DNA from: Opitutaceae bacterium
Lineage (GTDB): Bacteria > Verrucomicrobiota > Verrucomicrobiia > Opitutales > Opitutaceae
Assembly: GCA_002694885.1 (NCBI GenBank)
Contig: NZNM01000114.1
Coordinates: forward strand, 1 to 64,000
Direction of reading: 5' to 3'
Length of the DNA stretch: 64,000 nucleotides
The notes under the pieces: model-generated
Told to the model about the DNA's origin: nothing
The model's input: the letters and a program-made list of their open reading frames with translations, nothing else
Databases searched by the model: none
Shown here: in pieces, positions 1-64,000 of the stretch
Position numbering within the stretch: the stretch's first letter is position 1
Layout: every line of letters starts with the position of its first letter
Position numbers and translations under genes: made by a program

Positions 1-225
1 GCGAAGTGGCTATCAATAACTTAAGTTGTTTCTGGGTGAAGGTTAATGAAACTACGAGGTTTAGATTTTGTAGAGATCACTACTTCCTCCCGCAAAATAG
101 ACATACTTGGCTTCGCTTAGCATACTATATCGCGGACCAATGATGTGTTCCAATTGGCTCGGCTCGATTGTAGAGTATGCGATATTCAGATCGGTCAATG
201 AGTCGATCATTACGAAATCGAATTG

Positions 226-3200
226 TTAGAATGTATCCAAACCAGAAATATCGTTGTTTATGTATAGATGGGAGTCTGTACCCGCGTCATAGTAGTGGGT
301 GTAATCGACTCCATCGACATTTTTAGTGCCCTGGCTGACAAAGCTGTCGGAAATTTCAACGCTATCGTCGGACCCACCATCGATAAAGAGACGGTTTTCC
401 CCGTCTGTCATGTCGAGAACGTCCTCGGCACTGAGTTTCAGGTTGTTTTCGCCTGAACCATCGATGTCAATACGATCCATAAATTGGATACTACCAGCGT
501 CGAGAGAGGCCAAATCGATATCAATTCCGCTGCCCTCGAAAATCAGAGCATCTTCTCCCTCACCTCCATCGAAAGTCCGGAACCCGCTACCACTTCCTGA
601 TCCACCAATTGTAATGGTGTCGTCGCCAGCCCCTGCGTCGATAATATCGTGCCCTTCAGTAGCATCGATTATATCGTCGCCATCACCAGCATTGATAGTA
701 TCGTCTCCTTTTTCACCGTCGATAGTATCGTCTCCAGACCCTGTATTGATGATATCATCGTTTTTAGTGCCGCTTATGTCTTCGTCTGGATCGGACGCAT
801 TGACATCGACATTGAATACGTCGGAAACGGAAGATTCGCCGTCGTTAGCGGTCACTCTTATAGAAAGCGTTCCTAGGTCAGAGCTATCGGGGATCCCTGA
901 AATGACGCCTGTGTCGGAATCTATCGATAGCCAATCAGGTAATGGATCTCCATCGTCGAGTTCAGCAGAGAAGGTCAGATTGTCGCCATCTTGATCTTGG
1001 AAATTCGAGGAGACATCTAAAGAAAATAGGTTATCCTCAATGACTGTTTGATCAGCGACTGCGGTGGATACGGTTGGAGTCGAATTCGTTGCTTCCACAG
1101 TGAAGCCGACAATATCGCTTGCAGTTTCCGATCCATCCGAAGCAGTGACTTTGACGCAAAAGGTTCCGGCATCTCCATTTTCAGGTGATCCGGAAAATTG
1201 ACCGGTATTTGCATCGAATGTGAGCCAATCAGGTAGTGAGCCATCTCCAACCGTTTCACCGGATTCGTTGGTCAGTTCTGCCGAGTAGGTCAGCGAGTCG
1301 CCAAGGTCCTCGTCGGTGAAATTTCCAGTTACATCAAGGGAGAATGTGGTATCCCCTTCTATAGTCTGGTCGGCAATTGCGGATGTTACAATGGGTCCAT
1401 CATTGGTATTCTCAACGTTAATTGAGAATGATCCGCTAGCTTCTTCGCCGGCCTCATCGGTAGCTGTCACGACAACGGATATACCCCCCACATCGTCGTT
1501 CTCTGGCGTGCCTGAAAGTTCACCAGTGGAGGGATCGATCGATATCCAGTCAGGTAGCGACTGACCCCCCTCAAGCTCCGCGGAGAACGTCAGCTCGTCA
1601 CCCAAATCTTCATCTGTGAATGTCGATGCGGTATCGAGAGAAAAGTCCGCGTCTTCGTTGACGGATTGGTCGTCGATAGTAGCGGTAGCGACCGGCCCAT
1701 CGTTGGTGTTTTCAACGTTTACCGTGAGTGTATCCGATGCGGATGCTTCCCCGTCGGATGCTTCCACCAGGACAGAGATGCTGCCAACATCGCCGTTCTC
1801 AGGAGTCCCCGACAATTCTCCCGTTTGCGGATCTATGCTCAACCAGTTCGGCAGGGGATCTCCGCCTTCTAGGGCTGCTGAAAAAGTCAGGGTATCGCCC
1901 AGATCTTTATCCTCGAAATTGGAAGCGGTTGGGAGCGAGAAGGCAGCATCCTCAGTCGCCGAGGCGTCATCGATCTGGCTAACCAGAATCGGAGCGTCGT
2001 TGGTGTTCTCGACGGTAAGGGTGAATGACTGATCGACGCTTTGCTCGCCGTCGGAAGCGGTAATTTTGAGTTCTAGATCACCGACGTTTTCGTTTCGCGG
2101 CGTTCCCATGATTTGTCCGGTTTCCGAGTCGAAAGAAAGCCAGCTTGGCAGAGGATTCCCGGCAGGTGTGGAAGCGGTATAGGTTAGGACATCATCCGCG
2201 TCCGAATCTTGGAAGTGCTCAGAAGCGTCGAAATTGAAAAGAGCATCCTCGTCTGTGGATTGATCCTCGATCGGCGTAAGGGAGGGAGCCGTGTTGGCGT
2301 GGACTACGGAAACGTTAAAGCTTTGGCTAGCTGAAGTGCCCTCGCTATCGGTGGCAGTGATGGTGATTTCATGCTCCCCAACAGCATCCTCTCTAGGAAT
2401 TCCGCTGAGTTTGCCGCTCACCGGATCGATGGTAAGCCAGTTGGGAAGCTCTGCAGAATAGGTGAGGGAAACCCCGGCGTCTACGTCGACAAAAGCGTTT
2501 TCTGGCAATTCCAGGGAGAAGCTGGCGTCTGTTACGATCGACTCGCTTCCAATGTTGACCGCGACTACCGGAGCATCGTTGACCGACTCGATGGAGATGT
2601 GAACCGGTGAGCTTTCTTTGGACCAAGACTGGCCATCGAATCCCGACCAAGTGAAATCCGTGTTTCCGTTCCAGTTTACATCGGGATGAAAAGCCAACTC
2701 CTCTACCTGTTCGATATCGATTAACTGGCCGCTGGTGACCTTTGACCCGTCGAGGAAAAGCACTCCATTGTCCGGCAAGGTATCGATGCGAATCATTTCC
2801 AGATAGTCGCTGTCTTCGTCTTCAAACGAATCTTCGAACGGTTCTGGTTGAAATGCTACCACCAAGTCCTCGAAAGACTGTATTCCAACCGATGATACGG
2901 TTGCCGCTTCATTGACATCCTCAGGCCATACCGAGAGGGTCTGCTCGATTTGGTTTCCGTTCTCGTCGGTCGAGGAAATAATAATGGGGTACTTGTCTGG
3001 TTGGGCCTCGTAGTCGATGCTAACGCCGTCCTTCAATTTGAGGACATTGCCATCGATTGCGAATAGGCCTGATGCGTCCTTTTCAATTTGGTAGGTATGG
3101 TTGCCTCCGCGACCAGAATCATCGGTATCCAGTTTCCCGATCAAAGCGCCTTCGATATTCTCGGTAACCTGATTGTGGCTGAGGATCAAATGGAAGACTT

Positions 3201-4101
3201 CACCGCTGCCATCTTTCGTCTCAGTAATGGTGATGGCCTTGCCGGTTTCGCCGTCTTTGTCATTGATGGTTACTGTCAATCGACGTTGGCCATTGTCATC
3301 GAAGGTACTACCCGGAAGTCGAAGAATGCCGTCATTGGGATCGATCTCGATTTTCGTTTCGGGATCGTCTTGGAACTTGGCGGTGATCCGAAGGTCGTCC
3401 GAAATTTCGCCCTCGTTCAGCTGGGGAATGAATTCCCGAATATCGATCTCGATCTCATCAAAGTTGGTTGATGTCGTGTAGGGAGCCGGTCCGTTCCCCT
3501 CTCCCTGGTTCTCTTCGCTGTGGCTGGATTCTGGTAGCGGATCCTGGTCGATGGATACTGATGAATCATCTTCCATCGTCTCGAAGGATGCGGCTTGGTA
3601 GTTCTCGCGTTCTTCTCCGGACTCCTCTGGATGGGATTCCGTTTGTGGTTGAACGATTGTTGGGCCGGATTCCTGCCCTTCCTCTTCAGATTCGGGAGCG
3701 ACTTGGGTGAAACCCCATTTTTGAGATTCTGACGCTAAAGCGATTACGTGTAGCGGAGCAAAGAGAATACTTCGGCAATACTGGTCGTCCGGCATGTCGT
3801 CCATGTCCACGCCATCTGTCTGCTGGACGAAGTCGTGCCAAGTTATGTTGGTTCCCTCCTTGAGTTCAAGCGATGGCTCTTGGGAAAACTCGGTGTCCAA
3901 GAAGCTCTTGAGTATGAACGATGAACCATCGTGGCAGACGATTTGGAGGTCTTTAGTCTGAGGAACCAGCTGAGCGACAATTTCAGGATTGATGATCTGG
4001 AAGATCTCCCCGGCGAAAACTTGGAGGCTTTCGCCATCCTGAAGCGAAATATGTTTAGGCCAAGACTTAGCGTCCTGCTTGAAATTAATTTCGAGGCTCA
4101 T
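226..4101 (-). CDS. Large RTX-type repeat protein, probable type I-secreted adhesin
   Basis: 1291 residues with no N-terminal signal peptide. The N-terminal ~200 residues are non-repetitive and acidic. A cadherin-like stretch follows (about 300-400). Then come six tandem putative-Ig (He_PIG/dystroglycan-type) modules at about 510-1100, each with a 'P(N/D)WL(S/T)(I/F)D..TG..SG.P' signature, joined by 'NTNDAP/NDGP' linkers. Residues ~1110-1165 hold calcium-binding RTX nonapeptides of the GDGDDxI type. The C-terminal ~100 residues (LFIDGG...VDYTHYYDAG) resemble the secretion end of type I-secreted adhesins. This order (no signal, Ig-like array, RTX, C-terminal signal) is typical of surface or biofilm adhesins exported by an ABC/TolC system. 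No secretion genes lie nearby in the window. Role as adhesin is inferred; the substrate is unknown. It is transcribed away from its neighbour, toward the window's left edge. Confidence 0.85.
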   Translation of the reverse strand: MSLEINFKQDAKSWPKHISLQDGESLQVFAGEIFQIINPEIVAQLVPQTKDLQIVCHDGSSFILKSFLDTEFSQEPSLELKEGTNITWHDFVQQTDGVDMDDMPDDQYCRSILFAPLHVIALASESQKWGFTQVAPESEEEGQESGPTIVQPQTESHPEESGEERENYQAASFETMEDDSSVSIDQDPLPESSHSEENQGEGNGPAPYTTSTNFDEIEIDIREFIPQLNEGEISDDLRITAKFQDDPETKIEIDPNDGILRLPGSTFDDNGQRRLTVTINDKDGETGKAITITETKDGSGEVFHLILSHNQVTENIEGALIGKLDTDDSGRGGNHTYQIEKDASGLFAIDGNVLKLKDGVSIDYEAQPDKYPIIISSTDENGNQIEQTLSVWPEDVNEAATVSSVGIQSFEDLVVAFQPEPFEDSFEDEDSDYLEMIRIDTLPDNGVLFLDGSKVTSGQLIDIEQVEELAFHPDVNWNGNTDFTWSGFDGQSWSKESSPVHISIESVNDAPVVAVNIGSESIVTDASFSLELPENAFVDVDAGVSLTYSAELPNWLTIDPVSGKLSGIPREDAVGEHEITITATDSEGTSASQSFNVSVVHANTAPSLTPIEDQSTDEDALFNFDASEHFQDSDADDVLTYTASTPAGNPLPSWLSFDSETGQIMGTPRNENVGDLELKITASDGEQSVDQSFTLTVENTNDAPILVSQIDDASATEDAAFSLPTASNFEDKDLGDTLTFSAALEGGDPLPNWLSIDPQTGELSGTPENGDVGSISVLVEASDGEASASDTLTVNVENTNDGPVATATIDDQSVNEDADFSLDTASTFTDEDLGDELTFSAELEGGQSLPDWISIDPSTGELSGTPENDDVGGISVVVTATDEAGEEASGSFSINVENTNDGPIVTSAIADQTIEGDTTFSLDVTGNFTDEDLGDSLTYSAELTNESGETVGDGSLPDWLTFDANTGQFSGSPENGDAGTFCVKVTASDGSETASDIVGFTVEATNSTPTVSTAVADQTVIEDNLFSLDVSSNFQDQDGDNLTFSAELDDGDPLPDWLSIDSDTGVISGIPDSSDLGTLSIRVTANDGESSVSDVFNVDVNASDPDEDISGTKNDDIINTGSGDDTIDGEKGDDTINAGDGDDIIDATEGHDIIDAGAGDDTITIGGSGSGSGFRTFDGGEGEDALIFEGSGIDIDLASLDAGSIQFMDRIDIDGSGENNLKLSAEDVLDMTDGENRLFIDGGSDDSVEISDSFVSQGTKNVDGVDYTHYYDAGTDSHLYINNDISGLDTF

Positions 4102-4364
4102 GAAGCGTTAGAGTGAGTAGTTGCGTTGGAGACTAGCGCGATTTGCCTACTCAACGGTTCGAAAGCATAGAAAATGTACCCGAAATTCGCCCTTAGAATA
4201 CGATTTCATACCATCTTCAAAAAATAGTGAGCAAAATGGCGGAGGCTGAAACGGGCTGCCTGAAATATGGTATGCCACATTAGGAAACCTTTGTAGGGTC
4301 TAGCGCCTAAGAATGGCGCGGAGATTCTCCAAGCTGTTGGCTCGTAATATAGCGGAATATCGCG

Positions 4365-5252
4365 TCAGGCTGAGACGGTTTGCTCCGTCGATTGGGTGGC
4401 CTCTGGGGACGAGTGGATGGGGATGGCCAAATTATCGAGAGCGATCGGGAATTTGAATCGACGTATTACATCTCCCACGGAAAAACGGCCACTGCGTTTA
4501 ACGATTTTGCGGACGACGAGTCCGTGGGAATCGATATCGACCGCGGTGGCGCCGGGCCAGGGAAGAAAGGATCCAGTGTTTATGATCGTGGTTTCGCCGA
4601 TAGTGGAAATATCCGGTTTGTGGGTATGGCCGATGAGGAGAAATCGCGGCCCTTTCTGAAATTTCTCAACAAGCTCGATCGCCTTTTCCGGAGCCTCTCG
4701 CCAACATTGCAAAATCGTGAGGGCTCGAGTTGGGGGCCAGGCTTGGCGGAGGAAGATCTGGATCTTTCCCCAGACAGTTGGATCGTAATCTTTCACCAAT
4801 GCATGCTCCTCGAGAGACGCGTCCTTAAATACCTGCAAGTAGGAATAGAGCGATTTGGACGCGATTCCACTGGCGAGACCGCGTTCCACTGCGTTTTCCA
4901 GCACCTTCTTATTCGCGCTCCATGGAGCAATGTTGTGGAAGATGGCATCGCCGTGGGTGACAAGAATGTCTCCTCCATTCAGCTCGCAGTAATGAGCGTT
5001 GGATATTCGTGGATCGTGATTTCCGGTCAGAAAAAGAGGTTCAACGTCCCATTTCTCCAGCAGATCCCGGAATTCCGTCAATGACGGAAGGGGTTTGTTT
5101 TGATGGGATGGGGAATCCTCGAATTTTTGCTCCAGCGTGTCTCCGTTGAAAATAACTTTATCCGCTTCGCGGACAAGGCTTTCCAGCGATTCCGATGCTT
5201 TGATCAAACTCGCTTTGTGGCCCCAATGGAGATCTGAGAGGATGCGTATCAC
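4365..5252 (-). CDS. Calcineurin-like metallophosphoesterase (LpxH-like)
   Basis: 295 residues with the full dimetal phosphoesterase set in order: SDLHWG near the N-terminus, FNGDTLE, LTGNHDPR, VTHGDAIFH and IGHTHKPD. This is the arrangement of the UDP-2,3-diacylglucosamine hydrolase/LpxH-type branch, which acts in lipid A synthesis, but the protein is longer than LpxH (about 240 residues) and has a ~60-residue helical insert and a C-terminal extension. The substrate therefore cannot be fixed from sequence. The start is a GTG at 5252, directly before MIRILSDLH; no better upstream start is visible. About 260 bp without a gene separates it from the adhesin. It is divergent from a small gene at 5377. 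Confidence 0.85.
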   Translation of the reverse strand: MIRILSDLHWGHKASLIKASESLESLVREADKVIFNGDTLEQKFEDSPSHQNKPLPSLTEFRDLLEKWDVEPLFLTGNHDPRISNAHYCELNGGDILVTHGDAIFHNIAPWSANKKVLENAVERGLASGIASKSLYSYLQVFKDASLEEHALVKDYDPTVWGKIQIFLRQAWPPTRALTILQCWREAPEKAIELVEKFQKGPRFLLIGHTHKPDISTIGETTIINTGSFLPWPGATAVDIDSHGLVVRKIVKRSGRFSVGDVIRRFKFPIALDNLAIPIHSSPEATQSTEQTVSA

Positions 5253-5376
5253 TTACCGTTGCTGGGAAAAGGATTCCTGAAAATTGTTCAGACACAACTC
5301 GCGCAGCAAAAAATTCTGTGAATTGCATCGGCTGGAAATTTTAAGATCGGTGCCTGGGTGGGAATCTAAAGACGGG

Positions 5377-5571
5377 ATGGTGAAATCCGATAACGAGACT
5401 ATGCAATCCGGATCGGAAATCCAAATGATGATCAAAGCCGCGTCGGCTACGGGAGGTCTTATTCGCGACGCGGTTATGAGTTTGGGTTCTTTAGCCAGGG
5501 GCCTAGAAGATAGTAAGCCCAAGCTCGAGGATGTGATTGCCAAGATCGAGCCGCGCGATGACAACGAGTGA
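5377..5571 (+). CDS. Small hypothetical protein (64 aa)
   Basis: A short reading frame with protein-like composition, beginning MVKSDNETMQSGSEIQMMIK and ending in a charged tail (KIEPRDDNE). I chose the ATG at 5377, which has an AAAGACGGG purine stretch just upstream; the frame opens further upstream at 5284 but that part reads as untranslated leader. No family recognised. The predicted structure is mostly helical and soluble, with no signal or membrane segment. It sits alone between a divergent phosphoesterase gene and the convergent argA. The antisense frame here is longer but has shadow-type composition. Confidence 0.45.
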   Translation: MVKSDNETMQSGSEIQMMIKAASATGGLIRDAVMSLGSLARGLEDSKPKLEDVIAKIEPRDDNE

Positions 5572-5650
5572 CAACAATTGCGCAAGCTTGACGAGGATGC
5601 GAAAAACGCCTCGTATCTAGATTGATAAGAGCGTCAAGATCGCCTTCGTA

Positions 5651-6943
5651 TTAGAGCTCTTTGACGAGGATTTTCGAGTTCCTCTTTTCACTGATATACG
5701 CTTTTCGCCGCGCCTCGGGTAACGCGTCAACATTAGCCTCTTTAAAGCCGCAAATATCTTCGAAAAAGCGAAAGCTCTGTGTAGAAAGGGCAAGGGCTTG
5801 TCTGGCGCCTGATTCCTTAATCGCTTCACAGGCGAAGTTGACGAGTCGTGTGCCGATGCCTTGCTGCTGGTGGGTGGATTGAACGAATAGAGCGTTGATT
5901 TCGGCGATACCCGGATTGCGATCGAAGTAGCTAATTAGGACGCAACCAACTAGGTTTCCGTCAATTTCGTAGAGGTGGAAATTTTCGATGTCTTTCTCGA
6001 TGGAAGCGATATTCCGGTGGGCAAGCTCTTCTTTTTCGACAGAGCCGCTCGTAAGGTTGTAAATTCGGGCGAGGTCCGATCGGGTCGCTCTACGAATCTG
6101 GCGGTATTCATTGCTGTATACAAGAGTACCGACGCCATCATTAGAGAAAACTTCGCTGATAAGCCCGTCGTGTATGTTTCCGTTCAATACATGTACACGC
6201 GAAATACCTCCTTTGACGCCCGTTACCGCGTGCATCGCTTTGCTGTACAAAGCTGCTCCTTCAAGCTCGCCTAGCTTGGATTCCAATATCTCCACGGGCA
6301 GTTGCCTGACAACTTCCCCACCGATTTCTAGACCATCGTTTTCCGTTAGGAAAATCGATTTAGTGGCCTTCATCGCGAATGCCGTTTCGATAGCGAGAAG
6401 ATCGCTGTTGATGCGAAGCGTGTGGCCATTCCGGTCGAAGCCGATTGGCTGGACGATGGGAATGATACCCTCTTTAATTAGGTGATTCAAAAAATCGGAA
6501 TCGATGCGATCTACGCGCCCGCTCCGAAGATAGTCGATGCCTTTGATGACTCCTATTGGTTTGGACCGGACCGAATTGGTGATAGCGCATTTGAGGCCGG
6601 ATTGGGTGAGGGCCTCGAGAATCTGGTGGGATGCTCGGGAGGATGCCCGAATCGCCAAGTTCAAGGTGGCCTCGTCGGTAGGGCCGGATCCATCCGAATT
6701 GCTAATCTCGATGGATCGTTCATTAGCGAGGCGGGAGAGTTGTTTCCCAATTCCGTGAACGATGACAACATTGATTTGCAGGCTTCGCAGCACGGCGATG
6801 TCTAGGAAAATGTTTGGCAGATTATCGCTCTCTATAATCGAGCCATCCAAGGATACGATAAACGTCTGTCCCAAAAATCTTGGCACGTAGTTTAGTATCC
6901 CGCGAAGGTCGGTTGGTTTGATATTGGAAATGCGTTCGTCCAT
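5651..6943 (-). CDS. argA: Amino-acid N-acetyltransferase (N-acetylglutamate synthase)
   Basis: 430 residues, close to the 443 of E. coli ArgA. The N-terminal ~285 residues are an amino-acid-kinase fold (INVVIVHGIGKQL, IGVIKGIDYLRSGRVDRID, TENDGLEIGG) that in this family binds arginine for feedback control rather than acting as a kinase. The C-terminal ~145 residues are a GNAT acetyltransferase with an acetyl-CoA loop (QQQGIGTRLVNFA). It catalyses the first step of arginine synthesis, glutamate plus acetyl-CoA to N-acetylglutamate, in the cytoplasm. No other arginine gene is adjacent. The start ATG at 6943 aligns with the family N-terminus. Confidence 0.93.
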   Translation of the reverse strand: MDERISNIKPTDLRGILNYVPRFLGQTFIVSLDGSIIESDNLPNIFLDIAVLRSLQINVVIVHGIGKQLSRLANERSIEISNSDGSGPTDEATLNLAIRASSRASHQILEALTQSGLKCAITNSVRSKPIGVIKGIDYLRSGRVDRIDSDFLNHLIKEGIIPIVQPIGFDRNGHTLRINSDLLAIETAFAMKATKSIFLTENDGLEIGGEVVRQLPVEILESKLGELEGAALYSKAMHAVTGVKGGISRVHVLNGNIHDGLISEVFSNDGVGTLVYSNEYRQIRRATRSDLARIYNLTSGSVEKEELAHRNIASIEKDIENFHLYEIDGNLVGCVLISYFDRNPGIAEINALFVQSTHQQQGIGTRLVNFACEAIKESGARQALALSTQSFRFFEDICGFKEANVDALPEARRKAYISEKRNSKILVKEL

Positions 6944-7048
6944 GTGCCTGGCCAGTCGCAGCTCCTATTCGCCTATAGCCGTAAGGAAGGCAATCGAATT
7001 TTCACTGGCAAAATGTGTATGGACCCCCAGCCCTTCGATCGGAAATTA

Positions 7049-7741
7049 CTATTCGGAAATTGCAGGGGAAGCGGATTTGGCGTGAATCTGCCACTGATAA
7101 ATTGAAGACGCGTTGTAGAGCTTAACAGTGATAGAGGGAACGGTGAGCGGTCCTGCATCGATCGAGAAATAGATGGTTTCCAGAGAATCCGTTTGAGCAG
7201 CCGACAAGCCACTTGGCTTCTCTGAAACCCTAAGCTCGGGTAAAATTAGTAGTTCGCTCTCTTTATAGAGCGTTGTTAGATAAAATTCCGGATGATTGGC
7301 GTAGTCGCTAGGCAACTGGATGGCCAAATAATACGGATCGGTCGGAAGATAAGTTGAATGAGCGCCAACCAGCTCCAAATTTGGAAGCAAGATTGGCTTG
7401 CGTGGGAGATAGTAGACGACCTGCGAAGGGAGCTCGTTTTCAAGCGGTAGCTCTCGGGTCAACGTGAACAGTGGAGGCAAGCTCAATTCAACCGATTCGC
7501 TAGCCACTCGATCAAATGGGAGGCTGTACCATCCATACATGTTTTTGAGTTCGGCGGCTCGGGCCCTGTCCTGCATAGCTTGGCTAGGGAGGTAGGGGTC
7601 CTCAAGTTTGCGGAACGAAAATTGGACCCAGGTGTAGAACGCCATGAATCCGATGATAGCGACAACGATAGGCCACATTGGCCAAGGCTTTCGTTTTGCT
7701 GGGGAAGATCCGGATGCGCGCTGGTTAGGCTCGTTGGTCAT
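7049..7741 (-). CDS. Single-pass membrane protein of unknown function
   Basis: 230 residues from the ATG at 7741. The frame is open to 7849, but that would leave almost no room for the divergent proS promoter and adds a low-quality N-terminus. A charged cytoplasmic tail (residues 1-20) is followed by one membrane segment (PMWPIVVAIIGFMAFYTWV). The rest is a presumably periplasmic ~190-residue domain rich in proline and beta-type sequence. No catalytic motif or known family recognised. Gene order (divergent from proS, downstream of nothing obvious) gives no functional clue. Confidence 0.7.
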   Translation of the reverse strand: MTNEPNQRASGSSPAKRKPWPMWPIVVAIIGFMAFYTWVQFSFRKLEDPYLPSQAMQDRARAAELKNMYGWYSLPFDRVASESVELSLPPLFTLTRELPLENELPSQVVYYLPRKPILLPNLELVGAHSTYLPTDPYYLAIQLPSDYANHPEFYLTTLYKESELLILPELRVSEKPSGLSAAQTDSLETIYFSIDAGPLTVPSITVKLYNASSIYQWQIHAKSASPAISE

Positions 7742-7850
7742 GGTTTCGAGACTTTTCCGTATGCGTGTCTCGTCTGTCCGGAACAAGCTAAATTGGGCTA
7801 TTTTTCGTTGCGCGGCCAAAACGGGAGGGTCATTTGGTAGGTTTTCCATT

Positions 7851-9623
7851 ATGCAATACTGGAGTCAGACATATATTCCTACTTTGAAAGAGAGCCCGGC
7901 TGAAGCGGAGATCGAATCGCACAAGCTGCTGCTAAGAGCGGGTCTCGTTCGAAGAATTGGGGGGGGCTTGTATGCTTATTTGCCTTTGGGCAAACGAACC
8001 TTGGATAAAGTGGCTCAGATTTGCCGGGAGGAGATGAACGCAGCTGGGGCCATCGAATTGCTCATGCCGGCGGTATTGCCTGCGGATCAATGGAAGGCTG
8101 GGCCGCGTTGGAACGCTGTTCGGGAAGTTATGTACGAGGTTTCCAGCGCCTCAGCCCAAGCGAAAGAAAGTGAAGATGGCCCGCAATATGTGCTCGGTCC
8201 GACTCACGAGGAAATCATTACTCCATTGATCGGTTCAGAGATCTCGAGCTACCGAGACATGGGCAAGACATTCTACCAAATTCAAACGAAGTTTCGAAAC
8301 GAAATTCGTCCACGCTATGGACTAATGAGGGCTCGCGAATTCATCATGAAAGACGGCTACAGTTTCGACTTGGATGACGAAAATGCCGAGGAGACCTACC
8401 GCAGGATGGCCCAGGCCTATGAGAAGTTTTTCGCCCGCTGCGGACTGAATTTCATTTCAGTGGAGGCAGATACTGGGATCATGGGTGGATCGTTTTCTCA
8501 TGAGTACATGGTCCCGGCGGAAGTAGGCGACGACGATGTGGTTTATTGCGAGGAAAGCGGTTATGCTGCTAATGTCGAAAAGGCGACAAGCGGCTTGCCT
8601 CCGTCCGATTTTCAGGACGCCGCCCCAGCAGCGGAATTGGAGGAGTTCGAGACGCCAGGCGCGGTGACAATTGCAGCGCTCGCGAAAGAGCCGTATGGCA
8701 TTCAGGCCGAAGATCAGTTTAAGACGCTTATCTATATCGGAGACGGGAAGCCGTTTGCTTTGGTTTTGCGAGGATGCGATGAGCTGGAAGAAGCTAAATT
8801 GGGCGCCTTGGGTTACGAATTGGTCAGGCCTGCCACGCCTTCTGAGATAGAACCGTTAATGGGAGCCAGACCAGGTAGTTTGGGATTGGTCAAAGGGACG
8901 ATTGCCCAGCGAGACAAGCTCGATGGCATCTACGCGGACGAGACGATTCGCTTAGTAGGCAATGGCGTGACTGGAGCCAACAAAGATGGCTATCACATGC
9001 GAAACGTGAATGTGGAGCGGGATTTGGATATCGACTCCTTTGGGGATTTTAGGCGAGTGAAAGCGGGAGAACCGTGCCCGAATTCCGGTAAGCCGTTGAA
9101 GATAGCTCGGGCTATCGAAGTGGGTCACATATTCAAGCTGGGCACCAAGTTCAGCGAAAACGATTCATGGGGAGCGAAATACCATGACGCTAACAAGGAG
9201 ACGAAACCTGCCGTGATGGGTTGTTATGGTATTGGAGTTTCTAGGACGCTTCAGGCTATCATAGAACAGTCTCGTGACGATTTTGGGATCGTGTGGCCCT
9301 GGAATGTGGCCCCTTATCACGTTGTCGTAACAGTTCTCGATCCCGATATGGATGAGGCAATGGAACTAGCGGGCCGAATCGCGGAAGCGGTCGAAACGGA
9401 AGGCGCCGACACGCTTATCGATGACCGAGACGAGCGCCCGGGAGTAAAATTCAAGGACGCTGATTTGATAGGCATACCTTTGCGGATCACGATTGGAGGA
9501 AGGGGCCTCAAGGAAGGGATCGTGGAAATGAAGTGGCGAGACTCCAAGGATGTGGCAAAAATCCCCATCGAGAAAGTGGAAAGTGTAGTGACTTCCAAGA
9601 TACAGAATAGATCATCTGGATAG
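7851..9623 (+). CDS. proS: Prolyl-tRNA synthetase, bacterial type
   Basis: 590 residues, usual for bacterial-type ProRS (about 570). It opens with the family N-terminus (SQTYIPTLKESPAEAEIESH) and shows class II motif 2 (FRNEIRPRYGLMRAREFIMKDGYSF), GPTHEE, motif 3 (GCYGIGVSR) and the C-terminal anticodon-binding domain (TLIDDRDERPGVKFKDADLIG). The region between motifs 2 and 3 (about 220-410) is the YbaK-like editing insert that clears Ala-tRNA(Pro). I placed the start at the ATG at 7851; the frame is open to 7644, but that part overlaps the divergent gene and is not ProRS-like. It is followed after 2 bp by clpS, so the two are likely co-transcribed. Confidence 0.97.
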   Translation: MQYWSQTYIPTLKESPAEAEIESHKLLLRAGLVRRIGGGLYAYLPLGKRTLDKVAQICREEMNAAGAIELLMPAVLPADQWKAGPRWNAVREVMYEVSSASAQAKESEDGPQYVLGPTHEEIITPLIGSEISSYRDMGKTFYQIQTKFRNEIRPRYGLMRAREFIMKDGYSFDLDDENAEETYRRMAQAYEKFFARCGLNFISVEADTGIMGGSFSHEYMVPAEVGDDDVVYCEESGYAANVEKATSGLPPSDFQDAAPAAELEEFETPGAVTIAALAKEPYGIQAEDQFKTLIYIGDGKPFALVLRGCDELEEAKLGALGYELVRPATPSEIEPLMGARPGSLGLVKGTIAQRDKLDGIYADETIRLVGNGVTGANKDGYHMRNVNVERDLDIDSFGDFRRVKAGEPCPNSGKPLKIARAIEVGHIFKLGTKFSENDSWGAKYHDANKETKPAVMGCYGIGVSRTLQAIIEQSRDDFGIVWPWNVAPYHVVVTVLDPDMDEAMELAGRIAEAVETEGADTLIDDRDERPGVKFKDADLIGIPLRITIGGRGLKEGIVEMKWRDSKDVAKIPIEKVESVVTSKIQNRSSG

Positions 9624-9625
9624 AA

Positions 9626-9937
9626 ATGGTTTCATTGATCGGTGGTGGTGGGGCAACGACTCCAGAGAAGGTCGTTGAAAACGAGACAGATCTTTCCGGG
9701 GTGTGGAATGTCGTCGTGCTTAACGATCCAGTCAATCTGATGTCATATGTGACTATGGTTTTCAAGCGAGTGTTAGGAATGGAGCAAAGCCAGGCTGAGA
9801 AGCACATGCTGGAAGTGCATGAATTGGGCCGATCGGTTGTCTGGACTGGAGACCGTGAGAAAGCGGAAGCCTACCAGTATCAGTTGCAGGAGTGGCACCT
9901 GACCGCCATTTTGGAAAAGAATGAGTCGTCAGCTTGA
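9626..9937 (+). CDS. clpS: ATP-dependent Clp protease adaptor ClpS
   Basis: 103 residues carrying the ClpS core: WNVVVLNDPVNLMSYV (N-end-rule binding pocket region), MVFKRVLGMEQSQAE, and HMLEVHELGRSVVWTGDREKAE (helical face that docks on ClpA/ClpC). ClpS delivers substrates with destabilising N-terminal residues to the Clp unfoldase in the cytoplasm. The usual 'NDD' of the pocket reads NDP here. The N-terminal ~25 residues are a glycine-rich flexible extension, as normal for ClpS. It starts 2 bp after proS and overlaps the next gene by 17 bp. Confidence 0.92.
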   Translation: MVSLIGGGGATTPEKVVENETDLSGVWNVVVLNDPVNLMSYVTMVFKRVLGMEQSQAEKHMLEVHELGRSVVWTGDREKAEAYQYQLQEWHLTAILEKNESSA

Positions 9938-10370
9938 ATTTAGATTTGATCCTGAATCGGTCCGGCCATTGGTTCTCCATTTCCGCTCCTTGGTGAACGC
10001 TATAAATGACGATCTCATTGCCGAGAATGAACCTCCCACTAGCGACGAGTTAATGTCGGAGGTGTGGATCGACGATCTGCTTGAATCCCAGCGCAAGGAC
10101 ATCGCTGCTATCAATGAATTGTTCGATGAGAAGTTTATGGATACAGGTAGGGCCACCATCGATGAACAAGACGTGGATCTGGTCTTGCGCGGTTGCACGG
10201 CTGTTAGGCTGATCCTTCGGGGTTCGACTTTGTCCCGTTTTGAAGACGACTCTCTCGAGCGAGGAGAGGTGGAGGTGGGAAAAATTACTGCCGAGGAAGA
10301 AAATGGATACGGAGTGTATATTTTGTTGGCGAGCTTACAGGAGTTGATCATCTCTCAATTGGATCCTTGA
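9921..10370 (+). CDS. DUF2017-type protein linked to clpS
   Basis: 149 residues, acidic, helical and soluble, with no signal or catalytic motif. The pattern (a start like RQLEFRFDPESVRPLVLHFRS, a central RGCTAVRLILRG helix, and a C-terminal YGVYILLASLQELII helix) matches my recollection of DUF2017, the family encoded next to clpS in many Actinobacteria. The 17-bp overlap with clpS here supports that identification and a shared role with the Clp adaptor, which remains inference. Its stop codon overlaps the ATG of the next gene (TGATG). Confidence 0.6.
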   Translation: MSRQLEFRFDPESVRPLVLHFRSLVNAINDDLIAENEPPTSDELMSEVWIDDLLESQRKDIAAINELFDEKFMDTGRATIDEQDVDLVLRGCTAVRLILRGSTLSRFEDDSLERGEVEVGKITAEEENGYGVYILLASLQELIISQLDP

Positions 10371-10888
10371 TGAGTGTAAAGGGTTCTAAATCCAAGAGCG
10401 CTACTGCAGTATCTTGCTCGATCTGCGGGAGAACGGCGCCTGCAGGAACGCGACATTGTTCCGTATCGTGCGCGCTGGCTGACCGAGTTCCGTTGGGCGA
10501 CTCGGCATTGCCCGCGACTTGGGAGCTTGCTGGAGCATTGGTTTCAGCCTTTGTTCTGTTTAACCAAATACTTTTTGGCTTTATGGCCTGGGCGAAGGAG
10601 CGACAGGGAGATGAGGACCTGTCAGGCAGTTTCGGAATCGCTTCCATTGTAGTCGGAGCGGTCTGGTTGCTAGCCGCGATCCTAGCTTGGACCTTCAGCC
10701 GGCCTAAACGGCTCCCAGACTTGCTGGGACCCTTTGCGGGAATCGCTGTTGTTGGGCTAGGCTCTTCCCTGGTAGACTGGCCGAAACAGTTACCGACTCA
10801 ATTCATCTTTGTCAACTTGCTGATAGCCTGGCAGTTATACCGTGGATTTGTTTGCATCTATTTGGCGTCAAAAAAGAGGGAAAAGTAG
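10370..10888 (+). CDS. Zinc-ribbon membrane protein, function unknown
   Basis: 172 residues. The N-terminus has a short Cys-rich motif (CSICGRTAP...HCSVSC, residues ~13-30) that looks like a treble-clef/zinc-ribbon site. Four hydrophobic stretches follow (LAGALVSAFVLFNQILFGFM, IASIVVGAVWLLAAILAW, FAGIAVVGLGSSLV, FIFVNLLIAWQLYRGFVCIY). The start is the ATG at 10370, coupled to the preceding stop; an in-frame TTG lies one codon earlier. It ends the proS-clpS-DUF2017 run. A cytoplasmic zinc finger on a polytopic membrane anchor is common among uncharacterised bacterial proteins; no function can be named. Confidence 0.7.
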   Translation: MSVKGSKSKSATAVSCSICGRTAPAGTRHCSVSCALADRVPLGDSALPATWELAGALVSAFVLFNQILFGFMAWAKERQGDEDLSGSFGIASIVVGAVWLLAAILAWTFSRPKRLPDLLGPFAGIAVVGLGSSLVDWPKQLPTQFIFVNLLIAWQLYRGFVCIYLASKKREK

Positions 10889-11230
10889 GCGGGCATTCCA
10901 TTCCTATTGACCAATCATACAGTTTGCCTAGTTTGAAGGCTTCACGTGTCCTGCCGTGTTCGAGGCGTTGACTAATCGCTCTTTGCCTACCTTAATTTCA
11001 CGGGAGACATGATGAGTGGAGGATGCTCAGCCGTAAACCGGACCGCAGAATTCGCTTTGATGTCGCCCACTTGAACATACCAAGGACCAAGAGCCCTTTT
11101 GGCGTACGGCACAAAGGTGGGACGCGTGAATTTCTTCCCCGCCGCTAGAGAAAATCGGGGAATCGCGTCTGAATCGATCCTGCGTTTAACGTTTGCCCTC
11201 AGCAGTCTCGGTCGCTTTTATGCCGACCAT
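10889..11230. other. Intergenic region, 342 bp, no gene seen
   Basis: No convincing reading frame or RNA gene. A weak promoter-like pair (TTGACT near 10970 and CTTAAT about 17 bp further on) faces the downstream membrane gene. The following frame is open back to a TTG at 11099, but that upstream part lacks protein-like composition and I treat it as leader. Confidence 0.4.
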
Positions 11231-11572
11231 ATGGACCCAAGAATCTACTATTTCCTACATGTCTTCTCAATCATCCTACTGACGGGATTCACATTCGCCA
11301 TAGCGGCGAGCCCGCAAAAGGGGAAAAAGAAATTCATGGCTATAATAACCGGGATTCTGTCTTTAGTCGCCCTGGTTGCTGGAGCTGGACTCATGTCGAA
11401 AATGCACAACAACAACTGGGGCCAAGGTTGGGTGATCATAAAGATTCTGGCTTGGCTCTTTGTTTCGGGTCTGGGTGGAATGGCCTATAAGAAGTCCAAG
11501 TCTTTCGTGCAAACCGGATTGATTGTCGCGGTAGGAGTGGCTGTGTACATGGTTTATTTTCGACCCTTCTGA
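11231..11572 (+). CDS. Small four-helix membrane protein
   Basis: 113 residues from the ATG at 11231 (MDPRIYYFLHVFSIILLTGF). Four hydrophobic helices with short loops (IYYFLHVFSIILLTGFTFAI, MAIITGILSLVALVAGAGLM, GWVIIKILAWLFVSGLGGMA, SFVQTGLIVAVGVAVYMVYF). The layout recalls the SirB2 family and other small haem-binding or electron-transfer membrane proteins, with a histidine in helix 1, but no motif is decisive. Its TGA overlaps the ATG of the DNA polymerase gene (TGATG), so translation is probably coupled although no functional link is evident. Confidence 0.65.
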   Translation: MDPRIYYFLHVFSIILLTGFTFAIAASPQKGKKKFMAIITGILSLVALVAGAGLMSKMHNNNWGQGWVIIKILAWLFVSGLGGMAYKKSKSFVQTGLIVAVGVAVYMVYFRPF

Positions 11573-13770
11573 TGTTGGGAGGGGACTCAGGGCGGTCGCT
11601 ATGCGGCTTGTGGATTAGTCCTGAGGGACAGGCTTATTTAGCATGGGATAGGGGCAAAGGTCCTAGAGAATCCCAAACCGTATCCTTTGCGCCGTTTGTG
11701 TGGGCTCTAGAACGGGCGGTTGACGATCTTATTGTTGGCGCCGATGTATCCAAACTTTCTGGAGAAGCGCCATACAATCGATTAGTAAAGTTCGAAGATA
11801 TTGAGGACTATAAGGATTTCGTTAAGCAAAAGGGAAGGTCGAATTCCATTGATTGGATACGCAATCTGGAACAGCAGTATCTTTTGTCGCGAGAAGAGAG
11901 ACTGTATGCTGGTTTTTCGTTTAATGCGCTTCGAAGAATGCAGCTCGATATTGAGACCGCATGTTCGGAAGAAGGTGGCTTCAGTGACTCGAGGCGCCCG
12001 AACGATCGAATCATTGCCATAGGGTTGAAGCTCGGGCAAAGCATCGAGACGATTTCTTTAGATTCGTTTACGGATGAATCGGAGAGAGCGTTGCTTCAGC
12101 GTCTGAACGAGAAATTCGCAGAATGGGATCCGGATGTCGTTGAAGGGCACAACATATTCAAATTCGATCTTGATTATCTGAGAACAAGAGCCAAGCGCTT
12201 GAAAATACCCATTAATTGGGGACGTTTCGGACAAACGGCCACCTTTCGTAAAAGTCGATTGAGAGTGGCCGAACGCTGGATAGATTACCCGCGATGCGAC
12301 TTGCCTGGCAGAGCGGTCGTGGATACATTTCTTTTAACACAGGTATACGACGCAACTGCGAGAGAGCTCATGTCTTACGGTCTAAAGGAAGTTGCCCGAT
12401 TCCTAGGCGTAACGCCCGAAGATGGTGGTGGCCGCACCTATATTGAGGGGACGAAGATCCAAGAAGCGTTTATGGAAGACCATGATCGCTTCCTCAGCTA
12501 CCTGGAAGACGACTTAAGAGAGACGGGGGGAGTCGCCGATCGCTTGTTGCCTACCTATTTTGAGCAGACGAAAGCGTTTCCGACGACCTTGCAGGAGGCG
12601 TGCCTGAGAGGAACGGCGAGCAAAGTGGATCTTGTTTTTCAGGAAAAGTATTTTCACTTGAAGGCGGCTTGCCCGATGCCAGCTGAACCTCGCCCGTACG
12701 AAGGGGCTTACACCGCGAGCTTCAAGGAAGGCGTATTCAAGCAAGTCCTGCATTTCGATGTGGCCTCTCTGTATCCCAGCATTTTGTTGATGATGGGGCG
12801 TAATCCTCATACTGATACAGAAGGAGTTTTTATTCCAACATTGCGTGGGCTTAGGGACTACAGGATGAAGTACAAAAAACTAGCCCAGGAATCGAAAGAC
12901 GAGAAAATGGCGTTGGAGTACGAAGCGCGTCAAAGCAGCTTCAAGATTCTGATCAATTCGTTCTACGGGTACTTAGGTTTTTCAGGGGCTCGATTCGGGG
13001 ATGCAGAGTTGGCGTCGCAAGTTGCGGCGAAAGGAAGAGAGATCCTCAAATCCTTGATAACCTATTTCGAGAGCGTCGGTTGTTCGCCGCTAGAGGCTGA
13101 TACTGACGGAATTTACGTCGAAGCTAGCGAGTACTACGATAGCGCTGTTTCGCTTCTTGCGGATGCCCAATCGATTCTGCCCGAAGGAATTGAACTCGAG
13201 TACGATGGCAGATATGAATCCATGTTTTGCTACAAAGCGAAAAACTACGCATTGTACGACGGGTCGCGCGTTACGATCAGGGGATCGGCCATGCGATCTC
13301 GTGGGCTAGAACCCTTTTTGCGCTCGTTGACGCAATCGCTAATCTGGTATCTGCTCGGAGCCTCTGAGGAAGACCCAGCGGTTTTAGCTTCGGAAATGGA
13401 GTCTAAAATAAAGTCAGGCTCGTGTCCGATCGAACTATTGGCTAAATCCGAAATACTTAGCCAGAATCCCGAGGCTTATCAAAAGAAGATTGAGGCGGGA
13501 GGAAAGCCGAGGCGAGCCTCCGCAGAGGTGGCCTTGCTTTTAGGGGAAAGAGTGCGCATGGGGGATCGTGTTTCCTATTATATCGGTCCCAAAGAAAAGG
13601 GTCAGACGGCTAATTGGCAGCGAGCCCAGCCGATAGAGTGGTATGGCAATGACGGTCCTCCCTACGATCCAACTTTCTATTTGAAGAAGCTTGATGATTG
13701 GAGAAAGCGTTACGACCCCTTTCATGTTCAGTTGGGAAAAAATGGGGCTCAAAAAGAGCTTTTCTCCTGA
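11572..13770 (+). CDS. Family B DNA polymerase with proofreading domain
   Basis: 732 residues, shorter than E. coli Pol II (783). The 3'-5' exonuclease motifs are present in order: Exo I (QLDIETA), Exo II (EGHNIFKFDLDYL) and Exo III (YLEDDLRET). Polymerase motifs follow: A (FDVASLYPSIL), B (KILINSFYGYLG) and C (EADTDGIYVE), then the conserved AKNYALYDG and RGSAMRSRG. Both active sites look intact. Family B enzymes in bacteria usually serve repair and translesion synthesis; here that role is inferred. The ATG overlaps the previous stop. The 3' end overlaps the convergent gene by 22 bp. Confidence 0.9.
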   Translation: MLGGDSGRSLCGLWISPEGQAYLAWDRGKGPRESQTVSFAPFVWALERAVDDLIVGADVSKLSGEAPYNRLVKFEDIEDYKDFVKQKGRSNSIDWIRNLEQQYLLSREERLYAGFSFNALRRMQLDIETACSEEGGFSDSRRPNDRIIAIGLKLGQSIETISLDSFTDESERALLQRLNEKFAEWDPDVVEGHNIFKFDLDYLRTRAKRLKIPINWGRFGQTATFRKSRLRVAERWIDYPRCDLPGRAVVDTFLLTQVYDATARELMSYGLKEVARFLGVTPEDGGGRTYIEGTKIQEAFMEDHDRFLSYLEDDLRETGGVADRLLPTYFEQTKAFPTTLQEACLRGTASKVDLVFQEKYFHLKAACPMPAEPRPYEGAYTASFKEGVFKQVLHFDVASLYPSILLMMGRNPHTDTEGVFIPTLRGLRDYRMKYKKLAQESKDEKMALEYEARQSSFKILINSFYGYLGFSGARFGDAELASQVAAKGREILKSLITYFESVGCSPLEADTDGIYVEASEYYDSAVSLLADAQSILPEGIELEYDGRYESMFCYKAKNYALYDGSRVTIRGSAMRSRGLEPFLRSLTQSLIWYLLGASEEDPAVLASEMESKIKSGSCPIELLAKSEILSQNPEAYQKKIEAGGKPRRASAEVALLLGERVRMGDRVSYYIGPKEKGQTANWQRAQPIEWYGNDGPPYDPTFYLKKLDDWRKRYDPFHVQLGKNGAQKELFS

Positions 13771-15419
13771 TTGTTTGGCAATTTCCGTTCCAAGAAAAAG
13801 ATGATTGGCGAATTCGGATTTCCAGAAGGGTTGGTGAGCGAGCGTTTTGCGAATTTCTCGCAATCGATATTCTGATACCAGTCCAATATCGATTTCGTTT
13901 CTGCATCACCACCATGGTGTCCTGGATAGGCAACGATGCTGAGAATGCCTCCTGGAAGCAACAGAGGGAGCGAAGACTCGAGTGCTCGAATGGTAGTTTC
14001 GGCTTGTGTGATAACGGATTTTTCTCCGTTGGGCAGGTAGCCTAGGTTAAACACGATCGCGTTAGCCGAAGTTTTTACTGAAATGAAATTTTGGATACGT
14101 GAATGGCAACTATTGATAAGAGTAACTCGGTTGGACGAATCGGCTTTCGCAAGATTTCTCCGTGTGGATTCAATAGCGTCTCCCTGTATGTCAAATGCGT
14201 ATACATGCCCTTGTGGACCTACTGCTTTGGCGAGCCATAATGTATCATGTCCATTGCCTGCGGTCGCGTCAATAGCGATATCGCCAAATGACAAATTCTG
14301 AAGAACGTATTGGCGGGCGATCTCGAAGGCGATCCAACGCTTGCTTGGTTTCGAGTTTTCTTTCCAAAAACGTTGAGGCGACGATTCGATAGGCAGGGCG
14401 TAGTTGGAGTAGATGTGGTCATGTAGACGTTGAGCGAAAAGAGGAATTTGCGTCGCTCCTTTGCTGCCGAAACCGTTGAAAACGAAAATTTGTTTCAGTT
14501 CCGGGTGCTGACCTACAATCGGTTTCGCTCCTGGTATAGAGGGCCTGATGCCAGAAGCGATCTCAGACCATTCCCATTGATCGTTTAGGTAGCGCTGCAG
14601 GAAAGTCTCTAGCTCTAATACGCTTTCCGGGTCGGGTGATTCATCGAGCTTGTCCCAGATGTAGGTTGCTCCCACGTGTATGGAGCCGTCGTTTCGAGGA
14701 ATGAGAAAGAACCTATCGACGATTGCTGTATTAGAAAGATCGATATTCGAATTGATCTTTCCGATAACGCCTTTGGCCGGCCGAAAGGGAACGAATGATA
14801 GCCAGGGGTTTTCGTTTCCGAGCCATCCTTCAGCGAAAATCGCTATTGGGGCTCGATTTGAATTCCAGGAAACTGTTTCGGGCCCAATCTCGATGTTTGA
14901 GTAGTCGAATCGTTCGTTCTTCAGATTGCCGCGCGCTTCGAGGTCAACGTGAAGCTGCTTCAGCAAGTGAGGAATATCTAGATAGCCGCCTCCTTGAATG
15001 GCAAAAAATGGATCTGTTATCGATGGGGTCTTGATTGCCTCGCCAGTGGAATCGTTTTGAATCCAATGACTATAAGCCTCGAGTTTGGACTTCGTAGACC
15101 AAATTTCGCGGCTTTCAGGATCGCTTAATAGACGCAAAATGGTCCTAGGGAAAAATAAGTTTGTCCGAAATTGGCGTCCCAGTTTTTGGTAGGTTTCGGT
15201 GGCAAAAGGAATCTGCTCACTGGCCTCCCAAACGAGGTTCATGCGTTTGCCTCCTATCGGATTCACCAATCCAGCGGCTACATGGGAACAGTTTGATAGG
15301 TCTCGTTTGTTGACGAGCAAAGGATTCTTACCTTTTTCGATAAATGTCCAGGCTAGTAGAGTGCCCGCGAGACCTCCGCCAAAAATGATGCAATCGAATT
15401 CTCTAGCTACGCTTGCCAT
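13749..15419 (-). CDS. FAD-dependent oxidoreductase fused to MnmM/YtqB-type methyltransferase
   Basis: 556 residues in two domains. Residues 1-345 form a DAO-type FAD oxidoreductase: dinucleotide-binding loop IIFGGGLAGTLLAW (11-24), HVAAGLVNPIGGKRM (46-60), and a C-terminal FAD closure FNGFGSKGATQIP (314-326). Residues ~360-547 form a class I methyltransferase of the YtqB/MnmM (PF06962) type: SAM loop IDATAGNGHDT (383-393), the family hallmark FNLGYLPNGEK (457-467), and YPGHHGG (499-505). In E. coli, MnmC joins an FAD oxidase (cmnm5U to nm5U) to an unrelated methyltransferase (nm5U to mnm5U) in the opposite order. MnmM does the methylation in Bacillus. I infer a single protein doing both last steps of mnm5(s2)U34 synthesis on tRNA. 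The neighbouring queG also modifies a wobble base. No frameshift is needed; the frame is continuous. Confidence 0.85.
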   Translation of the reverse strand: MASVAREFDCIIFGGGLAGTLLAWTFIEKGKNPLLVNKRDLSNCSHVAAGLVNPIGGKRMNLVWEASEQIPFATETYQKLGRQFRTNLFFPRTILRLLSDPESREIWSTKSKLEAYSHWIQNDSTGEAIKTPSITDPFFAIQGGGYLDIPHLLKQLHVDLEARGNLKNERFDYSNIEIGPETVSWNSNRAPIAIFAEGWLGNENPWLSFVPFRPAKGVIGKINSNIDLSNTAIVDRFFLIPRNDGSIHVGATYIWDKLDESPDPESVLELETFLQRYLNDQWEWSEIASGIRPSIPGAKPIVGQHPELKQIFVFNGFGSKGATQIPLFAQRLHDHIYSNYALPIESSPQRFWKENSKPSKRWIAFEIARQYVLQNLSFGDIAIDATAGNGHDTLWLAKAVGPQGHVYAFDIQGDAIESTRRNLAKADSSNRVTLINSCHSRIQNFISVKTSANAIVFNLGYLPNGEKSVITQAETTIRALESSLPLLLPGGILSIVAYPGHHGGDAETKSILDWYQNIDCEKFAKRSLTNPSGNPNSPIIFFLERKLPNNQEKSSF

Positions 15420-15502
15420 AGTTACAGTTGATGGGAGATAAAGGTTCCGTATCTCAGTTTCCAGATAGCAGATGCGCTGGGATCCAGCGTTAATTAATTC
15501 TC

Positions 15503-16054
15503 ATGCCAGTCGAACGAAAACAGTTTCACCCTAACCTCTACTTGGTAGGATTTATGGGCACGGGCAAGAGCGCAGTTGGTCGAGCCGTGGCCCAGCGTCT
15601 CGATTTTCAGTTCATAGATACCGATCAAGGGATTGAAGAGAGCCAAGGGCGTAGCATTAAGGAAATCTTCGAAACGGATGGCGAAGCGGCCTTTCGAAAT
15701 ATGGAGAAATCCTTTGTGCAGGGTGGTCACCCGAACGACTGCTGCGTGGTTTCGTGCGGCGGTGGATTGATTGCCCAGCCAGGGATTCTGGAAATTGTTC
15801 AATCAAAAGGTCCGGTAGTGTGCCTCTTGGCATCGCCTCAAACCGTTTGGGAAAGAGTAAAAGGCAACCGGAAGCGTCCGTTACTAAATGTCGAGGATCC
15901 GCTGGCAAAAATTGAGGAGCTCCTTAAAGAGAGAGAACCGATTTACAGGAAAGCGGGAACGGAGGTGCTGACGGATGCGAGGACGATAGCGGATGTCGCG
16001 GCTCACGTAGTTCGCATCTACAAATCGGAAACTAGATCGTGGCCGCCAAAATGA
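15503..16054 (+). CDS. aroK: Shikimate kinase
   Basis: 183 residues. Walker A loop GFMGTGKSAVGR (16-27), shikimate-binding DTD (FIDTDQGIE), the GEAAFRNME arginine region, the GGG turn (SCGGGLIAQP) and the lid NRKRPLL. It phosphorylates shikimate at O3 in the chorismate pathway, cytoplasmic. The start is the ATG at 15503. It is divergent from the FAD/methyltransferase gene across 83 bp, which must hold both promoters. Its TGA overlaps the ATG of queG (ATGA), so the two form an operon despite unrelated pathways. Confidence 0.95.
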   Translation: MPVERKQFHPNLYLVGFMGTGKSAVGRAVAQRLDFQFIDTDQGIEESQGRSIKEIFETDGEAAFRNMEKSFVQGGHPNDCCVVSCGGGLIAQPGILEIVQSKGPVVCLLASPQTVWERVKGNRKRPLLNVEDPLAKIEELLKEREPIYRKAGTEVLTDARTIADVAAHVVRIYKSETRSWPPK

Positions 16055-17268
16055 CCCTTCGAGGAGAGGGCAAAGAGGCGCTTCGGAAGGTGTTGAAGGA
16101 AATCGGCTTCGACGAGGTTCGGTTCGCGGAACTCGATCCGCCAATTGCCAATCGCCTCAGCGAATGGGTAGAGAAAGGCTACCACGCGGATATGGACTGG
16201 CTGGCCCGGTCAGTTGAAAAGCGAATTGATCCGAATAGAGTAATGGAGTCCGCCCATTCGATTATCATGCTGGGGACCAACTATTGGCCGTCGGATCCAG
16301 CAGCGGGCGCCCAATCCCGCTGGGCGAAATATTCCTTGTATAGAGATTATCATGACACGATAATTAGAGGTCTAAAAAAAGCCGGATCTATTTTGGAAGC
16401 CCACCTTGGATTGACGGAGAGCGACTATCGGTATTACGTGGATACAGGACCTGTCATGGAGCGAGGATGGGCAGCGGCATCTGGAATGGGATGGCAGGGG
16501 AAGAACGGAATGCTGATTTCGAAGAGACATGGCAATTGGCTATTCCTGAGCGCCATCCTACTAAAAGCGAGAATCGAAAAAGATCCACCATTGAGAAAGG
16601 GCTCGGCTGATCAATCGAATAGCCCTGAATTAGGTGCCCATTGCGGAAAATGCACGCGATGTATCAACGTATGCCCTACGGAAGCTATAGTCGAACCTGG
16701 GATAGTGGACTCCAGAAGATGCATTTCCTACCAGACAATCGAAAATAAGGGTGTAATACCGCGTTGGATTCGTCCGGGTATTGGACGAAGGATCTATGGC
16801 TGCGACATATGTTTGGATGTTTGTCCATGGAATCGGTTTGCGAAATCCGGTAGACATCTCCTGTTGGAGAGTCGATATGGCATAACAGATCTGACATTGC
16901 TGGACGTCTTAACCATGAAGATCGACAGCTTTCGTGAGATCTTTCGAAAGTCTCCGATTAAGCGTTTAAAACTGAGGGGACTGTTACGCAATGGTTGTGT
17001 AGTTGCGGGCAATCTAAACTCTGACTCAGAATGGCGCCAGAACTTATCTCCAGATTGGCGAACGCCTGTGCGAGATGCGCTGCTTGATCTTGTAGCGCAC
17101 GAGGAGGCTGCCGTGCCGCCACATGCTATTTGGGCGCTGTATCGCCTATTTGGATCTTCAATCCGTGAAGATGTAAAGCCGTTGATAGAGGAAAGCGGAA
17201 ATGAGCTGGCAATCGATGAATTTAGCTGGTGGGAGCGACAATCCAGGGAAGAGCCGGAATGCCCCTAG
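16051..17268 (+). CDS. queG: Epoxyqueuosine reductase
   Basis: 405 residues from the ATG that overlaps aroK's stop (a GTG four codons upstream is possible). It shows the QueG N-terminal DUF1730 region (GYHADMDWLARS), the VDTGPVMERGWA active-site stretch, GWQGKNGMLIS, and two 4Fe-4S sets (CGKCTRCINVCP and CDICLDVCPW). The C-terminal HEAT-like segment is kept. QueG is the cobalamin-dependent enzyme that reduces epoxyqueuosine to queuosine at position 34 of Asp, Asn, His and Tyr tRNAs. Its proximity to the candidate U34-modifying fusion is notable but may be chance. Confidence 0.95.
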   Translation: MTLRGEGKEALRKVLKEIGFDEVRFAELDPPIANRLSEWVEKGYHADMDWLARSVEKRIDPNRVMESAHSIIMLGTNYWPSDPAAGAQSRWAKYSLYRDYHDTIIRGLKKAGSILEAHLGLTESDYRYYVDTGPVMERGWAAASGMGWQGKNGMLISKRHGNWLFLSAILLKARIEKDPPLRKGSADQSNSPELGAHCGKCTRCINVCPTEAIVEPGIVDSRRCISYQTIENKGVIPRWIRPGIGRRIYGCDICLDVCPWNRFAKSGRHLLLESRYGITDLTLLDVLTMKIDSFREIFRKSPIKRLKLRGLLRNGCVVAGNLNSDSEWRQNLSPDWRTPVRDALLDLVAHEEAAVPPHAIWALYRLFGSSIREDVKPLIEESGNELAIDEFSWWERQSREEPECP

Positions 17269-17274
17269 GGGGAG

Positions 17275-17676
17275 CTATTCAAACTCTTTGGCAAGTTTGT
17301 CGGTTAAGAATTTAGGCGCCTTGATGGGCTGTCCCAAACGATTCATGAAGGCGTGGATACTGTATCCGCTCGCGATAGATTGATCTTCTTTCAGGAGCTC
17401 GTAATCGACGCGGATTTTGGCGAACGGGCGTTCCTTGATTAACGAATTTATAGTAACCACGTCGTCGTAAGTAGCGGGTCTGCGATAGTTCATCTTAATC
17501 TCCACGACCGGCAAAAGAATGCCTGATTCCTCCAGTTTCGCGTAGGAAATTCCTCTCTCCTTTAGAAGATTGCCTCTAGCGATTTCCAGCCAAGGAAGAT
17601 AGCTGGCGTGATGAACGATACCCATCATATCGGTCTCGGCATAACGAACTTCGATGCTGGTTGCACTAGATATCAT
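17275..17676 (-). CDS. YbgC-like acyl-CoA thioesterase
   Basis: 133 residues with a single hotdog fold of the 4HBT/YbgC group: VRYAETDMMGIVHHASYLPWLEIARGN contains the catalytic Asp and the helix-start pattern of the family. YbgC-type enzymes hydrolyse short-chain acyl-CoAs and are often tied to the Tol-Pal region, which is not seen here. Cytoplasmic. It lies 6 bp from the convergent end of queG and downstream of the glycosyltransferase gene on the same strand (72 bp gap). Exact substrate unknown. Confidence 0.85.
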   Translation of the reverse strand: MISSATSIEVRYAETDMMGIVHHASYLPWLEIARGNLLKERGISYAKLEESGILLPVVEIKMNYRRPATYDDVVTINSLIKERPFAKIRVDYELLKEDQSIASGYSIHAFMNRLGQPIKAPKFLTDKLAKEFE

Positions 17677-17748
17677 GAATAGCTATTGATTGACTACGTA
17701 GTTTAATAACAGTTACGAAGAATGATTCGCGATGAGTTGAATGTCCTG

Positions 17749-18867
17749 TTAATCGAATAGGGTTTTGAACGCGTTATTCCAGGAAAATGACTGCGACCAT
17801 TCGCGGCTTTTAACCCCCATTTTTTCTCTAACAACTGAATCCTCGATTAGTTTCGCGAGCGCCTTAACAAGAGAGGAATCATCGTCCGGAGCGACGAGAA
17901 TCCCGTTTTCGCCATGGTGAACCGCGTCCTCGACCCCGCCGACCCGGTTAGCGATGATCGGCAATCCGTGCGCGGCTGCCTCCAGGTATACAAGCCCGAA
18001 TCCTTCGATGCTATTTCGATAGGGGATACTAGTCATAGCGAAAATATCTGATCGCCCATATAGCTCGTGTAACCGATCATTGGTAATATCCCCATAGAAC
18101 GTGATTTCGTAATCCTCCTTTTCAGCCAAGTCGCGAAGCCGGTCGCCAAACCCGTTTTTGTTTCCGGATCCGACGATTCCCAATTCCAAATTGGATTTCA
18201 AATTTTCTGGCAGCTGACCGATGGCGGCTATCAAGCGATCTTGCCCTTTCCTTGGATGGAGTCGCCCGACCGTGAGAATTCGACAGCGCTTTGTCCTCTC
18301 GCTCGTAAATGAGGCTGGGTTCTGGAAATCGGATCTCAGGGCGCCGTGGGTAATGACGGTCTTCTTCGCCGCGATTGGAAATTTTTCGGCTAGGAGATTG
18401 CTTGTGAACTCTGAAGGAACGCTGATGCGATTGGCCAATCGCAAAACGGGTTTGATGGAAGCGCGAGTTAGCGGATTTGACGAGAACGTGTTTATTTCCG
18501 ACCCGTGTAGCGTGATAGCCAGTTTTTCTGGTTGAAATAGGTTAGCGAAAACTAGGGGACGTAGAGCAAGGATGGGACCTGGATCTGTAATGTATACGAT
18601 TGATTCTGAGAGTCTTTTTCGCTCCCGATAGCACTCGGTCGCCATTCTGTACTGGCAGCTAATATCTTGAGAACCTCTTAGGTCGAGGCGTCGGACGTTA
18701 AAAGGGAATCGAGAATCATCGCAGGTTTGGCAGGAGGGAGCCCAAACCTCGATCTGGTTGCCCAGTTGAGATCCCGCTATCGCCATTTCTTCCGTAAAAG
18801 TGGCGATCCCACCTTTTGTCGGGGCGAATTCGTGGGTTAGAACGATTATAGGGAGGTCAATCGGCAT
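17749..18867 (-). CDS. Glycosyltransferase family 4 (GT-B)
   Basis: 372 residues. The N-terminal half begins with LTHEFAPTKGGIATFTEEMA, the usual GT4 acceptor-domain glycine-rich start. The C-terminal half has ILTVGRLHPRKGQDRLIAAI and the donor-binding EX7E-type segment (SIEGFGLVYLEAAAHGLPIIANRVGGVEDAV). It is a retaining nucleotide-sugar-dependent transferase, cytoplasmic or membrane-peripheral. Such genes act in LPS, exopolysaccharide or glycolipid synthesis; with only a thioesterase beside it the product cannot be named. The start ATG at 18867 fits the family. Confidence 0.9.
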   Translation of the reverse strand: MPIDLPIIVLTHEFAPTKGGIATFTEEMAIAGSQLGNQIEVWAPSCQTCDDSRFPFNVRRLDLRGSQDISCQYRMATECYRERKRLSESIVYITDPGPILALRPLVFANLFQPEKLAITLHGSEINTFSSNPLTRASIKPVLRLANRISVPSEFTSNLLAEKFPIAAKKTVITHGALRSDFQNPASFTSERTKRCRILTVGRLHPRKGQDRLIAAIGQLPENLKSNLELGIVGSGNKNGFGDRLRDLAEKEDYEITFYGDITNDRLHELYGRSDIFAMTSIPYRNSIEGFGLVYLEAAAHGLPIIANRVGGVEDAVHHGENGILVAPDDDSSLVKALAKLIEDSVVREKMGVKSREWSQSFSWNNAFKTLFD

Positions 18868-19091
18868 CGCTGAAGCGTCACTCGAATTTGAGTCGGGCTT
18901 AAAGAAAGACTGTAATGGGGAGAATGGTTGAATTGGAAAGCTTCGAAATCGCTTTCGATTGCCTGAGCATCAGTCGCAGCGAGCGCCTGGGGGAGGGATA
19001 CTAGTGGAGGAATGCCTGACATCCAATTTGATTATCGTTCCAATGTTTATGATTTACAAAATTGAAACACAGACCTTTGCTAGCAGCAACA

Positions 19092-20027
19092 ATGTCAAAC
19101 CAGACAACTACCGAGACTGAAATCGCAGGAGCGCGGGCATCTGGAAGCGAGGAATTGCTTCGATACACTCTGAAACGCTGCTCTCCGGAAACGCTTGAAG
19201 CGGCCTTGAAATACAGGGCGACTGGCGACGTGTCCTTGGTTCCCGTTGTCGTTTTGGGAATCGTCGAGCGTTTTTTAGACCCGGACGTAGTAGGCAAGCT
19301 GCGCAGTGGGGATGATTCTGTCCGCTTCATGGACGACCTGGGAATGGATTCGCTGACAATGATCGAAGCGATCATGATGGTTGAAGAATCATTGGGCGTT
19401 TCTATTAAAAACGAGGAACTTTTGGACCTTCGCACGCTCGGCGACTTGAAGTCGTTCATTGAGGAGAAGGTCACGGGTCACTCCAGCGGAGAATCGAGCG
19501 ATTTCTACTCTATTGAGAAAGTGGCTGCTGTGATGCCGCAACAAGAGCCGTTCTTGTTTCTTGAGCAGGCCAATTTGTCGGGTCCTTCTGCTGAAGGGAA
19601 ATACACGATTTCGGGTAATGAAGCGTTTTTAGAAGGCCATTTTAAAGGGAATCCTGTTTTTCCTGCATCGATCATGCTTGAAGCGCTTGGCCAATTGGCA
19701 GTTTTCGCGCTACTCAAAAATCCGCCGGAAGAAATCGAGTCAGCTATCGATATGACGGAGGTCTACTTTACAGGTGTTGATGGTGTTCGGTGCCACCGCG
19801 TTTGCCGACCCGGTGAAGTCCTGGATTTGAGCATAAGAGTGAAGCGCGTGCGTGAACCTTTGGCAGTTTTTTCAGGGCAGATTTCAGTCGGAGGAGAAAA
19901 GGCGGTCGTCGCTGAGGAGATAACGCTAGCATTTAAGCCTGTCGATCAGCAATCGAATGGCACCGGTCCCAATATCAACGGTGTGGGTGGTCACGGCTCA
20001 GTAGATTCTTCGAGAAACGGAAACTGA
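19092..20027 (+). CDS. Acyl carrier protein fused to FabZ/FabA-type dehydratase
   Basis: 311 residues from the ATG at 19092. Residues ~45-130 are an acyl carrier domain with the phosphopantetheine site DDLGMDSLTMIEA (Ser ~87) and a following EESLGVSI helix. A short linker (SSGESSDFYS) leads to a hotdog dehydratase, ~140-290, with MPQQEPFLFLE and the active-site segment EGHFKGNPVFPASIMLEALGQ (His ~183, Glu ~197). Free FabZ has GHFPGxPVxPG, so the loop is altered but both catalytic residues are kept. The C-terminal ~25 residues are Asn/Gly/Ser-rich and disordered. The next gene is a ketosynthase, so this looks like a dedicated fatty-acid or polyene module rather than housekeeping FAS. Confidence 0.85.
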   Translation: MSNQTTTETEIAGARASGSEELLRYTLKRCSPETLEAALKYRATGDVSLVPVVVLGIVERFLDPDVVGKLRSGDDSVRFMDDLGMDSLTMIEAIMMVEESLGVSIKNEELLDLRTLGDLKSFIEEKVTGHSSGESSDFYSIEKVAAVMPQQEPFLFLEQANLSGPSAEGKYTISGNEAFLEGHFKGNPVFPASIMLEALGQLAVFALLKNPPEEIESAIDMTEVYFTGVDGVRCHRVCRPGEVLDLSIRVKRVREPLAVFSGQISVGGEKAVVAEEITLAFKPVDQQSNGTGPNINGVGGHGSVDSSRNGN

Positions 20028-20172
20028 TTGGTTTACCAGTCCTGTTTCCTATGGGGCGCCTTGGATCTGGTTGAGGGATCTGCCCAGGTCGCTAGGATGG
20101 AATTCTAGACTTGGATTTGTCGGGCATTTTTCAATGCTTTGAGCGGATGGGCCTTTGCTCGTTTAGCGCTTC

Positions 20173-21450
20173 ATGGAACGAAAACGCGTATTCATCACAG
20201 GATTAGGTATCGTAAGCGGAATAGGCAACGATCTCAAGAGCGTTGCCGCAAGCCTTCGTTCGCTCGAGCATGGTTTCAGCGTTTTTCCTGCGTATTCTCC
20301 TTATGAGGACGATGATAGTGGAGCGGTAAAATTGGTTTCCTCTCCTGGTGGATTCGAGGTCGATTCGCTTGATTTTGAAGATTGGACTTATCCCTCGGAG
20401 TACCGAATACGCCGAGAAGAGCTCCGTGGCCTGGCGCCGCATGGTCTTTATGCCTACTGCGCTATGAAGCAGGCGATAGGGGATGCCTCATTGGACGAAG
20501 ACGAAGTGTCCAACATCACTACGGGTATCTACACGGCTTCCGGTGGATCGACTCGGATGATTTACAGCAATATTCAGCGAATGCGGGAATTAGGTCCGAT
20601 GCGCTGTTCGCCTACGGGTATTGTATCCTCGATCTCGGGCACTCTCAGTTTTAACTTAGTCGCCATTTTCAAAATCTTGGGGAATTCGAGCGGATTTTCA
20701 TCCGCTTGCGCGTCTTCTGGGCACGCGCTGGGATTCGCTTACGATGACATTGCTTTGGGGCGTCAGGACCGAATGTTCGTTGCGGCAGGTGAAGATGTTA
20801 ATTATGAAAGTGTCGTTCCCTTTACTGGAATGCGGGCGTTGTCTTTAGAGCGAGATCCGGGGAGGGCATCTTGCCCATTCGATAAATCTCGCAATGGATT
20901 CGTGAGCGCTGGAGGGGCGGCTGTATTAGTATTGGAAAGCGAAGACGAAGTTGCGAGAAGGGGGTCAACTCCCTATGCAGAGCTTGCTGGTTGGGGCCAA
21001 GCGAGCGATGGCCATAATGTCGCGATTTCCCATCCTGAAGGCCGGGGATTGGTCAGGGCGATGGAGCTTGCCTTCAGTTCGGCGGATGTGAAACCGAATG
21101 ACATCGATTATATCAATGCTCATGCTACATCGACGATTATTGGCGACGCGAGTGAAGGCAAAGCGATCCAGGAAGTTTTTGGCGAGGCTCGCGGGCTTCC
21201 AAAAATAAGTAGCACCAAAGCCATTACTGGGCACGGCTTGAGTTTGGCCAGCGCTATGGAAGGAGCGATTGTTTCCCTGGCGATGAAGGAAGGATTCACT
21301 CCTGGTTCGGCTCATATCGAAGAACTCGACCCCGTTTTTGGAGATCTCAATATCATTAGAGATACGGAAATGGTAAGCCCAGAGTGCGCGTTGAGCAATA
21401 GCAGCGGTTTTGGCGGAGCGAACGTAGCCCTCGTATTCAAAAAACCTTGA
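20173..21450 (+). CDS. Beta-ketoacyl-ACP synthase (FabF/FabB-like)
   Basis: 425 residues. The Cys-His-His triad is intact: Cys179 in SSACASSGHALG, His317 in NAHATSTIIGD, and Lys349/His354 in SSTKAITGHGLS. The glycine-rich C-terminal loop NSSGFGGANVALVF is present. It elongates an ACP-bound chain by decarboxylative condensation, presumably using the ACP domain encoded 145 bp upstream. The N-terminal half is more divergent than in housekeeping FabF (an insert around residues 40-85). The 3' end is 10 bp from convergent recD2. Confidence 0.9.
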   Translation: MERKRVFITGLGIVSGIGNDLKSVAASLRSLEHGFSVFPAYSPYEDDDSGAVKLVSSPGGFEVDSLDFEDWTYPSEYRIRREELRGLAPHGLYAYCAMKQAIGDASLDEDEVSNITTGIYTASGGSTRMIYSNIQRMRELGPMRCSPTGIVSSISGTLSFNLVAIFKILGNSSGFSSACASSGHALGFAYDDIALGRQDRMFVAAGEDVNYESVVPFTGMRALSLERDPGRASCPFDKSRNGFVSAGGAAVLVLESEDEVARRGSTPYAELAGWGQASDGHNVAISHPEGRGLVRAMELAFSSADVKPNDIDYINAHATSTIIGDASEGKAIQEVFGEARGLPKISSTKAITGHGLSLASAMEGAIVSLAMKEGFTPGSAHIEELDPVFGDLNIIRDTEMVSPECALSNSSGFGGANVALVFKKP

Positions 21451-21460
21451 TTTCGAAAAG

Positions 21461-23650
21461 CTAGATTGCGGTTAGCCGCTCTTTTAGCAATGTTCTCCTC
21501 GTTTTCGATTCGCTATTGCGTACAGCCATAGCAAACGCGGCAGGATCCCCTATGATGATCGCCTTTTTGCGTCCGCGAGTTACAGCTGTGTAAATCAGGT
21601 TTCGTTGGAGCATCATAAAGTGGGCCTTAAGTAAGGGTATTATCACTACTGGATACTCGCTGCCCTGGGATTTATGTATGCTGACAGCGTAGGCGAGTGC
21701 CAAATCCAGCAAATCCGTCTTTTGATATTGGATGATACGCCTATCGAAATCGACACAGAGGGACCCGTCTTCTGGTTGCGCGGATTCGATGATTCCAATA
21801 TCGCCATTGAATACGCCGAGATCGTAGTTGTTGCGATTCTGGATGACCTTATCGCCTACTTTTAATTCCGATCCTCCAAATCTAATCAATGATGTTTGTC
21901 GATTGATTTTGGATTGAAGAATTGTATTCAGATTCCCAACTCCTGATTCGCCGCGATGCATAGGCGTCAAAACTTGACTTTGGCTTACCGGGTCTAGCGA
22001 TAGGGCGCTTCCAACGAACTGCTCGCATACTTCCACAACTTTTGCAGCGCAATCCGATTGGTCGATGGCCCGAAGAAATTGAAAATCCTCGTTCGGATCT
22101 AGATGAGCCGGGGTGTCGACCGGTTCAGGTAGAGCGGCTATACCGTGGTTTATGGAATGAGCATAGCGTACGATACTGCTTTTCTTGGATTGCCGGAATA
22201 TCCGGTCTAGGCGGGTTACAGACACTCGTTGGCAATTGATGACGTCTTTTAGAACATTTCCAGAACCAACTGAAGGGAGCTGATCGACGTCTCCGACGAG
22301 CAGCAAGTGGCAGCTATTTGGGATTGCCTGGCAGAGGCTCGAGGCGATTCGCGTATCCAACATGGACGACTCGTCCACAATTACGAATTGAGCGTTGAGA
22401 GGCTTTGACTCGGTCACTGTGAAAGCTCCAGCGGCGGGATCGAATTTCAGCAACCTATGAATGGTTTGAGCAAAGGCTCTGGCCGATTCGCCTAGTCGTT
22501 GGGCAGCCCTGCCGGTTGGAGCGGCCAATACCGGATTCACCTTTTTCGCTTTCAGAATGCTGACAATAGCTCGCAGGATAGTCGTTTTTCCAGTTCCTGG
22601 CCCTCCCGTAATCACCGAAATCTTGTTGTTGAGGGCAGTTCGAATGGCTTCTTTTTGTTGATCGGCGAAATCGAAACCCGCTTTTTCTTCCGCCCATTCA
22701 ATCGCCCGTTCGGTTTTGATAGAAGGCAACTCGCTACCGCTTTCTAGGAGCCGCTGAACTGCCCTGGCAATCCGTGTCTCGGCTGAGTTCGTATAGGGCA
22801 ATTGGCAGTAAGGCTCCCCGGCACGAAGCTCAATGCAATCCAATGATCGACTTTCAATTACCCGCTTTATACCCGTGATCGCGGTGGCTTCATCGATTTC
22901 CAATTTTTCAGCGACAAATGTCGCAAGTTCTGCTCGAGGCCAGGCGGTGTGCCCGTCGTCTTGGATCTCGTGCATCACAAATTCGATTCCAGCATCGACA
23001 CGCCTTTCACTCTCGTTGCCGAGTCCCATATTCAAGGCGATCCGATCGCATGTTTTGAAGCCAATGCCTCGTATGTCACGAGCGAGCCGGAAAGGATTCT
23101 CCTTAATCAGATCGATGGCGACGAATCCCAGCTCTTTGTGGATCTTCAGAGTTTGCGTGGGAGTGACTCCGTAGGGGGTGAGAAATAGCGATAAATCTCG
23201 GATATGGCTTTGCTCATCCCAAGCTTCTTTGATTGCCTTTGCGCGCTGTCTCCCGATTCCCCCAACCTCCTGCAATTTGGCAGACTCTTCGGAGATGATT
23301 TTCAAAGTGGATTCGCCAAATCGGTCGACAATCCTATCCGCTAGCCCTTTGGAAACCCCTTTTACAAGCCCGCTTCCTAGGTATTTGCGAATCCCGTACA
23401 CGCTAGCCGGCAACGCTGAATCGAATTGGAGGGCTTTAAACTGAGCGCCGTGAACCGGGTGCTTAGACCAGTTGCCGCGAAGTCTCAGCGTTTCCCCGCA
23501 TTGAACGCCGGGAAGCTTTCCAACTACGGTAACCGATTCTTTGGAATTCTCCGGTCGAAGATCGGCAATCAGGAAACCGTCATCTTCATTTGAATACTTG
23601 ATACGTTCGAGCACGCCGCGAAGGCTGTCGCTGGCAGGTTGGCTGGGCAC
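21461..23650 (-). CDS. recD2: ATP-dependent DNA helicase, RecD2 type
   Basis: 729 residues, the usual RecD2 length. The N-terminal ~300 residues carry the OB-like and helix-hairpin-helix region (LQEVGGIGRQRAKAIKEAW, DIRGIGFKTCDRIALNMGL). The helicase core shows Walker A (ITGGPGTGKTTILRAI), motif II (VIVDESSMLD), motif III (LLLVGDVDQLPSVGSGNVL), motif V (ALAYAVSIHKSQGSEYPVVI) and motif VI (IYTAVTRGRKKAII). It is an SF1B 5'-3' helicase in repair, acting without RecBC. The downstream HAD gene lies 3 bp upstream in coding order on the same strand, so the two are likely transcribed together. Confidence 0.92.
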   Translation of the reverse strand: MPSQPASDSLRGVLERIKYSNEDDGFLIADLRPENSKESVTVVGKLPGVQCGETLRLRGNWSKHPVHGAQFKALQFDSALPASVYGIRKYLGSGLVKGVSKGLADRIVDRFGESTLKIISEESAKLQEVGGIGRQRAKAIKEAWDEQSHIRDLSLFLTPYGVTPTQTLKIHKELGFVAIDLIKENPFRLARDIRGIGFKTCDRIALNMGLGNESERRVDAGIEFVMHEIQDDGHTAWPRAELATFVAEKLEIDEATAITGIKRVIESRSLDCIELRAGEPYCQLPYTNSAETRIARAVQRLLESGSELPSIKTERAIEWAEEKAGFDFADQQKEAIRTALNNKISVITGGPGTGKTTILRAIVSILKAKKVNPVLAAPTGRAAQRLGESARAFAQTIHRLLKFDPAAGAFTVTESKPLNAQFVIVDESSMLDTRIASSLCQAIPNSCHLLLVGDVDQLPSVGSGNVLKDVINCQRVSVTRLDRIFRQSKKSSIVRYAHSINHGIAALPEPVDTPAHLDPNEDFQFLRAIDQSDCAAKVVEVCEQFVGSALSLDPVSQSQVLTPMHRGESGVGNLNTILQSKINRQTSLIRFGGSELKVGDKVIQNRNNYDLGVFNGDIGIIESAQPEDGSLCVDFDRRIIQYQKTDLLDLALAYAVSIHKSQGSEYPVVIIPLLKAHFMMLQRNLIYTAVTRGRKKAIIIGDPAAFAMAVRNSESKTRRTLLKERLTAI

Positions 23651-23653
23651 AAG

Positions 23654-24340
23654 TCAATCGAATATCGATTTCATGAGCTCTGGCAAGCCATCGAAAACGC
23701 AATCGGCGTTCGCTGCAACAAGCTCCTCTTTAGAATGCGAGCCTGTCGCGACGCAGAAGCTCTTCATTCCCACACATTTCGCGGACTCTATATCGAAAGG
23801 GGAGTCGCCTATGAGAATGGACTCGCTCGAACATGAATTCAGCTGTTGTAGAGCGTATTTCGAGAGTTCCGGTTGAGGCTTGCGAAACTCCGTGTCGCCA
23901 GCACCAAGAATCAGGGAAAAGGACTCGTGTAATTCGAGCGAACGCATTATGTTTCGCGTAGGGTCTCCGCTCTTGTTCGTGAATACAGCCAACTTGAAAT
24001 TGCGACGACCCAGTTCCTCGATAAGCTCTCTGGCTCCATCTAGTAGTCGGACGCCTTCTAAATGGATTTCGTCAAACCTTTTGGTCCAATGCTTTTTGGC
24101 TGCCTCGACAGAATCTTCGTCAAAAAAGCTCTTAATCGTTACTGGCATGGACCCGCCAACCGCGCGCTTCACCTCGTCATAGGTAGGAGGGGTTTTGCCC
24201 AGAGCTTTTGCTGCGTATTCGTAGCAGCGGAAAATGGTTTCGAAATGATCGACGAGTGTTCCGTCCATGTCGAAGAGCACGGTAGAAATCCCTGTAAGGC
24301 TGGCTTGGTTTGGAAATTGGTTCACTAGTGCATGTTGCAT
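23654..24340 (-). CDS. HAD-family phosphatase (phosphoglycolate phosphatase-like)
   Basis: 228 residues from the ATG at 24340 (a TTG eight codons upstream also opens the frame). HAD motifs: I DMDGTLVDHFETI, II AVFTNKSGD, III with Lys in EFRKPQPELSKYAL, and IV LIGDSPFDIESAKCVG. A helical cap lies between motifs I and II, as in phosphoglycolate and pyrophosphate phosphatases (Gph/PpaX). Cytoplasmic; the substrate is not determinable. recD2 follows it after 3 bp on the same strand. Confidence 0.88.
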   Translation of the reverse strand: MQHALVNQFPNQASLTGISTVLFDMDGTLVDHFETIFRCYEYAAKALGKTPPTYDEVKRAVGGSMPVTIKSFFDEDSVEAAKKHWTKRFDEIHLEGVRLLDGARELIEELGRRNFKLAVFTNKSGDPTRNIMRSLELHESFSLILGAGDTEFRKPQPELSKYALQQLNSCSSESILIGDSPFDIESAKCVGMKSFCVATGSHSKEELVAANADCVFDGLPELMKSIFD

Positions 24341-25022
24341 CGGGTGTAATTTAAGCCGTTGCAACGAAATTCCCTAGATCGCGAGAGCGGCAAATATCTG
24401 AAAGCATCAGAGAATTAGACGGTCGAATTCCAAGCGGGAAGTCTTTGTTTGGTGGCTGCTACCTTTGTCCTGTGAATAACTTGCGAGTAATTTGGTAAAT
24501 TGCGCATTCAGAAGGGGTTTAAACCGGGTAGTTGTAACTTAGCCGTGGCATAGATCCAATCAATTGGGCTTCGAGTTGTAAAAAATTCTCAGATGGTGAA
24601 TTGAAACCCCAGCGACAATCTCCACGTTGGTAGCAGCGTTAGCTATTGGACCTGGTGGCCAAGTGACAAGAGCCTCCAATGGTGGTCAAAAATCGATATT
24701 TTGATTTTAACCATATTATATTCAGCAACTTATAATATACCAGCATGAGAATCTATTGATGACTCACCTAGAACTGAGCAAATTGTTGAGGATATCCCCC
24801 AGAATCCTTGACAGCAGAGGATGAATCCGGTGACACGAACTAGGGTACCAGGGAGGATCTTTTTTACAAATCGAAGATATAGATGCTGAAAATTTCCCGG
24901 AATAGTCGCGAAATCCGCTCGATAAGTGGCGGGAGTGTTAGTTCTTGTGAAGAATTCATTCCATTAGCGGCATTTACGGAACAAAGCGCCTTCGATATCA
25001 CGCTGCTATCGGTTATTAAGGT
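24341..25022. other. Intergenic region, 682 bp, with AT-rich hairpin
   Basis: No gene or RNA family recognised. The one structured item is an AT-rich inverted repeat, ATATTATA at 24713-24720 and TATAATAT at 24731-24738 with a 10-nt loop, in a locally AT-rich stretch. It could be a promoter cluster or a weak terminator. The rest shows no frame with protein-like composition. Confidence 0.4.
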
Positions 25023-25937
25023 ATGAGAATTGGCATCGTAGGTTCTGGGGCTGTGGGACTTTACTATGGCGCCAGATTGCAGCGCTCAGGACAGGATGTT
25101 CAGTTTCTTCTAAGGAGCGATTATCACGCGATTATGCGCAGTGGAATCCGTGTAAGGGCTTCGGACACCAGTTTTCAAGTCGGGGAAGTTAACGGATTCT
25201 TGGCTCCAGAAGAGATAGGCGAGGTGGATCTGATTATCGTTAGTGTGAAGTCCATTTCGAATCAGGATTTACCCAACTTACTGACGCCAATGCTCAAGAC
25301 GGGAACGATTATTGCGACATTCCAAAACGGGCTAGGGAACTACGAATTTTTGAAGTCGGCATTTCCGAAAAATCCTATTCTGGTCGGGGCTTGTTTCGTG
25401 TGCCTAAATCGAGTGGCCCCGGGCGTGGTAGAAAACTACTATCTAGGATCCGTTGTCTTGGGCGGTGATAAACTCGAGAGGGAAGCTTTCTCTAGTTCAG
25501 TTGCGGCTATAATGGAATCGGCTCGAATCCGATGCCGTGTGTCGGAGGATCTGCATCAGTTGCTTTGGGAGAAGCTCCTTTGGAATGTCCCGTTTAATGG
25601 TCTAGCTATTGCGGCTGGCGAAATCTCTACGGATCTAATTCTGTCTAGCGATGCCTTGCGCAATCTAGCTCGGGGATTGATGGAGGAAATCGTTTTGGGC
25701 GCGAAATCTCAGGGATTGGAAGTCGAAATAGAACTGATCGATCACCTCATCCAAGAAACGAGGTCAATGGGAGCGTACCGACCTTCTAGCCTGGTTGATT
25801 TTGTCGAGGGCAAGCCGGTGGAGCTAGAATCGATTTGGGGTGAGCCATTAAGGAGGGCGATGAGCTCTGGTGTCGAGCTGCCCAAATTGGAAACGCTTTA
25901 CCGATTGCTCAAAATCCTCTGCGAACGACAGGTTTAG
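25023..25937 (+). CDS. panE: 2-dehydropantoate 2-reductase
   Basis: 304 residues. N-terminal Rossmann loop GIVGSGAVGLYYGARL (4-19), the NADP-binding IIVSVKS and TFQNGLGN segments, and the C-terminal helical domain with the catalytic Lys in LLWEKLLWNVPFNGLA and the ESIWGEPL region. It reduces ketopantoate to pantoate in coenzyme A synthesis. Some ApbA/PanE-family proteins act on other 2-keto acids, so the substrate is likely but not certain. Monocistronic; it ends 7 bp from convergent purA. Confidence 0.88.
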   Translation: MRIGIVGSGAVGLYYGARLQRSGQDVQFLLRSDYHAIMRSGIRVRASDTSFQVGEVNGFLAPEEIGEVDLIIVSVKSISNQDLPNLLTPMLKTGTIIATFQNGLGNYEFLKSAFPKNPILVGACFVCLNRVAPGVVENYYLGSVVLGGDKLEREAFSSSVAAIMESARIRCRVSEDLHQLLWEKLLWNVPFNGLAIAAGEISTDLILSSDALRNLARGLMEEIVLGAKSQGLEVEIELIDHLIQETRSMGAYRPSSLVDFVEGKPVELESIWGEPLRRAMSSGVELPKLETLYRLLKILCERQV

Positions 25938-25944
25938 GTATCTT

Positions 25945-27510
25945 TTATTCTGTCGAGAGTGGCGCGTCGTATTTAAGCAGCTCGCTAGTTTCAGGAATAT
26001 CTTTAATGATCTGATTGGGCATGGGGCCCACGCCAAGATAGCGCAGATTGGGCAGGGATTTTGGAAAAGCCTCTCCATGGAAAGCGGAATCTAAAACGCT
26101 TTTCACCATGCCTGCCACATAGGCTTTCGCTTCTTTTGGAAGAGCGTTGAATGATCTGACTTCGGATATGTCCTCTTTCCAGCCTGCGTACTCCTGGTAG
26201 ATGGGTCGAAGAGACTTTCGAATGGAGTCATTGCGGGGAACGCGATAGTAACGTTGGCCCTCAGGATCCTCATAGGCGACGCATATTTTAAGATTTCCGT
26301 CCCAACCATCGCCGTGGCCAAGAGCGTCGATTTTGTTGATCATTAGCTCATCGTAGCCGCCATACCGTAGGGTATCCGCCTTTTCGATGGCGTCGTACCA
26401 GCCTACTTTTCTTTGTCGCCCAGTAGAGGTTCCGAATTCAAGTCGTTTCAAACGATCGAAGAGCGGGTGCGGCTCATCCACTTGAGTGAGGAATGTGTGC
26501 GTTCCGACTTTCGTGTCGTAGGCTTTAGCAACACCGAACACGTGTATTGGCTGAATGGGGATACAAGCGGAATTGAAGAATTCTGAAGCGTAGGTATGAG
26601 ATGCGGATACGTTCGGAGAGAAACCCTGTCGTTTGTCGAGCCAGTAGGCTTGGCCAAATTCGCCTACGACAAAATTTCCGCGATTGTTGGCTTTCCGAAC
26701 GAGCTCGCGAACATCTTTGATGGAATTCGACAGTTTCTCCCCAGCAGACCAATAGGTATCCAGAATTTTGGCGATATTGAGTGTGAATGGGCTTTCGCCT
26801 TTGAATGGGTTAAAATCGAACTCGGATTCCGAAAATAAACCCGATTCGATCGCGTCGGCGTTAGCTCGCAATTCAGCTTCGGTAAGAGTCTTAAAGAACG
26901 ATTGCCAAGCGGTCTCGGATACGCGGCACACGTGCTTGATCGTGTCGCAAGCCCGATTCAGCTTTTGCGTTAATTTGCGATCAAAGCTTTCCCGATCCGC
27001 GAGGAAATCGCCGTAGTAGATCTGGAACTGGCCCACTTCGTCGAGATAGGAAGGCGTAATTCCGCGGCCTGTGCTTCCTCGTGGCTCTTCATTAATCAAA
27101 TTTACGCGGTACCATTCCCAGGCCAAGTCGAGCAGACGATGCGACAAATCTGAAACCATAGTTCGTTCGTCTATCGCCAGTCGTTCCGTGACGCGGTAGC
27201 CTTTAGCATCAACCGGAGTGAGTTCCCAATTGAACTTTCGAGGATCCGCTACAACGCCCGCGCCGATAGCGAGATGGGCGACGGACTGGTCGACGACTCC
27301 CGCGGGCAATAGGTTCAGCTTTAAACCGCCGGCTGTGTGGCCAGAGTTCGCTCCACCATTGATTTTGATGACGATTTCGACGGGATCGGTCTCTTCGCGG
27401 CTTGTCTGGAGTTCGGAAACGATTTCCGAAATTAGGCGACCTTTGCCTTCGTCGCCCATGCTGATACCGCAATCGGCTATTAAGTTGCTCCTGAAGTCGG
27501 TTAAGGCCAT
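25945..27510 (-). CDS. purA: Adenylosuccinate synthetase, divergent long form
   Basis: 521 residues against about 430 in typical PurA. Catalytic elements are kept: GDEGKG (Asp of the GTP loop), NGGANSGHT (His), STGRGITPSYLDE and TSTGRQRKVGWYDAI (IMP/Asp binding). Differences: the usual FEGAQGTLLDIDHG becomes GEFGQAYWLDKRQG, the C-terminal GPDR becomes GPMP, and there are inserts near residues 30-45 and ~200-260. It should make adenylosuccinate from IMP and aspartate with GTP. guaB, the competing IMP branch, lies upstream on the same strand (149 bp away). The gene is most likely this lineage's PurA; a specialised paralogue cannot be ruled out. Confidence 0.8.
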   Translation of the reverse strand: MALTDFRSNLIADCGISMGDEGKGRLISEIVSELQTSREETDPVEIVIKINGGANSGHTAGGLKLNLLPAGVVDQSVAHLAIGAGVVADPRKFNWELTPVDAKGYRVTERLAIDERTMVSDLSHRLLDLAWEWYRVNLINEEPRGSTGRGITPSYLDEVGQFQIYYGDFLADRESFDRKLTQKLNRACDTIKHVCRVSETAWQSFFKTLTEAELRANADAIESGLFSESEFDFNPFKGESPFTLNIAKILDTYWSAGEKLSNSIKDVRELVRKANNRGNFVVGEFGQAYWLDKRQGFSPNVSASHTYASEFFNSACIPIQPIHVFGVAKAYDTKVGTHTFLTQVDEPHPLFDRLKRLEFGTSTGRQRKVGWYDAIEKADTLRYGGYDELMINKIDALGHGDGWDGNLKICVAYEDPEGQRYYRVPRNDSIRKSLRPIYQEYAGWKEDISEVRSFNALPKEAKAYVAGMVKSVLDSAFHGEAFPKSLPNLRYLGVGPMPNQIIKDIPETSELLKYDAPLSTE

Positions 27511-27659
27511 CGGTTTTCTAAAACAGTTTGATCGTATTTAACGGAGGAAAGCTGTCCTGACTGGGGATTCATTTCCAGCCTATAGCCAGGCGCCCGCTTT
27601 ATAGTTGATCTGGGCGCAAGCTCGGGTTGAGAAGAGCCATCCTTTCAGATCGGCGCCCC

Positions 27660-29228
27660 TTAGCTGCGCTTGGATACCTCGATGACGTCGTGGGGCGCGG
27701 ACTCTTTCATGCCAGCTGGACTGATCCTCACGAACCGGGACTTTTCTTTAAGTTCCTTCAAATCCCTAGCTCCATTGTATCCCATTCCGGCCTGTAGGCC
27801 GCCCACCATTTCGGCAAGAATATTGGCTACGGATCCTTGAACTTCTTTGAGCCCTTCGATCCCTTCAGCAGTCATCTTCCTACTGGTATCCGCTTTCTTA
27901 TGCCCGTATCTAGCGGCAGAGCCCTTCTTCATGGCGCTTAAGCTGCCCATGCCTCGGTATTGCTTGTAGAGCTTGTTGTTGATTTCAACAATCTCTCCAG
28001 GAGCTTCGCGACTTCCCGCAAGAAGGCCGCCGAGCATGACGGTATCGGCAAGGGTCATCGCTTTCACGATATCCCCCGATTTCCTGATACCGCCATCCGC
28101 GATGATGCGAACGCCCTTCCTGGCAGCTCCTTTGGAGGCATGATAGAGGGCGGAAAGTTGCGGAATGCCAACACCGGCCACAACGCGGGTCGTGCAGATG
28201 GATCCTGGACCTTGGCCCACTTTAATGGCGTCGGCGCCGCGATCGGCTAAGTACTCGACACCGCTTCCGGAAGTTACATTCCCGGCGAGAATGGTCAGAT
28301 CCTTGAATTCGCTTCGCAGAAGGGAAACGACATCACCGATACTTTTGGTATGCCCATGAGCTGCGGAAACGGCGATCGCATCCACTCTTTCGTTACGGAG
28401 ATTGGTTACGTGCTCCAAGATAGCGTCTCGATCCAATGAACCATCCTCTTTCCAAACCGTGGAGATTGCGGCTCCGACGAGCAGCCTAAAATCGGAGTCC
28501 CTTGCGGGTTTCAGCACGCTTTGCGATTCCGACATGATACGCTCGATATCGGAAATGCTCACGAGCCCTTTCAACCGATTCGAATCGTCCACGACCAGCA
28601 ATTTATTAATTCCCAAATGCTCGCTGAAGAACTTGTCAGCCACATCGATAGGGTTGGGCTTAACAACTGCTTCATTCAGGGTGAGAACCTTCGATGCAGG
28701 GTCCATCGCCTCGGCAACCTTGATATGGCTATAACGGGCCTTGACGACGCGACTTCCAAGCAAACCGGCCAATTCCCCGTTTTCCTCCGTAACTGGAAAA
28801 GTGCGGAACTTGTATCCTTTCTCTTCGATCAATTCGATGACGTCTCCGATGTAAATGTCGGGCTTGACCGTGATCGGATTAGGGAGGAGCCCGTTGATGT
28901 GGTACTTCACTCGTGTCACCTGAGACACTTGTTCCTTGTAGGGCATATTGTAGTGGATGATGCCCATGCCACCGCTGCTGGCCATAGCTATGGCCATTCC
29001 GTACTCAGTGACGGTGTCCATGTCCGATGAGATGATCGGAATGTTCAACGAGATCCGGTCCGATAGAGTAGTTTCCAAGTTGGCTTCCTTGGGCAGAATT
29101 TCGCTGTAGTTTGTCGCCAAGGAAACGTCGTCATACGTAAGAGCGGTTCCTTGATGCTGAGAAAAAAACGCCTCGGCGCTTTGATAGAAATCGTTATCGT
29201 CGAAATTCGTTGAACGCTCTCGGGCCAT
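27660..29228 (-). CDS. guaB: IMP dehydrogenase
   Basis: 522 residues. The TIM barrel starts ALTYDDVSL, then a two-CBS regulatory insert (about 125-245, with [20 protein letters not shown]). The catalytic loop [13 protein letters not shown] holds the active Cys; the [15 protein letters not shown] phosphate site, the [10 protein letters not shown] flap and the [18 protein letters not shown] segment follow. It oxidises IMP to XMP with NAD+, the first step to GMP. The length is slightly above the usual 490 because of N- and C-terminal extensions. Divergent from menC across 100 bp. Confidence 0.95.
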
Positions 29229-29328
29229 GATCCGGCATAGGGAGTCGGATTTTCTGAATCAAGTATTTTGAGGTGACTTGAGGAAAAAAGATGGTCATAT
29301 CTAGGGCGTCTAGATTGAGTCGCAACCT

Positions 29329-30330
29329 ATGGTTGAATTCGCGTACAAGGCCTACAGGCGGACGTTTGCCAAGGAGTATCAAACGGCCTCCCATGAACTG
29401 TCTCAGCGACCGGGCATTTTGTTAAGGCTGCGCGACGGCGATGGCAGAGTCGGCTTTGGTGAAATCGCACCTATTGAGTCTTTCGAAACGGAATCGCTCT
29501 TAGCCGCCCTTTCGCGATGCGAAGAGTTGCAAGGAAAATTTGAATACGAAGAATCCCGAGATAGCTTAAATTCGTTTCCATGTCTCCAATTCGCCACGGA
29601 GTCCGCTTATGAGATGCTCGGAGTTGGATCCGTTTCCCAATCCGTGGATGCGCCATGGCCCGTTTGCGGTCTCGTTGCCGATGCAACGGACCGTAGCCAA
29701 ATAGAGGGATTGCTTGAGCAGGGGTACCGGACCATAAAGTTCAAAATTGGCAAATCCGAGTTTGCTGAGGAACGTAGAAACATAGATGCTTTCGTGGAGG
29801 ATTCAGACGGAAAGATTGGCATTCGGTTGGATGCTAATGGATCTTTGGATCGAGCGAAAACAATCCAGTGGCTTGAGTACGCTAGCGACGTTCCAGTTGA
29901 GTATCTTGAACAGCCGATGGCCAAAGGCTCGGAACGAGAGATGAGTATTATCGCCAGAGATTTTCCGGCCAGATTGGCGCTAGATGAGTCGGTCTGTTTT
30001 GTCGATGATCTTAAACGCTGGAACGACTTTCATTGGGAGGGCGTGTACGTGGTGAAGCCGTCAATAGCGGGCGGGCGTCGAGCTCTCTTGGACGAGCTGC
30101 TGCGAATCCCTGACGAGCGCGTCGTATTTTCTAGTTCGCTTGAAACCCTGGTTGGGGCGTCGACAGCGATTGGACTGGCGATCGAATCGACGAAACGATC
30201 TCGAGCGCTGGCATTCGGGGTAGAAGATTTATTCCAGAATGATGGCGCCTCATTGCAGTTGGGCCCCTTCTTGCAATCGGATAGTTTGGGGTCGATAGAG
30301 GACTTTGAAGAGCTGTGGAAAACCGTTTAG
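29329..30330 (+). CDS. menC: o-Succinylbenzoate synthase
   Basis: 333 residues, enolase superfamily. Catalytic Lys pair in IKFKIGKSEF, metal ligands in RLDANGS, EYLEQPMAK and LALDESVCF, and the second Lys in YVVKPSIAGG. This set fits MenC, which dehydrates SHCHC to o-succinylbenzoate in menaquinone synthesis. The MenC assignment (rather than another enolase-family racemase) is supported by the overlapping menE. Starts at ATG 29329. Confidence 0.9.
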   Translation: MVEFAYKAYRRTFAKEYQTASHELSQRPGILLRLRDGDGRVGFGEIAPIESFETESLLAALSRCEELQGKFEYEESRDSLNSFPCLQFATESAYEMLGVGSVSQSVDAPWPVCGLVADATDRSQIEGLLEQGYRTIKFKIGKSEFAEERRNIDAFVEDSDGKIGIRLDANGSLDRAKTIQWLEYASDVPVEYLEQPMAKGSEREMSIIARDFPARLALDESVCFVDDLKRWNDFHWEGVYVVKPSIAGGRRALLDELLRIPDERVVFSSSLETLVGASTAIGLAIESTKRSRALAFGVEDLFQNDGASLQLGPFLQSDSLGSIEDFEELWKTV

Positions 30331-31700
30331 AAGCTTGTTTGAGATACGCTCTTAAGGGAGATCTTTTCCCGCAGTATAGCGAGAATTGGGGTTCGCAGGT
30401 TCAACGAGCGAAGCAACTTCTGCCGGATGCTTCTGGGCAGCGTAAACGGATAGCCTTAGTAGCATCTGAGCCCGACTGGTTCTGGGCCTGTTTTTTTGCC
30501 GCTGCTCAAACGAATTGGGATATCTTTTTGTTCAATCCCCGTTGGGGAGAAAAGGAACGTAAGGAAGCCATGGATATCGCTCAACCTAATTGGAGGATTG
30601 AGGGCTCATCCGTTTCGATAGTTAGCGAAAGAGCAACGGATGAAAGGGAAGGAGGTGGCGATGATGGAGGCCTTCGAGTGATGATTCCAACAGGAGGCTC
30701 GTCAGGCCGGGTTCGATTCGCAATCCACGATTGGGGAACCCTTGCGGCCGCAGTAGACGGATTGAGAAAGCATTTCAGTTCTCCGGCGATTTCTTCGCTA
30801 TGCGCATTACCTCTGTATCATGTAAGTGGATTCATGCAAACCATTCGAGCGGCCCTTACCGGGGGCAAGGTGGTCTTCGACTCGAAATTGGGATTCGAAG
30901 AGGATTGCCAAACCCTTTTTTCCACGGCTCCGGAGGATAGATTCTTATCCGTGGTGCCTGCCCAGTTGAAAGAGTTTCTCGAGAAAAAGCGAGTCTTGCG
31001 CAGTCTAGGCGGATTTCGAGCCATCTTCTGCGGAGGAGGGCCATTGTCCGGAGACTTGGCTCGGCGATCCCGCGAAGCGAGATTGCCATTGGCCCCGACC
31101 TACGGGATGACGGAAACTGCGGCCCAGGTGGCGACTCTGTTGCCGGAGGATTTTCTTAACGGAATTGACGGTCAGGGTCGTCCACTCCCTCACGCTTGTA
31201 TCGAGACAAGCTGCGCCAATTCCAAATGCGATGACGTAGGAGAGATAGTGATACGCGGTTCATCACTGTTTCGAGGGTACTTTGGGGAACGCCCGCGCTG
31301 CGATGAGCCGTTTGCCACGGGCGACCAAGGGAGAATAGACAAGCAAGGGCGGATCTCAATTACGGGGCGGAAAGGAAGAACGATCATTTCCGGAGGGGAG
31401 AATATCGATCTTCAGGAGGTTGAAGAAACTTTCCTCCAAACGGGTCTGGTGAAAGACGTGGTTGCTTTCGGGATCGATGACCAAAAATGGGGCGAACGTC
31501 TATGCATCGCTTACGTCACGGCAGATCAATGCGATGGAGAAAGCGATCTAAGGTCGGCAATTGGCAAACGACTGGCGTCATTTAAACAGCCAAAATCTTG
31601 GCTCCATCTCGATCGACTACCTAAGAATAGTCTGGGGAAGATTGATTTGGCTGACCTGCTTGACCAAGTTGAGAAAGCGGCTGGGCGTGAGATCGAATAG
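30315..31700 (+). CDS. menE: o-Succinylbenzoate-CoA ligase
   Basis: 461 residues from a GTG at 30315 that overlaps menC's end by 16 bp; no nearby ATG fits the family N-terminus. AMP-binding motifs: phosphate loop [50 protein letters not shown] hinge, and the C-terminal Lys in [13 protein letters not shown]. It activates o-succinylbenzoate to its CoA thioester. With menC it forms a two-gene operon; the other men genes are outside the window. Confidence 0.9.
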
Positions 31701-31827
31701 TGAATGGATTTCCACTAAATGGTGGACCTCGCAGTATGGTATCCGCAATTTTCGCATAGACATTGTATGTTGGAGGAGGCGGTCGATTGTCGCACAACTT
31801 AGGATCTTGAAAGGTGTTGGTTCAAAT

Positions 31828-33576
31828 ATGACAAAACGAGAAATAGCGGATGTTCTGAAGGAGATCGCCACGTTGCTGGAACTGAAAGGAGAGAATCCCT
31901 TCAAAATTCGGGCGTATTCCAATGGGGCCAGAGCCCTGGAGTCCTTGGAAGAAGATCTGGATGTTTTGATCGGGGAATCCCGATTGTCTGATGTTCCCGG
32001 ATTAGGAAAGGCTCTCGTGGAGAAAATAGAAACGCTTCACGAGACGGGCAGCCTGGAGTTTTACGACAATCTGAAAGAGTCTATTGATGATGGCTTAGTA
32101 TCCATGCTAGAAATACCGGGTTTGGGTGCCAAGAAGATAAAGACTCTCCATGATTCTCTTGAAATTTCGTCTATCGAGGAACTTCAACAGGCCTGCGAGG
32201 AAGGCAAAATCGCTGAATTAAAAGGCTTCGGTAAAAAGTCGGAGGATAAAATCGCGGAGGGAATCCGGAACCGGGAAGCATACGGGAAGCGACATCTTTG
32301 GTGGGAAGCCCGCGAGGTTGCCCAGCCGATTCTCGATGGCTTGCTAGCCCTCCCTCAAGTTGAAATGGCATCGCATGCGGGAAGCTTTCGACGGAAGCGT
32401 GAACATGTTGGTGACTTGGACTTTATCGTTGGCTCCACGGATCCGGGACCGATCATGGATTGGTTCGTTGCTCAGGACCAAATCAAGGAAACGACAGCCA
32501 AAGGGGATACAAAAGCCAGCGTTCGTTTTGATAGCGGTTTGCAAGCGGATCTGCGGGTAGTCCCGCCTAAACAGTTTTACTTCGCTCTGCATCATTTCAC
32601 GGGCTCCAAAGACCATAATGTGGAAATGAGGCAGCGGGCTCTCGAGCGCGGGCTAAGCCTAAGCGAATGGGGATTAAAGCCAGTGGAGGCTGAGAGTTTT
32701 GAAGAGGGAATTTCAGCCCAAAGCGAATCTGATATTTTCGAAGCTCTGGACTTGAGTTTTGTCCCTCCAGAATTGCGCGAGGGCCGAGGCGAAATTGATG
32801 TAGCTGAGAATGGCTTGATTCCAAATCTCGTTGAAATCGAGAACATCAAGGGGGTCTTCCACAATCACACGACTGCGAGTGATGGAAGAGCAACCTTAGC
32901 GGAAATGACTGCGGCAGCGCAGGACTATGGTTGGGAGTACTGGGGTGTCGCGGACCATTCCAAGGCGAGTTTTCAGGCAAACGGATTGGACGAAGGTCGA
33001 TTGGAAGCCCAGATCGAGAGCGTCAAAGCCCTCAATGAATCCCGTGAGTTTTCAACCTTCGTCTTCTCGGGAGTCGAGTGCGATATCCTCCCGGATGGTT
33101 CTTTGGATTTGGACCAAGATCTGTTGATGCGATTAGACTATGTGGTTTCTTCGGTTCACTCATCTTTTTCGCAACCAGTTGACGAAATGACTGCTCGGCT
33201 TATCAAAGCGATCGAGCACCCGGCTACAACGATGCTCGGCCACTTGACCGGGAGGCTACTGCTTAAAAGGGACGGCTACGAAGTGGATGCTCGAAAAGTG
33301 ATCGACGCAGCGATTGCCAACGATGTGATCATCGAGCTGAACGCAAACCCCTACAGGCTTGATATGGATTGGCGGCTTTGGAAGAGCGCTGCCGATAAGG
33401 GGCTCCTAACAAGTATAAATCCAGATGCTCACGCTCCCGAGCACTTTGCATTTTTGGAAGCAGGCATCAACGTTGCTCGCAAGGGCTGGTTGACGGTGGA
33501 AAATGTTATCAATACGTTGCCATTGGTGGGTGTAAAGGAAGCGCTCGCCCGAAAACGCTCTCATTTGTCAGAATGA
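31828..33576 (+). CDS. polX: DNA polymerase/3'-5' exonuclease PolX
   Basis: 582 residues from the ATG at 31828 (the frame is open to 31561, but that overlaps menE and is not PolX-like). The N-terminal helix-hairpin-helix domain ([46 protein letters not shown]) leads to the Pol X nucleotidyltransferase core ([30 protein letters not shown]). The C-terminal PHP domain ([49 protein letters not shown]) gives the exonuclease. It acts in base-excision and gap-filling repair. Length matches bacterial PolX (about 570). Confidence 0.93.
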
Positions 33577-33655
33577 ACCTAATGGGGCAGAATGGGTGAT
33601 TCTGAAAATTGGAACGGATTGCTCGTTGTATTCTAGATAAGGAGATAACTTGCCC

Positions 33656-33693
33656 AAGTCGTGTCTCAGTCCAATCAAAGTGTGACACGATTT
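33656..33693. promoter_or_regulatory. Inverted repeat upstream of dnaK, candidate operator
   Basis: Arms of 13 nt (33656-33668 and 33681-33693; core TCGTGTC / GACACGA) match at 11 of 13 positions, with a 12-nt spacer. It ends 129 bp before the dnaK start. It is not a CIRCE element (TTAGCACTC-N9-GAGTGCTAA), and none was seen before dnaK or groES. An AT-rich promoter-like stretch follows at about 33739-33790. A heat-shock control site is inference. Confidence 0.4.
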
Positions 33694-33822
33694 GTGCCAT
33701 ATTGGCTTGGTTGGCCCTGTGCTCAACCGAGCGATGCTGAATAAAATTATCCTTAAAATATTATAGTTCAGTGGGTTATGATCAATAATATGAGTTGGTA
33801 CAGTCTTTGCTGAGTGGGTGTC

Positions 33823-35805
33823 ATGGGACGCGTTCTAGGAATAGACTTAGGTACTACAAATTCTTGCATGGCAGTAATGGACGGCGATGAGCCAGTGGTT
33901 GTGCCCAACGCTGAAGGGGCCCGCACAACGCCCTCCATTTTCGCTTTCACGAAATCAGGCGAGCGACTGGTTGGACAAGCGGCGAAACGCCAGGCGGTTA
34001 CCAACCCGAAAAACACGATCTTCTCAGCGAAACGCTGGATTGGCCGCAAGTATTCGGAAGTTGCTTCCGAAGCAAAGGGAGTCCCTTATTCGATGGTAGA
34101 GGCAGACAATGGAGACGCTTTCATTGAGTGCCAAGTGGGGGACGAAACGGAAAAATTCGCCCCACAACAAATTTCCTCGTTCGTTCTGGCTAAGCTGAAG
34201 GCTGACGCGGAAGCTTACTTGGGAGAGACGATAACCGAAGCGGTTATTACAGTCCCGGCCTATTTTAACGACAGTCAACGCCAGGCTACCAAAGATGCCG
34301 GAAAGATCGCGGGCTTGGATGTGCTCCGCATTATCAATGAGCCGACTGCTGCATCGCTTGCCTACGGGCTCGATAAAAAGAGCGACGAAAAGATTTCGGT
34401 ATTCGACTTGGGCGGAGGCACGTTCGACGTATCCATTCTCGAGATTGGAGACGGCGTATTCGAAGTTAAGGCGACCAATGGCGACACCATGCTGGGTGGC
34501 GATATCTGGGACCAGGCCATCATCGATTGGATGGTAGAAGAATTCAAGAAGGACAATGGTATCGATCTAGCAGGCGATCCAATGGCCCTTCAACGTCTGA
34601 AAGAGGAAGGGGAAAAGGCCAAAATCGCCCTGTCTTCGACAACTACTTACGATGTCAACCTCCCCTTTATCACGGCTGATGCGTCTGGACCAAAGCACCT
34701 GAATTTGCAGCTGACTCGGGCTAAGCTTGAGCAGATCACCGACGATCTTTTCGCACGGTGCCGCATTCCATTTGAGAACTGTCTTAAAGACGCTGAGCTT
34801 TCCACTTCTGAAATTAATGAGCTTGTTCTGGTGGGCGGAATGACTCGCATGCCCAAGGTGGTCGAGATCGCTGAGGAATTGGCGGGCAAAAAGCCGCACC
34901 AAGGCGTAAATCCGGACGAAGTAGTCGCCGTTGGAGCCGCTATCCAAGGAGCGGTACTGAAAGGGGACGTTCGGGATGTGTTGCTTCTGGATGTCACTCC
35001 TTTGACTCTCGGAATCGAAACGGCTGGCGGCGTATCGACCGCAATGATACCGAGAAATACGACGATTCCAGCGAAGAAGTCACAGGTATTCTCCACCTAC
35101 GCCGATAATCAGCCATCTGTCGAAATCAAGGTGCTCCAAGGCGAAAGGCCTATGGCGAACGACAACAAGGTTCTCGGCGACTTCCATTTGGATGGGATTC
35201 CACCGGCTCCTAGAGGAACGCCGCAAATCGAAGTGACATTCGATATCGACGCCAACGGTATTCTCAATGTGTCCGCCAAGGATAAAGGTACTGGCAAAGA
35301 TCAGAGAATAACGATCACCGGATCAGGTGGCCTTTCCGAAGAGGACATCGAAAAGATGACCAAGGAAGCCGAGCTCCATGCGGAAGAAGACAAGAAGGTG
35401 AAGGAGAGCGTCGAGAATCGCAATCAGCTAGACAGCACAATCTACCAGATGGAGAAGATGCTCAGCGAGGCTGGCGACAAGCTTCCTGAGGACAAGAAGG
35501 GCCCGATAGAGGCAGGCTTGGCGGACGCCAAGAAAGCCCTAGAGTCGGAAGATCCCGACCAGATCAAGAAGGCGCTGGAAGATTTGAACAAGCTTGGAGC
35601 GGATCTCTACCAAGCGGCAGCAGCTGGTGGCGGCATGCCGAACATGGAAGACATGGCGGCAGGCGCAGCGGCGGCTGGCGGAGCCGGAGCGCCTCCTCCA
35701 CCACCAGGCGATGGCGATACGTCTTCAAGCAGCGAACCAAAACCTGCAGACGTTGTCGACGCTGACTTTGAAGTAGTGGAAGACGACGAAAACAAAGATA
35801 AATAG
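33823..35805 (+). CDS. dnaK: Chaperone protein DnaK (Hsp70)
   Basis: 660 residues from the ATG at 33823 (three codons into the open frame), beginning [18 protein letters not shown]. ATPase signatures: [22 protein letters not shown] and [13 protein letters not shown]. The substrate-binding domain has [28 protein letters not shown] and [21 protein letters not shown]. The C-terminal lid ends in an Ala/Gly/Pro-rich tail and an acidic end ([11 protein letters not shown]). General protein folding in the cytoplasm, with DnaJ/GrpE encoded elsewhere. It leads a chaperone cluster with groES and groEL; 107 bp separate it from groES. Confidence 0.98.
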
Positions 35806-35833
35806 CCTGTACTCGAATTTCGGATCTCATGTT

Positions 35834-35847
35834 CTCGCAGCTGCGAG
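35834..35847. promoter_or_regulatory. Perfect 14-bp palindrome between dnaK and groES
   Basis: CTCGCAGCTGCGAG is self-complementary with no loop, so it is a poor terminator hairpin but a possible binding site for a dimeric regulator. It lies 28 bp after dnaK and 65 bp before groES. No partner copy was seen upstream of dnaK. Confidence 0.3.
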
Positions 35848-35912
35848 TTGCATGAATCCGGTCACTGATAACCAAATCTAACTAACTCTAATCTAGTAAG
35901 AATAACTCAAAT

Positions 35913-36221
35913 ATGAGCGCATCAACAAAAGTGAATGTAAAACCTCTTGGCGACCGCGTGCTTCTTAAGCATGTAGAAGAAGACGAGCAAGTTCGCGATG
36001 GAATCATCATCCCGGACTCAGCCAAGGAAAAGCCTCAAGAGGCTGAAGTAATCGCCCTCGGAACGGGGGGCAAGGACGGCGACGGCAACGCAGTCGAGTT
36101 CAACGTGAAAGTTGGCGACCGCGTGCTCACCAGCAAGTACGGTGGAACCGAAGTTAAAATCGAAGGGGATACCTACGTGCTCGTTCGTGAAGATGACATC
36201 CTCGGAATCATTGAATCCTAA
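35913..36221 (+). CDS. groES: Co-chaperonin GroES
   Basis: 102 residues. Family landmarks: [16 protein letters not shown] at the N-terminus, mobile loop around [22 protein letters not shown], and the C-terminal [32 protein letters not shown]. It caps the GroEL cavity. The first ~7 residues (MSASTKV) are an extension over E. coli GroES. Followed after 49 bp by groEL in one operon. Confidence 0.97.
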
Positions 36222-36258
36222 TCAACCGAATCATTAATCCACTAACTAAAGTATCTAA

Positions 36259-37908
<1,650 letters not shown>

Positions 37909-37943
37909 TCATCGGCTCTAGCTTAAGCATACGCTTATTTTTG

Positions 37944-37972
37944 GCGGCTCTCCTCGCGAGAGCCGCTTTTTT
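37944..37972 (+). terminator. Intrinsic terminator after groEL
   Basis: Perfect 9-bp stem GCGGCTCTC (37944-37952) / GAGAGCCGC (37958-37966), 5-nt loop, then six T. Classic rho-independent terminator for the groES-groEL transcript. Confidence 0.9.
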
Positions 37973-38138
37973 ATTCTTCGAATCTTTCGGCCGCGTTGAA
38001 AAACCTGTTACAAAAGGGTAACTGGGAGCATTCCGGGAGGGAACGGGTTTTATTGGATGACCGAGCGCGACGATTTACGCGTCCGATTGGTGGAACGAGT
38101 ATTGGGAACACGCGTTCGGTATCAGGGAAAGGGAAAAT

Positions 38139-38528
38139 ATGGAAACGATATTGGTTGTCGATGACGAGCCGATGATCCGATCGATGATGGACAGCGCGCT
38201 GTCCGCCATTGGCTACACCGTGGTGGTTGCAGGAAGCGTTCGCGAAGCCATCGATCTACTCGAAAGCGGGGCGTTCCGATTTGGGGCGATAGTGACTGAC
38301 TACAATCTGGGCGATGGCTCAGGGCGAGATATTGTTAATTCGGTCCGGGCGAGCGGTTTGAAAGCTCCCACAATCGTGATTTCGGGAAGTCTAAGAATTG
38401 ATCGTGATGAAAGTATAAGGCAGGGATTCTCAGCCTACTTTCAAAAGCCATTCAGCTGTTTAGAATTGGGGCGAAAGCTCAATGCGCTTTTGAATAAACG
38501 ATCAGCTTCTACCTCAGTTTGGTTGTAG
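38139..38528 (+). CDS. Single-domain response regulator (CheY-like)
   Basis: 129 residues, receiver domain only. Acidic pocket VVDDEP, phospho-acceptor Asp54 in VTDYNLGDGSG, switch Ser82 (VISGS) and Lys103 (FQKPF). No output domain is attached, so it must act through a partner or phosphorelay. No histidine kinase is encoded nearby. It starts at ATG 38139 after AGGGAAAGGG, a plausible ribosome site. The ~150 bp to the next gene show nothing. Confidence 0.9.
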   Translation: METILVVDDEPMIRSMMDSALSAIGYTVVVAGSVREAIDLLESGAFRFGAIVTDYNLGDGSGRDIVNSVRASGLKAPTIVISGSLRIDRDESIRQGFSAYFQKPFSCLELGRKLNALLNKRSASTSVWL

Positions 38529-38674
38529 GTAAGGAGCTAACATCATCGTTCCAACGGTGGGTACTTGGCGTCTTGCGATAGATCAGGGTTTAAGCCGGGA
38601 GAGGCCAGACACCTGAAAGCGACCAAACTTTTGTAGTGATTAATGGGCAATTTCTTGCAGCGTTCCCATTAATC

Positions 38675-39694
38675 ATGAAGTCGCCCCTGCTCATTCTTTC
38701 CATAGCGGTTTGTTTCACTGCTCCACTAGTCTTTGGACAATCCGAATCCTCGTCGATTGCCCTCAAAAAGTCTGGTGATGTGAAGATCGCCATCCCCGTT
38801 GCTGCTTTCGGCCAAGGATACATGATGTCGACGTCGCTTATCCCGCAAGCGGGTTCAGTAACAGGCACTGGGTTATTGGGACGAATCGTCCTATTCGAGA
38901 AGTTTGATGACAGTGTCGATATGTACGAATCTACGAAGGGGCAGGTCGTTACTGAAGATCTGCCCGCCCGTCGCTTGCTAGCCACATTCCAAATCGTATC
39001 TGAAAATGCTGACTTCGTAGTAATCGATTTTAATCAAGGGATGCGTCGGCTACTGTATCAAGCCTGGTACGCAATGAGCCCCCGATATGATCCGGCGGTT
39101 CTGGAGCGGACGGCCGAGCTTCCGCAGGCTCGCGTTTTCGCTGTATCCGAAGAGGAAGATAATTTAGTGATACGCCAGACGGTCCAAGCGAGGAATCGGG
39201 AAGTGAATCAAAATCGGGAAACCCGCCTGGAATTGCGGTATTTTGTTAGGCCATACACCGAGTCTGGCTTTGAAGGGAGAGAAGCGAATCCTGTGGAAAC
39301 GCGTTACGCTCGCTTTTTCGAGACACAGCCCCAACTAGAGCTCACAAGCGGCCGCCAATCCGTAAAAATGGGGCGTTTCGATGATGCCGAACCCATAGTG
39401 TTTCACTACAGCGCCAACACTCCTGATGAGTACGAAGATGCCGAGAAGGAAGGCATTCTGTATTGGAATCGAGCCTTTGGTAAAGAGATCGTGCAGGCAG
39501 AGAAAGCGGAGGACGGAGTTACGGCTCCGGATGCCCAAAGAAACGTGATACAATGGGTGCCTTGGGATAGTGCCGGGTTTGCCTATGCGGACGCGTTGCT
39601 GGATCCGAGAACAGGCCAAACTTTGCATGGGCAGGCATTTATGACGAGTGTCTTCGGCATTAGCGGAAAGGCCCGAGCTCGAGCTTTGATCTGA
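38675..39694 (+). pseudogene. Zinc metalloprotease, N-terminal part, ended by in-frame TGA
   Basis: 339 codons from the ATG at 38675 (an upstream GTG at 38636 lacks a signal-peptide context). A Sec signal peptide (MKSPLLILSIAVCFTAPLVFG) starts it. The body resembles the N-terminal DUF5117-type region of large secreted zinc-dependent metalloproteases. The frame stops at TGA 39692-39694 in the middle of what should be a continuous protein: the preceding text (TGQTLHGQAFMTSVFGISGK) normally leads straight to the catalytic part, which continues in the same frame one codon later. This half has no zinc site. It is either a pseudogene half, a read-through product or a sequence error. Confidence 0.7.
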
Positions 39695-39697
39695 TCC

Positions 39698-41302
39698 ATG
39701 ACCCTGATCGTCGAGGAAATCGAGGACTCTGATGGGGATGGCGAAGAGGAAGCCCCTTCCTTGTTGTTTGGGATGCGCAGCGCGTGCCATATTGATCCCA
39801 TTGAATTTGCCAGGCAGTTGTCCCAAGGATTGGAGGAGCTACTGGCGGACCCGGACCTTACCGATGAAGCCGTGCTCAAATTGTCTCAAGACTATGTGCG
39901 GGAAGTGGCTGCCCACGAGGTCGGTCACGTGCTTGGATTGCGGCACAATTTTGCTGGTAGTTTGGATGCGGATATGAGCCCCAAAGAGTTGGATGCCTTC
40001 ATAAAGGACTATATTTCCGGCAACGACTTGGAAAAGTACGCGAACCGAACGACATCCAGCTCTAGCATGGAGTATACCGAATTTAAGGCAGCCGTTTTTA
40101 TTGGCTGGAAAATGAAAACCCAGGATGCGCCTCTAGAGCATGATAAAGGAGCTATCCGCTGGGGGTACTTTGATGACAAGGGAGTGGTTGAGGAGAAAAT
40201 GCTCTTCGGGACGGATTCGGATGTATCCACTTTTGGTGATATCCAACGTTTTGACTATGGAACGGATCCTTTGTTGGCGATGTATCAAGAGATAACAGGT
40301 CAGCTGAGATTCTTACCTAATAGCGTCATTGAGCGATTCATACAGGCCAGAGCTCCGAGGGACCCCCGGGATCGCGAGCCGCTTGAAACGGTAAATCTCA
40401 GCGTCAAGCGATACGCATCTCGATTAGCATCGGCCTATGGAGGAATGCTATCCTGGTTCCGTTCGGAGACGCGGTCTCGGAGAGTGGAGAACGATTTCGA
40501 TTTTATTGGCGATTTAAATAAGGAGGAGCGTATCAAGGCGCATTGGGATTACCTGAATCGGCAATTGGAAACGCTTGGTGGAGTCGATCGAGTTCTCTTT
40601 TCCTATCTGCCTGTCGATATGGAGCTCAAGTTGAAGGGCGAGTTGGAGGATGTAGCTATTGCTCCAAAGATCGACTCCGAGCAAATGGCTAAACGACTTG
40701 AGGATCTTTTGGATACGGATACTTATGCGTCCTTTGTCGGTTTGGATGAAGAAACCTATGCTTGGACAGAAGAAGAGAAATCGATCATTGTCGATCGAGG
40801 AACTTCGCTATTCCATGAGCTTGAAGAAGCGGTTATTGTAGAAATTCTCAAACGCTACGAAAAAGCTCCTCGAGATCTCGGTTTGCTGGCGACCGGCGCG
40901 TTGTCTGAGGACGATGCTGTTGCTGAAATGGAAAAGCGCATAATCGAGCTGGCAAAATCAGTTCTCGCGGAGAAAAGCGATAGCGCTCGCATTCGTGGCA
41001 AGGTGGATAAAGCGTTAGTTGAAGTAATTGATTTTCAGTACGAACACGAGACCCGGTTAGCGGCTGCCAAAGCGCTCAACGACAAAACCGGCTCTTTTCC
41101 GGCTTGGGCTAAGGAAGCGAAGGAAAAACTGCATGAACAGCTGAAGAAGGCGGTTGAAGAGGCATTGAATATCGGCCACTTCAAGAATTTTGAGGACGGC
41201 CTGCTCTCGCGTTCACTGAGAGAATGGTACCTAAAGCAACAGGAGATTCTCAAGTTGCTGCCACCAGCAAAAAAGGCTCCCAGCAACGGCAAGAGTAGTT
41301 GA
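39698..41302 (+). pseudogene. Zinc metalloprotease, C-terminal catalytic part
   Basis: 534 residues from the ATG at 39698, in the same frame as the preceding part and separated from it only by TGA TCC. It contains the full zinc motif HEVGHVLGLRH (residues 73-83; HExxHxxGxxH) and the DUF4953-type region typical of DUF5117/DUF4953 metalloproteases. No ribosome-binding sequence precedes this ATG, and on its own it lacks a signal peptide, so independent expression as an exported enzyme is unlikely. The remaining sequence is intact with no further stops, which suggests a recent event or a sequencing error. Confidence 0.7.
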
Positions 41303-41470
41303 TTGTCAGTATTGGCGTTGCGAGGGGTAGGGTTACGCGAGAGGCCCCTCTGCAACTTGCCGAGTGGGACACGCATTCAATGGAAGACGGTAGCGGGTGA
41401 ATAACCGATACAAAAAGTTATCTGTTTGTTCTCGCCTCGAAAGCGCGATCTTTCGATAAGCCTGGTTCCA

Positions 41471-42313
41471 ATGAATTCAGCCGAAGAAACGAGCACAGAC
41501 TTACTTGAAGAAATCCTGGAGTTGGCAAGATCGCTGGCTATCACCGCAGGTAAGCGGGCTCTCGAGATGAGGGAGAGTGGTTTGTTAACTCAGGATTACA
41601 AGCAGAGCGTCGAGCTAGTGACTTCAGCGGACCTAGCAGTAAGCCAACTGATCGAGAAAGGGATAAGAACTCGGTATCCAAACCACGCTTTTTTTACTGA
41701 GGAGTCTGAAGGAGCTGCCGAGCGTAGGCCGGATTTGCTTGAGCCAACTTGGATCATAGATCCCATCGATGGTACGGTAGGATACGCTCGTGGACATTTT
41801 CAATTCTGCATTTCCATCGCGTTTTGCATGAAAGGAAAGATTCAAGTGGGCGTTGTCTATTGTCCGGCTCTAGATGAGCTTTTCACTTCGACCAAGGGGA
41901 ATGGAGCATTCTTGAATGAAAAGCCAATCCGGGTGAGCTCCACCGAGAATCTCCAAAATTCGTTAGTGGCTACGGGATTTCCTCATGGTTGGGATGGTAT
42001 CGACCGGCTAGTGTCGAGATTGGGAGAAGTTCGGAGGCGATGCCGGGATGTTAGGCGGTCCGGGTCGGCTGCATTTGATCTAGTTTGGGTCGCGTGTGGA
42101 AGAATTGACGCCTATTACGAAGAGGATACCAAGGCTTGGGATATCAGCGCTGGAAAGCTGATAGCTATTGAAGCGGGCGCTGAATACGGTTTTTTCGACG
42201 ACAACTTAAAGAATGAGTTGTCAGAGATCCGTGGATACGCAACGTTAACGGCGAATCCATCCGTATTCCCGGAATTAATGGCGATACTCGATACAAGATC
42301 TCGCGAGGACTAA
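41471..42313 (+). CDS. Inositol monophosphatase-family phosphatase (CysQ-like)
   Basis: 280 residues from the ATG at 41471 (a TTG at 41426 is less likely). Li+-sensitive Mg-phosphatase motifs: FFTEESEG, WIIDPIDGTVGYARG and the C-terminal WDISAGKLIAIEAGA. The family includes inositol-1-phosphatase, 3'(2'),5'-bisphosphate nucleotidase and histidinol phosphatase; I cannot choose between them from sequence. Cytoplasmic. Its stop codon abuts the left end of the structured repeat that begins at 42313. Confidence 0.85.
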   Translation: MNSAEETSTDLLEEILELARSLAITAGKRALEMRESGLLTQDYKQSVELVTSADLAVSQLIEKGIRTRYPNHAFFTEESEGAAERRPDLLEPTWIIDPIDGTVGYARGHFQFCISIAFCMKGKIQVGVVYCPALDELFTSTKGNGAFLNEKPIRVSSTENLQNSLVATGFPHGWDGIDRLVSRLGEVRRRCRDVRRSGSAAFDLVWVACGRIDAYYEEDTKAWDISAGKLIAIEAGAEYGFFDDNLKNELSEIRGYATLTANPSVFPELMAILDTRSRED

Positions 42314-42575
42314 TACCACATGCAAAAATGTTTGATAGGATAGTGCATGCTCTAGCGGGAGCAGCGCAAGGCGGCGCGGCGCTTGCGACACGGGTGTCGG
42401 ATGCGACACGCTAACACTGCGAACTCCCGCTAGAGCCGCATCCTGCGACGGGTTCGAGAGGGGCTTGGGCTGCGTTGTTTGTTTCCACCGTGCTCGAGCA
42501 CGCTTGGAAACAAGCCGCCTTGACCAAGCCCCTCTCGATTCCCGCTATCCTACCAAACCTTTTTGCATGTGGTAT
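42313..42575. mobile_element. 263-bp structured element with 31-bp terminal inverted repeats
   Basis: Ends 42313-42343 and 42545-42575 are inverted repeats matching at 29 of 31 positions. Inside are two perfect stems: 42349-42361/42424-42436 (13 bp) and 42454-42468/42524-42538 (15 bp). The second encloses GTTTCCA/TGGAAAC and a 12-bp palindrome (42490-42501). No frame is coding. This looks like a non-autonomous, MITE-like element or a large structured RNA. A partial third end copy follows at 42582-42600, so 42555-42570 and 42582-42597 also form a 16-bp perfect inverted repeat. No target duplication was identified. Confidence 0.65.
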
Positions 42576-42625
42576 AATACGACATGCAAAAAGGTTTGGG
42601 TAAGCGGTTCTGCCCAGTCGATTCG

Positions 42626-43108
42626 CTAAAGATTGGCGACTCGTTCTTTCAACGCTTGATAAACGTTTTCGGGAACGAATTCGCTAACATCGGCTCCGTA
42701 CTCGGCAACCTGCTTTACTAGAGTGGAGCTCGTATAGTTGTATCCCTCTTTCGTCATAACGAGAATCGTCTCGATATCGGGCCCCAAGTGCCGATTCATA
42801 TTGGCCATTTGAAACTCGAATTCGAAATCCGAAACGGCGCGCAAGCCGCGAATAATCACGGACGCTCCCTGTTCCTTGGCGAAATCGATTAGAAGACCTT
42901 GGAAAACCATTGCTTTCGCGGTAGGGAAGCGTTCGAGGTTTTCATTGACCAATTGTAGACGTTTTTCCGCCGAGAAGAAGGGATCTTTGCCTCTGTTTTC
43001 GGCGATGGCTATGATTACTCGGTCAAAGATTCTGCAGGCCCGCTCAAGCACGTCGAGATGGCCATGAGTGATGGGATCGAAGGTTCCCGGGTAGATGCAG
43101 ACTTTCAT
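42626..43108 (-). CDS. coaD: Phosphopantetheine adenylyltransferase
   Basis: 160 residues, family length. Nucleotidyltransferase motif YPGTFDPITHGHLDVLERA (7-25), IIRGLRAVSDFEFEFQMANMNR, and the C-terminal YNYTSSTLVKQVAEYGADVSEFVP. It adenylylates 4'-phosphopantetheine to dephospho-CoA, the penultimate step of CoA synthesis. Divergent from pgsA. The 50 bp between it and the 42313 element show only a repeat-end fragment. Confidence 0.96.
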   Translation of the reverse strand: MKVCIYPGTFDPITHGHLDVLERACRIFDRVIIAIAENRGKDPFFSAEKRLQLVNENLERFPTAKAMVFQGLLIDFAKEQGASVIIRGLRAVSDFEFEFQMANMNRHLGPDIETILVMTKEGYNYTSSTLVKQVAEYGADVSEFVPENVYQALKERVANL

Positions 43109-43224
43109 AAACCGAATCGGAGGAAAGCGACGGCGACCTGATTTGCAACGAAATGTTTACAACATGGGTTGCTTGCGGCTCGAGAGCTTTACTTTAATCG
43201 ATCGAGACTTTTGAGTGCCGGGGA

Positions 43225-43824
43225 ATGAATTTGCCGAATGTACTCACGCTTTCCCGGATACCGTTGATGTTCGCGATAGTCTGGCTAATGAAAGAGAGTT
43301 TCGTAGGAGCGGCGACCGCAGCCTTCATTCTCTTCGTCATAGCTGGGCTGACCGACTGGCTCGACGGTTATGTCGCTCGCAAGCGGGGTATCGTTTCCAA
43401 TTTCGGCATTCTCATGGATGCCTTAACAGACAAGATTCTGATGCTGGGATTGATGATTGCCCTAGTGGACATTGGCCGGGTGCACATTTTTCTGGTTTTG
43501 CTGATTCTTGGTCGAGAGTTCATGATTACAGGCATGCGTCTAGTGGCAGCTACGAAAGGAGTCGTGGTTGCGGCAGAGAGTTCAGGTAAGCAAAAAACGG
43601 TGACGCAGATCCTGGCGGTAGGCGCCTTCTTGCTCGAGTCCGTATTCAGGTTCGATTTTGGAGGAGGAGAAGGGAGCTGGATGCATCAGACTGCCGAGAT
43701 CCTTAACTGGCTGGGGCTGATACTCTTCGGCTTGTGCGTTTTTATGACTCTGTATTCGGGGGTAAAATACTTCAAGAAGTACGGGGAACTCGTGTTTTTC
43801 GAGGGAGGTGAATCCGAAAAATGA
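43225..43824 (+). CDS. pgsA: CDP-diacylglycerol-glycerol-3-phosphate 3-phosphatidyltransferase
   Basis: 199 residues, integral membrane. The CDP-alcohol phosphotransferase signature D-x2-DG-x2-AR-x8-G-x3-D-x3-D is complete in DWLDGYVARKRG...GILMDALTD. About five or six membrane helices. It makes phosphatidylglycerophosphate from CDP-diacylglycerol. Start ATG at 43225 with GGGG six bases upstream. The stop overlaps the ATG of pgpA (ATGA), and PgpA carries out the next step, which supports the assignment over phosphatidylserine synthase. Confidence 0.93.
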   Translation: MNLPNVLTLSRIPLMFAIVWLMKESFVGAATAAFILFVIAGLTDWLDGYVARKRGIVSNFGILMDALTDKILMLGLMIALVDIGRVHIFLVLLILGREFMITGMRLVAATKGVVVAAESSGKQKTVTQILAVGAFLLESVFRFDFGGGEGSWMHQTAEILNWLGLILFGLCVFMTLYSGVKYFKKYGELVFFEGGESEK

Positions 43825-44327
43825 TGCGCAACCCCCGGTGGGCTCGTTATTGGCCAACGCATGTCGTGCTCAGGATTGCTACGCTAGGCAACCTTGGCAG
43901 CCTCAAAGCTCCGGGCACCTGGGGATCCGCAGCTGGCGTTCTCTTGTATGTCGTCCTCTTTTACCAGCTGAACGGTATATTTGGAATGCTATTTATTCTG
44001 GGAGCATGCTATTTCGCTATCGGCATATGCGGCGAGGCGGAAAAGCGAATGAAGAAGGTGGATCCCGGGGAGATCGTCCTCGACGAGGTAGTGGCCATGC
44101 CGATCTGCTATTTGGGACTGAAGCCATTCATGGCGGAGGGGCACACTCCACTGATTCTAGTATCCGGATTTGTTGTGTTTCGGATTTTCGACATCCTTAA
44201 ACCATTTGGGATTAAGCGACTGCAGCGATACTATGGCGGTTTTGGCGTCGTGATTGACGATGTCGTTGCCGCTATCGCCACCTGCCTCGTTCTTAACCTA
44301 GGTCGAAGACTCTGGCTGGGATTCTAG
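43821..44327 (+). CDS. pgpA: Phosphatidylglycerophosphatase A
   Basis: 168 residues. PgpA landmarks: LGNLGSLKAPGTWGSAAG at the N-terminus, DPGEIVLDEVVAMPI with the acidic pair, and FRIFDILKPFGIKRLQ...GGFGVVIDDVVAA near the C-terminus. A membrane phosphatase that removes the terminal phosphate of phosphatidylglycerophosphate. Translationally coupled to pgsA, giving a two-step phosphatidylglycerol operon closed by a terminator at 44406. Confidence 0.93.
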   Translation: MMRNPRWARYWPTHVVLRIATLGNLGSLKAPGTWGSAAGVLLYVVLFYQLNGIFGMLFILGACYFAIGICGEAEKRMKKVDPGEIVLDEVVAMPICYLGLKPFMAEGHTPLILVSGFVVFRIFDILKPFGIKRLQRYYGGFGVVIDDVVAAIATCLVLNLGRRLWLGF

Positions 44328-44405
44328 TAAGCCTGGACAGGAGAAGGAGAACCAAGATTTTGGGTGGCCTAAAACTTGGCAAATGGACCTAGCAAGTTAC
44401 GGGGA

Positions 44406-44447
44406 GCCAGTAAAATGCATAAGGTTATACATTTTACTGGCAGTTTT
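44406..44447 (+). terminator. Intrinsic terminator after pgsA-pgpA
   Basis: Perfect 12-bp stem GCCAGTAAAATG (44406-44417) / CATTTTACTGGC (44430-44441), 12-nt loop, then AGTTTTT. It lies between convergent pgpA and lgt and is oriented to end the plus-strand transcript. Confidence 0.85.
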
Positions 44448-44497
44448 TGGATATTGTGGGGTCGCTTTATCCAAGCTTCGGTTTTGGGCTTTACGGG

Positions 44498-45307
44498 CTA
44501 GCTGGATTCTGCGTTTGGGCGCTTGCGCGCCTTCAAGAATATTGTCAGCCCCACGATTGCCATTACGATGGAAAGCGTTGTTCCCCGGCTCATGCCAAGG
44601 CTCAGAGCAGCATCTGGCTCTCTAAACTGCTCTCCGATAATCCTCAATACAGAGTAGCCAAATAAAAACTCGCCTACCAAAGATCCTGGATGCTGCTTCA
44701 ATACCGGACTCTTCCAGATTCGAAATTGAGAATAGGCAAGGAGGACGAATCCCTCCAGAAATGCTTCGTAGAGTTGTGATGGATGTCGAGGAAGCGTGCC
44801 ACCATCAGGAGCTGTGGAAAATAAAACGGCCCAAGATACGTGGCTTACCTTTCCCCAGAGCTCGCCATTGAGGAAATTGGCAATTCGGCCAAGTAGCAGC
44901 CCCGCTGGAGCTAGCGAGCAGACAATATCCGCTGTCAGCCAAAAGGACTCCTTGTTTTTGCGAGCGATGTACCACGTAGCGGCGGCTACTCCGATAAAGC
45001 CTCCGTGACTGGCCATGCCGCCTTCCCAGACAAAGAATATTTTCCAAGGCTCGGATAAAATCAAATGAGGCGTGTAGAATAGGAAATAGCCTACTCGCCC
45101 TCCGGCGATGACTCCGACTATCAGGGCGATTAAGAGATCGGTCTGTTGATTCGGATCGTAAGGGGAACGTCCGCCTTTGTAGTAGCGATTTAGAAGCCAG
45201 GCCCCAATCAAAAAGCCAAGAATGTAAGCGAGGCCGTAGTAACGTATCCCGAAGTCTTCGGTGAACTCTATTAGGAAGGGCGTGGGCTTATGTTCCCAGT
45301 AATCCAT
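44498..45307 (-). CDS. lgt: Prolipoprotein diacylglyceryl transferase
   Basis: 269 residues from the ATG at 45307 (a GTG one codon upstream). Polytopic inner-membrane enzyme with the Lgt hallmarks IRYYGLAYILGFLIGAWLL, GGRVGYFLFY, GGMASHGGFIG and the signature GRIANFLNGELWG. It transfers diacylglyceryl from phosphatidylglycerol to the lipobox Cys of prolipoproteins. The substrate is the product of the adjacent convergent pgsA-pgpA operon. The ATG overlaps the stop of the upstream CBS-domain gene. Confidence 0.94.
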   Translation of the reverse strand: MDYWEHKPTPFLIEFTEDFGIRYYGLAYILGFLIGAWLLNRYYKGGRSPYDPNQQTDLLIALIVGVIAGGRVGYFLFYTPHLILSEPWKIFFVWEGGMASHGGFIGVAAATWYIARKNKESFWLTADIVCSLAPAGLLLGRIANFLNGELWGKVSHVSWAVLFSTAPDGGTLPRHPSQLYEAFLEGFVLLAYSQFRIWKSPVLKQHPGSLVGEFLFGYSVLRIIGEQFREPDAALSLGMSRGTTLSIVMAIVGLTIFLKARKRPNAESS

Positions 45308-46380
45308 CACGAATTGTCGTCTTTTTGAGAATGATGATGGGCGAGGGGATCGTTCTCGATACTGTTCTCGTTGCGAGCGAGCTCTCGCATGTCGATCGCC
45401 ATATCGTCCTTTTCAAAAATTTCCTGCCCAAGGATGGATTCCATAATATCCTCCATCGTCACCACGCCTGCTAGAGATCCGAATTCATCGACTACGGCGA
45501 GAAGCTGCTGTTGGGTTTTCAGCATCTTTTGCAATGCGTTGTATGCGCTGACTGTCTCCGGTACAAAGTGGATATCGTCCATGATGTCGGAAAGCTTCAC
45601 TTCATCATGGTCATCAGCCATCTGCTTGAGAAGGTCGCGGCGCCGGGCGATACCGACAACGTCGTCTAGCTCCTCTTCATAAACCGGGATTCTTGCGAAT
45701 GGTATGTGTGGCCATTTATTGAATACCTCGCCTATTGTTAGCGATTTTTCCATGGCGTTGACGACCACGCGAGGAGTCATGATTTCGCTAACAAGAACGT
45801 TATCCAGTTTCAAAGCGTTGGTCACCATGTCCGATTCGCTGGAAGTTAGGCTGCCTTCTTTAGCTCCCTTTTCGGCGAGGAGAATGATTTCCTTTTCGTC
45901 GGCGTCCGGGTCCTGCATTTGTTCCTCTTTGACCACAAGCCGAACTGAAAGGTTGGTCAGGTAGGTAATTGGGGACATTAGGTACTTTAAGAACACCAAG
46001 GGTCCCACCACCCATGGATGCAGTTGGGTTCGGTAAACGACTCCCAGGTTTTTGGGTATGACTTCGGAAAAAACCAGGACCCCTAACGTCATTCCTCCCG
46101 TAATAATGCCGACTATCGCGTTGCCCCACATGATCACCGCGAGCCCGCTTACTAGGGCCGTGCCAGCGGTATTAGCAATCGTGTTCAGCGTGAGAATGGC
46201 TGAAATCGTATTGGAGAGATCCAGCCTCAGTCTCTCGAGCTTTTCCCCTTTGCGAGGACGACGCTTCTTCAGCGATTCAACCTCGGCGACGGTTGTGCTC
46301 AGGATCAGAGCCTCCATCATAGAGCAGTAGAAAGAAGCGCCGATCGTAAATGCGACGGCTCCTGTGAAAGCTAGCAGCAT
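45307..46380 (-). CDS. CNNM/CorC-type membrane protein with CBS domains
   Basis: 357 residues. The N-terminal ~190 residues are the DUF21 membrane domain with three or four helices (FTIGASFYCSMMEALIL, ISAILTLNTIANTAGTALVSG, MTLGVLVFSEVIPKNLG). Two CBS domains follow (SEIMTPRVVVNAMEKSLTIGEVF and LSDIMDDIHFVPETVSAYNALQKML...GVVTMEDIMESILGQEIFEKDD). The final CorC/HlyC domain found in longer members is reduced to an acidic tail. The family transports or senses Mg2+/Co2+; older annotation as hemolysin is misleading. Coupled to lgt. Confidence 0.88.
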   Translation of the reverse strand: MLLAFTGAVAFTIGASFYCSMMEALILSTTVAEVESLKKRRPRKGEKLERLRLDLSNTISAILTLNTIANTAGTALVSGLAVIMWGNAIVGIITGGMTLGVLVFSEVIPKNLGVVYRTQLHPWVVGPLVFLKYLMSPITYLTNLSVRLVVKEEQMQDPDADEKEIILLAEKGAKEGSLTSSESDMVTNALKLDNVLVSEIMTPRVVVNAMEKSLTIGEVFNKWPHIPFARIPVYEEELDDVVGIARRRDLLKQMADDHDEVKLSDIMDDIHFVPETVSAYNALQKMLKTQQQLLAVVDEFGSLAGVVTMEDIMESILGQEIFEKDDMAIDMRELARNENSIENDPLAHHHSQKDDNS

Positions 46381-46520
46381 TGGGATTTAGGTGACCGAAG
46401 ATGGCCGCTAGCTTGCGCGCGAGAGGCGAAAATCGTTTTCGCCAGTTGGTAGCTGAAGTGACAGCGTCGTCGTAGACTCATCAAATTGATCTAACCACGG
46501 TTATGGCTAGAGAGACAAAA

Positions 46521-46553
46521 GGCAAGCGCTCAAAAACGCACGGAGCGTTTGCC
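46521..46553 (+). promoter_or_regulatory. Hairpin in the glpK leader
   Basis: 11-bp stem (46521-46531 with 46543-46553), complete if one G-U pair is allowed, with an 11-nt loop containing five A. It lies 80 bp before the glpK start. A 44-codon frame (46503-46637) covers it and ends in a GTGA overlap with glpK, but its composition is not convincing. An attenuator or mRNA-stability element is possible. Confidence 0.35.
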
Positions 46554-46633
46554 CGCCTTGAAAGTGCTCCCCTGCTTGGTAGTTATTCGCTTAGCGACTT
46601 GATCCGTCTCTCCTTAGCGGATAGTGGGTTAGC

Positions 46634-48124
46634 GTGAGTTACATTCTATCCCTCGATCAAGGTACGACGAGCTCGCGAGCTATCCTTTTCGACAAGGAAG
46701 CTCAGATTGCTGGCGTCGGACAAAACGAATTTCCACAGATTTTTCCCCAGCCTGGTTGGGTAGAACATGATGCGGAGAAAATTTGGGAGACGCAGCGTCA
46801 ATCGATTGAAGCGGCATTGAAAAGCGCTTCAGCCAATTGGAGCGATGTCGAAGCGATCGGTATTACGAATCAACGAGAGACGGTCGTTGTTTGGAATCGC
46901 GAGACTGGAAAACCCATATCGAATGCGATCGTTTGGCAGGATAGGCGAACAGCATCTTTTTGCGAGAACCTAAAGACTGAGGGCAAGGAAGAGTGGATAC
47001 AGTCGAAAACCGGTTTGCTTCTTGATCCATATTTTTCGGCGACGAAGATAAAATGGATCCTGGACGAAACTCCGGGGGCGAGAGAGCTCGCGAAAACCGG
47101 GAGTTTGGCTGTTGGAACAATGGATACCTGGTTGATCTGGAATCTTACCGAGGGAAGATCGCATATAACCGATGTGTCGAACGCTAGTAGAACACTGCTC
47201 ATGGATTTGAGGTCCCTTCAATGGGATGAGGACCTGCTAGAGCTATTTGAAATACCACCCCCATTGCTCCCAGAAATAGTCGATTCAAGTGGTTCTCTGG
47301 CTACGTCCTCGAAGAATATAACGAGCGAACCAATACCGATATCAGGTATTGCAGGCGACCAGCAGGCAGCGCTTTTTGGGCAAGTTTGTTTTGAGCCAGG
47401 AATGGCGAAGAATACTTATGGAACCGGTTGCTTTCTTTTGATGAATGTCGGAGAGAACGCGACGCTTTCCCGCAATCGCCTGCTTTCAACAGTCGCTTGG
47501 AGAATTGCAGGAAAGACAGAATACGCTTTCGAGGGCAGCGTTTTCATTGGAGGGGCGTTGGTGCAGTGGTTGCGAGACGAGCTAAAAATAATCGATTCCG
47601 CAGCAGACGTAGAAGCACTGGCGAATCAGGTGGAAGATTCAGGGGGTGTCACGATTGTACCCGCGTTTTCAGGCTTGGGGGCTCCTTATTGGGATCCCTA
47701 TGCTCGGGGAGCTATCTTTGGCCTGACGCGTGGAAGTTCTCGGTCTCATATCGCCCGCGCGGCGTTGGAAGGGATAGCGTCGCAGGTCTCCGATATAGCT
47801 GAGGCGATGGAAGATGATTCTGGACGGAAAATGGAATCGCTTCAGGTCGATGGTGGAGCTTCTGCCAATGCGCTGCTCATGCAAATGCAGTCGGATTTAC
47901 TGGGCTCTCCGGTTCGCTGTTCTGCGATTGCGGAAACAACGGCATTGGGGGCTGCGTTTCTGGCGGGATTGGCTGTGGGATTTTGGAAGTCGAAGTCAGA
48001 GTTGTCCTCTCTCTGGGAAGAGCGCTGTCGATACGAGCCGGAAGTGGAAGAGGCGATTCGAGAAGAGAAGCGTCGCGTTTGGAAAGATAGTGTCGAGCGT
48101 ACGAAAGGTTACGCGCGAGACTAG
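46634..48124 (+). CDS. glpK: Glycerol kinase
   Basis: 496 residues, standard length. FGGY-family motifs: phosphate-1 loop LSLDQGTTSSRAILFD, QPGWVEHDAEKIW, AIGITNQRETVVVW, the substrate-site WQDRRT, GDQQAALFGQ and KNTYGTGCFLLMN, and the C-terminal LQVDGGASANALLMQMQSDLLG. It phosphorylates glycerol to sn-glycerol-3-phosphate. The start is a GTG at 46634. No glpF or glpD beside it; the product also feeds the phospholipid genes a few kb upstream. Confidence 0.95.
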   Translation: MSYILSLDQGTTSSRAILFDKEAQIAGVGQNEFPQIFPQPGWVEHDAEKIWETQRQSIEAALKSASANWSDVEAIGITNQRETVVVWNRETGKPISNAIVWQDRRTASFCENLKTEGKEEWIQSKTGLLLDPYFSATKIKWILDETPGARELAKTGSLAVGTMDTWLIWNLTEGRSHITDVSNASRTLLMDLRSLQWDEDLLELFEIPPPLLPEIVDSSGSLATSSKNITSEPIPISGIAGDQQAALFGQVCFEPGMAKNTYGTGCFLLMNVGENATLSRNRLLSTVAWRIAGKTEYAFEGSVFIGGALVQWLRDELKIIDSAADVEALANQVEDSGGVTIVPAFSGLGAPYWDPYARGAIFGLTRGSSRSHIARAALEGIASQVSDIAEAMEDDSGRKMESLQVDGGASANALLMQMQSDLLGSPVRCSAIAETTALGAAFLAGLAVGFWKSKSELSSLWEERCRYEPEVEEAIREEKRRVWKDSVERTKGYARD

Positions 48125-48175
48125 CGTTGCTGTTCGGAGTTGCTTTTGGCGAAAGTCGCTCCGATAAACCCGACC

Positions 48176-48676
48176 ATGGCGCAACAAGTGATAGGATTTC
48201 ATTTCACCCTGAAGAATAAAGCGGGTGACGTGCTAGATAGAACTCCACCGGAGACTCCCTTGTCATTCTTGGAGGGTTCGGGCGCGATAATCGAGGGTTT
48301 GGAAGAAAAGCTGTCGAAGATGTCTGAAGGCGACACGGCGGAAGTGATTGTTCGCCCGGAGAAGGGATATGGCTTTCGGGACGAATCTCAAGTCGATGTC
48401 GTGAGCAAGTCTAGGCTTCCCGCAGACGAGATAAAAGTCGGTGATTTTTTTCAGGCTGGCTCAGACCAGCACGCTCCGGTTGTCCAAGTAGTTGAGGTCG
48501 ATGGAGATGATGTCACTCTGGATGCCAATCACCCTCTAGCCGGAGAAGATCTATTCTTCGATGTAGAAGTCGTGGAAAAGCGCGCTGCCACTCCGGAAGA
48601 AATTTCTCACGGACATGTCCACAGCCAAGGTGGTTGTTGTGGGGGAGGTGGCAACGGCGGATGCGGTTGCCACTAG
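48176..48676 (+). CDS. slyD: FKBP-type peptidyl-prolyl isomerase, SlyD family
   Basis: 166 residues from the ATG at 48176. FKBP core split by the IF chaperone insert: IGFHFTLKNKAGDVLDRT, PLSFLEGSGAIIEGLEEKL, EKGYGFRDESQVDVV, then the insert and [20 protein letters not shown]. The tail (HGHVHSQGGCCGGG...CGCH) is rich in His and Cys, like the nickel-binding tail of E. coli SlyD. Cytoplasmic foldase and metal chaperone. It converges with a second FKBP gene 54 bp away. Confidence 0.92.
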   Translation: MAQQVIGFHFTLKNKAGDVLDRTPPETPLSFLEGSGAIIEGLEEKLSKMSEGDTAEVIVRPEKGYGFRDESQVDVVSKSRLPADEIKVGDFFQAGSDQHAPVVQVVEVDGDDVTLDANHPLAGEDLFFDVEVVEKRAATPEEISHGHVHSQGGCCGGGGNGGCGCH

Positions 48677-48730
48677 GAGAAGACTAGAGGGCCTTTCCTG
48701 CTCGATGGACGGTCGATTGAACGTCTAGTA

Positions 48731-49270
48731 TTACTCGAAGTCGATTAGCTCGACATCGAAAACGAGAGTTGCATTAGGTGGAATCGATCCACCTGCTCCG
48801 CGGGAGCCGTATCCAAGCTTTGAGGGAATGATGAGCGTTCGCTTTTCGCCCTTTTTCATCGATTGAAAGGCCTCGTCCCAGCCTTTGATTACTCTTCCGA
48901 GTCCTACTTGAAAAGAGAAAGGCTCCCCACGATCATAGGAGCTATCGAACTTCGTCCCATTTAGTAGAGTCCCTTTGTAGTGGGCGGTTATCGAATCGCC
49001 TGTCTTTGGAGTACTGCTACCCGAGCCTTCCTCGGTGACAATGTAGTGGAGTCCGGACGTCGTGCTTTGGGCTTCGGGATAGGCCTGCCGAATTCGAGCG
49101 ATCTCGGGATCTTTAATCAGCAAATCGACAGTGGTTTCCAAGTTCTCGACACGGTTTTCTAATTCTGAATCGCTTCGACTGGAATCGACCGTTTCGGATG
49201 ACTGTCGAGAGCAGCCTGCTAGAACGAGGGCGGAAATAGTTGCGGTTGAAATCAATCTGAGGATGGCCAT
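48731..49270 (-). CDS. FKBP-type peptidyl-prolyl isomerase lipoprotein
   Basis: 179 residues from the ATG at 49270. The signal peptide ends in a lipobox (MAILRLISTATISALVLAGC). A short coiled linker follows, then an FKBP domain (TGDSITAHYKGTLLNGTKFDSSYDRGEPFSFQVGLGRVIKGWDEAF; IIPSKLGYGSRGAGGSIPPNATLVFDVELI), with the drug-pocket aromatics and the Asp present. It is a periplasmic membrane-anchored isomerase of the FkpA/Mip group. A TTG/ATG further upstream (49309) opens the frame but would spoil the signal peptide. Confidence 0.92.
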   Translation of the reverse strand: MAILRLISTATISALVLAGCSRQSSETVDSSRSDSELENRVENLETTVDLLIKDPEIARIRQAYPEAQSTTSGLHYIVTEEGSGSSTPKTGDSITAHYKGTLLNGTKFDSSYDRGEPFSFQVGLGRVIKGWDEAFQSMKKGEKRTLIIPSKLGYGSRGAGGSIPPNATLVFDVELIDFE

Positions 49271-49341
49271 TGGTCTAAGGTTTTTTGAATGAAACGTAGA
49301 TCTTGCCATGGGTGTGTCCAGCCTAGATCGTGGGATTGCGA

Positions 49342-50049
49342 ATGGAAGCGATGGAGTTAGGCTTTATCGAGAAGCGGATCAAGGAAGAAGAAATCGTCTT
49401 TTGCCGTAGGAAAAACGCTAGACGCTACATTGCCAGTCTTGATCGCCATGGCCGGATACGTGTGACGATTCCTCAGGAAGGTAGCCGCCGCGAAGCCTTA
49501 AAGTTCGTTCGCGAGAATAGCGCCTGGCTTAGGGAGCAACAGCTAAAGCACGGAGAGCTGGTTGAAAAAGGCAGATTGAAGCATGGCGATACGATTTGGT
49601 ATCGAGGCGATAGGCATATTTTGGAAGTATCTAAAGATTGGGGACGACCGGTCCTCAAAGTTGCGGATCAGCGGATTTTCTTGGCTGATGAGAACATAGA
49701 TCTATCGCGCCCATTAGGTCAGCGATTTCGTACGCTGGCTAAGCGGGAGCTGCCTGAGAGAACGAGCGCCCTGGCTTGCCGTTTAGAAGTATCACACTCT
49801 AAAGTGAGCATTCGCGATCAACGGACGCGATGGGGTTCCTGCTCTTCTTCGGGAGTGATATCCTTGAACTGGCGGCTCATCATGACTCCAAGCGCTGTGG
49901 TTGACTACATCATCATTCACGAATTGATGCATTTGCTCGAGATGAATCACTCTCGTCGGTTTTGGAGCCTCGTGGAAGCGGCCTGTCCAGAATACCGGGC
50001 TTCGGAAAATTGGCTCAAAGCCAATCATTCTGAATTGGGCTGGGGCTGA
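49342..50049 (+). CDS. YgjP-like zinc metallopeptidase (M48-related, DUF45)
   Basis: 235 residues from the ATG at 49342 (GTG 49330 and ATG 49351 are alternatives). The N-terminal half is the beta-rich YgjP domain (FCRRKNARRYIASLDRHGRIRVTIP). The C-terminal half has the WGSCSSSGVISLNWRL stretch and the zinc motif HELMHLLEMNHSRRFW (HExxH plus a distal His). This is the DUF45/SprT-like group, also linked to UTP pyrophosphatase activity in E. coli YgjP. Cytoplasmic; the target is unknown. The ~240 bp downstream hold a repeat rather than a clear terminator. Confidence 0.85.
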   Translation: MEAMELGFIEKRIKEEEIVFCRRKNARRYIASLDRHGRIRVTIPQEGSRREALKFVRENSAWLREQQLKHGELVEKGRLKHGDTIWYRGDRHILEVSKDWGRPVLKVADQRIFLADENIDLSRPLGQRFRTLAKRELPERTSALACRLEVSHSKVSIRDQRTRWGSCSSSGVISLNWRLIMTPSAVVDYIIIHELMHLLEMNHSRRFWSLVEAACPEYRASENWLKANHSELGWG

Positions 50050-50169
50050 GTCGGTTCTATGTAGTTTCTTGTAGCCGCGACGCTTTTTCTTTTTCGGGTA
50101 AAAGCCTCGAAGCTGTTGACGTGTCGCAATTCGAAAAACGAAGACGTTCGGCCATTTCGAAAGAATAGA

Positions 50170-50260
50170 ACAGGCATCCTGCCTGTTTTCAGAGATTAGA
50201 TCACAGGCAGTAAGCCTATGCTCCCTTTTGCGGGCGCCCGGCTCGTGCCGCCGTAGCGAA
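50170..50260. repeat. REP-like palindromic repeat, copy 1
   Basis: Hairpin AACAGGC (50170-50176) / GCCTGTT (50182-50188), then a spacer with TTAGATCACAGGC, a weaker second hairpin (AGGC/GCCT), then a GC-rich module GGGCGCCCGGCTCGTGCCG ending CCGTAG. The same modules occur at 57541-57667, the hairpin pair there being in inverted orientation. The coding potential is nil. Confidence 0.65.
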
Positions 50261-50291
50261 TCCACGTAGGCGTGAGATCGCCCGCCACCCT

Positions 50292-50528
50292 CTAAAATAC
50301 GCAGGTTTTCAGGCTGGAACGCTCAAGGAGGTATTCGTCGAGGCTAACCATGGCTTCAGAGACGACCCGCGGCATATAGTCGCCATTTTCGAGACGTTTC
50401 TGACAGTGCAGAATGATGTCGAGAATGGGGTCGAATTCGACTCCTGCGTGGCGAGGATCGTCCATCTGCTCCTTGATGTAGGATTCGAGATCTTTGATGG
50501 TCAGTCGCGTGTCGATGCTTGTTGGCAT
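50292..50528 (-). CDS. Small hypothetical protein (78 aa)
   Basis: 78 residues beginning MPTSIDTRLTIKDLESYIKE. The start at 50528 is well marked by a strong ribosome site (GGAAGGAGG ending four bases before ATG). Mostly helical and acidic, soluble, with no signal or membrane segment. No family recognised. The upstream region holds a 17-bp palindrome (50609-50625) about 80 bp before the start, a possible operator. Monocistronic between a repeat and a gene-poor stretch. Confidence 0.7.
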   Translation of the reverse strand: MPTSIDTRLTIKDLESYIKEQMDDPRHAGVEFDPILDIILHCQKRLENGDYMPRVVSEAMVSLDEYLLERSSLKTCVF

Positions 50529-51009
50529 GGTTCCTCCTTCCTTTGGTAACTGAGCGAGAAGACTTTTGAGTCTGCTCATCTATCGGCACTTTTGCCGTTT
50601 TCGTTAGCTCTTTGACAGTCAAAGAAAGGTGAAGTTCGTTTTGAAGAGTGTTATGCCGCTCAATTGTCCAAGTGGTATTGTGTTGCGGAAGTATCGAGTG
50701 CAGGAGTCGCCAAGCAGATTGGTTCAAGCCTATTGTCTCGACGAATTCCGCAGTTGCGGGAGAAAACAGAAGAGACACCTATTTGACTCGTACAGGCAAC
50801 AAGCGAGTCGCGAGCGTTGTTCAGCAAGTGACCTTTTTTTAAGGCGATAAGTGGATTTCCAACATCGCTCTCCCACAAATGCGGGATCGCTAGATCCTTC
50901 ACTCGCTCTGCGGAGTTCAGGAAACAGGTATCCGCTGTACGGATAATAGGTTTGGAATCAAAGTTTTCCCACTCAAGTTGACGCTAGGGCGCAGGCTGCA
51001 AGACGCTGT
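50529..51009. other. Intergenic region, 481 bp, with palindrome and repeat-end fragment
   Basis: No gene supported. It holds a hairpin with a T-run (CGGCA/TGCCG, 50584-50597, then four T), the palindrome TCTTTGAC-A-GTCAAAGA (50609-50625), and at 50971-51000 a sequence resembling the right end and flank of the 57681 element (AAGTTGACGC followed by GCGC and CTGC), possibly a remnant. parC ends convergently at 51010. Confidence 0.4.
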
Positions 51010-53067
51010 TCACCGCCGTTTCATCTCGGTATCGAATAGGGCTCGGACCGATTTGATTGCGTACTTGGTCACCCGGTTTCCATTGGATCCGCGACCCTTG
51101 ATCGCCAGGTCTCCAAAATCGTATTCGAATTCCTTATTTCGGGCTTTCGAAGAACTCGTCAATCGAATGATGACGGGTCGTGTAGCTCCATCTGGATTCG
51201 CTCGGAAATAGTGGACTTTGGATTTGGGCGTTCCCTTGGTCAAGTCGTAGACTTTGTCTCGGGTGACACCGCCTACCAAGAAGCGTTTGACGAAGGAATC
51301 TCCCCGAGGTCCATCGCGGTAGATCATGTCGTAGATCGTATCCTCATCCCCTTTCTTCCAAACGGCAACATGAAGAATGTCCTGCCCCATGTAAACTTTG
51401 TCAGCTACTCGAGAAACGCGGAATGTCCCGTCGCCGCAGAAGCAAATGATATCGTCGAGTTGCGTACACTCGCCTATGAGTTCGTCGCGCTTCAGGCTTG
51501 TCCCGATGAAACCGTCCTCACGGTTCACGTAAAGCTTCTCTGTTGGAAGGGCAACCTCGGCAGCTTTTATTGTGTCGAAACTCTCAATACGAGTTTTTCG
51601 CTCCCGCCCTTTGCCATGCTTTTTGAGGATCTGCTTTAGGTAGGAAACAGTAAAGGCAGTTAAGCGCTTTAGCGAACGCTTAGTTGACAGAATTTCTTCC
51701 TCGGTCGCTTTGATGACTTCATCGGCCTTGAATGAATTGTATTTGGAAATTCGTTTGATTCGAATTTCTGTAAGGCGGGCGACATCGTCATCTGTAACCT
51801 CCCGTTTTAGCAGCTTCTTGTAAGGCCTCAATCCATTGTGGATCTCAGAGATAACCGCTTCCCAGGTTTCGCATTCTTCGATGCGGCGGTAGATGCGCTT
51901 TTCGATGAAGATTCGCTCCAGGGAATCGAAATGCCACTTCTCTTCCAGTTCGCCCAGTTTTATTTCGAGTTCCTGTTTCAGGAGGGCTCGAATATTGTCT
52001 GTTGAGCGTTTAAGAATCTCTGTGATGCCGATAAATTCCGGCTGTTCGTCGTGAATGACACAGGCGTTTGGAGAAATGGATACCTGGCAATCAGTGAAGA
52101 CATAGAGGGCGTCGATGGTGGCGTCCGCGTCTGCCCCAGTGGGCAGAGTGATCAGAATCTCCGCATCCTCGGAGGTGTTGTCCTCGATTTTCTTTATCTT
52201 AACTTTCCCCTTGGTGTTCGCGGAAAGGATAGAGTCGATAACGGAAGAGGTGGTTGTTCCGAAAGGAATCTCCTTAATCGACAATTGATACTTTGAAACC
52301 TTCTCGAATACCGCCCGGAGCAATAGCCTGCCGCCCTTCAATCCATCATTGTAGTTGGACGCATCCATTACTCCCTTTGTATCGAAGTCTGGATACAGTT
52401 CAAAGGGCTTCTTTTGTAGATAGGCGATTGCCGCTTCGACGATCTCGTTGAAATTGTGAGGAAGAATCTTGCAGGCTAGCCCGACTGCAATGCCCTCGCA
52501 GCCCTCGGCTAGCAGGAGCGGGAACTTTGCCGGCAAGTGGACAGGTTCCTTGTTTCTCCCATCATAGGAAGATTGCCAGTTTGTCGTTTTCGGATTGAAT
52601 ATGACGTCTCGGGCGAAAGGCGAGAGCCGGGCTTCAATGTATCGTGCCGCGGCTGCTCCATCTCCGGTCAAAGTGTTTCCCCAGTTTCCTTGCGTATCGA
52701 TTAGCAGATTACGCTGGCCCATCCCTACCATGGCGGCGTAGATACTAGCGTCGCCGTGAGGATGGTACCGCATGCTGTGCCCGACTACATTGGCCACTTT
52801 GTTGTAGCGTCCATCATCGAGCTCCTTGAGCGCGTGGAGAATACGTCGTTGAACCGGCTTGAGGCCATCCTCCAGAGCGGGAACAGCCCGGTCGAGGATT
52901 ACGTAGGAGGCGTATTCGAGGAACCAGTTCTTGTACGAGCGTGCGAGAGGAGCTTTTTCGTTCCCGGAATCGTCGTTGTCGTTGTCGATGGGGACTTTTC
53001 CGTTGCCGGATTCCTCGAAGTCGAAGGTCTCTTGATTGTTTTGCTTTTTCCGTTTGCGGGGACTCAT
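51010..53067 (-). CDS. parC: DNA topoisomerase IV subunit A (short form)
   Basis: 685 residues. Breakage-reunion domain: YASYVILDRAVPALEDGLKPVQRRIL, GHSMRYHPHGDASIYAAMVGMGQ, GAAAARYIEARLSP with the catalytic Tyr. A coiled-coil neck (380-480) leads to a reduced C-terminal beta-pinwheel. The drug-pocket Ser following HPHGD is Ala. The N-terminal ~40 residues are acidic and low-complexity. With parE 24 bp upstream it forms a two-subunit type II topoisomerase for chromosome decatenation. The short form resembles the Bacteroidetes-type ParC rather than GyrA. Confidence 0.88.
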   Translation of the reverse strand: MSPRKRKKQNNQETFDFEESGNGKVPIDNDNDDSGNEKAPLARSYKNWFLEYASYVILDRAVPALEDGLKPVQRRILHALKELDDGRYNKVANVVGHSMRYHPHGDASIYAAMVGMGQRNLLIDTQGNWGNTLTGDGAAAARYIEARLSPFARDVIFNPKTTNWQSSYDGRNKEPVHLPAKFPLLLAEGCEGIAVGLACKILPHNFNEIVEAAIAYLQKKPFELYPDFDTKGVMDASNYNDGLKGGRLLLRAVFEKVSKYQLSIKEIPFGTTTSSVIDSILSANTKGKVKIKKIEDNTSEDAEILITLPTGADADATIDALYVFTDCQVSISPNACVIHDEQPEFIGITEILKRSTDNIRALLKQELEIKLGELEEKWHFDSLERIFIEKRIYRRIEECETWEAVISEIHNGLRPYKKLLKREVTDDDVARLTEIRIKRISKYNSFKADEVIKATEEEILSTKRSLKRLTAFTVSYLKQILKKHGKGRERKTRIESFDTIKAAEVALPTEKLYVNREDGFIGTSLKRDELIGECTQLDDIICFCGDGTFRVSRVADKVYMGQDILHVAVWKKGDEDTIYDMIYRDGPRGDSFVKRFLVGGVTRDKVYDLTKGTPKSKVHYFRANPDGATRPVIIRLTSSSKARNKEFEYDFGDLAIKGRGSNGNRVTKYAIKSVRALFDTEMKRR

Positions 53068-53091
53068 TAGCGGACGGACTCGGTGACTGCG

Positions 53092-54939
53092 TTAGGAAGC
53101 GGCTTGAAGGAGTTCTTTGTCGACGTGCAGGTTTTCAATGATGAAACCCTGCCTCTCTGGTGTATTCTTGCCCATGTAAAAGGCGAGAAGATCATCGATA
53201 TTGTGCAAGTGGCTAATCGTTACCGGCTCGAGTTTCATGTCTGGACCAATGAAGGTCGCAAACTCGTCTGGAGAGGCTTCCCCGAGACCTTTAAAACGCG
53301 TGATCTCCACGCCTTTCCCCATTGATTCAACGGCCTTGTCCTTTTCCTTCTCGGAATAGCAATACTTGGTTTCCTTTTTCGTTCTAACCCTGAATAGCGG
53401 CGTTTGAAGAATGTAGAGGTGGCCCTGGCGAATCAGGTCTGGGAAGAATTGAAGGAAGAAGGTGATCAGAAGCAATCGGATATGCATGCCGTCGACATCC
53501 GCGTCTGTCGCGATTACAACCTTGTTGTATCGTAACGTATCCAAACTTTCCTCGATGTCTAAAGCGCTTTGCAAGCAATTGAATTCATCGTTCTGATACA
53601 CTATTTTCTTGCTTAGGCCGAATGCGTTGAGTGGTTTTCCTTTTAGGCTGAATACCGCTTGTGTATTAACGTCACGCGTTTTCGTGATAGAACCGCCCGC
53701 GGAATCGCCTTCGACAATAAACAAGGTGGATTCATCCGCTTGCTTGTGCTTCGTGTTGAAGTGAGCACGGCAGTCGCGCAGTTTCTTGTTGTGAAGATTG
53801 ACTTTCTTGGCCTTTTCACGGGCCAGCTTGCGAATGCCGGAAAGCTCTTTGCGCTCTTTCTCGCTGGCGATGATCTTCTGTTGGATGGCTTTCGCTGTCT
53901 CCGGATTCTGATGGAGATGCAGATCTAGCTCCTTCTTGATGAAACTGTTGATGAAGTTGCGGATCGTCGGTCCTTTAGGTCCCATATTTTGGGACCCAAG
54001 CTTGGTTTTCGTTTGGCTTTCAAAGACCGGCTCCTGAACACGTATAGAGATAGAGGATACTATTGATGTTCTAATGTCGGAAGCATCGTAGTCCTTTTTG
54101 AAGAATTCCCGAATTGTTTTGACGATAGCCTCCCGGAAGGCGGCCTGATGCGTGCCTCCCATAGTGGTGTGCTGCCCATTGACGAAGGAAAAATACTCTT
54201 CTCCGTAGTGCGTGCCATGAGTCATGGCGACCTCGATATCTTCGCCCTGAAGGTGTATGATTGGGTAGAGGATATCGCCAGAAAGATTGTTCTCCAGCAA
54301 ATCCTTAAGTCCGTTCTCGGACCTGAACGTCTTGCCATTAAGCGAGAGGGTAAGCCCAGTATTGAGGTAGGCGTAGTTCCAAAGCATGGTTTCGACATAT
54401 TCTAGCCGATAGTCGAAGGCCTTGAAAATTCCTCTATCTGGAGTGAATTCGACATAAGTGCCGTCCTTTTCTTCGGTCTTGGTCTGCCGGCTCTCAGACT
54501 CCAGTTCCCCTTCTTCGAAAATGGCCTGCTTCATTTTGGATTCCCGATAGGATTCCACCATAAAGTAGCTTGAAAGGGCATTGACCGCTTTGGTGCCGAC
54601 TCCGTTTAAACCGACGCTCTTTTGAAAGGTTTCGCTATCGTATTTGGCTCCTGTATTGATCTTAGAAACACAATCGACCACTTTGCCGAGGGGAATTCCG
54701 CGACCGAAATCGCGAATCGCCACTATTTCGTCTCCAATCGTGATGTCGATGCGCTTTCCGTAGCCGCTGGAGTGCTCGTCAATGGAGTTATCAATGATTT
54801 CCTTGAGAAGCACATAGATCCCATCGTCCTCTGAAGCTCCGCTCCCTAGTTTACCGATGTACATCCCGGGACGAAGCCGAATGTGTTCCCGGGGGCTAAG
54901 TGACTTGATGCTCGATTCAGTGTATTTCTTTGCCGCCAT
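53092..54939 (-). CDS. parE: DNA topoisomerase IV subunit B
   Basis: 615 residues from the ATG at 54939 ([20 protein letters not shown]). GHKL ATPase: [72 protein letters not shown] and [15 protein letters not shown]. The C-terminal zinc-free tail has [16 protein letters not shown]. It provides ATP hydrolysis to ParC, encoded 24 bp downstream in the same transcript. An upstream in-frame ATG at 54978 exists but adds no family sequence. Confidence 0.92.
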
Positions 54940-55097
54940 CTCTAGTTCGATAGCAATAACACGCCGCTTTGAAATCAAGCGGTAATCCGGTCAGGTCGCG
55001 GGAACAAGGCGTCAGAGAATTCTCTTTACAAAATTTTATCTCCCAGTTGGCTTGCGGTCGCTCTGATTCACTCTCTATTACCTCCTGCACCCTCCTT

Positions 55098-55922
55098 ATG
55101 AGCTCTAGCGAACCCGCAACTGAAAAAGCGAAGAATGATCGCGCTCTTCGCTTCTATCGCGACGTTCTTGGCTTAGAGCGCTTGCATTACGGAATGTGGT
55201 TGCCGGACGACCCTCTCACGATGGAAGCCTTGCAGGCAGCCCAAAAACGCTACGAGGATTTTCTAATTGAGAGCGTGCCAGATGGTGTTGAGAGTATTCT
55301 GGATGTCGGTTGCGGTACGGGCGAGCTTTGCCTGAATCTAAAGAAAAAGGGCTATTCCGTTGAAGGGCTTTCTCCGGATATCAATCAAAAGGCGGTGTTC
55401 GCTGAAAAAGTGGATGCTCCTTTCCATTTTACCAAATTCGAAGATTCGAAATTGGATGGTGGATACGATCTCATCATTATGAGCGAATCCTGCCAGTACA
55501 TTCCCATCGATAAGGTCTTCGAAATTTCGCAAAAGCTTTTGAATCCCGGAGGGCATTTGATGATTTGCGACTATTTCGTCGTTGATCAAGATGCAGGTGA
55601 GTTATCCAAAAGCGGTCATGACTATAACGAGTTTTTGCGAGTGGCGGAATTCGGCCCGTTTCAGATCGTTTCGCGGCGAGATATCACTCCAGACATTCGC
55701 AAATCTCTAGAAATCGCCAGCGACTGGGCTGACAAGATCCTTCTGGGAGCGGATATTCTCACGGAGAAATTTCGCCAGCGGAATCCATTTCTCTGGAAGA
55801 TCGCGTGCTGGTTTGGTCGCGGCAAATACGAGAAAGCCATGTCCCAACGCGTGTTGCTGGATGCGGACAAGTTTGCCGCAGCCAAAAAGTACGAGTTCTT
55901 TCTCTTTAGGCTAGTCGATTGA
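55098..55922 (+). CDS. Class I SAM-dependent methyltransferase
   Basis: 274 residues from the ATG at 55098. SAM motif I ILDVGCGTGELCLNLKKKG, acidic end of strand 2 (VEGLSPDIN), motif IV/post-I DLIIMSESCQYIP, and LNPGGHLMICDYF. The N-terminal segment (LRFYRDVLGLERLHYGMW) and the C-terminal helical part resemble small-molecule methyltransferases of the UbiE/cyclopropane-type superfamily. The substrate is unknown. Divergent from parE across ~160 bp; the frame is open upstream to 54969, which I treat as leader. Confidence 0.8.
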   Translation: MSSSEPATEKAKNDRALRFYRDVLGLERLHYGMWLPDDPLTMEALQAAQKRYEDFLIESVPDGVESILDVGCGTGELCLNLKKKGYSVEGLSPDINQKAVFAEKVDAPFHFTKFEDSKLDGGYDLIIMSESCQYIPIDKVFEISQKLLNPGGHLMICDYFVVDQDAGELSKSGHDYNEFLRVAEFGPFQIVSRRDITPDIRKSLEIASDWADKILLGADILTEKFRQRNPFLWKIACWFGRGKYEKAMSQRVLLDADKFAAAKKYEFFLFRLVD

Positions 55923-56000
55923 GCTGAACGAGTAGCATTCAACACTGGTGCGAATGCTGGGATAAAAAGGGGGTGAACAGGATGCGCTGCGCTGACAGGA

Positions 56001-56020
56001 TCTCGCGTTGAAACGCGAGA
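56001..56020. repeat. Hairpin between convergent methyltransferase and purD
   Basis: TCTCGCG (56001-56007) / CGCGAGA (56014-56020) with a 6-nt loop and no T-run. It sits between convergent gene ends. Possible terminator or REP-like relic; the surrounding 'AACAGGAT...GACAGGAT' text is a short direct repeat. Confidence 0.4.
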
Positions 56021-56136
56021 GCTTGATTATATTAAAACGTTTTCAATTTAACTCAGACGAATACTCATCATGCTGCCGACGGAACGAGGCATCATGTAGC
56101 GAAGCGCATCTTGTAAGAAACAAAACTGCGATTCGC

Positions 56137-57429
56137 CTAGGCCCGATTCAATTCCTTGGCTCCGATATCGCGGCGCAGGTATTTGGTATCGAACTCAACC
56201 TGGTCGCAAATCGCGTAGGCTCGGTCGGCTGCTTCTTGAAGCGTCGACCCAAGGGCGGTGATGCCTAGGACGCGTCCACCATTGGTGACAATTTCCCCAT
56301 TCTCGTTTTGCTTGGTCCCGGCATGGAAAATCAGTTCATTGTCGCCTAGTTGATCGGGAAAGGATATGGGTAAGCCTTTCGGGTAGCTTCCTGGGTAGCC
56401 TTCCGAAGCTAGTACGACCACCATGGCGTATTCGTCTTTCACCTTCACTTCGATCTGATCTAGCTCCCCTTTGGCGGTTGCTAGCATAAGAGCTACAGGA
56501 TCCGTCTTCAGGCGAGTGATAAGCACTTGAGTTTCGGGATCGCCGAATCGAGTATTGAACTCGAGCACTTTGGGACCGCTCTTAGTCATCATCAAGCCGA
56601 TGAAAAGAGTGCCTCGATAGTCGATTCCTTCGGCAGCGATTGCATCTACGCTGGGTTTCACAATCTCCGCTTCGATACGTTGCATCATGGCTTCGTCGAT
56701 CAGATCGGCTGGCGAGTAAGCTCCCATTCCTCCGGTATTGGGGCCTGTGTCGCCTTCGTTGATCTGCTTGTGATCCTGGCTGGTGGGCAAGATCTTGTAG
56801 TTCTTACCGGATACAATAGCGTGAATCGACGTTTCTTCTCCGAACAGGCACTCTTCGACGAGCACGTTCTTTCCGCTGTCCCCAAAAGCTCCTCCGTCGA
56901 TCATTTCCTTCACCGTTTTCCTAGCGGTCTCATGGTCATCGGCTATGATAACGCCCTTTCCGGCTGCCAGCCCATCGGCTTTGATGACTATTGGGTAACT
57001 AGCGGTATCCAGATACTCGATGGCGGCTTCGGCATTATCGAACGAGGCGGCCGCGCCCGTCGGGATATTGTATTTGAAAAGCAATTCTTTCGTATGGATT
57101 TTGCTGCCTTCGAAACGAGCCCCGTCCGACGTTGGACCATAGGCCAATATGCCAATTTCGTTCAATCGATCCACGAGTCCCAGGCAGAGAGGTACCTCTG
57201 GACCTGCGATTACAAAGTCGACGTTCTCGTTTTGGGCCAGTTCCACGAGTCCGTCGATGTCGTTGGCTGCCACGCTAACGCATTGGCAACTTTCCGCCGC
57301 CATGCCGGGATTACCCGGAGCGACTATGGTTCGGGCGACCTGCGGGCTATTGACGCAAGCGTGGGCCAAAGTGTGTTCGCGGCCACCTGAACCAACGATA
57401 AGTACAATAAGCGATGAATTATCTGCCAT
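56137..57429 (-). CDS. purD: Phosphoribosylamine-glycine ligase
   Basis: 430 residues from the ATG at 57429, the family length. ATP-grasp landmarks: LIVGSGGREHTLAHA, IVAPGNPGMA, FVIAGPEVPLCLGLVD, YPIVIKADGLAAGKGVIIA, SIHAIVSGKNYKILPTSQDHK and VLEFNTRFGDPETQVL. It forms GAR from phosphoribosylamine, glycine and ATP in purine synthesis. No other pur gene is adjacent; purA and guaB lie 28 kb away. The ~540 bp upstream are filled with repeats. Confidence 0.96.
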   Translation of the reverse strand: MADNSSLIVLIVGSGGREHTLAHACVNSPQVARTIVAPGNPGMAAESCQCVSVAANDIDGLVELAQNENVDFVIAGPEVPLCLGLVDRLNEIGILAYGPTSDGARFEGSKIHTKELLFKYNIPTGAAASFDNAEAAIEYLDTASYPIVIKADGLAAGKGVIIADDHETARKTVKEMIDGGAFGDSGKNVLVEECLFGEETSIHAIVSGKNYKILPTSQDHKQINEGDTGPNTGGMGAYSPADLIDEAMMQRIEAEIVKPSVDAIAAEGIDYRGTLFIGLMMTKSGPKVLEFNTRFGDPETQVLITRLKTDPVALMLATAKGELDQIEVKVKDEYAMVVVLASEGYPGSYPKGLPISFPDQLGDNELIFHAGTKQNENGEIVTNGGRVLGITALGSTLQEAADRAYAICDQVEFDTKYLRRDIGAKELNRA

Positions 57430-57540
57430 GGGTAGATGATTAAGCGAGCGATTGCGCTTTCTTGGCAATAAAAAGATGGTCGCGAGGTGTATTCAGGGTT
57501 AGCGCGATGGAAAGTGGCCCGGTCGAGCGCCTATGCGCAG

Positions 57541-57667
57541 CCACGGCGGCGCTAGCTGAATGCCCACAAAACGTAGGATAGGCTTCCAGCCTGTGATCTA
57601 ATTCCCGCAAACAGGCAGGATGCCTGTTCTACTTTTTTAAATGGGCGCTCGGCTTGTGCCGCCGTAG
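57541..57667. repeat. REP-like palindromic repeat, copy 2
   Basis: Hairpins AGGCT/AGCCT (57580-57592) and AACAGGC/GCCTGTT (57610-57627) are the reverse complement of the pair at 50170. They are flanked by an imperfect inverted pair (57541-57567, CCACGGCGGC...; 57642-57667, ...GTGCCGCCGTAG). The right module matches copy 1 in the same orientation. Non-coding. Confidence 0.65.
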
Positions 57668-57670
57668 TCC

Positions 57671-57847
57671 CGCGACTGCGCATTGGCGTCAACTTAAGTC
57701 AAGGAGCAGAGGTTTCTGCTTCATTGACGAATTGTAGGAGCGGCTTTACGCCGCGATCTCCATAGGGTTAACAATAAAATATCGCCCCGACACATCGGGG
57801 CTCCTACGCTCAAACACAACTTAAGTTGACGCCAATGCGCGACTGCG
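57671..57847. mobile_element. 157-bp MITE-like element with 10-bp target duplication
   Basis: Perfect 19-bp terminal inverted repeats at 57681-57699 (CATTGGCGTCAACTTAAGT) and 57819-57837, flanked by direct repeats CGCGACTGCG at 57671-57680 and 57838-57847. Inside are hairpins AGCAGA/TCTGCT (57705-57720), GCGGC/GCCGC (57740-57754) and CCCCGA/TCGGGG (57785-57800), with the last two enclosed by the stem GTAGGAGC/GCTCCTAC (57734-57741/57800-57807). No frame codes for a protein. Removing the element and one duplicate restores a hairpin TCCCGC-GACT-GCGGGA, so it inserted into a palindrome. Confidence 0.75.
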
Positions 57848-57967
57848 GGATCCCTGTTTTGAAACCTGTTTTTACGCTTTTCTATCCGCTTGCAACTGAG
57901 CTCAAGATTTAGAATGTTGGAGGTGTCCTGTTCCATTTTTTCCAAACCTGAATTTCTAGATTTTGCC

Positions 57968-59275
57968 ATGCCGATCTTTAAGCTCCGGCGCCTCGCCCCA
58001 TTCCTACTTGTCTTGCCAGGCCTCAGCTTGGCTGAGGATTACGATATTCTGCTCAAAGGCGGCCATGTGATCGACGCCAAGAACGACCGCAACGGTGTTT
58101 TCGATGTAGCCATCAACGATGATCGAATCGCGGCGGTAGAAAGATCGATCCCTGCTAGCCAAGCGGGCATAGTGGTCGATGCCTCCGGTCTCTACGTGAC
58201 GCCGGGCCTCATAGACTTGCATGTCCACGTGTTTTGGGGAACCCGGGATGGAAACTATTTGGCCAACAGCTTTAATTCGTTGCCGCCGGATGGATTCACA
58301 CTCCAGCATGGAGTGACCACGGCAGTCGATGCGGGAGGTCCGGGCTGGCGAAACTTCGAGCTATTCAAAAAGCAAACCATCGATACTTCGAAGACCCGAA
58401 TAAAGGCATTTCTTAATATCGTCGGGGCCGGCATGGCCGGCGATCCGCAAGAGCAGGATCTCTACGATATGGATGCTAGGCTAACAGCGATGAAAGCGTA
58501 CGAGTTTCCCGAATACATTGTAGGTATCAAACTGGCTCACTTCAAGGGACCCGATTGGAGGCCCGTCAAACGAGCGGTCGAAGCAGGGCAGTGGGCTAAT
58601 ATTCCGGTCATGATCGATTTTGGTAGGGCTCAGCCGACCCTGTCGATAAAGCGCCTCTTTTTGGAAGAGCTGAATCCCGGCGATCTCTTTACTCACTGTT
58701 TTGCCGACGCTTGGGGCCGAGAATCGATTGTCGATAGATCTGGAAAGCTGAAGCCTTTCGTCATGGAAGCTATTGACCGTGGCATCATAATGGATGTGGG
58801 TCACGGCGGTGGCAGCTTTCGCTGGAATGTGGCTACTGCTGCTCTGGAACAAGGAATGCGTCCTCAAACTATCAGTACGGATTTGCATACGGGAAGCATC
58901 AATGCTGGCATGAAGAATCAGCTCAATGTCATGTCTAAGTTGCTCAATCTTGGAATGAGCTTGGAGGAGGTAGTCGAAGCCTCGACTTGGAATCCGGCTC
59001 AAGTGATCAAGATCGAAAAAGAGCTAGGGCATTTGAGTGTGGGGGCTTTGGCCGACGTCGCCGTTTTGCGGAGACGGGAAGGGACTTTTGGATTCATCGA
59101 TGTGGCCAGGACGCGACTCGATGGCAAGTACTTGCTGGAATGCGAATTGACGATCCTAGACGGGGAAGTGGTTTGGGATCGTAACGGAATGGCCAGCCCT
59201 TCCTGGGAAGAAGTTGATATTCCTCCTTCGCCAGGCCGTCCTGAAGTGCAACAATTTATAGATCCACCCAAATGA
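57968..59275 (+). CDS. Exported amidohydrolase/deacetylase-family metallohydrolase
   Basis: 435 residues from the ATG at 57968. A Sec signal peptide (residues 1-22, ending LSLA) precedes a dihydroorotase-like amidohydrolase: GLIDLHVHVFWG (His85, His87), carboxylysine candidate Lys188 (IVGIKLAHF), His243 (FTHCFAD), and Asp305 (STDLHTGS). This matches the amidohydrolase/deacetylase family whose genes commonly pair with SelA-like PLP enzymes, as here. Cytoplasmic relatives act on N-acyl or cyclic amino-acid derivatives; the export is unusual. The stop overlaps the ATG of the RidA gene (ATGA), indicating an operon. Confidence 0.88.
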   Translation: MPIFKLRRLAPFLLVLPGLSLAEDYDILLKGGHVIDAKNDRNGVFDVAINDDRIAAVERSIPASQAGIVVDASGLYVTPGLIDLHVHVFWGTRDGNYLANSFNSLPPDGFTLQHGVTTAVDAGGPGWRNFELFKKQTIDTSKTRIKAFLNIVGAGMAGDPQEQDLYDMDARLTAMKAYEFPEYIVGIKLAHFKGPDWRPVKRAVEAGQWANIPVMIDFGRAQPTLSIKRLFLEELNPGDLFTHCFADAWGRESIVDRSGKLKPFVMEAIDRGIIMDVGHGGGSFRWNVATAALEQGMRPQTISTDLHTGSINAGMKNQLNVMSKLLNLGMSLEEVVEASTWNPAQVIKIEKELGHLSVGALADVAVLRRREGTFGFIDVARTRLDGKYLLECELTILDGEVVWDRNGMASPSWEEVDIPPSPGRPEVQQFIDPPK

Positions 59276-59829
59276 TGAATACAAATATAACTTCAAGCAT
59301 GCGACTCTTTTTTGCCGTCGCTATTTGCCTTTCTGGAACTGCGCTATTCACCTTCGCTCAAAGCCCTGGGTACGAGGCCAAAGCCAAGGAACTGGGAATC
59401 GAGTTCAACACGGCTGCCAAGCCGAACAATCACTTCGTCCCCGCCGTGCAAACGGGAAATCTGGTATTCCTTTCCGGACATGGCCCTCGCAAGCCCGAGG
59501 GTGGGGCCGTGCAGGGCAAAGTAGGGAAGGACCTGACGATCGAAGAGGGTTACGAGGCAGCTGGGCTTACCATGATCGCCTTGCTGTCCTCGCTGCGTAA
59601 TGAGATTGGCAGTCTCGATCGCGTGACCCGTATCGTTAAGGTTCATGGGATGGTGAATTGCCCGCCCGATTTTACTAAGCAACCCGCTGTCATGAATGGA
59701 GCCACTGCGGTGTTGACCTCCATATTTGGCGATCTAGGCAAGCCGGCTCGCGCTGCGGTAGGGATGGGTTCATTGCCCAACAATATCGCTGTAGAAATCG
59801 AAATGATCGTGGAGATCGCAAACGAGTAG
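59272..59829 (+). CDS. Exported RidA/YjgF-family protein
   Basis: 185 residues with a hydrophobic signal segment (residues 10-30, RLFFAVAICLSGTALFTFAQ). The mature part is the 'YjgF_endoribonc' type: NNHFVPAVQTGNLVFLSGHGP, GKVGKDLTIEEGYEAAGLT, HGMVNCPPDFTKQPAVMNG, and ARAAVGMGSLPNNIAVEIE with the active-site Arg160. RidA proteins hydrolyse enamine/imine intermediates released by PLP enzymes. Finding one with an export signal, between an exported amidohydrolase and a Tat-type PLP enzyme, points to a shared periplasmic pathway. The start is ATG 59272 or the next codon. Confidence 0.85.
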   Translation: MMNTNITSSMRLFFAVAICLSGTALFTFAQSPGYEAKAKELGIEFNTAAKPNNHFVPAVQTGNLVFLSGHGPRKPEGGAVQGKVGKDLTIEEGYEAAGLTMIALLSSLRNEIGSLDRVTRIVKVHGMVNCPPDFTKQPAVMNGATAVLTSIFGDLGKPARAAVGMGSLPNNIAVEIEMIVEIANE

Positions 59830-59831
59830 CC

Positions 59832-61061
59832 ATGCTGAGTCGCCGCAAACTTCTCAAACGATTTTCTGGCCTGCCACTAGTTGGAGGCTTCGTTGCTGGA
59901 AGCGGTCTTCCCAATCAAGCTGCTGCCGAAGATGAGGAGGAAACGAAAGTCGCGCGCGATTATTTTGGCGAATTGGGGGTGAGGCCCATTATTAACGCGG
60001 CTGGAGCCTACACTACGATGACGGCTAGCCTGATGCCCGAGGAAGTTCTGGATGCTCATCGGCAAACGGCTGGTGAATACGTATCCTTGAATGGATTACA
60101 TGATGCCGTGGGAAAGAAGATTGCCGAGCTCGTTGGATGCGAGGCGGCTATGGTGACGGCTGGAGCTGCCTCGGCGATGACTCTAGCGACCGCGGGAGTG
60201 CTAACTGGGTTGGACGAGGACAAAGCCAAGCGGATTCCTGTCGATCTGCGAGGCATGAGGAACGAAGTCATCGTGCAAAAGTCGCATGTCGTTGGATACA
60301 CCCATGCCATCATCAACTGCGGTGTGAAACTGGTCGTGGTGGAGAGCGAGCGAGAATTGATTAAGGCTATCAATCGCAAGACTGCCATGCTGTACTCTAC
60401 CGATGCCCACAATTTGGATGGGGCAGTGCAGCACGAGCGGTTCGTCGAGATCGGCAAAGAGTACGGTATTCCCACCTTTAATGATGCAGCGGCGGGGATT
60501 CCGCCGAGAGAAAATTTGTGGAAATTCACTAAAATGGGGTACGACCTGGTTGCCATATCGGGTGGCAAGGCTATCCGCGGTCCGCAGAGCGCGGGGCTCT
60601 TGTTGGGCAAGAAAGATCTGGTCGCCGCCGCCCGATTTAATGGGCCGCCGACTTCTGATCGCATTGGTCGGGGGATGAAGGTGAATAAGGAAGAAATGGT
60701 GGCGATGTGGATCGCGGTGGAACGATTCTTGGAAATCGACTACGAGAAGGAATATGAGAGCTGGAAGATGCAAATCGACTGGTTGAAAGACCAGTTCGCT
60801 TCCATCGATGGCTTGAATACAGAGAGCGTCATTCCCCAAAGTCCGAATACAGTCCCGACTCTTGTGCTGACCTTCGAAAAGGGCGCCTTTTCGAAATCCG
60901 GATTCGAAGTGAATAAAGCCCTATTGGATGGCGACCCAGCAGTGGCGGTAGCCCGGCCTCGGGAAGATGGATTCAATGTGACCACTTGGATGCTGCAGCC
61001 GGAACGTCTCGGCACGGTAGCCTTGCGCGTGAAAGAGGAACTTTTGAAGGCGAAGGTGTGA
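59832..61061 (+). CDS. Tat-exported SelA-like PLP-dependent enzyme
   Basis: 409 residues. Twin-arginine signal (LSRRKLLKRFSG, then a hydrophobic stretch and AAA cleavage site near residue 32). The fold-type I PLP core resembles SelA and D-glucosaminate-6-phosphate ammonia-lyase: FGELGVRPIINAAGAYTTM, FNDAAAGIPP (Asp218 to the PLP nitrogen), and AISGGKAIRGPQSAGLL with Lys246 as the likely Schiff base. Relatives eliminate ammonia or water from amino acids and amino sugars. Tat export fits a protein that must fold around PLP in the cytoplasm. Only 2 bp separate it from the RidA gene, so it closes a three-gene operon. Confidence 0.88.
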   Translation: MLSRRKLLKRFSGLPLVGGFVAGSGLPNQAAAEDEEETKVARDYFGELGVRPIINAAGAYTTMTASLMPEEVLDAHRQTAGEYVSLNGLHDAVGKKIAELVGCEAAMVTAGAASAMTLATAGVLTGLDEDKAKRIPVDLRGMRNEVIVQKSHVVGYTHAIINCGVKLVVVESERELIKAINRKTAMLYSTDAHNLDGAVQHERFVEIGKEYGIPTFNDAAAGIPPRENLWKFTKMGYDLVAISGGKAIRGPQSAGLLLGKKDLVAAARFNGPPTSDRIGRGMKVNKEEMVAMWIAVERFLEIDYEKEYESWKMQIDWLKDQFASIDGLNTESVIPQSPNTVPTLVLTFEKGAFSKSGFEVNKALLDGDPAVAVARPREDGFNVTTWMLQPERLGTVALRVKEELLKAKV

Positions 61062-61389
61062 TATTCTAAGTCTTTCGCTCGTCTAAGAGTGTTGAATAGT
61101 TCATTGTAGGAGCGGGTTTATCACGCGATTTCTCCTACTTCTATTTTGCCGACCCGCTCCCGCGGCGTGCCGGGCGGCTTTGCCTGAGGCGAATCCAGGG
61201 ATTTATGTTACGGCCTCTTTAGGGATCACCTTCCCTTTCAATCTAGCAATCGGAGTGCCCTTGATCTACGCGTTGAGTGGCTATCTTTACTGAAGATGTT
61301 CGATGTTCGCTTCTCGATGGTATTATCTTGCTGCATAAAATTGAGTTGGCAGTTCGTTGAGTATAAGTATTCGAAAAGGAGACGAAACT
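61062..61389. other. Intergenic region, 328 bp, with REP-like hairpin
   Basis: It holds GTAGGAG (61106-61112) / CTCCTAC (61132-61138), which shares GTAGGAGCGG-TTTA with the stem inside the 57681 element, and a GC-rich palindrome GCCGGGCGGC near 61169. No gene seen. An AAAGGAG ribosome site for the next gene lies just before 61390. Confidence 0.5.
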
Positions 61390-61623
61390 ATGAAACCAGT
61401 ATTGTACGTAAAGAATGGCTGCCCTTGGTGCGTGGAAGCGGAAGCTCATCTGAATCAGGTAGGAATTAAATATGAGCGTAAAGAAGTGCGGTCGGATCCC
61501 GATGCCATGGATGAGATGGTCAAGCTGTCGGGGCAAACTCTGACGCCGACAATGGATTGGGGAGGCGAAGTCCTGGCGGATTTTGGCGTGGATGAACTAA
61601 TACCGTTTTTGGCGTCTAGATAA
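61390..61623 (+). CDS. Glutaredoxin-like thiol-disulfide protein
   Basis: 77 residues from the ATG at 61390, preceded by AAAGGAG at a good distance. Thioredoxin fold with VLYVKNGCPWCVEAEAHL (redox CPWC at residues ~11-14), a cis-Pro region TLTPTMDWGG, and the C-terminal DFGVDELIPFL helix. CPWC differs from the usual glutaredoxin CPYC but is allowed. A cytoplasmic dithiol reductant; the partner is unknown. Monocistronic among repeats. Confidence 0.88.
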   Translation: MKPVLYVKNGCPWCVEAEAHLNQVGIKYERKEVRSDPDAMDEMVKLSGQTLTPTMDWGGEVLADFGVDELIPFLASR

Positions 61624-62167
61624 GCGGGGTATCTGCCATTGAGTCGCTCGTCTTCAAACTTATATTCGCGCAGCGAATCCTATTGGCCCTAGCGGAGAAA
61701 GGGAGTCCTAGTCACGCGAAGCAGGACGTTGTTAAAATTCCAATAACATCATGCTGGTGTAGCCATCATGTAGATCAGCGAACGCAGTTCGTATCCTGTT
61801 AATTCTTCAACATTGCTCGTGTCTCGCTAGTTGCTCCTTCGTCGCAAATAGGTGTCTCTTTGAGACAATAGGTTCGAATGGATTGGAATCTATACGGGGT
61901 TTCCAGATTTAGAGTATACCATCAGAGTTGTGCTCAGTAGCGCGGCGCTTTAGCTCCCGTCATATTAAGCTTCCATTCCAGAACGCGGGCTGAAGCGCCG
62001 CGCCACTTTAGTCTGTTTTAAACACAAGCTCATGCCCTCGCGAAGCGAGGATCTAGTCGTGCGAAGCGGGACTTTGTTAGTTCAATTCTCTAAAATTTGT
62101 TTTGACCTAGAATCGCGACTCTCTTGAGAGCTTTCCTTTTTGGTTCAGGCTTGCTAGGTTCTTGGCG
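61624..62167. repeat. Intergenic repeat cluster, 544 bp
   Basis: Three items. A 25-bp imperfect inverted repeat, 61936-61960 and 61983-62007 (core GCGCGGCGCTT/AAGCGCCGCGC). A hairpin CCTCGC-GAA-GCGAGG at 62036-62050. A diverged direct repeat, about 61706-61740 and 62051-62088 (shared CTAGTC..GCGAAGC..GAC.TTGTTA). No gene or RNA family seen. Confidence 0.55.
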
Positions 62168-64000
62168 ATGTCCCTTTACCCTCTGTTTTCCTCTCGGCTG
62201 CTCGGTATCGTTACTACCGCTCTGATTCTCTGTCCGTCACAACCCGCTTTCACCCATCCGGGTCACAATGAACTGGAACCGCCACCACTCGGCTCCCTTT
62301 CGGTGGCCAAGGCATTGCTTGAGCGACATCCCTATTTATTGTCCCAGGGAAAACGCAACTGGCTGTTAGGGGAATTGCGAAAGGGGGAGCGACGGGTTGA
62401 AGGTGGATTGCCGGAAGCGGAGTTTTTAGAGATGCTGGAATCCATCGATTCCCAAGCGGCTATCGATTTGCAGGATGAGGACCAATTGTCTGTTGATGGA
62501 GATCTGCGGTTCGATCTACCTGGCGATCAGGGCGGGGTTCTCTTGCGGGTGTCAAATGGGTCTGGACCGGCGAATTTCGAGGTTTCAGAACTGGATTTGT
62601 CTAAACGAGAAAAGACTTTGACGATGCCCGTAGCGGAGCGAGGAGAAACCTGGGCTCTGCTAAGTTTGAGCGGAATTCCGAACGGAGAAACCGTAGTGTA
62701 CTTGTCTCTCGATTCGGGAACGAAGGAACGGGTTCGCGTTCCGGTTAGGCTCAACGCGCCGGAGATGGGCCGCTTGCAGGTCGATATCCGCTCAGATGAT
62801 ACGGGATTGCCTACTCCAGCCATGGTTCAGCTTGAATGGCAGCTTGATGGCAGTGTTCGGGCTCCTGGCAGCGTTGTGGATTATACGCGGCAATTCGACT
62901 CGCAGGCAAGGACGCTAGAACAGATTCAGGGAAGCCGAACAGTGGCCTATCCGGGATTCGAGCCTGGGCATTATTGGATATGCGACGGGCCATTCGATAT
63001 GGGCCTCCCGCCGGGTGAATGGAAATTGACGATCTTGAGAGGTATTGAGCATATCCCGGTTGTGGATACGATATCCATCGAATCGGGAAAGACCGTTTCG
63101 AGATCCTATCGCCCCAAGCGCTGGGTAAAAATGGCCGATCGTGGCTGGTGTTCGGGCGATGACCACGTGCATATGCAGATTCAGAGCGATGCCGATGCTG
63201 AGAGAATGCTGGTGTGGGCTCAGGCTGAGGATACCCATTTGGTCAATATTTTGGAGATGGGCGATCATGAACGCACGTTCTTTCAACAAAGAGGGTTTGG
63301 TAAGGAAAATAGGATACAGAACGGCGATACCATCCTTGTCCCAGGGCAAGAAGATCCCCGCATCGCCCATTTGGGCCACACCATAGCTCTCAATATCTCT
63401 TCGCAGGTCAGAGATACCTCCAAGTACTATTTGCATGATTGGGTATACGACTCGGTTAAATCTGTGGGCGGGCTCCATGGATACGCCCACGTGAATCGCG
63501 GACTCTTCGAAATTGAGCGGAATCTAAGTTTGAACATCCCCAAGCAAAAGGTCGATTTCGTGGAGTTGCTGCAGTTTCACTCTTTGGGAACCGATCTATA
63601 TTATCATTTCCTAAATTTGGGTGAAAAGGTTACCGCGTCTGCGGGTTCCGATGTTCCCTGGGGAGGTACGGTGGGCGAGGTTCGTGTGTACGCATACCTC
63701 GGTGACACCCAATTTTCAGCCGATGCTTGGTTTGAGGCCCTAGAACGCGGGCGAACCTTTGTCACCAATGGCCCAATGATCGATTTCGCGATCGACGATG
63801 CCTTGCCTGGAGATCAAATCGATTTAGGCGAAGCCAGGAATTCTGTCCGCGTTCGAGCGAGGGCATGGGGGCACGCTAAGCGAGCGCTGATCGAACGATT
63901 GGAGATCGTTCAATTGGGAGAGGTGATTCGCAGTTCTGAAAGGAAAGGGAAGAGCTCGGATGAACTCAAATTGGACTTCGAACTCGATCCGGGATCCGGC
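62168..64000 (+). CDS. Secreted CehA/McbA-family metallohydrolase, cut by window end
   Basis: 611 codons open to the last base, so the C-terminus is missing. A signal peptide (residues 1-29, hydrophobic LLGIVTTALILCPSQPA) is followed by a ~300-residue beta-rich region, then a PHP-like metal site: GDDHVHMQ (His333, His335), the LVNILEMGDHE region, HGYAHVNRG and SAGSDVPWGG. This pattern fits CehA/McbA-type hydrolases, named for carbamate-insecticide hydrolysis but mostly of unknown substrate. The start is the ATG at 62168; no frame covers this stretch on the other strand with comparable quality. Confidence 0.82.
   Translation, partial: MSLYPLFSSRLLGIVTTALILCPSQPAFTHPGHNELEPPPLGSLSVAKALLERHPYLLSQGKRNWLLGELRKGERRVEGGLPEAEFLEMLESIDSQAAIDLQDEDQLSVDGDLRFDLPGDQGGVLLRVSNGSGPANFEVSELDLSKREKTLTMPVAERGETWALLSLSGIPNGETVVYLSLDSGTKERVRVPVRLNAPEMGRLQVDIRSDDTGLPTPAMVQLEWQLDGSVRAPGSVVDYTRQFDSQARTLEQIQGSRTVAYPGFEPGHYWICDGPFDMGLPPGEWKLTILRGIEHIPVVDTISIESGKTVSRSYRPKRWVKMADRGWCSGDDHVHMQIQSDADAERMLVWAQAEDTHLVNILEMGDHERTFFQQRGFGKENRIQNGDTILVPGQEDPRIAHLGHTIALNISSQVRDTSKYYLHDWVYDSVKSVGGLHGYAHVNRGLFEIERNLSLNIPKQKVDFVELLQFHSLGTDLYYHFLNLGEKVTASAGSDVPWGGTVGEVRVYAYLGDTQFSADAWFEALERGRTFVTNGPMIDFAIDDALPGDQIDLGEARNSVRVRARAWGHAKRALIERLEIVQLGEVIRSSERKGKSSDELKLDFELDPGSG

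Follow-up and report, generated by a model that had tools for sequence, protein, structure and literature searches.

Does a single open reading frame on a contig from an Opitutaceae bacterium encode both of the last two steps in the synthesis of mnm5(s2)U34, and if so, from which protein families were they assembled? The first of these steps, cmnm5 to nm5, is assigned to MnmL in Bacillus and Streptococcus. MnmC and MnmL are both listed in PMC12548931, and as of 2023 no MnmC(o)-like enzyme was known for organisms that have MnmM or an orphan MnmC(m) (PMC9976899). The locus lies in a stretch of 64,000 nucleotides, referred to here as the window (contig NZNM01000114.1, assembly GCA_002694885.1). 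A sequence-only reading had proposed that one continuous frame of 556 residues joins an N-terminal FAD oxidase like MnmC(o) to a C-terminal MnmM, and that the last two steps had thus been rebuilt as a convergent solution with reversed domain order.

The frame exists as described and lies on the minus strand. Translation of the window from 15419 to 13749 gives one ORF of 556 aa with an ATG start and no internal stops; the plus strand of 13749-15419 contains many. Pfam places a DAO domain (PF01266) at residues 9-332 (2.5e-23) and an rRNA_methylase domain (PF06962), the family to which the reading had pointed for the C-terminal part, at residues 406-542 (5.3e-40). The three motifs quoted in the reading are all present in the protein (Table 1). 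AlphaFold2 models both domains with confidence (mean pLDDT 91.7) and the linker between them with low confidence at residues 355-361. Downstream, a convergent gene at 11572-13770, polB-like by inspection, overlaps the last 22 bases of the fusion gene. Upstream, a divergent shikimate-kinase-like gene (aroK, also named by inspection) lies at 15503.

Table 1 Features of the fusion gene, with positions in the window.
Feature	Positions	Strand	Basis or remark
Whole gene, 556-aa FAD oxidoreductase-MnmM fusion	13749..15419	-	ATG at 15419, stop 13749-13751; Pfam and NCBIfam
DAO-type FAD oxidase domain (residues 1-345), from a distinct family and a candidate for oxidising cmnm5(s2)U34	14385..15419	-	PF01266, tree, AlphaFold2
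FAD-binding GxGxxG segment IFGGGLAG, residues 12-19	15363..15386	-	G14, G16, A18 and G19 unchanged across 37 relatives
Arg292, aligned with E. coli MnmC Arg567 and glycine oxidase Arg302	14544..14546	-	Alignment
G-S-K-G motif, residues 318-321, MnmC-type signature	14457..14468	-	Alignment
Interdomain linker, residues 346-364	14328..14384	-	AlphaFold2 low confidence at 355-361
MnmM methyltransferase domain, residues 365-545	13785..14327	-	NF053511 over cut-off
SAM motif IDATAGNGHDT, residues 383-393	14241..14273	-	D392 = bsMnmM D34; PMC9976899
Catalytic/tRNA motif FNLGYLPNGEK, residues 457-467	14019..14051	-	N458 = N101, Y461 = Y104, K467 = K110; PMC9976899
YPGHHGG, residues 498-504	13908..13928	-	Y498 = Y141, G500 = G143, H501 = H144

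An artefact of assembly or frame, or a chance ORF, can be ruled out because four genomes carry the same two-domain ORF. The three further Opitutales-type genomes are Opitutales UBA7389 (L002) and an Opitutaceae MAG (L003), both from a scan of a genome collection, and, from a survey of the phylum, a congeneric genome (G224/L116). In each, DAO is followed by PF06962 in a single frame, with 46-69% identity over the FAD domain, and in L002 and L003 the gene is flanked by aroK and polB, as in the window. The four fusions form one clade both in a tree of the FAD domain (100/100) and in a tree of the MnmM domain (100/99), and the window sequence pairs with L002 in both; the fusion arose once. Other candidates for joined frames were rejected. 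Extra N-terminal stretches on four MnmM frames (L011, L095, L114 and L080) had no match to the family of the FAD domain (hereafter the FAD family) and appear to be spurious open frame preceding the true start. In Methyloprofundus (L007), the 565-aa ORF that overlaps mnmM encodes a flavoprotein of the fumarate-reductase/succinate-dehydrogenase type, outside the FAD family.

Judged by its sequence, the C-terminal domain is an MnmM that has kept the catalytic residues, as the earlier reading had it. The MnmM equivalog model NF053511, whose threshold is 135 bits, matches residues 365-545 with 189.8 bits (193.2 in the genome search). When aligned with the B. subtilis enzyme (bsMnmM), the fusion retains D34, N101, Y104, K110, Y141, G143 and H144; D34, N101, Y104, K110, Y141 and H144 serve the recognition of U33/U34 and catalysis, and mutating them kills the activity of B. 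subtilis MnmM (PMC9976899). K11 of bsMnmM falls beyond the aligned stretch, and an alignment with S. aureus puts Arg at the equivalent position. In the L003 fusion, R stands where bsMnmM has H144. The residues of bsMnmM that contact U35, Q163, Q176 and N178, are replaced in the fusion by C520, P535 and a gap. We kept the MnmM assignment despite this loss because these contacts are not essential: their alanine mutants have 20-60% of activity left (PMC9976899). With these weaker contacts lost, the specificity for U35 tRNAs may differ.

For the FAD domain, two NCBIfam models are relevant, and its score falls below the cut-off of each: 57.9 bits against 174.2 for TIGR03197 (MnmC1), where its relatives reach 27-80 bits, and 67.7 against 250.8 for TIGR02352 (ThiO). 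Since the latter is its best NCBIfam score, the domain might be ThiO or some other oxidase of free amino acids, fused for co-expression or by accident, with nm5 made by MnmEG and ammonium; MnmEG is indeed able to form nm5U directly (PMC9976899). None of the 11 FAD-family members scanned, however, reached the ThiO cut-off. The signature motifs also disagree with this alternative: ThiO has [FY]-R-N-G where the FAD family and MnmC share G-[SAT]-[KR]-G (G-[SA]-R-G in MnmC). The residues conserved in MnmC, Arg567 and the G-S-R-G that includes Gly619, are matched in the fusion by Arg292 and G318-S-K-G321, with K replacing R. The position of Arg292 is invariant in the alignment (80 FAD-family rows, 5 MnmC and 3 ThiO), and its counterpart in glycine oxidase, Arg302, binds the carboxylate of the substrate. 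In MnmC, R567 is conserved in >98% of sequences (PMC3648344).

We then placed the domain in a maximum-likelihood tree of 62 sequences, in which the references (5 MnmC, 3 ThiO and 3 others) are a small set with long branches. The FAD family was monophyletic (99/99) and lay outside the MnmC1 clade (100/99). A split supported at 97/85 separated the FAD family and MnmC1 from ThiO, DadA, SolA and a PuuB-like protein, and a tree constrained to group the FAD family with ThiO was rejected (AU p = 0.0195). On this tree the FAD domain is a clade of its own, sister-like to MnmC(o), related to it yet distinct. Over its whole length, the AlphaFold2 model of the domain (pLDDT 92) has glycine oxidase as its nearest solved fold (Z 35.4), ahead of MnmC (Z 32.9). 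This ranking agrees with the ThiO alternative, but the modelled fold does not separate ThiO from MnmC; a fold of the glycine-oxidase/MnmC kind fits oxidation of an N-carboxymethyl amine. The description of the domain as an MnmC(o)-like oxidase therefore stands in so far as the tree places it on the side of MnmC, apart from ThiO, DadA and oxidases of the N-methyltryptophan/putrescine type, and fails in so far as the domain does not qualify as an MnmC(o) equivalog. Convergence likewise describes the domain order and the methylase family, but not the oxidase half, which looks homologous to MnmC(o).

The rest of the genome offers no obvious substitute for either half. Its single MnmM is the fusion (NF053511 genome search). 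A profile search found no PF05430 (the MnmC2 methylase) in the fusion protein or in the genome, and the best match there to TIGR01212 (MnmL-type radical SAM) scored 27 bits against a cut-off of 180. The genome thus lacks an mnmC methylase, an MnmL-type match over cut-off and a free mnmM, as the sequence-only reading had anticipated. The fusion and gene-pair genomes from the collection, MAGs that are perhaps incomplete, likewise had no TIGR01212 or PF05430 match over cut-off. Two other strong DAO matches occur in the Opitutaceae genome; by inspection, one is PuuB-like and lies beside a glutamine-synthetase-like gene, and the other is GlpD-like.

Does the partnership extend beyond the fused genes? 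Among 289 Verrucomicrobiota genomes, 46 have MnmM and 62 have the FAD family. The FAD family is present in 46 of the 46 genomes with MnmM and in 16 of the 243 without it (Fisher p 4e-40, uncorrected for kinship); 10 of these 16 carry a PF05430 protein. Such tracking of MnmM is unexpected for thiamine synthesis, and a ThiO-like role for the domain is, in our view, unlikely. A TIGR01212 protein was found in only 4 of the 46 MnmM genomes and in none of the other 42. Most MnmM genomes of the phylum are thus without an MnmL-type match.

The two genes are fused in 2 of the 46 genomes, adjacent on the same strand with the FAD gene directly upstream of mnmM in 12, and unlinked in 32, so the association is not one of linkage alone. 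The same adjacent order occurs in two Gammaproteobacteria and three Kapaibacterium genomes. Because adjacent genes elsewhere are counterparts of its two halves, the fusion serves as a ‘Rosetta stone’ for the pair. Some pairs are very close: FAD gene and mnmM possibly overlap by four bases in L004, L111, L120 and L108 and by one base in L030, and are one base apart in L010 and L115. The fusion therefore looks like the end state of a gene pair that was already coupled. The FAD family and MnmM form a widespread partnership of two genes, in which the fusion is the minority arrangement.

Taken together, these observations make it likely that the fusion is a bifunctional wobble-uridine enzyme, like MnmC in its action and built from other parts, in which the FAD domain converts cmnm5(s2)U34 to nm5(s2)U34 and the MnmM domain converts this to mnm5(s2)U34. 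The proposal that an oxidase joined to MnmM performs the last two steps is supported by an MnmM match over cut-off, by the absence of alternatives and by the position of the FAD domain on the MnmC side. Points against this reading are the low MnmC1 score of the FAD domain and its slightly higher ThiO score, the glycine-oxidase folds as nearest structures, the small reference set with its long branches, the 16 genomes that have the FAD family and no MnmM, and the lost U35 contacts of the methylase. We infer the substrate of the FAD domain from its descent, motif and partner and from the absence of alternative enzymes, and both reactions would then take place in the Opitutaceae bacterium. MnmE and MnmG, which we assume to be at work here, would produce cmnm5(s2)U34, and Arg292 would grip the glycine-like carboxylate of this substrate. 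Oxidation of the carboxymethylamino group would give an imine, which would hydrolyse to nm5(s2)U34 and glyoxylate, and the reduced FAD would be reoxidised by O2 or another acceptor. The MnmM domain would then flip out U34 and methylate the amine with SAM.

Fusion to MnmM is also compatible with any other reaction at U34, and enzymes of the DAO fold take a wide range of N-methyl and N-carboxymethyl amines as oxidation substrates, sarcosine and dimethylglycine among them. The FAD domain could thus erase the methyl of mnm5 or oxidise nm5 to a formyl group. We regard this as improbable: the invariant Arg suits cmnm5 and not mnm5, and, the FAD domain aside, the genome encodes no known enzyme that converts cmnm5 to nm5. 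Still more remote is a catalytically idle FAD domain that binds tRNA or acts as a dimer scaffold for MnmM. Nothing specific speaks for such a scaffold, beyond a linker that appears flexible in the model, whereas the FAD-binding glycines, Arg292 and GSKG are retained in the fusions and, where the genes are split, the FAD protein is a free enzyme.

Should the FAD domain act as the cmnm5(s2)U34 oxidase proposed here, its family may have a wider role. Of the 198 genomes sampled in Bacteroidota, 96 encode a member. Bacteroides has an orphan MnmC(m) and lacks MnmC(o) (PMC9976899), which makes the FAD family a candidate there too. No MnmC2 gene was found within 1.5 kb of the FAD gene at 29 Bacteroidota loci, where the neighbours checked were gldN, cmk, ispD and metallo-hydrolases, so the extension to this phylum is based on the presence of the FAD family only. 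In a collection of plasmids, MnmM was stand-alone only, including in a chromosome-sized record of Neisseria gonorrhoeae in which tblastn with one FAD-family member as query gave no match; the FAD family therefore need not be the sole partner of MnmM. The FAD family could be a general, hitherto unassigned cmnm5(s2)U34 oxidase that serves either methylase, MnmM in Verrucomicrobiota (also where unlinked) and some Gammaproteobacteria, and the orphan MnmC(m) in Bacteroidota; we put this forward tentatively, at slightly less than even chances. The fusion names a concrete oxidase candidate, the FAD family, which every sampled MnmM genome of the phylum carries and which is widespread in Bacteroidota.

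The fusion and the FAD family are provisionally new: no description of either was found in the literature searched, a scope that lies outside Jaroch 2024 (J Bacteriol). That paper is said to have defined MnmL, and its abstract reportedly mentions fusion proteins.

The fusion also shows that the oxidase and methylase modules of the mnm5 pathway have been shuffled into several different combinations. E. coli MnmC (TIGR03197 and PF05430) likewise unites an FAD oxidase with a SAM methylase in one protein, for the conversion from cmnm5 through nm5 to mnm5 that is predicted for the fusion, and shares with it a related FAD fold, the Arg and the G-S-[RK]-G motif. Unlike MnmC, the fusion has the oxidase first, uses MnmM (PF06962) as its methylase and not PF05430, and has an FAD domain outside the MnmC1 clade and cut-off. 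ThiO (TIGR02352) has the same DAO fold (Z 35) and also oxidises an amine beside a carboxylate, but the FAD domain of the fusion falls below the ThiO cut-off, carries another signature motif, forms a separate clade and is tied to MnmM. With MnmM (YtqB, NF053511) of B. subtilis, S. aureus and plants, the fusion shares the methylase domain and its catalytic residues (PMC9976899). The characterised MnmMs, in contrast, have a single domain, and the fusion has two. Bacillus also differs in the preceding step, which there belongs to the radical-SAM enzyme MnmL, for which the fusion genome has no match over cut-off. MnmL (YtqA, within TIGR01212) and the FAD domain belong to unrelated enzyme families, but probably perform the same step of the pathway next to MnmM.

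In the window, the FAD-MnmM fusion gene converges with the gene of a family-B-type DNA polymerase and shares 22 bases with it (13749-13770); the polymerase gene likewise lies convergent to the fusion gene in the three loci of other genomes with the same fusion (L002, L003, and L116). Among the surveyed Verrucomicrobiota, two genomes (G048 and G005) have neither MnmM nor the FAD gene, while other members of their genera have both; this double absence fits joint loss. MnmM is missing from G194 and G146, which carry the FAD gene. In several Bacteroidota genomes (loci including L228, L231, and L241), gldN adjoins the FAD-family gene.

Two other kinds of fused frame were observed. Three loci, all in genomes from the window's own family and order, encode a single ORF of ~700 residues in which a tRNA-guanine transglycosylase is joined to a divergent PF05430 methyltransferase domain.

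Coordinates of the polymerase gene and the fused frames
Feature	Locus	Position	Strand	Remarks
Family-B-type DNA polymerase gene	window	11572-13770	+	convergent with fusion gene
PF01702-PF05430 fusion ORF	L192	1716-3830	-	PF01702 + divergent PF05430
PF01702-PF05430 fusion ORF	L193	1344-3500	-	PF01702 + divergent PF05430
PF01702-PF05430 fusion ORF	L194	134-2200	+	PF01702 + divergent PF05430
Radical SAM-MnmC2 fusion ORF	L191 (G049:C27:110500-113400)	512-2455		TIGR01212; PF04055+PF16199; PF05430

The other, at L191, is a single ORF of ~600-650 residues that joins an MnmL-type radical SAM protein to an MnmC2 methylase. Frames resembling it occur in dozens of genomes, and TIGR01212, the family containing MnmL, is found together with PF05430 in 63 of 71 genomes. 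The L191-type fusion is a further combination of oxidase-step and methylase modules, in the same pathway as the FAD-MnmM fusion.
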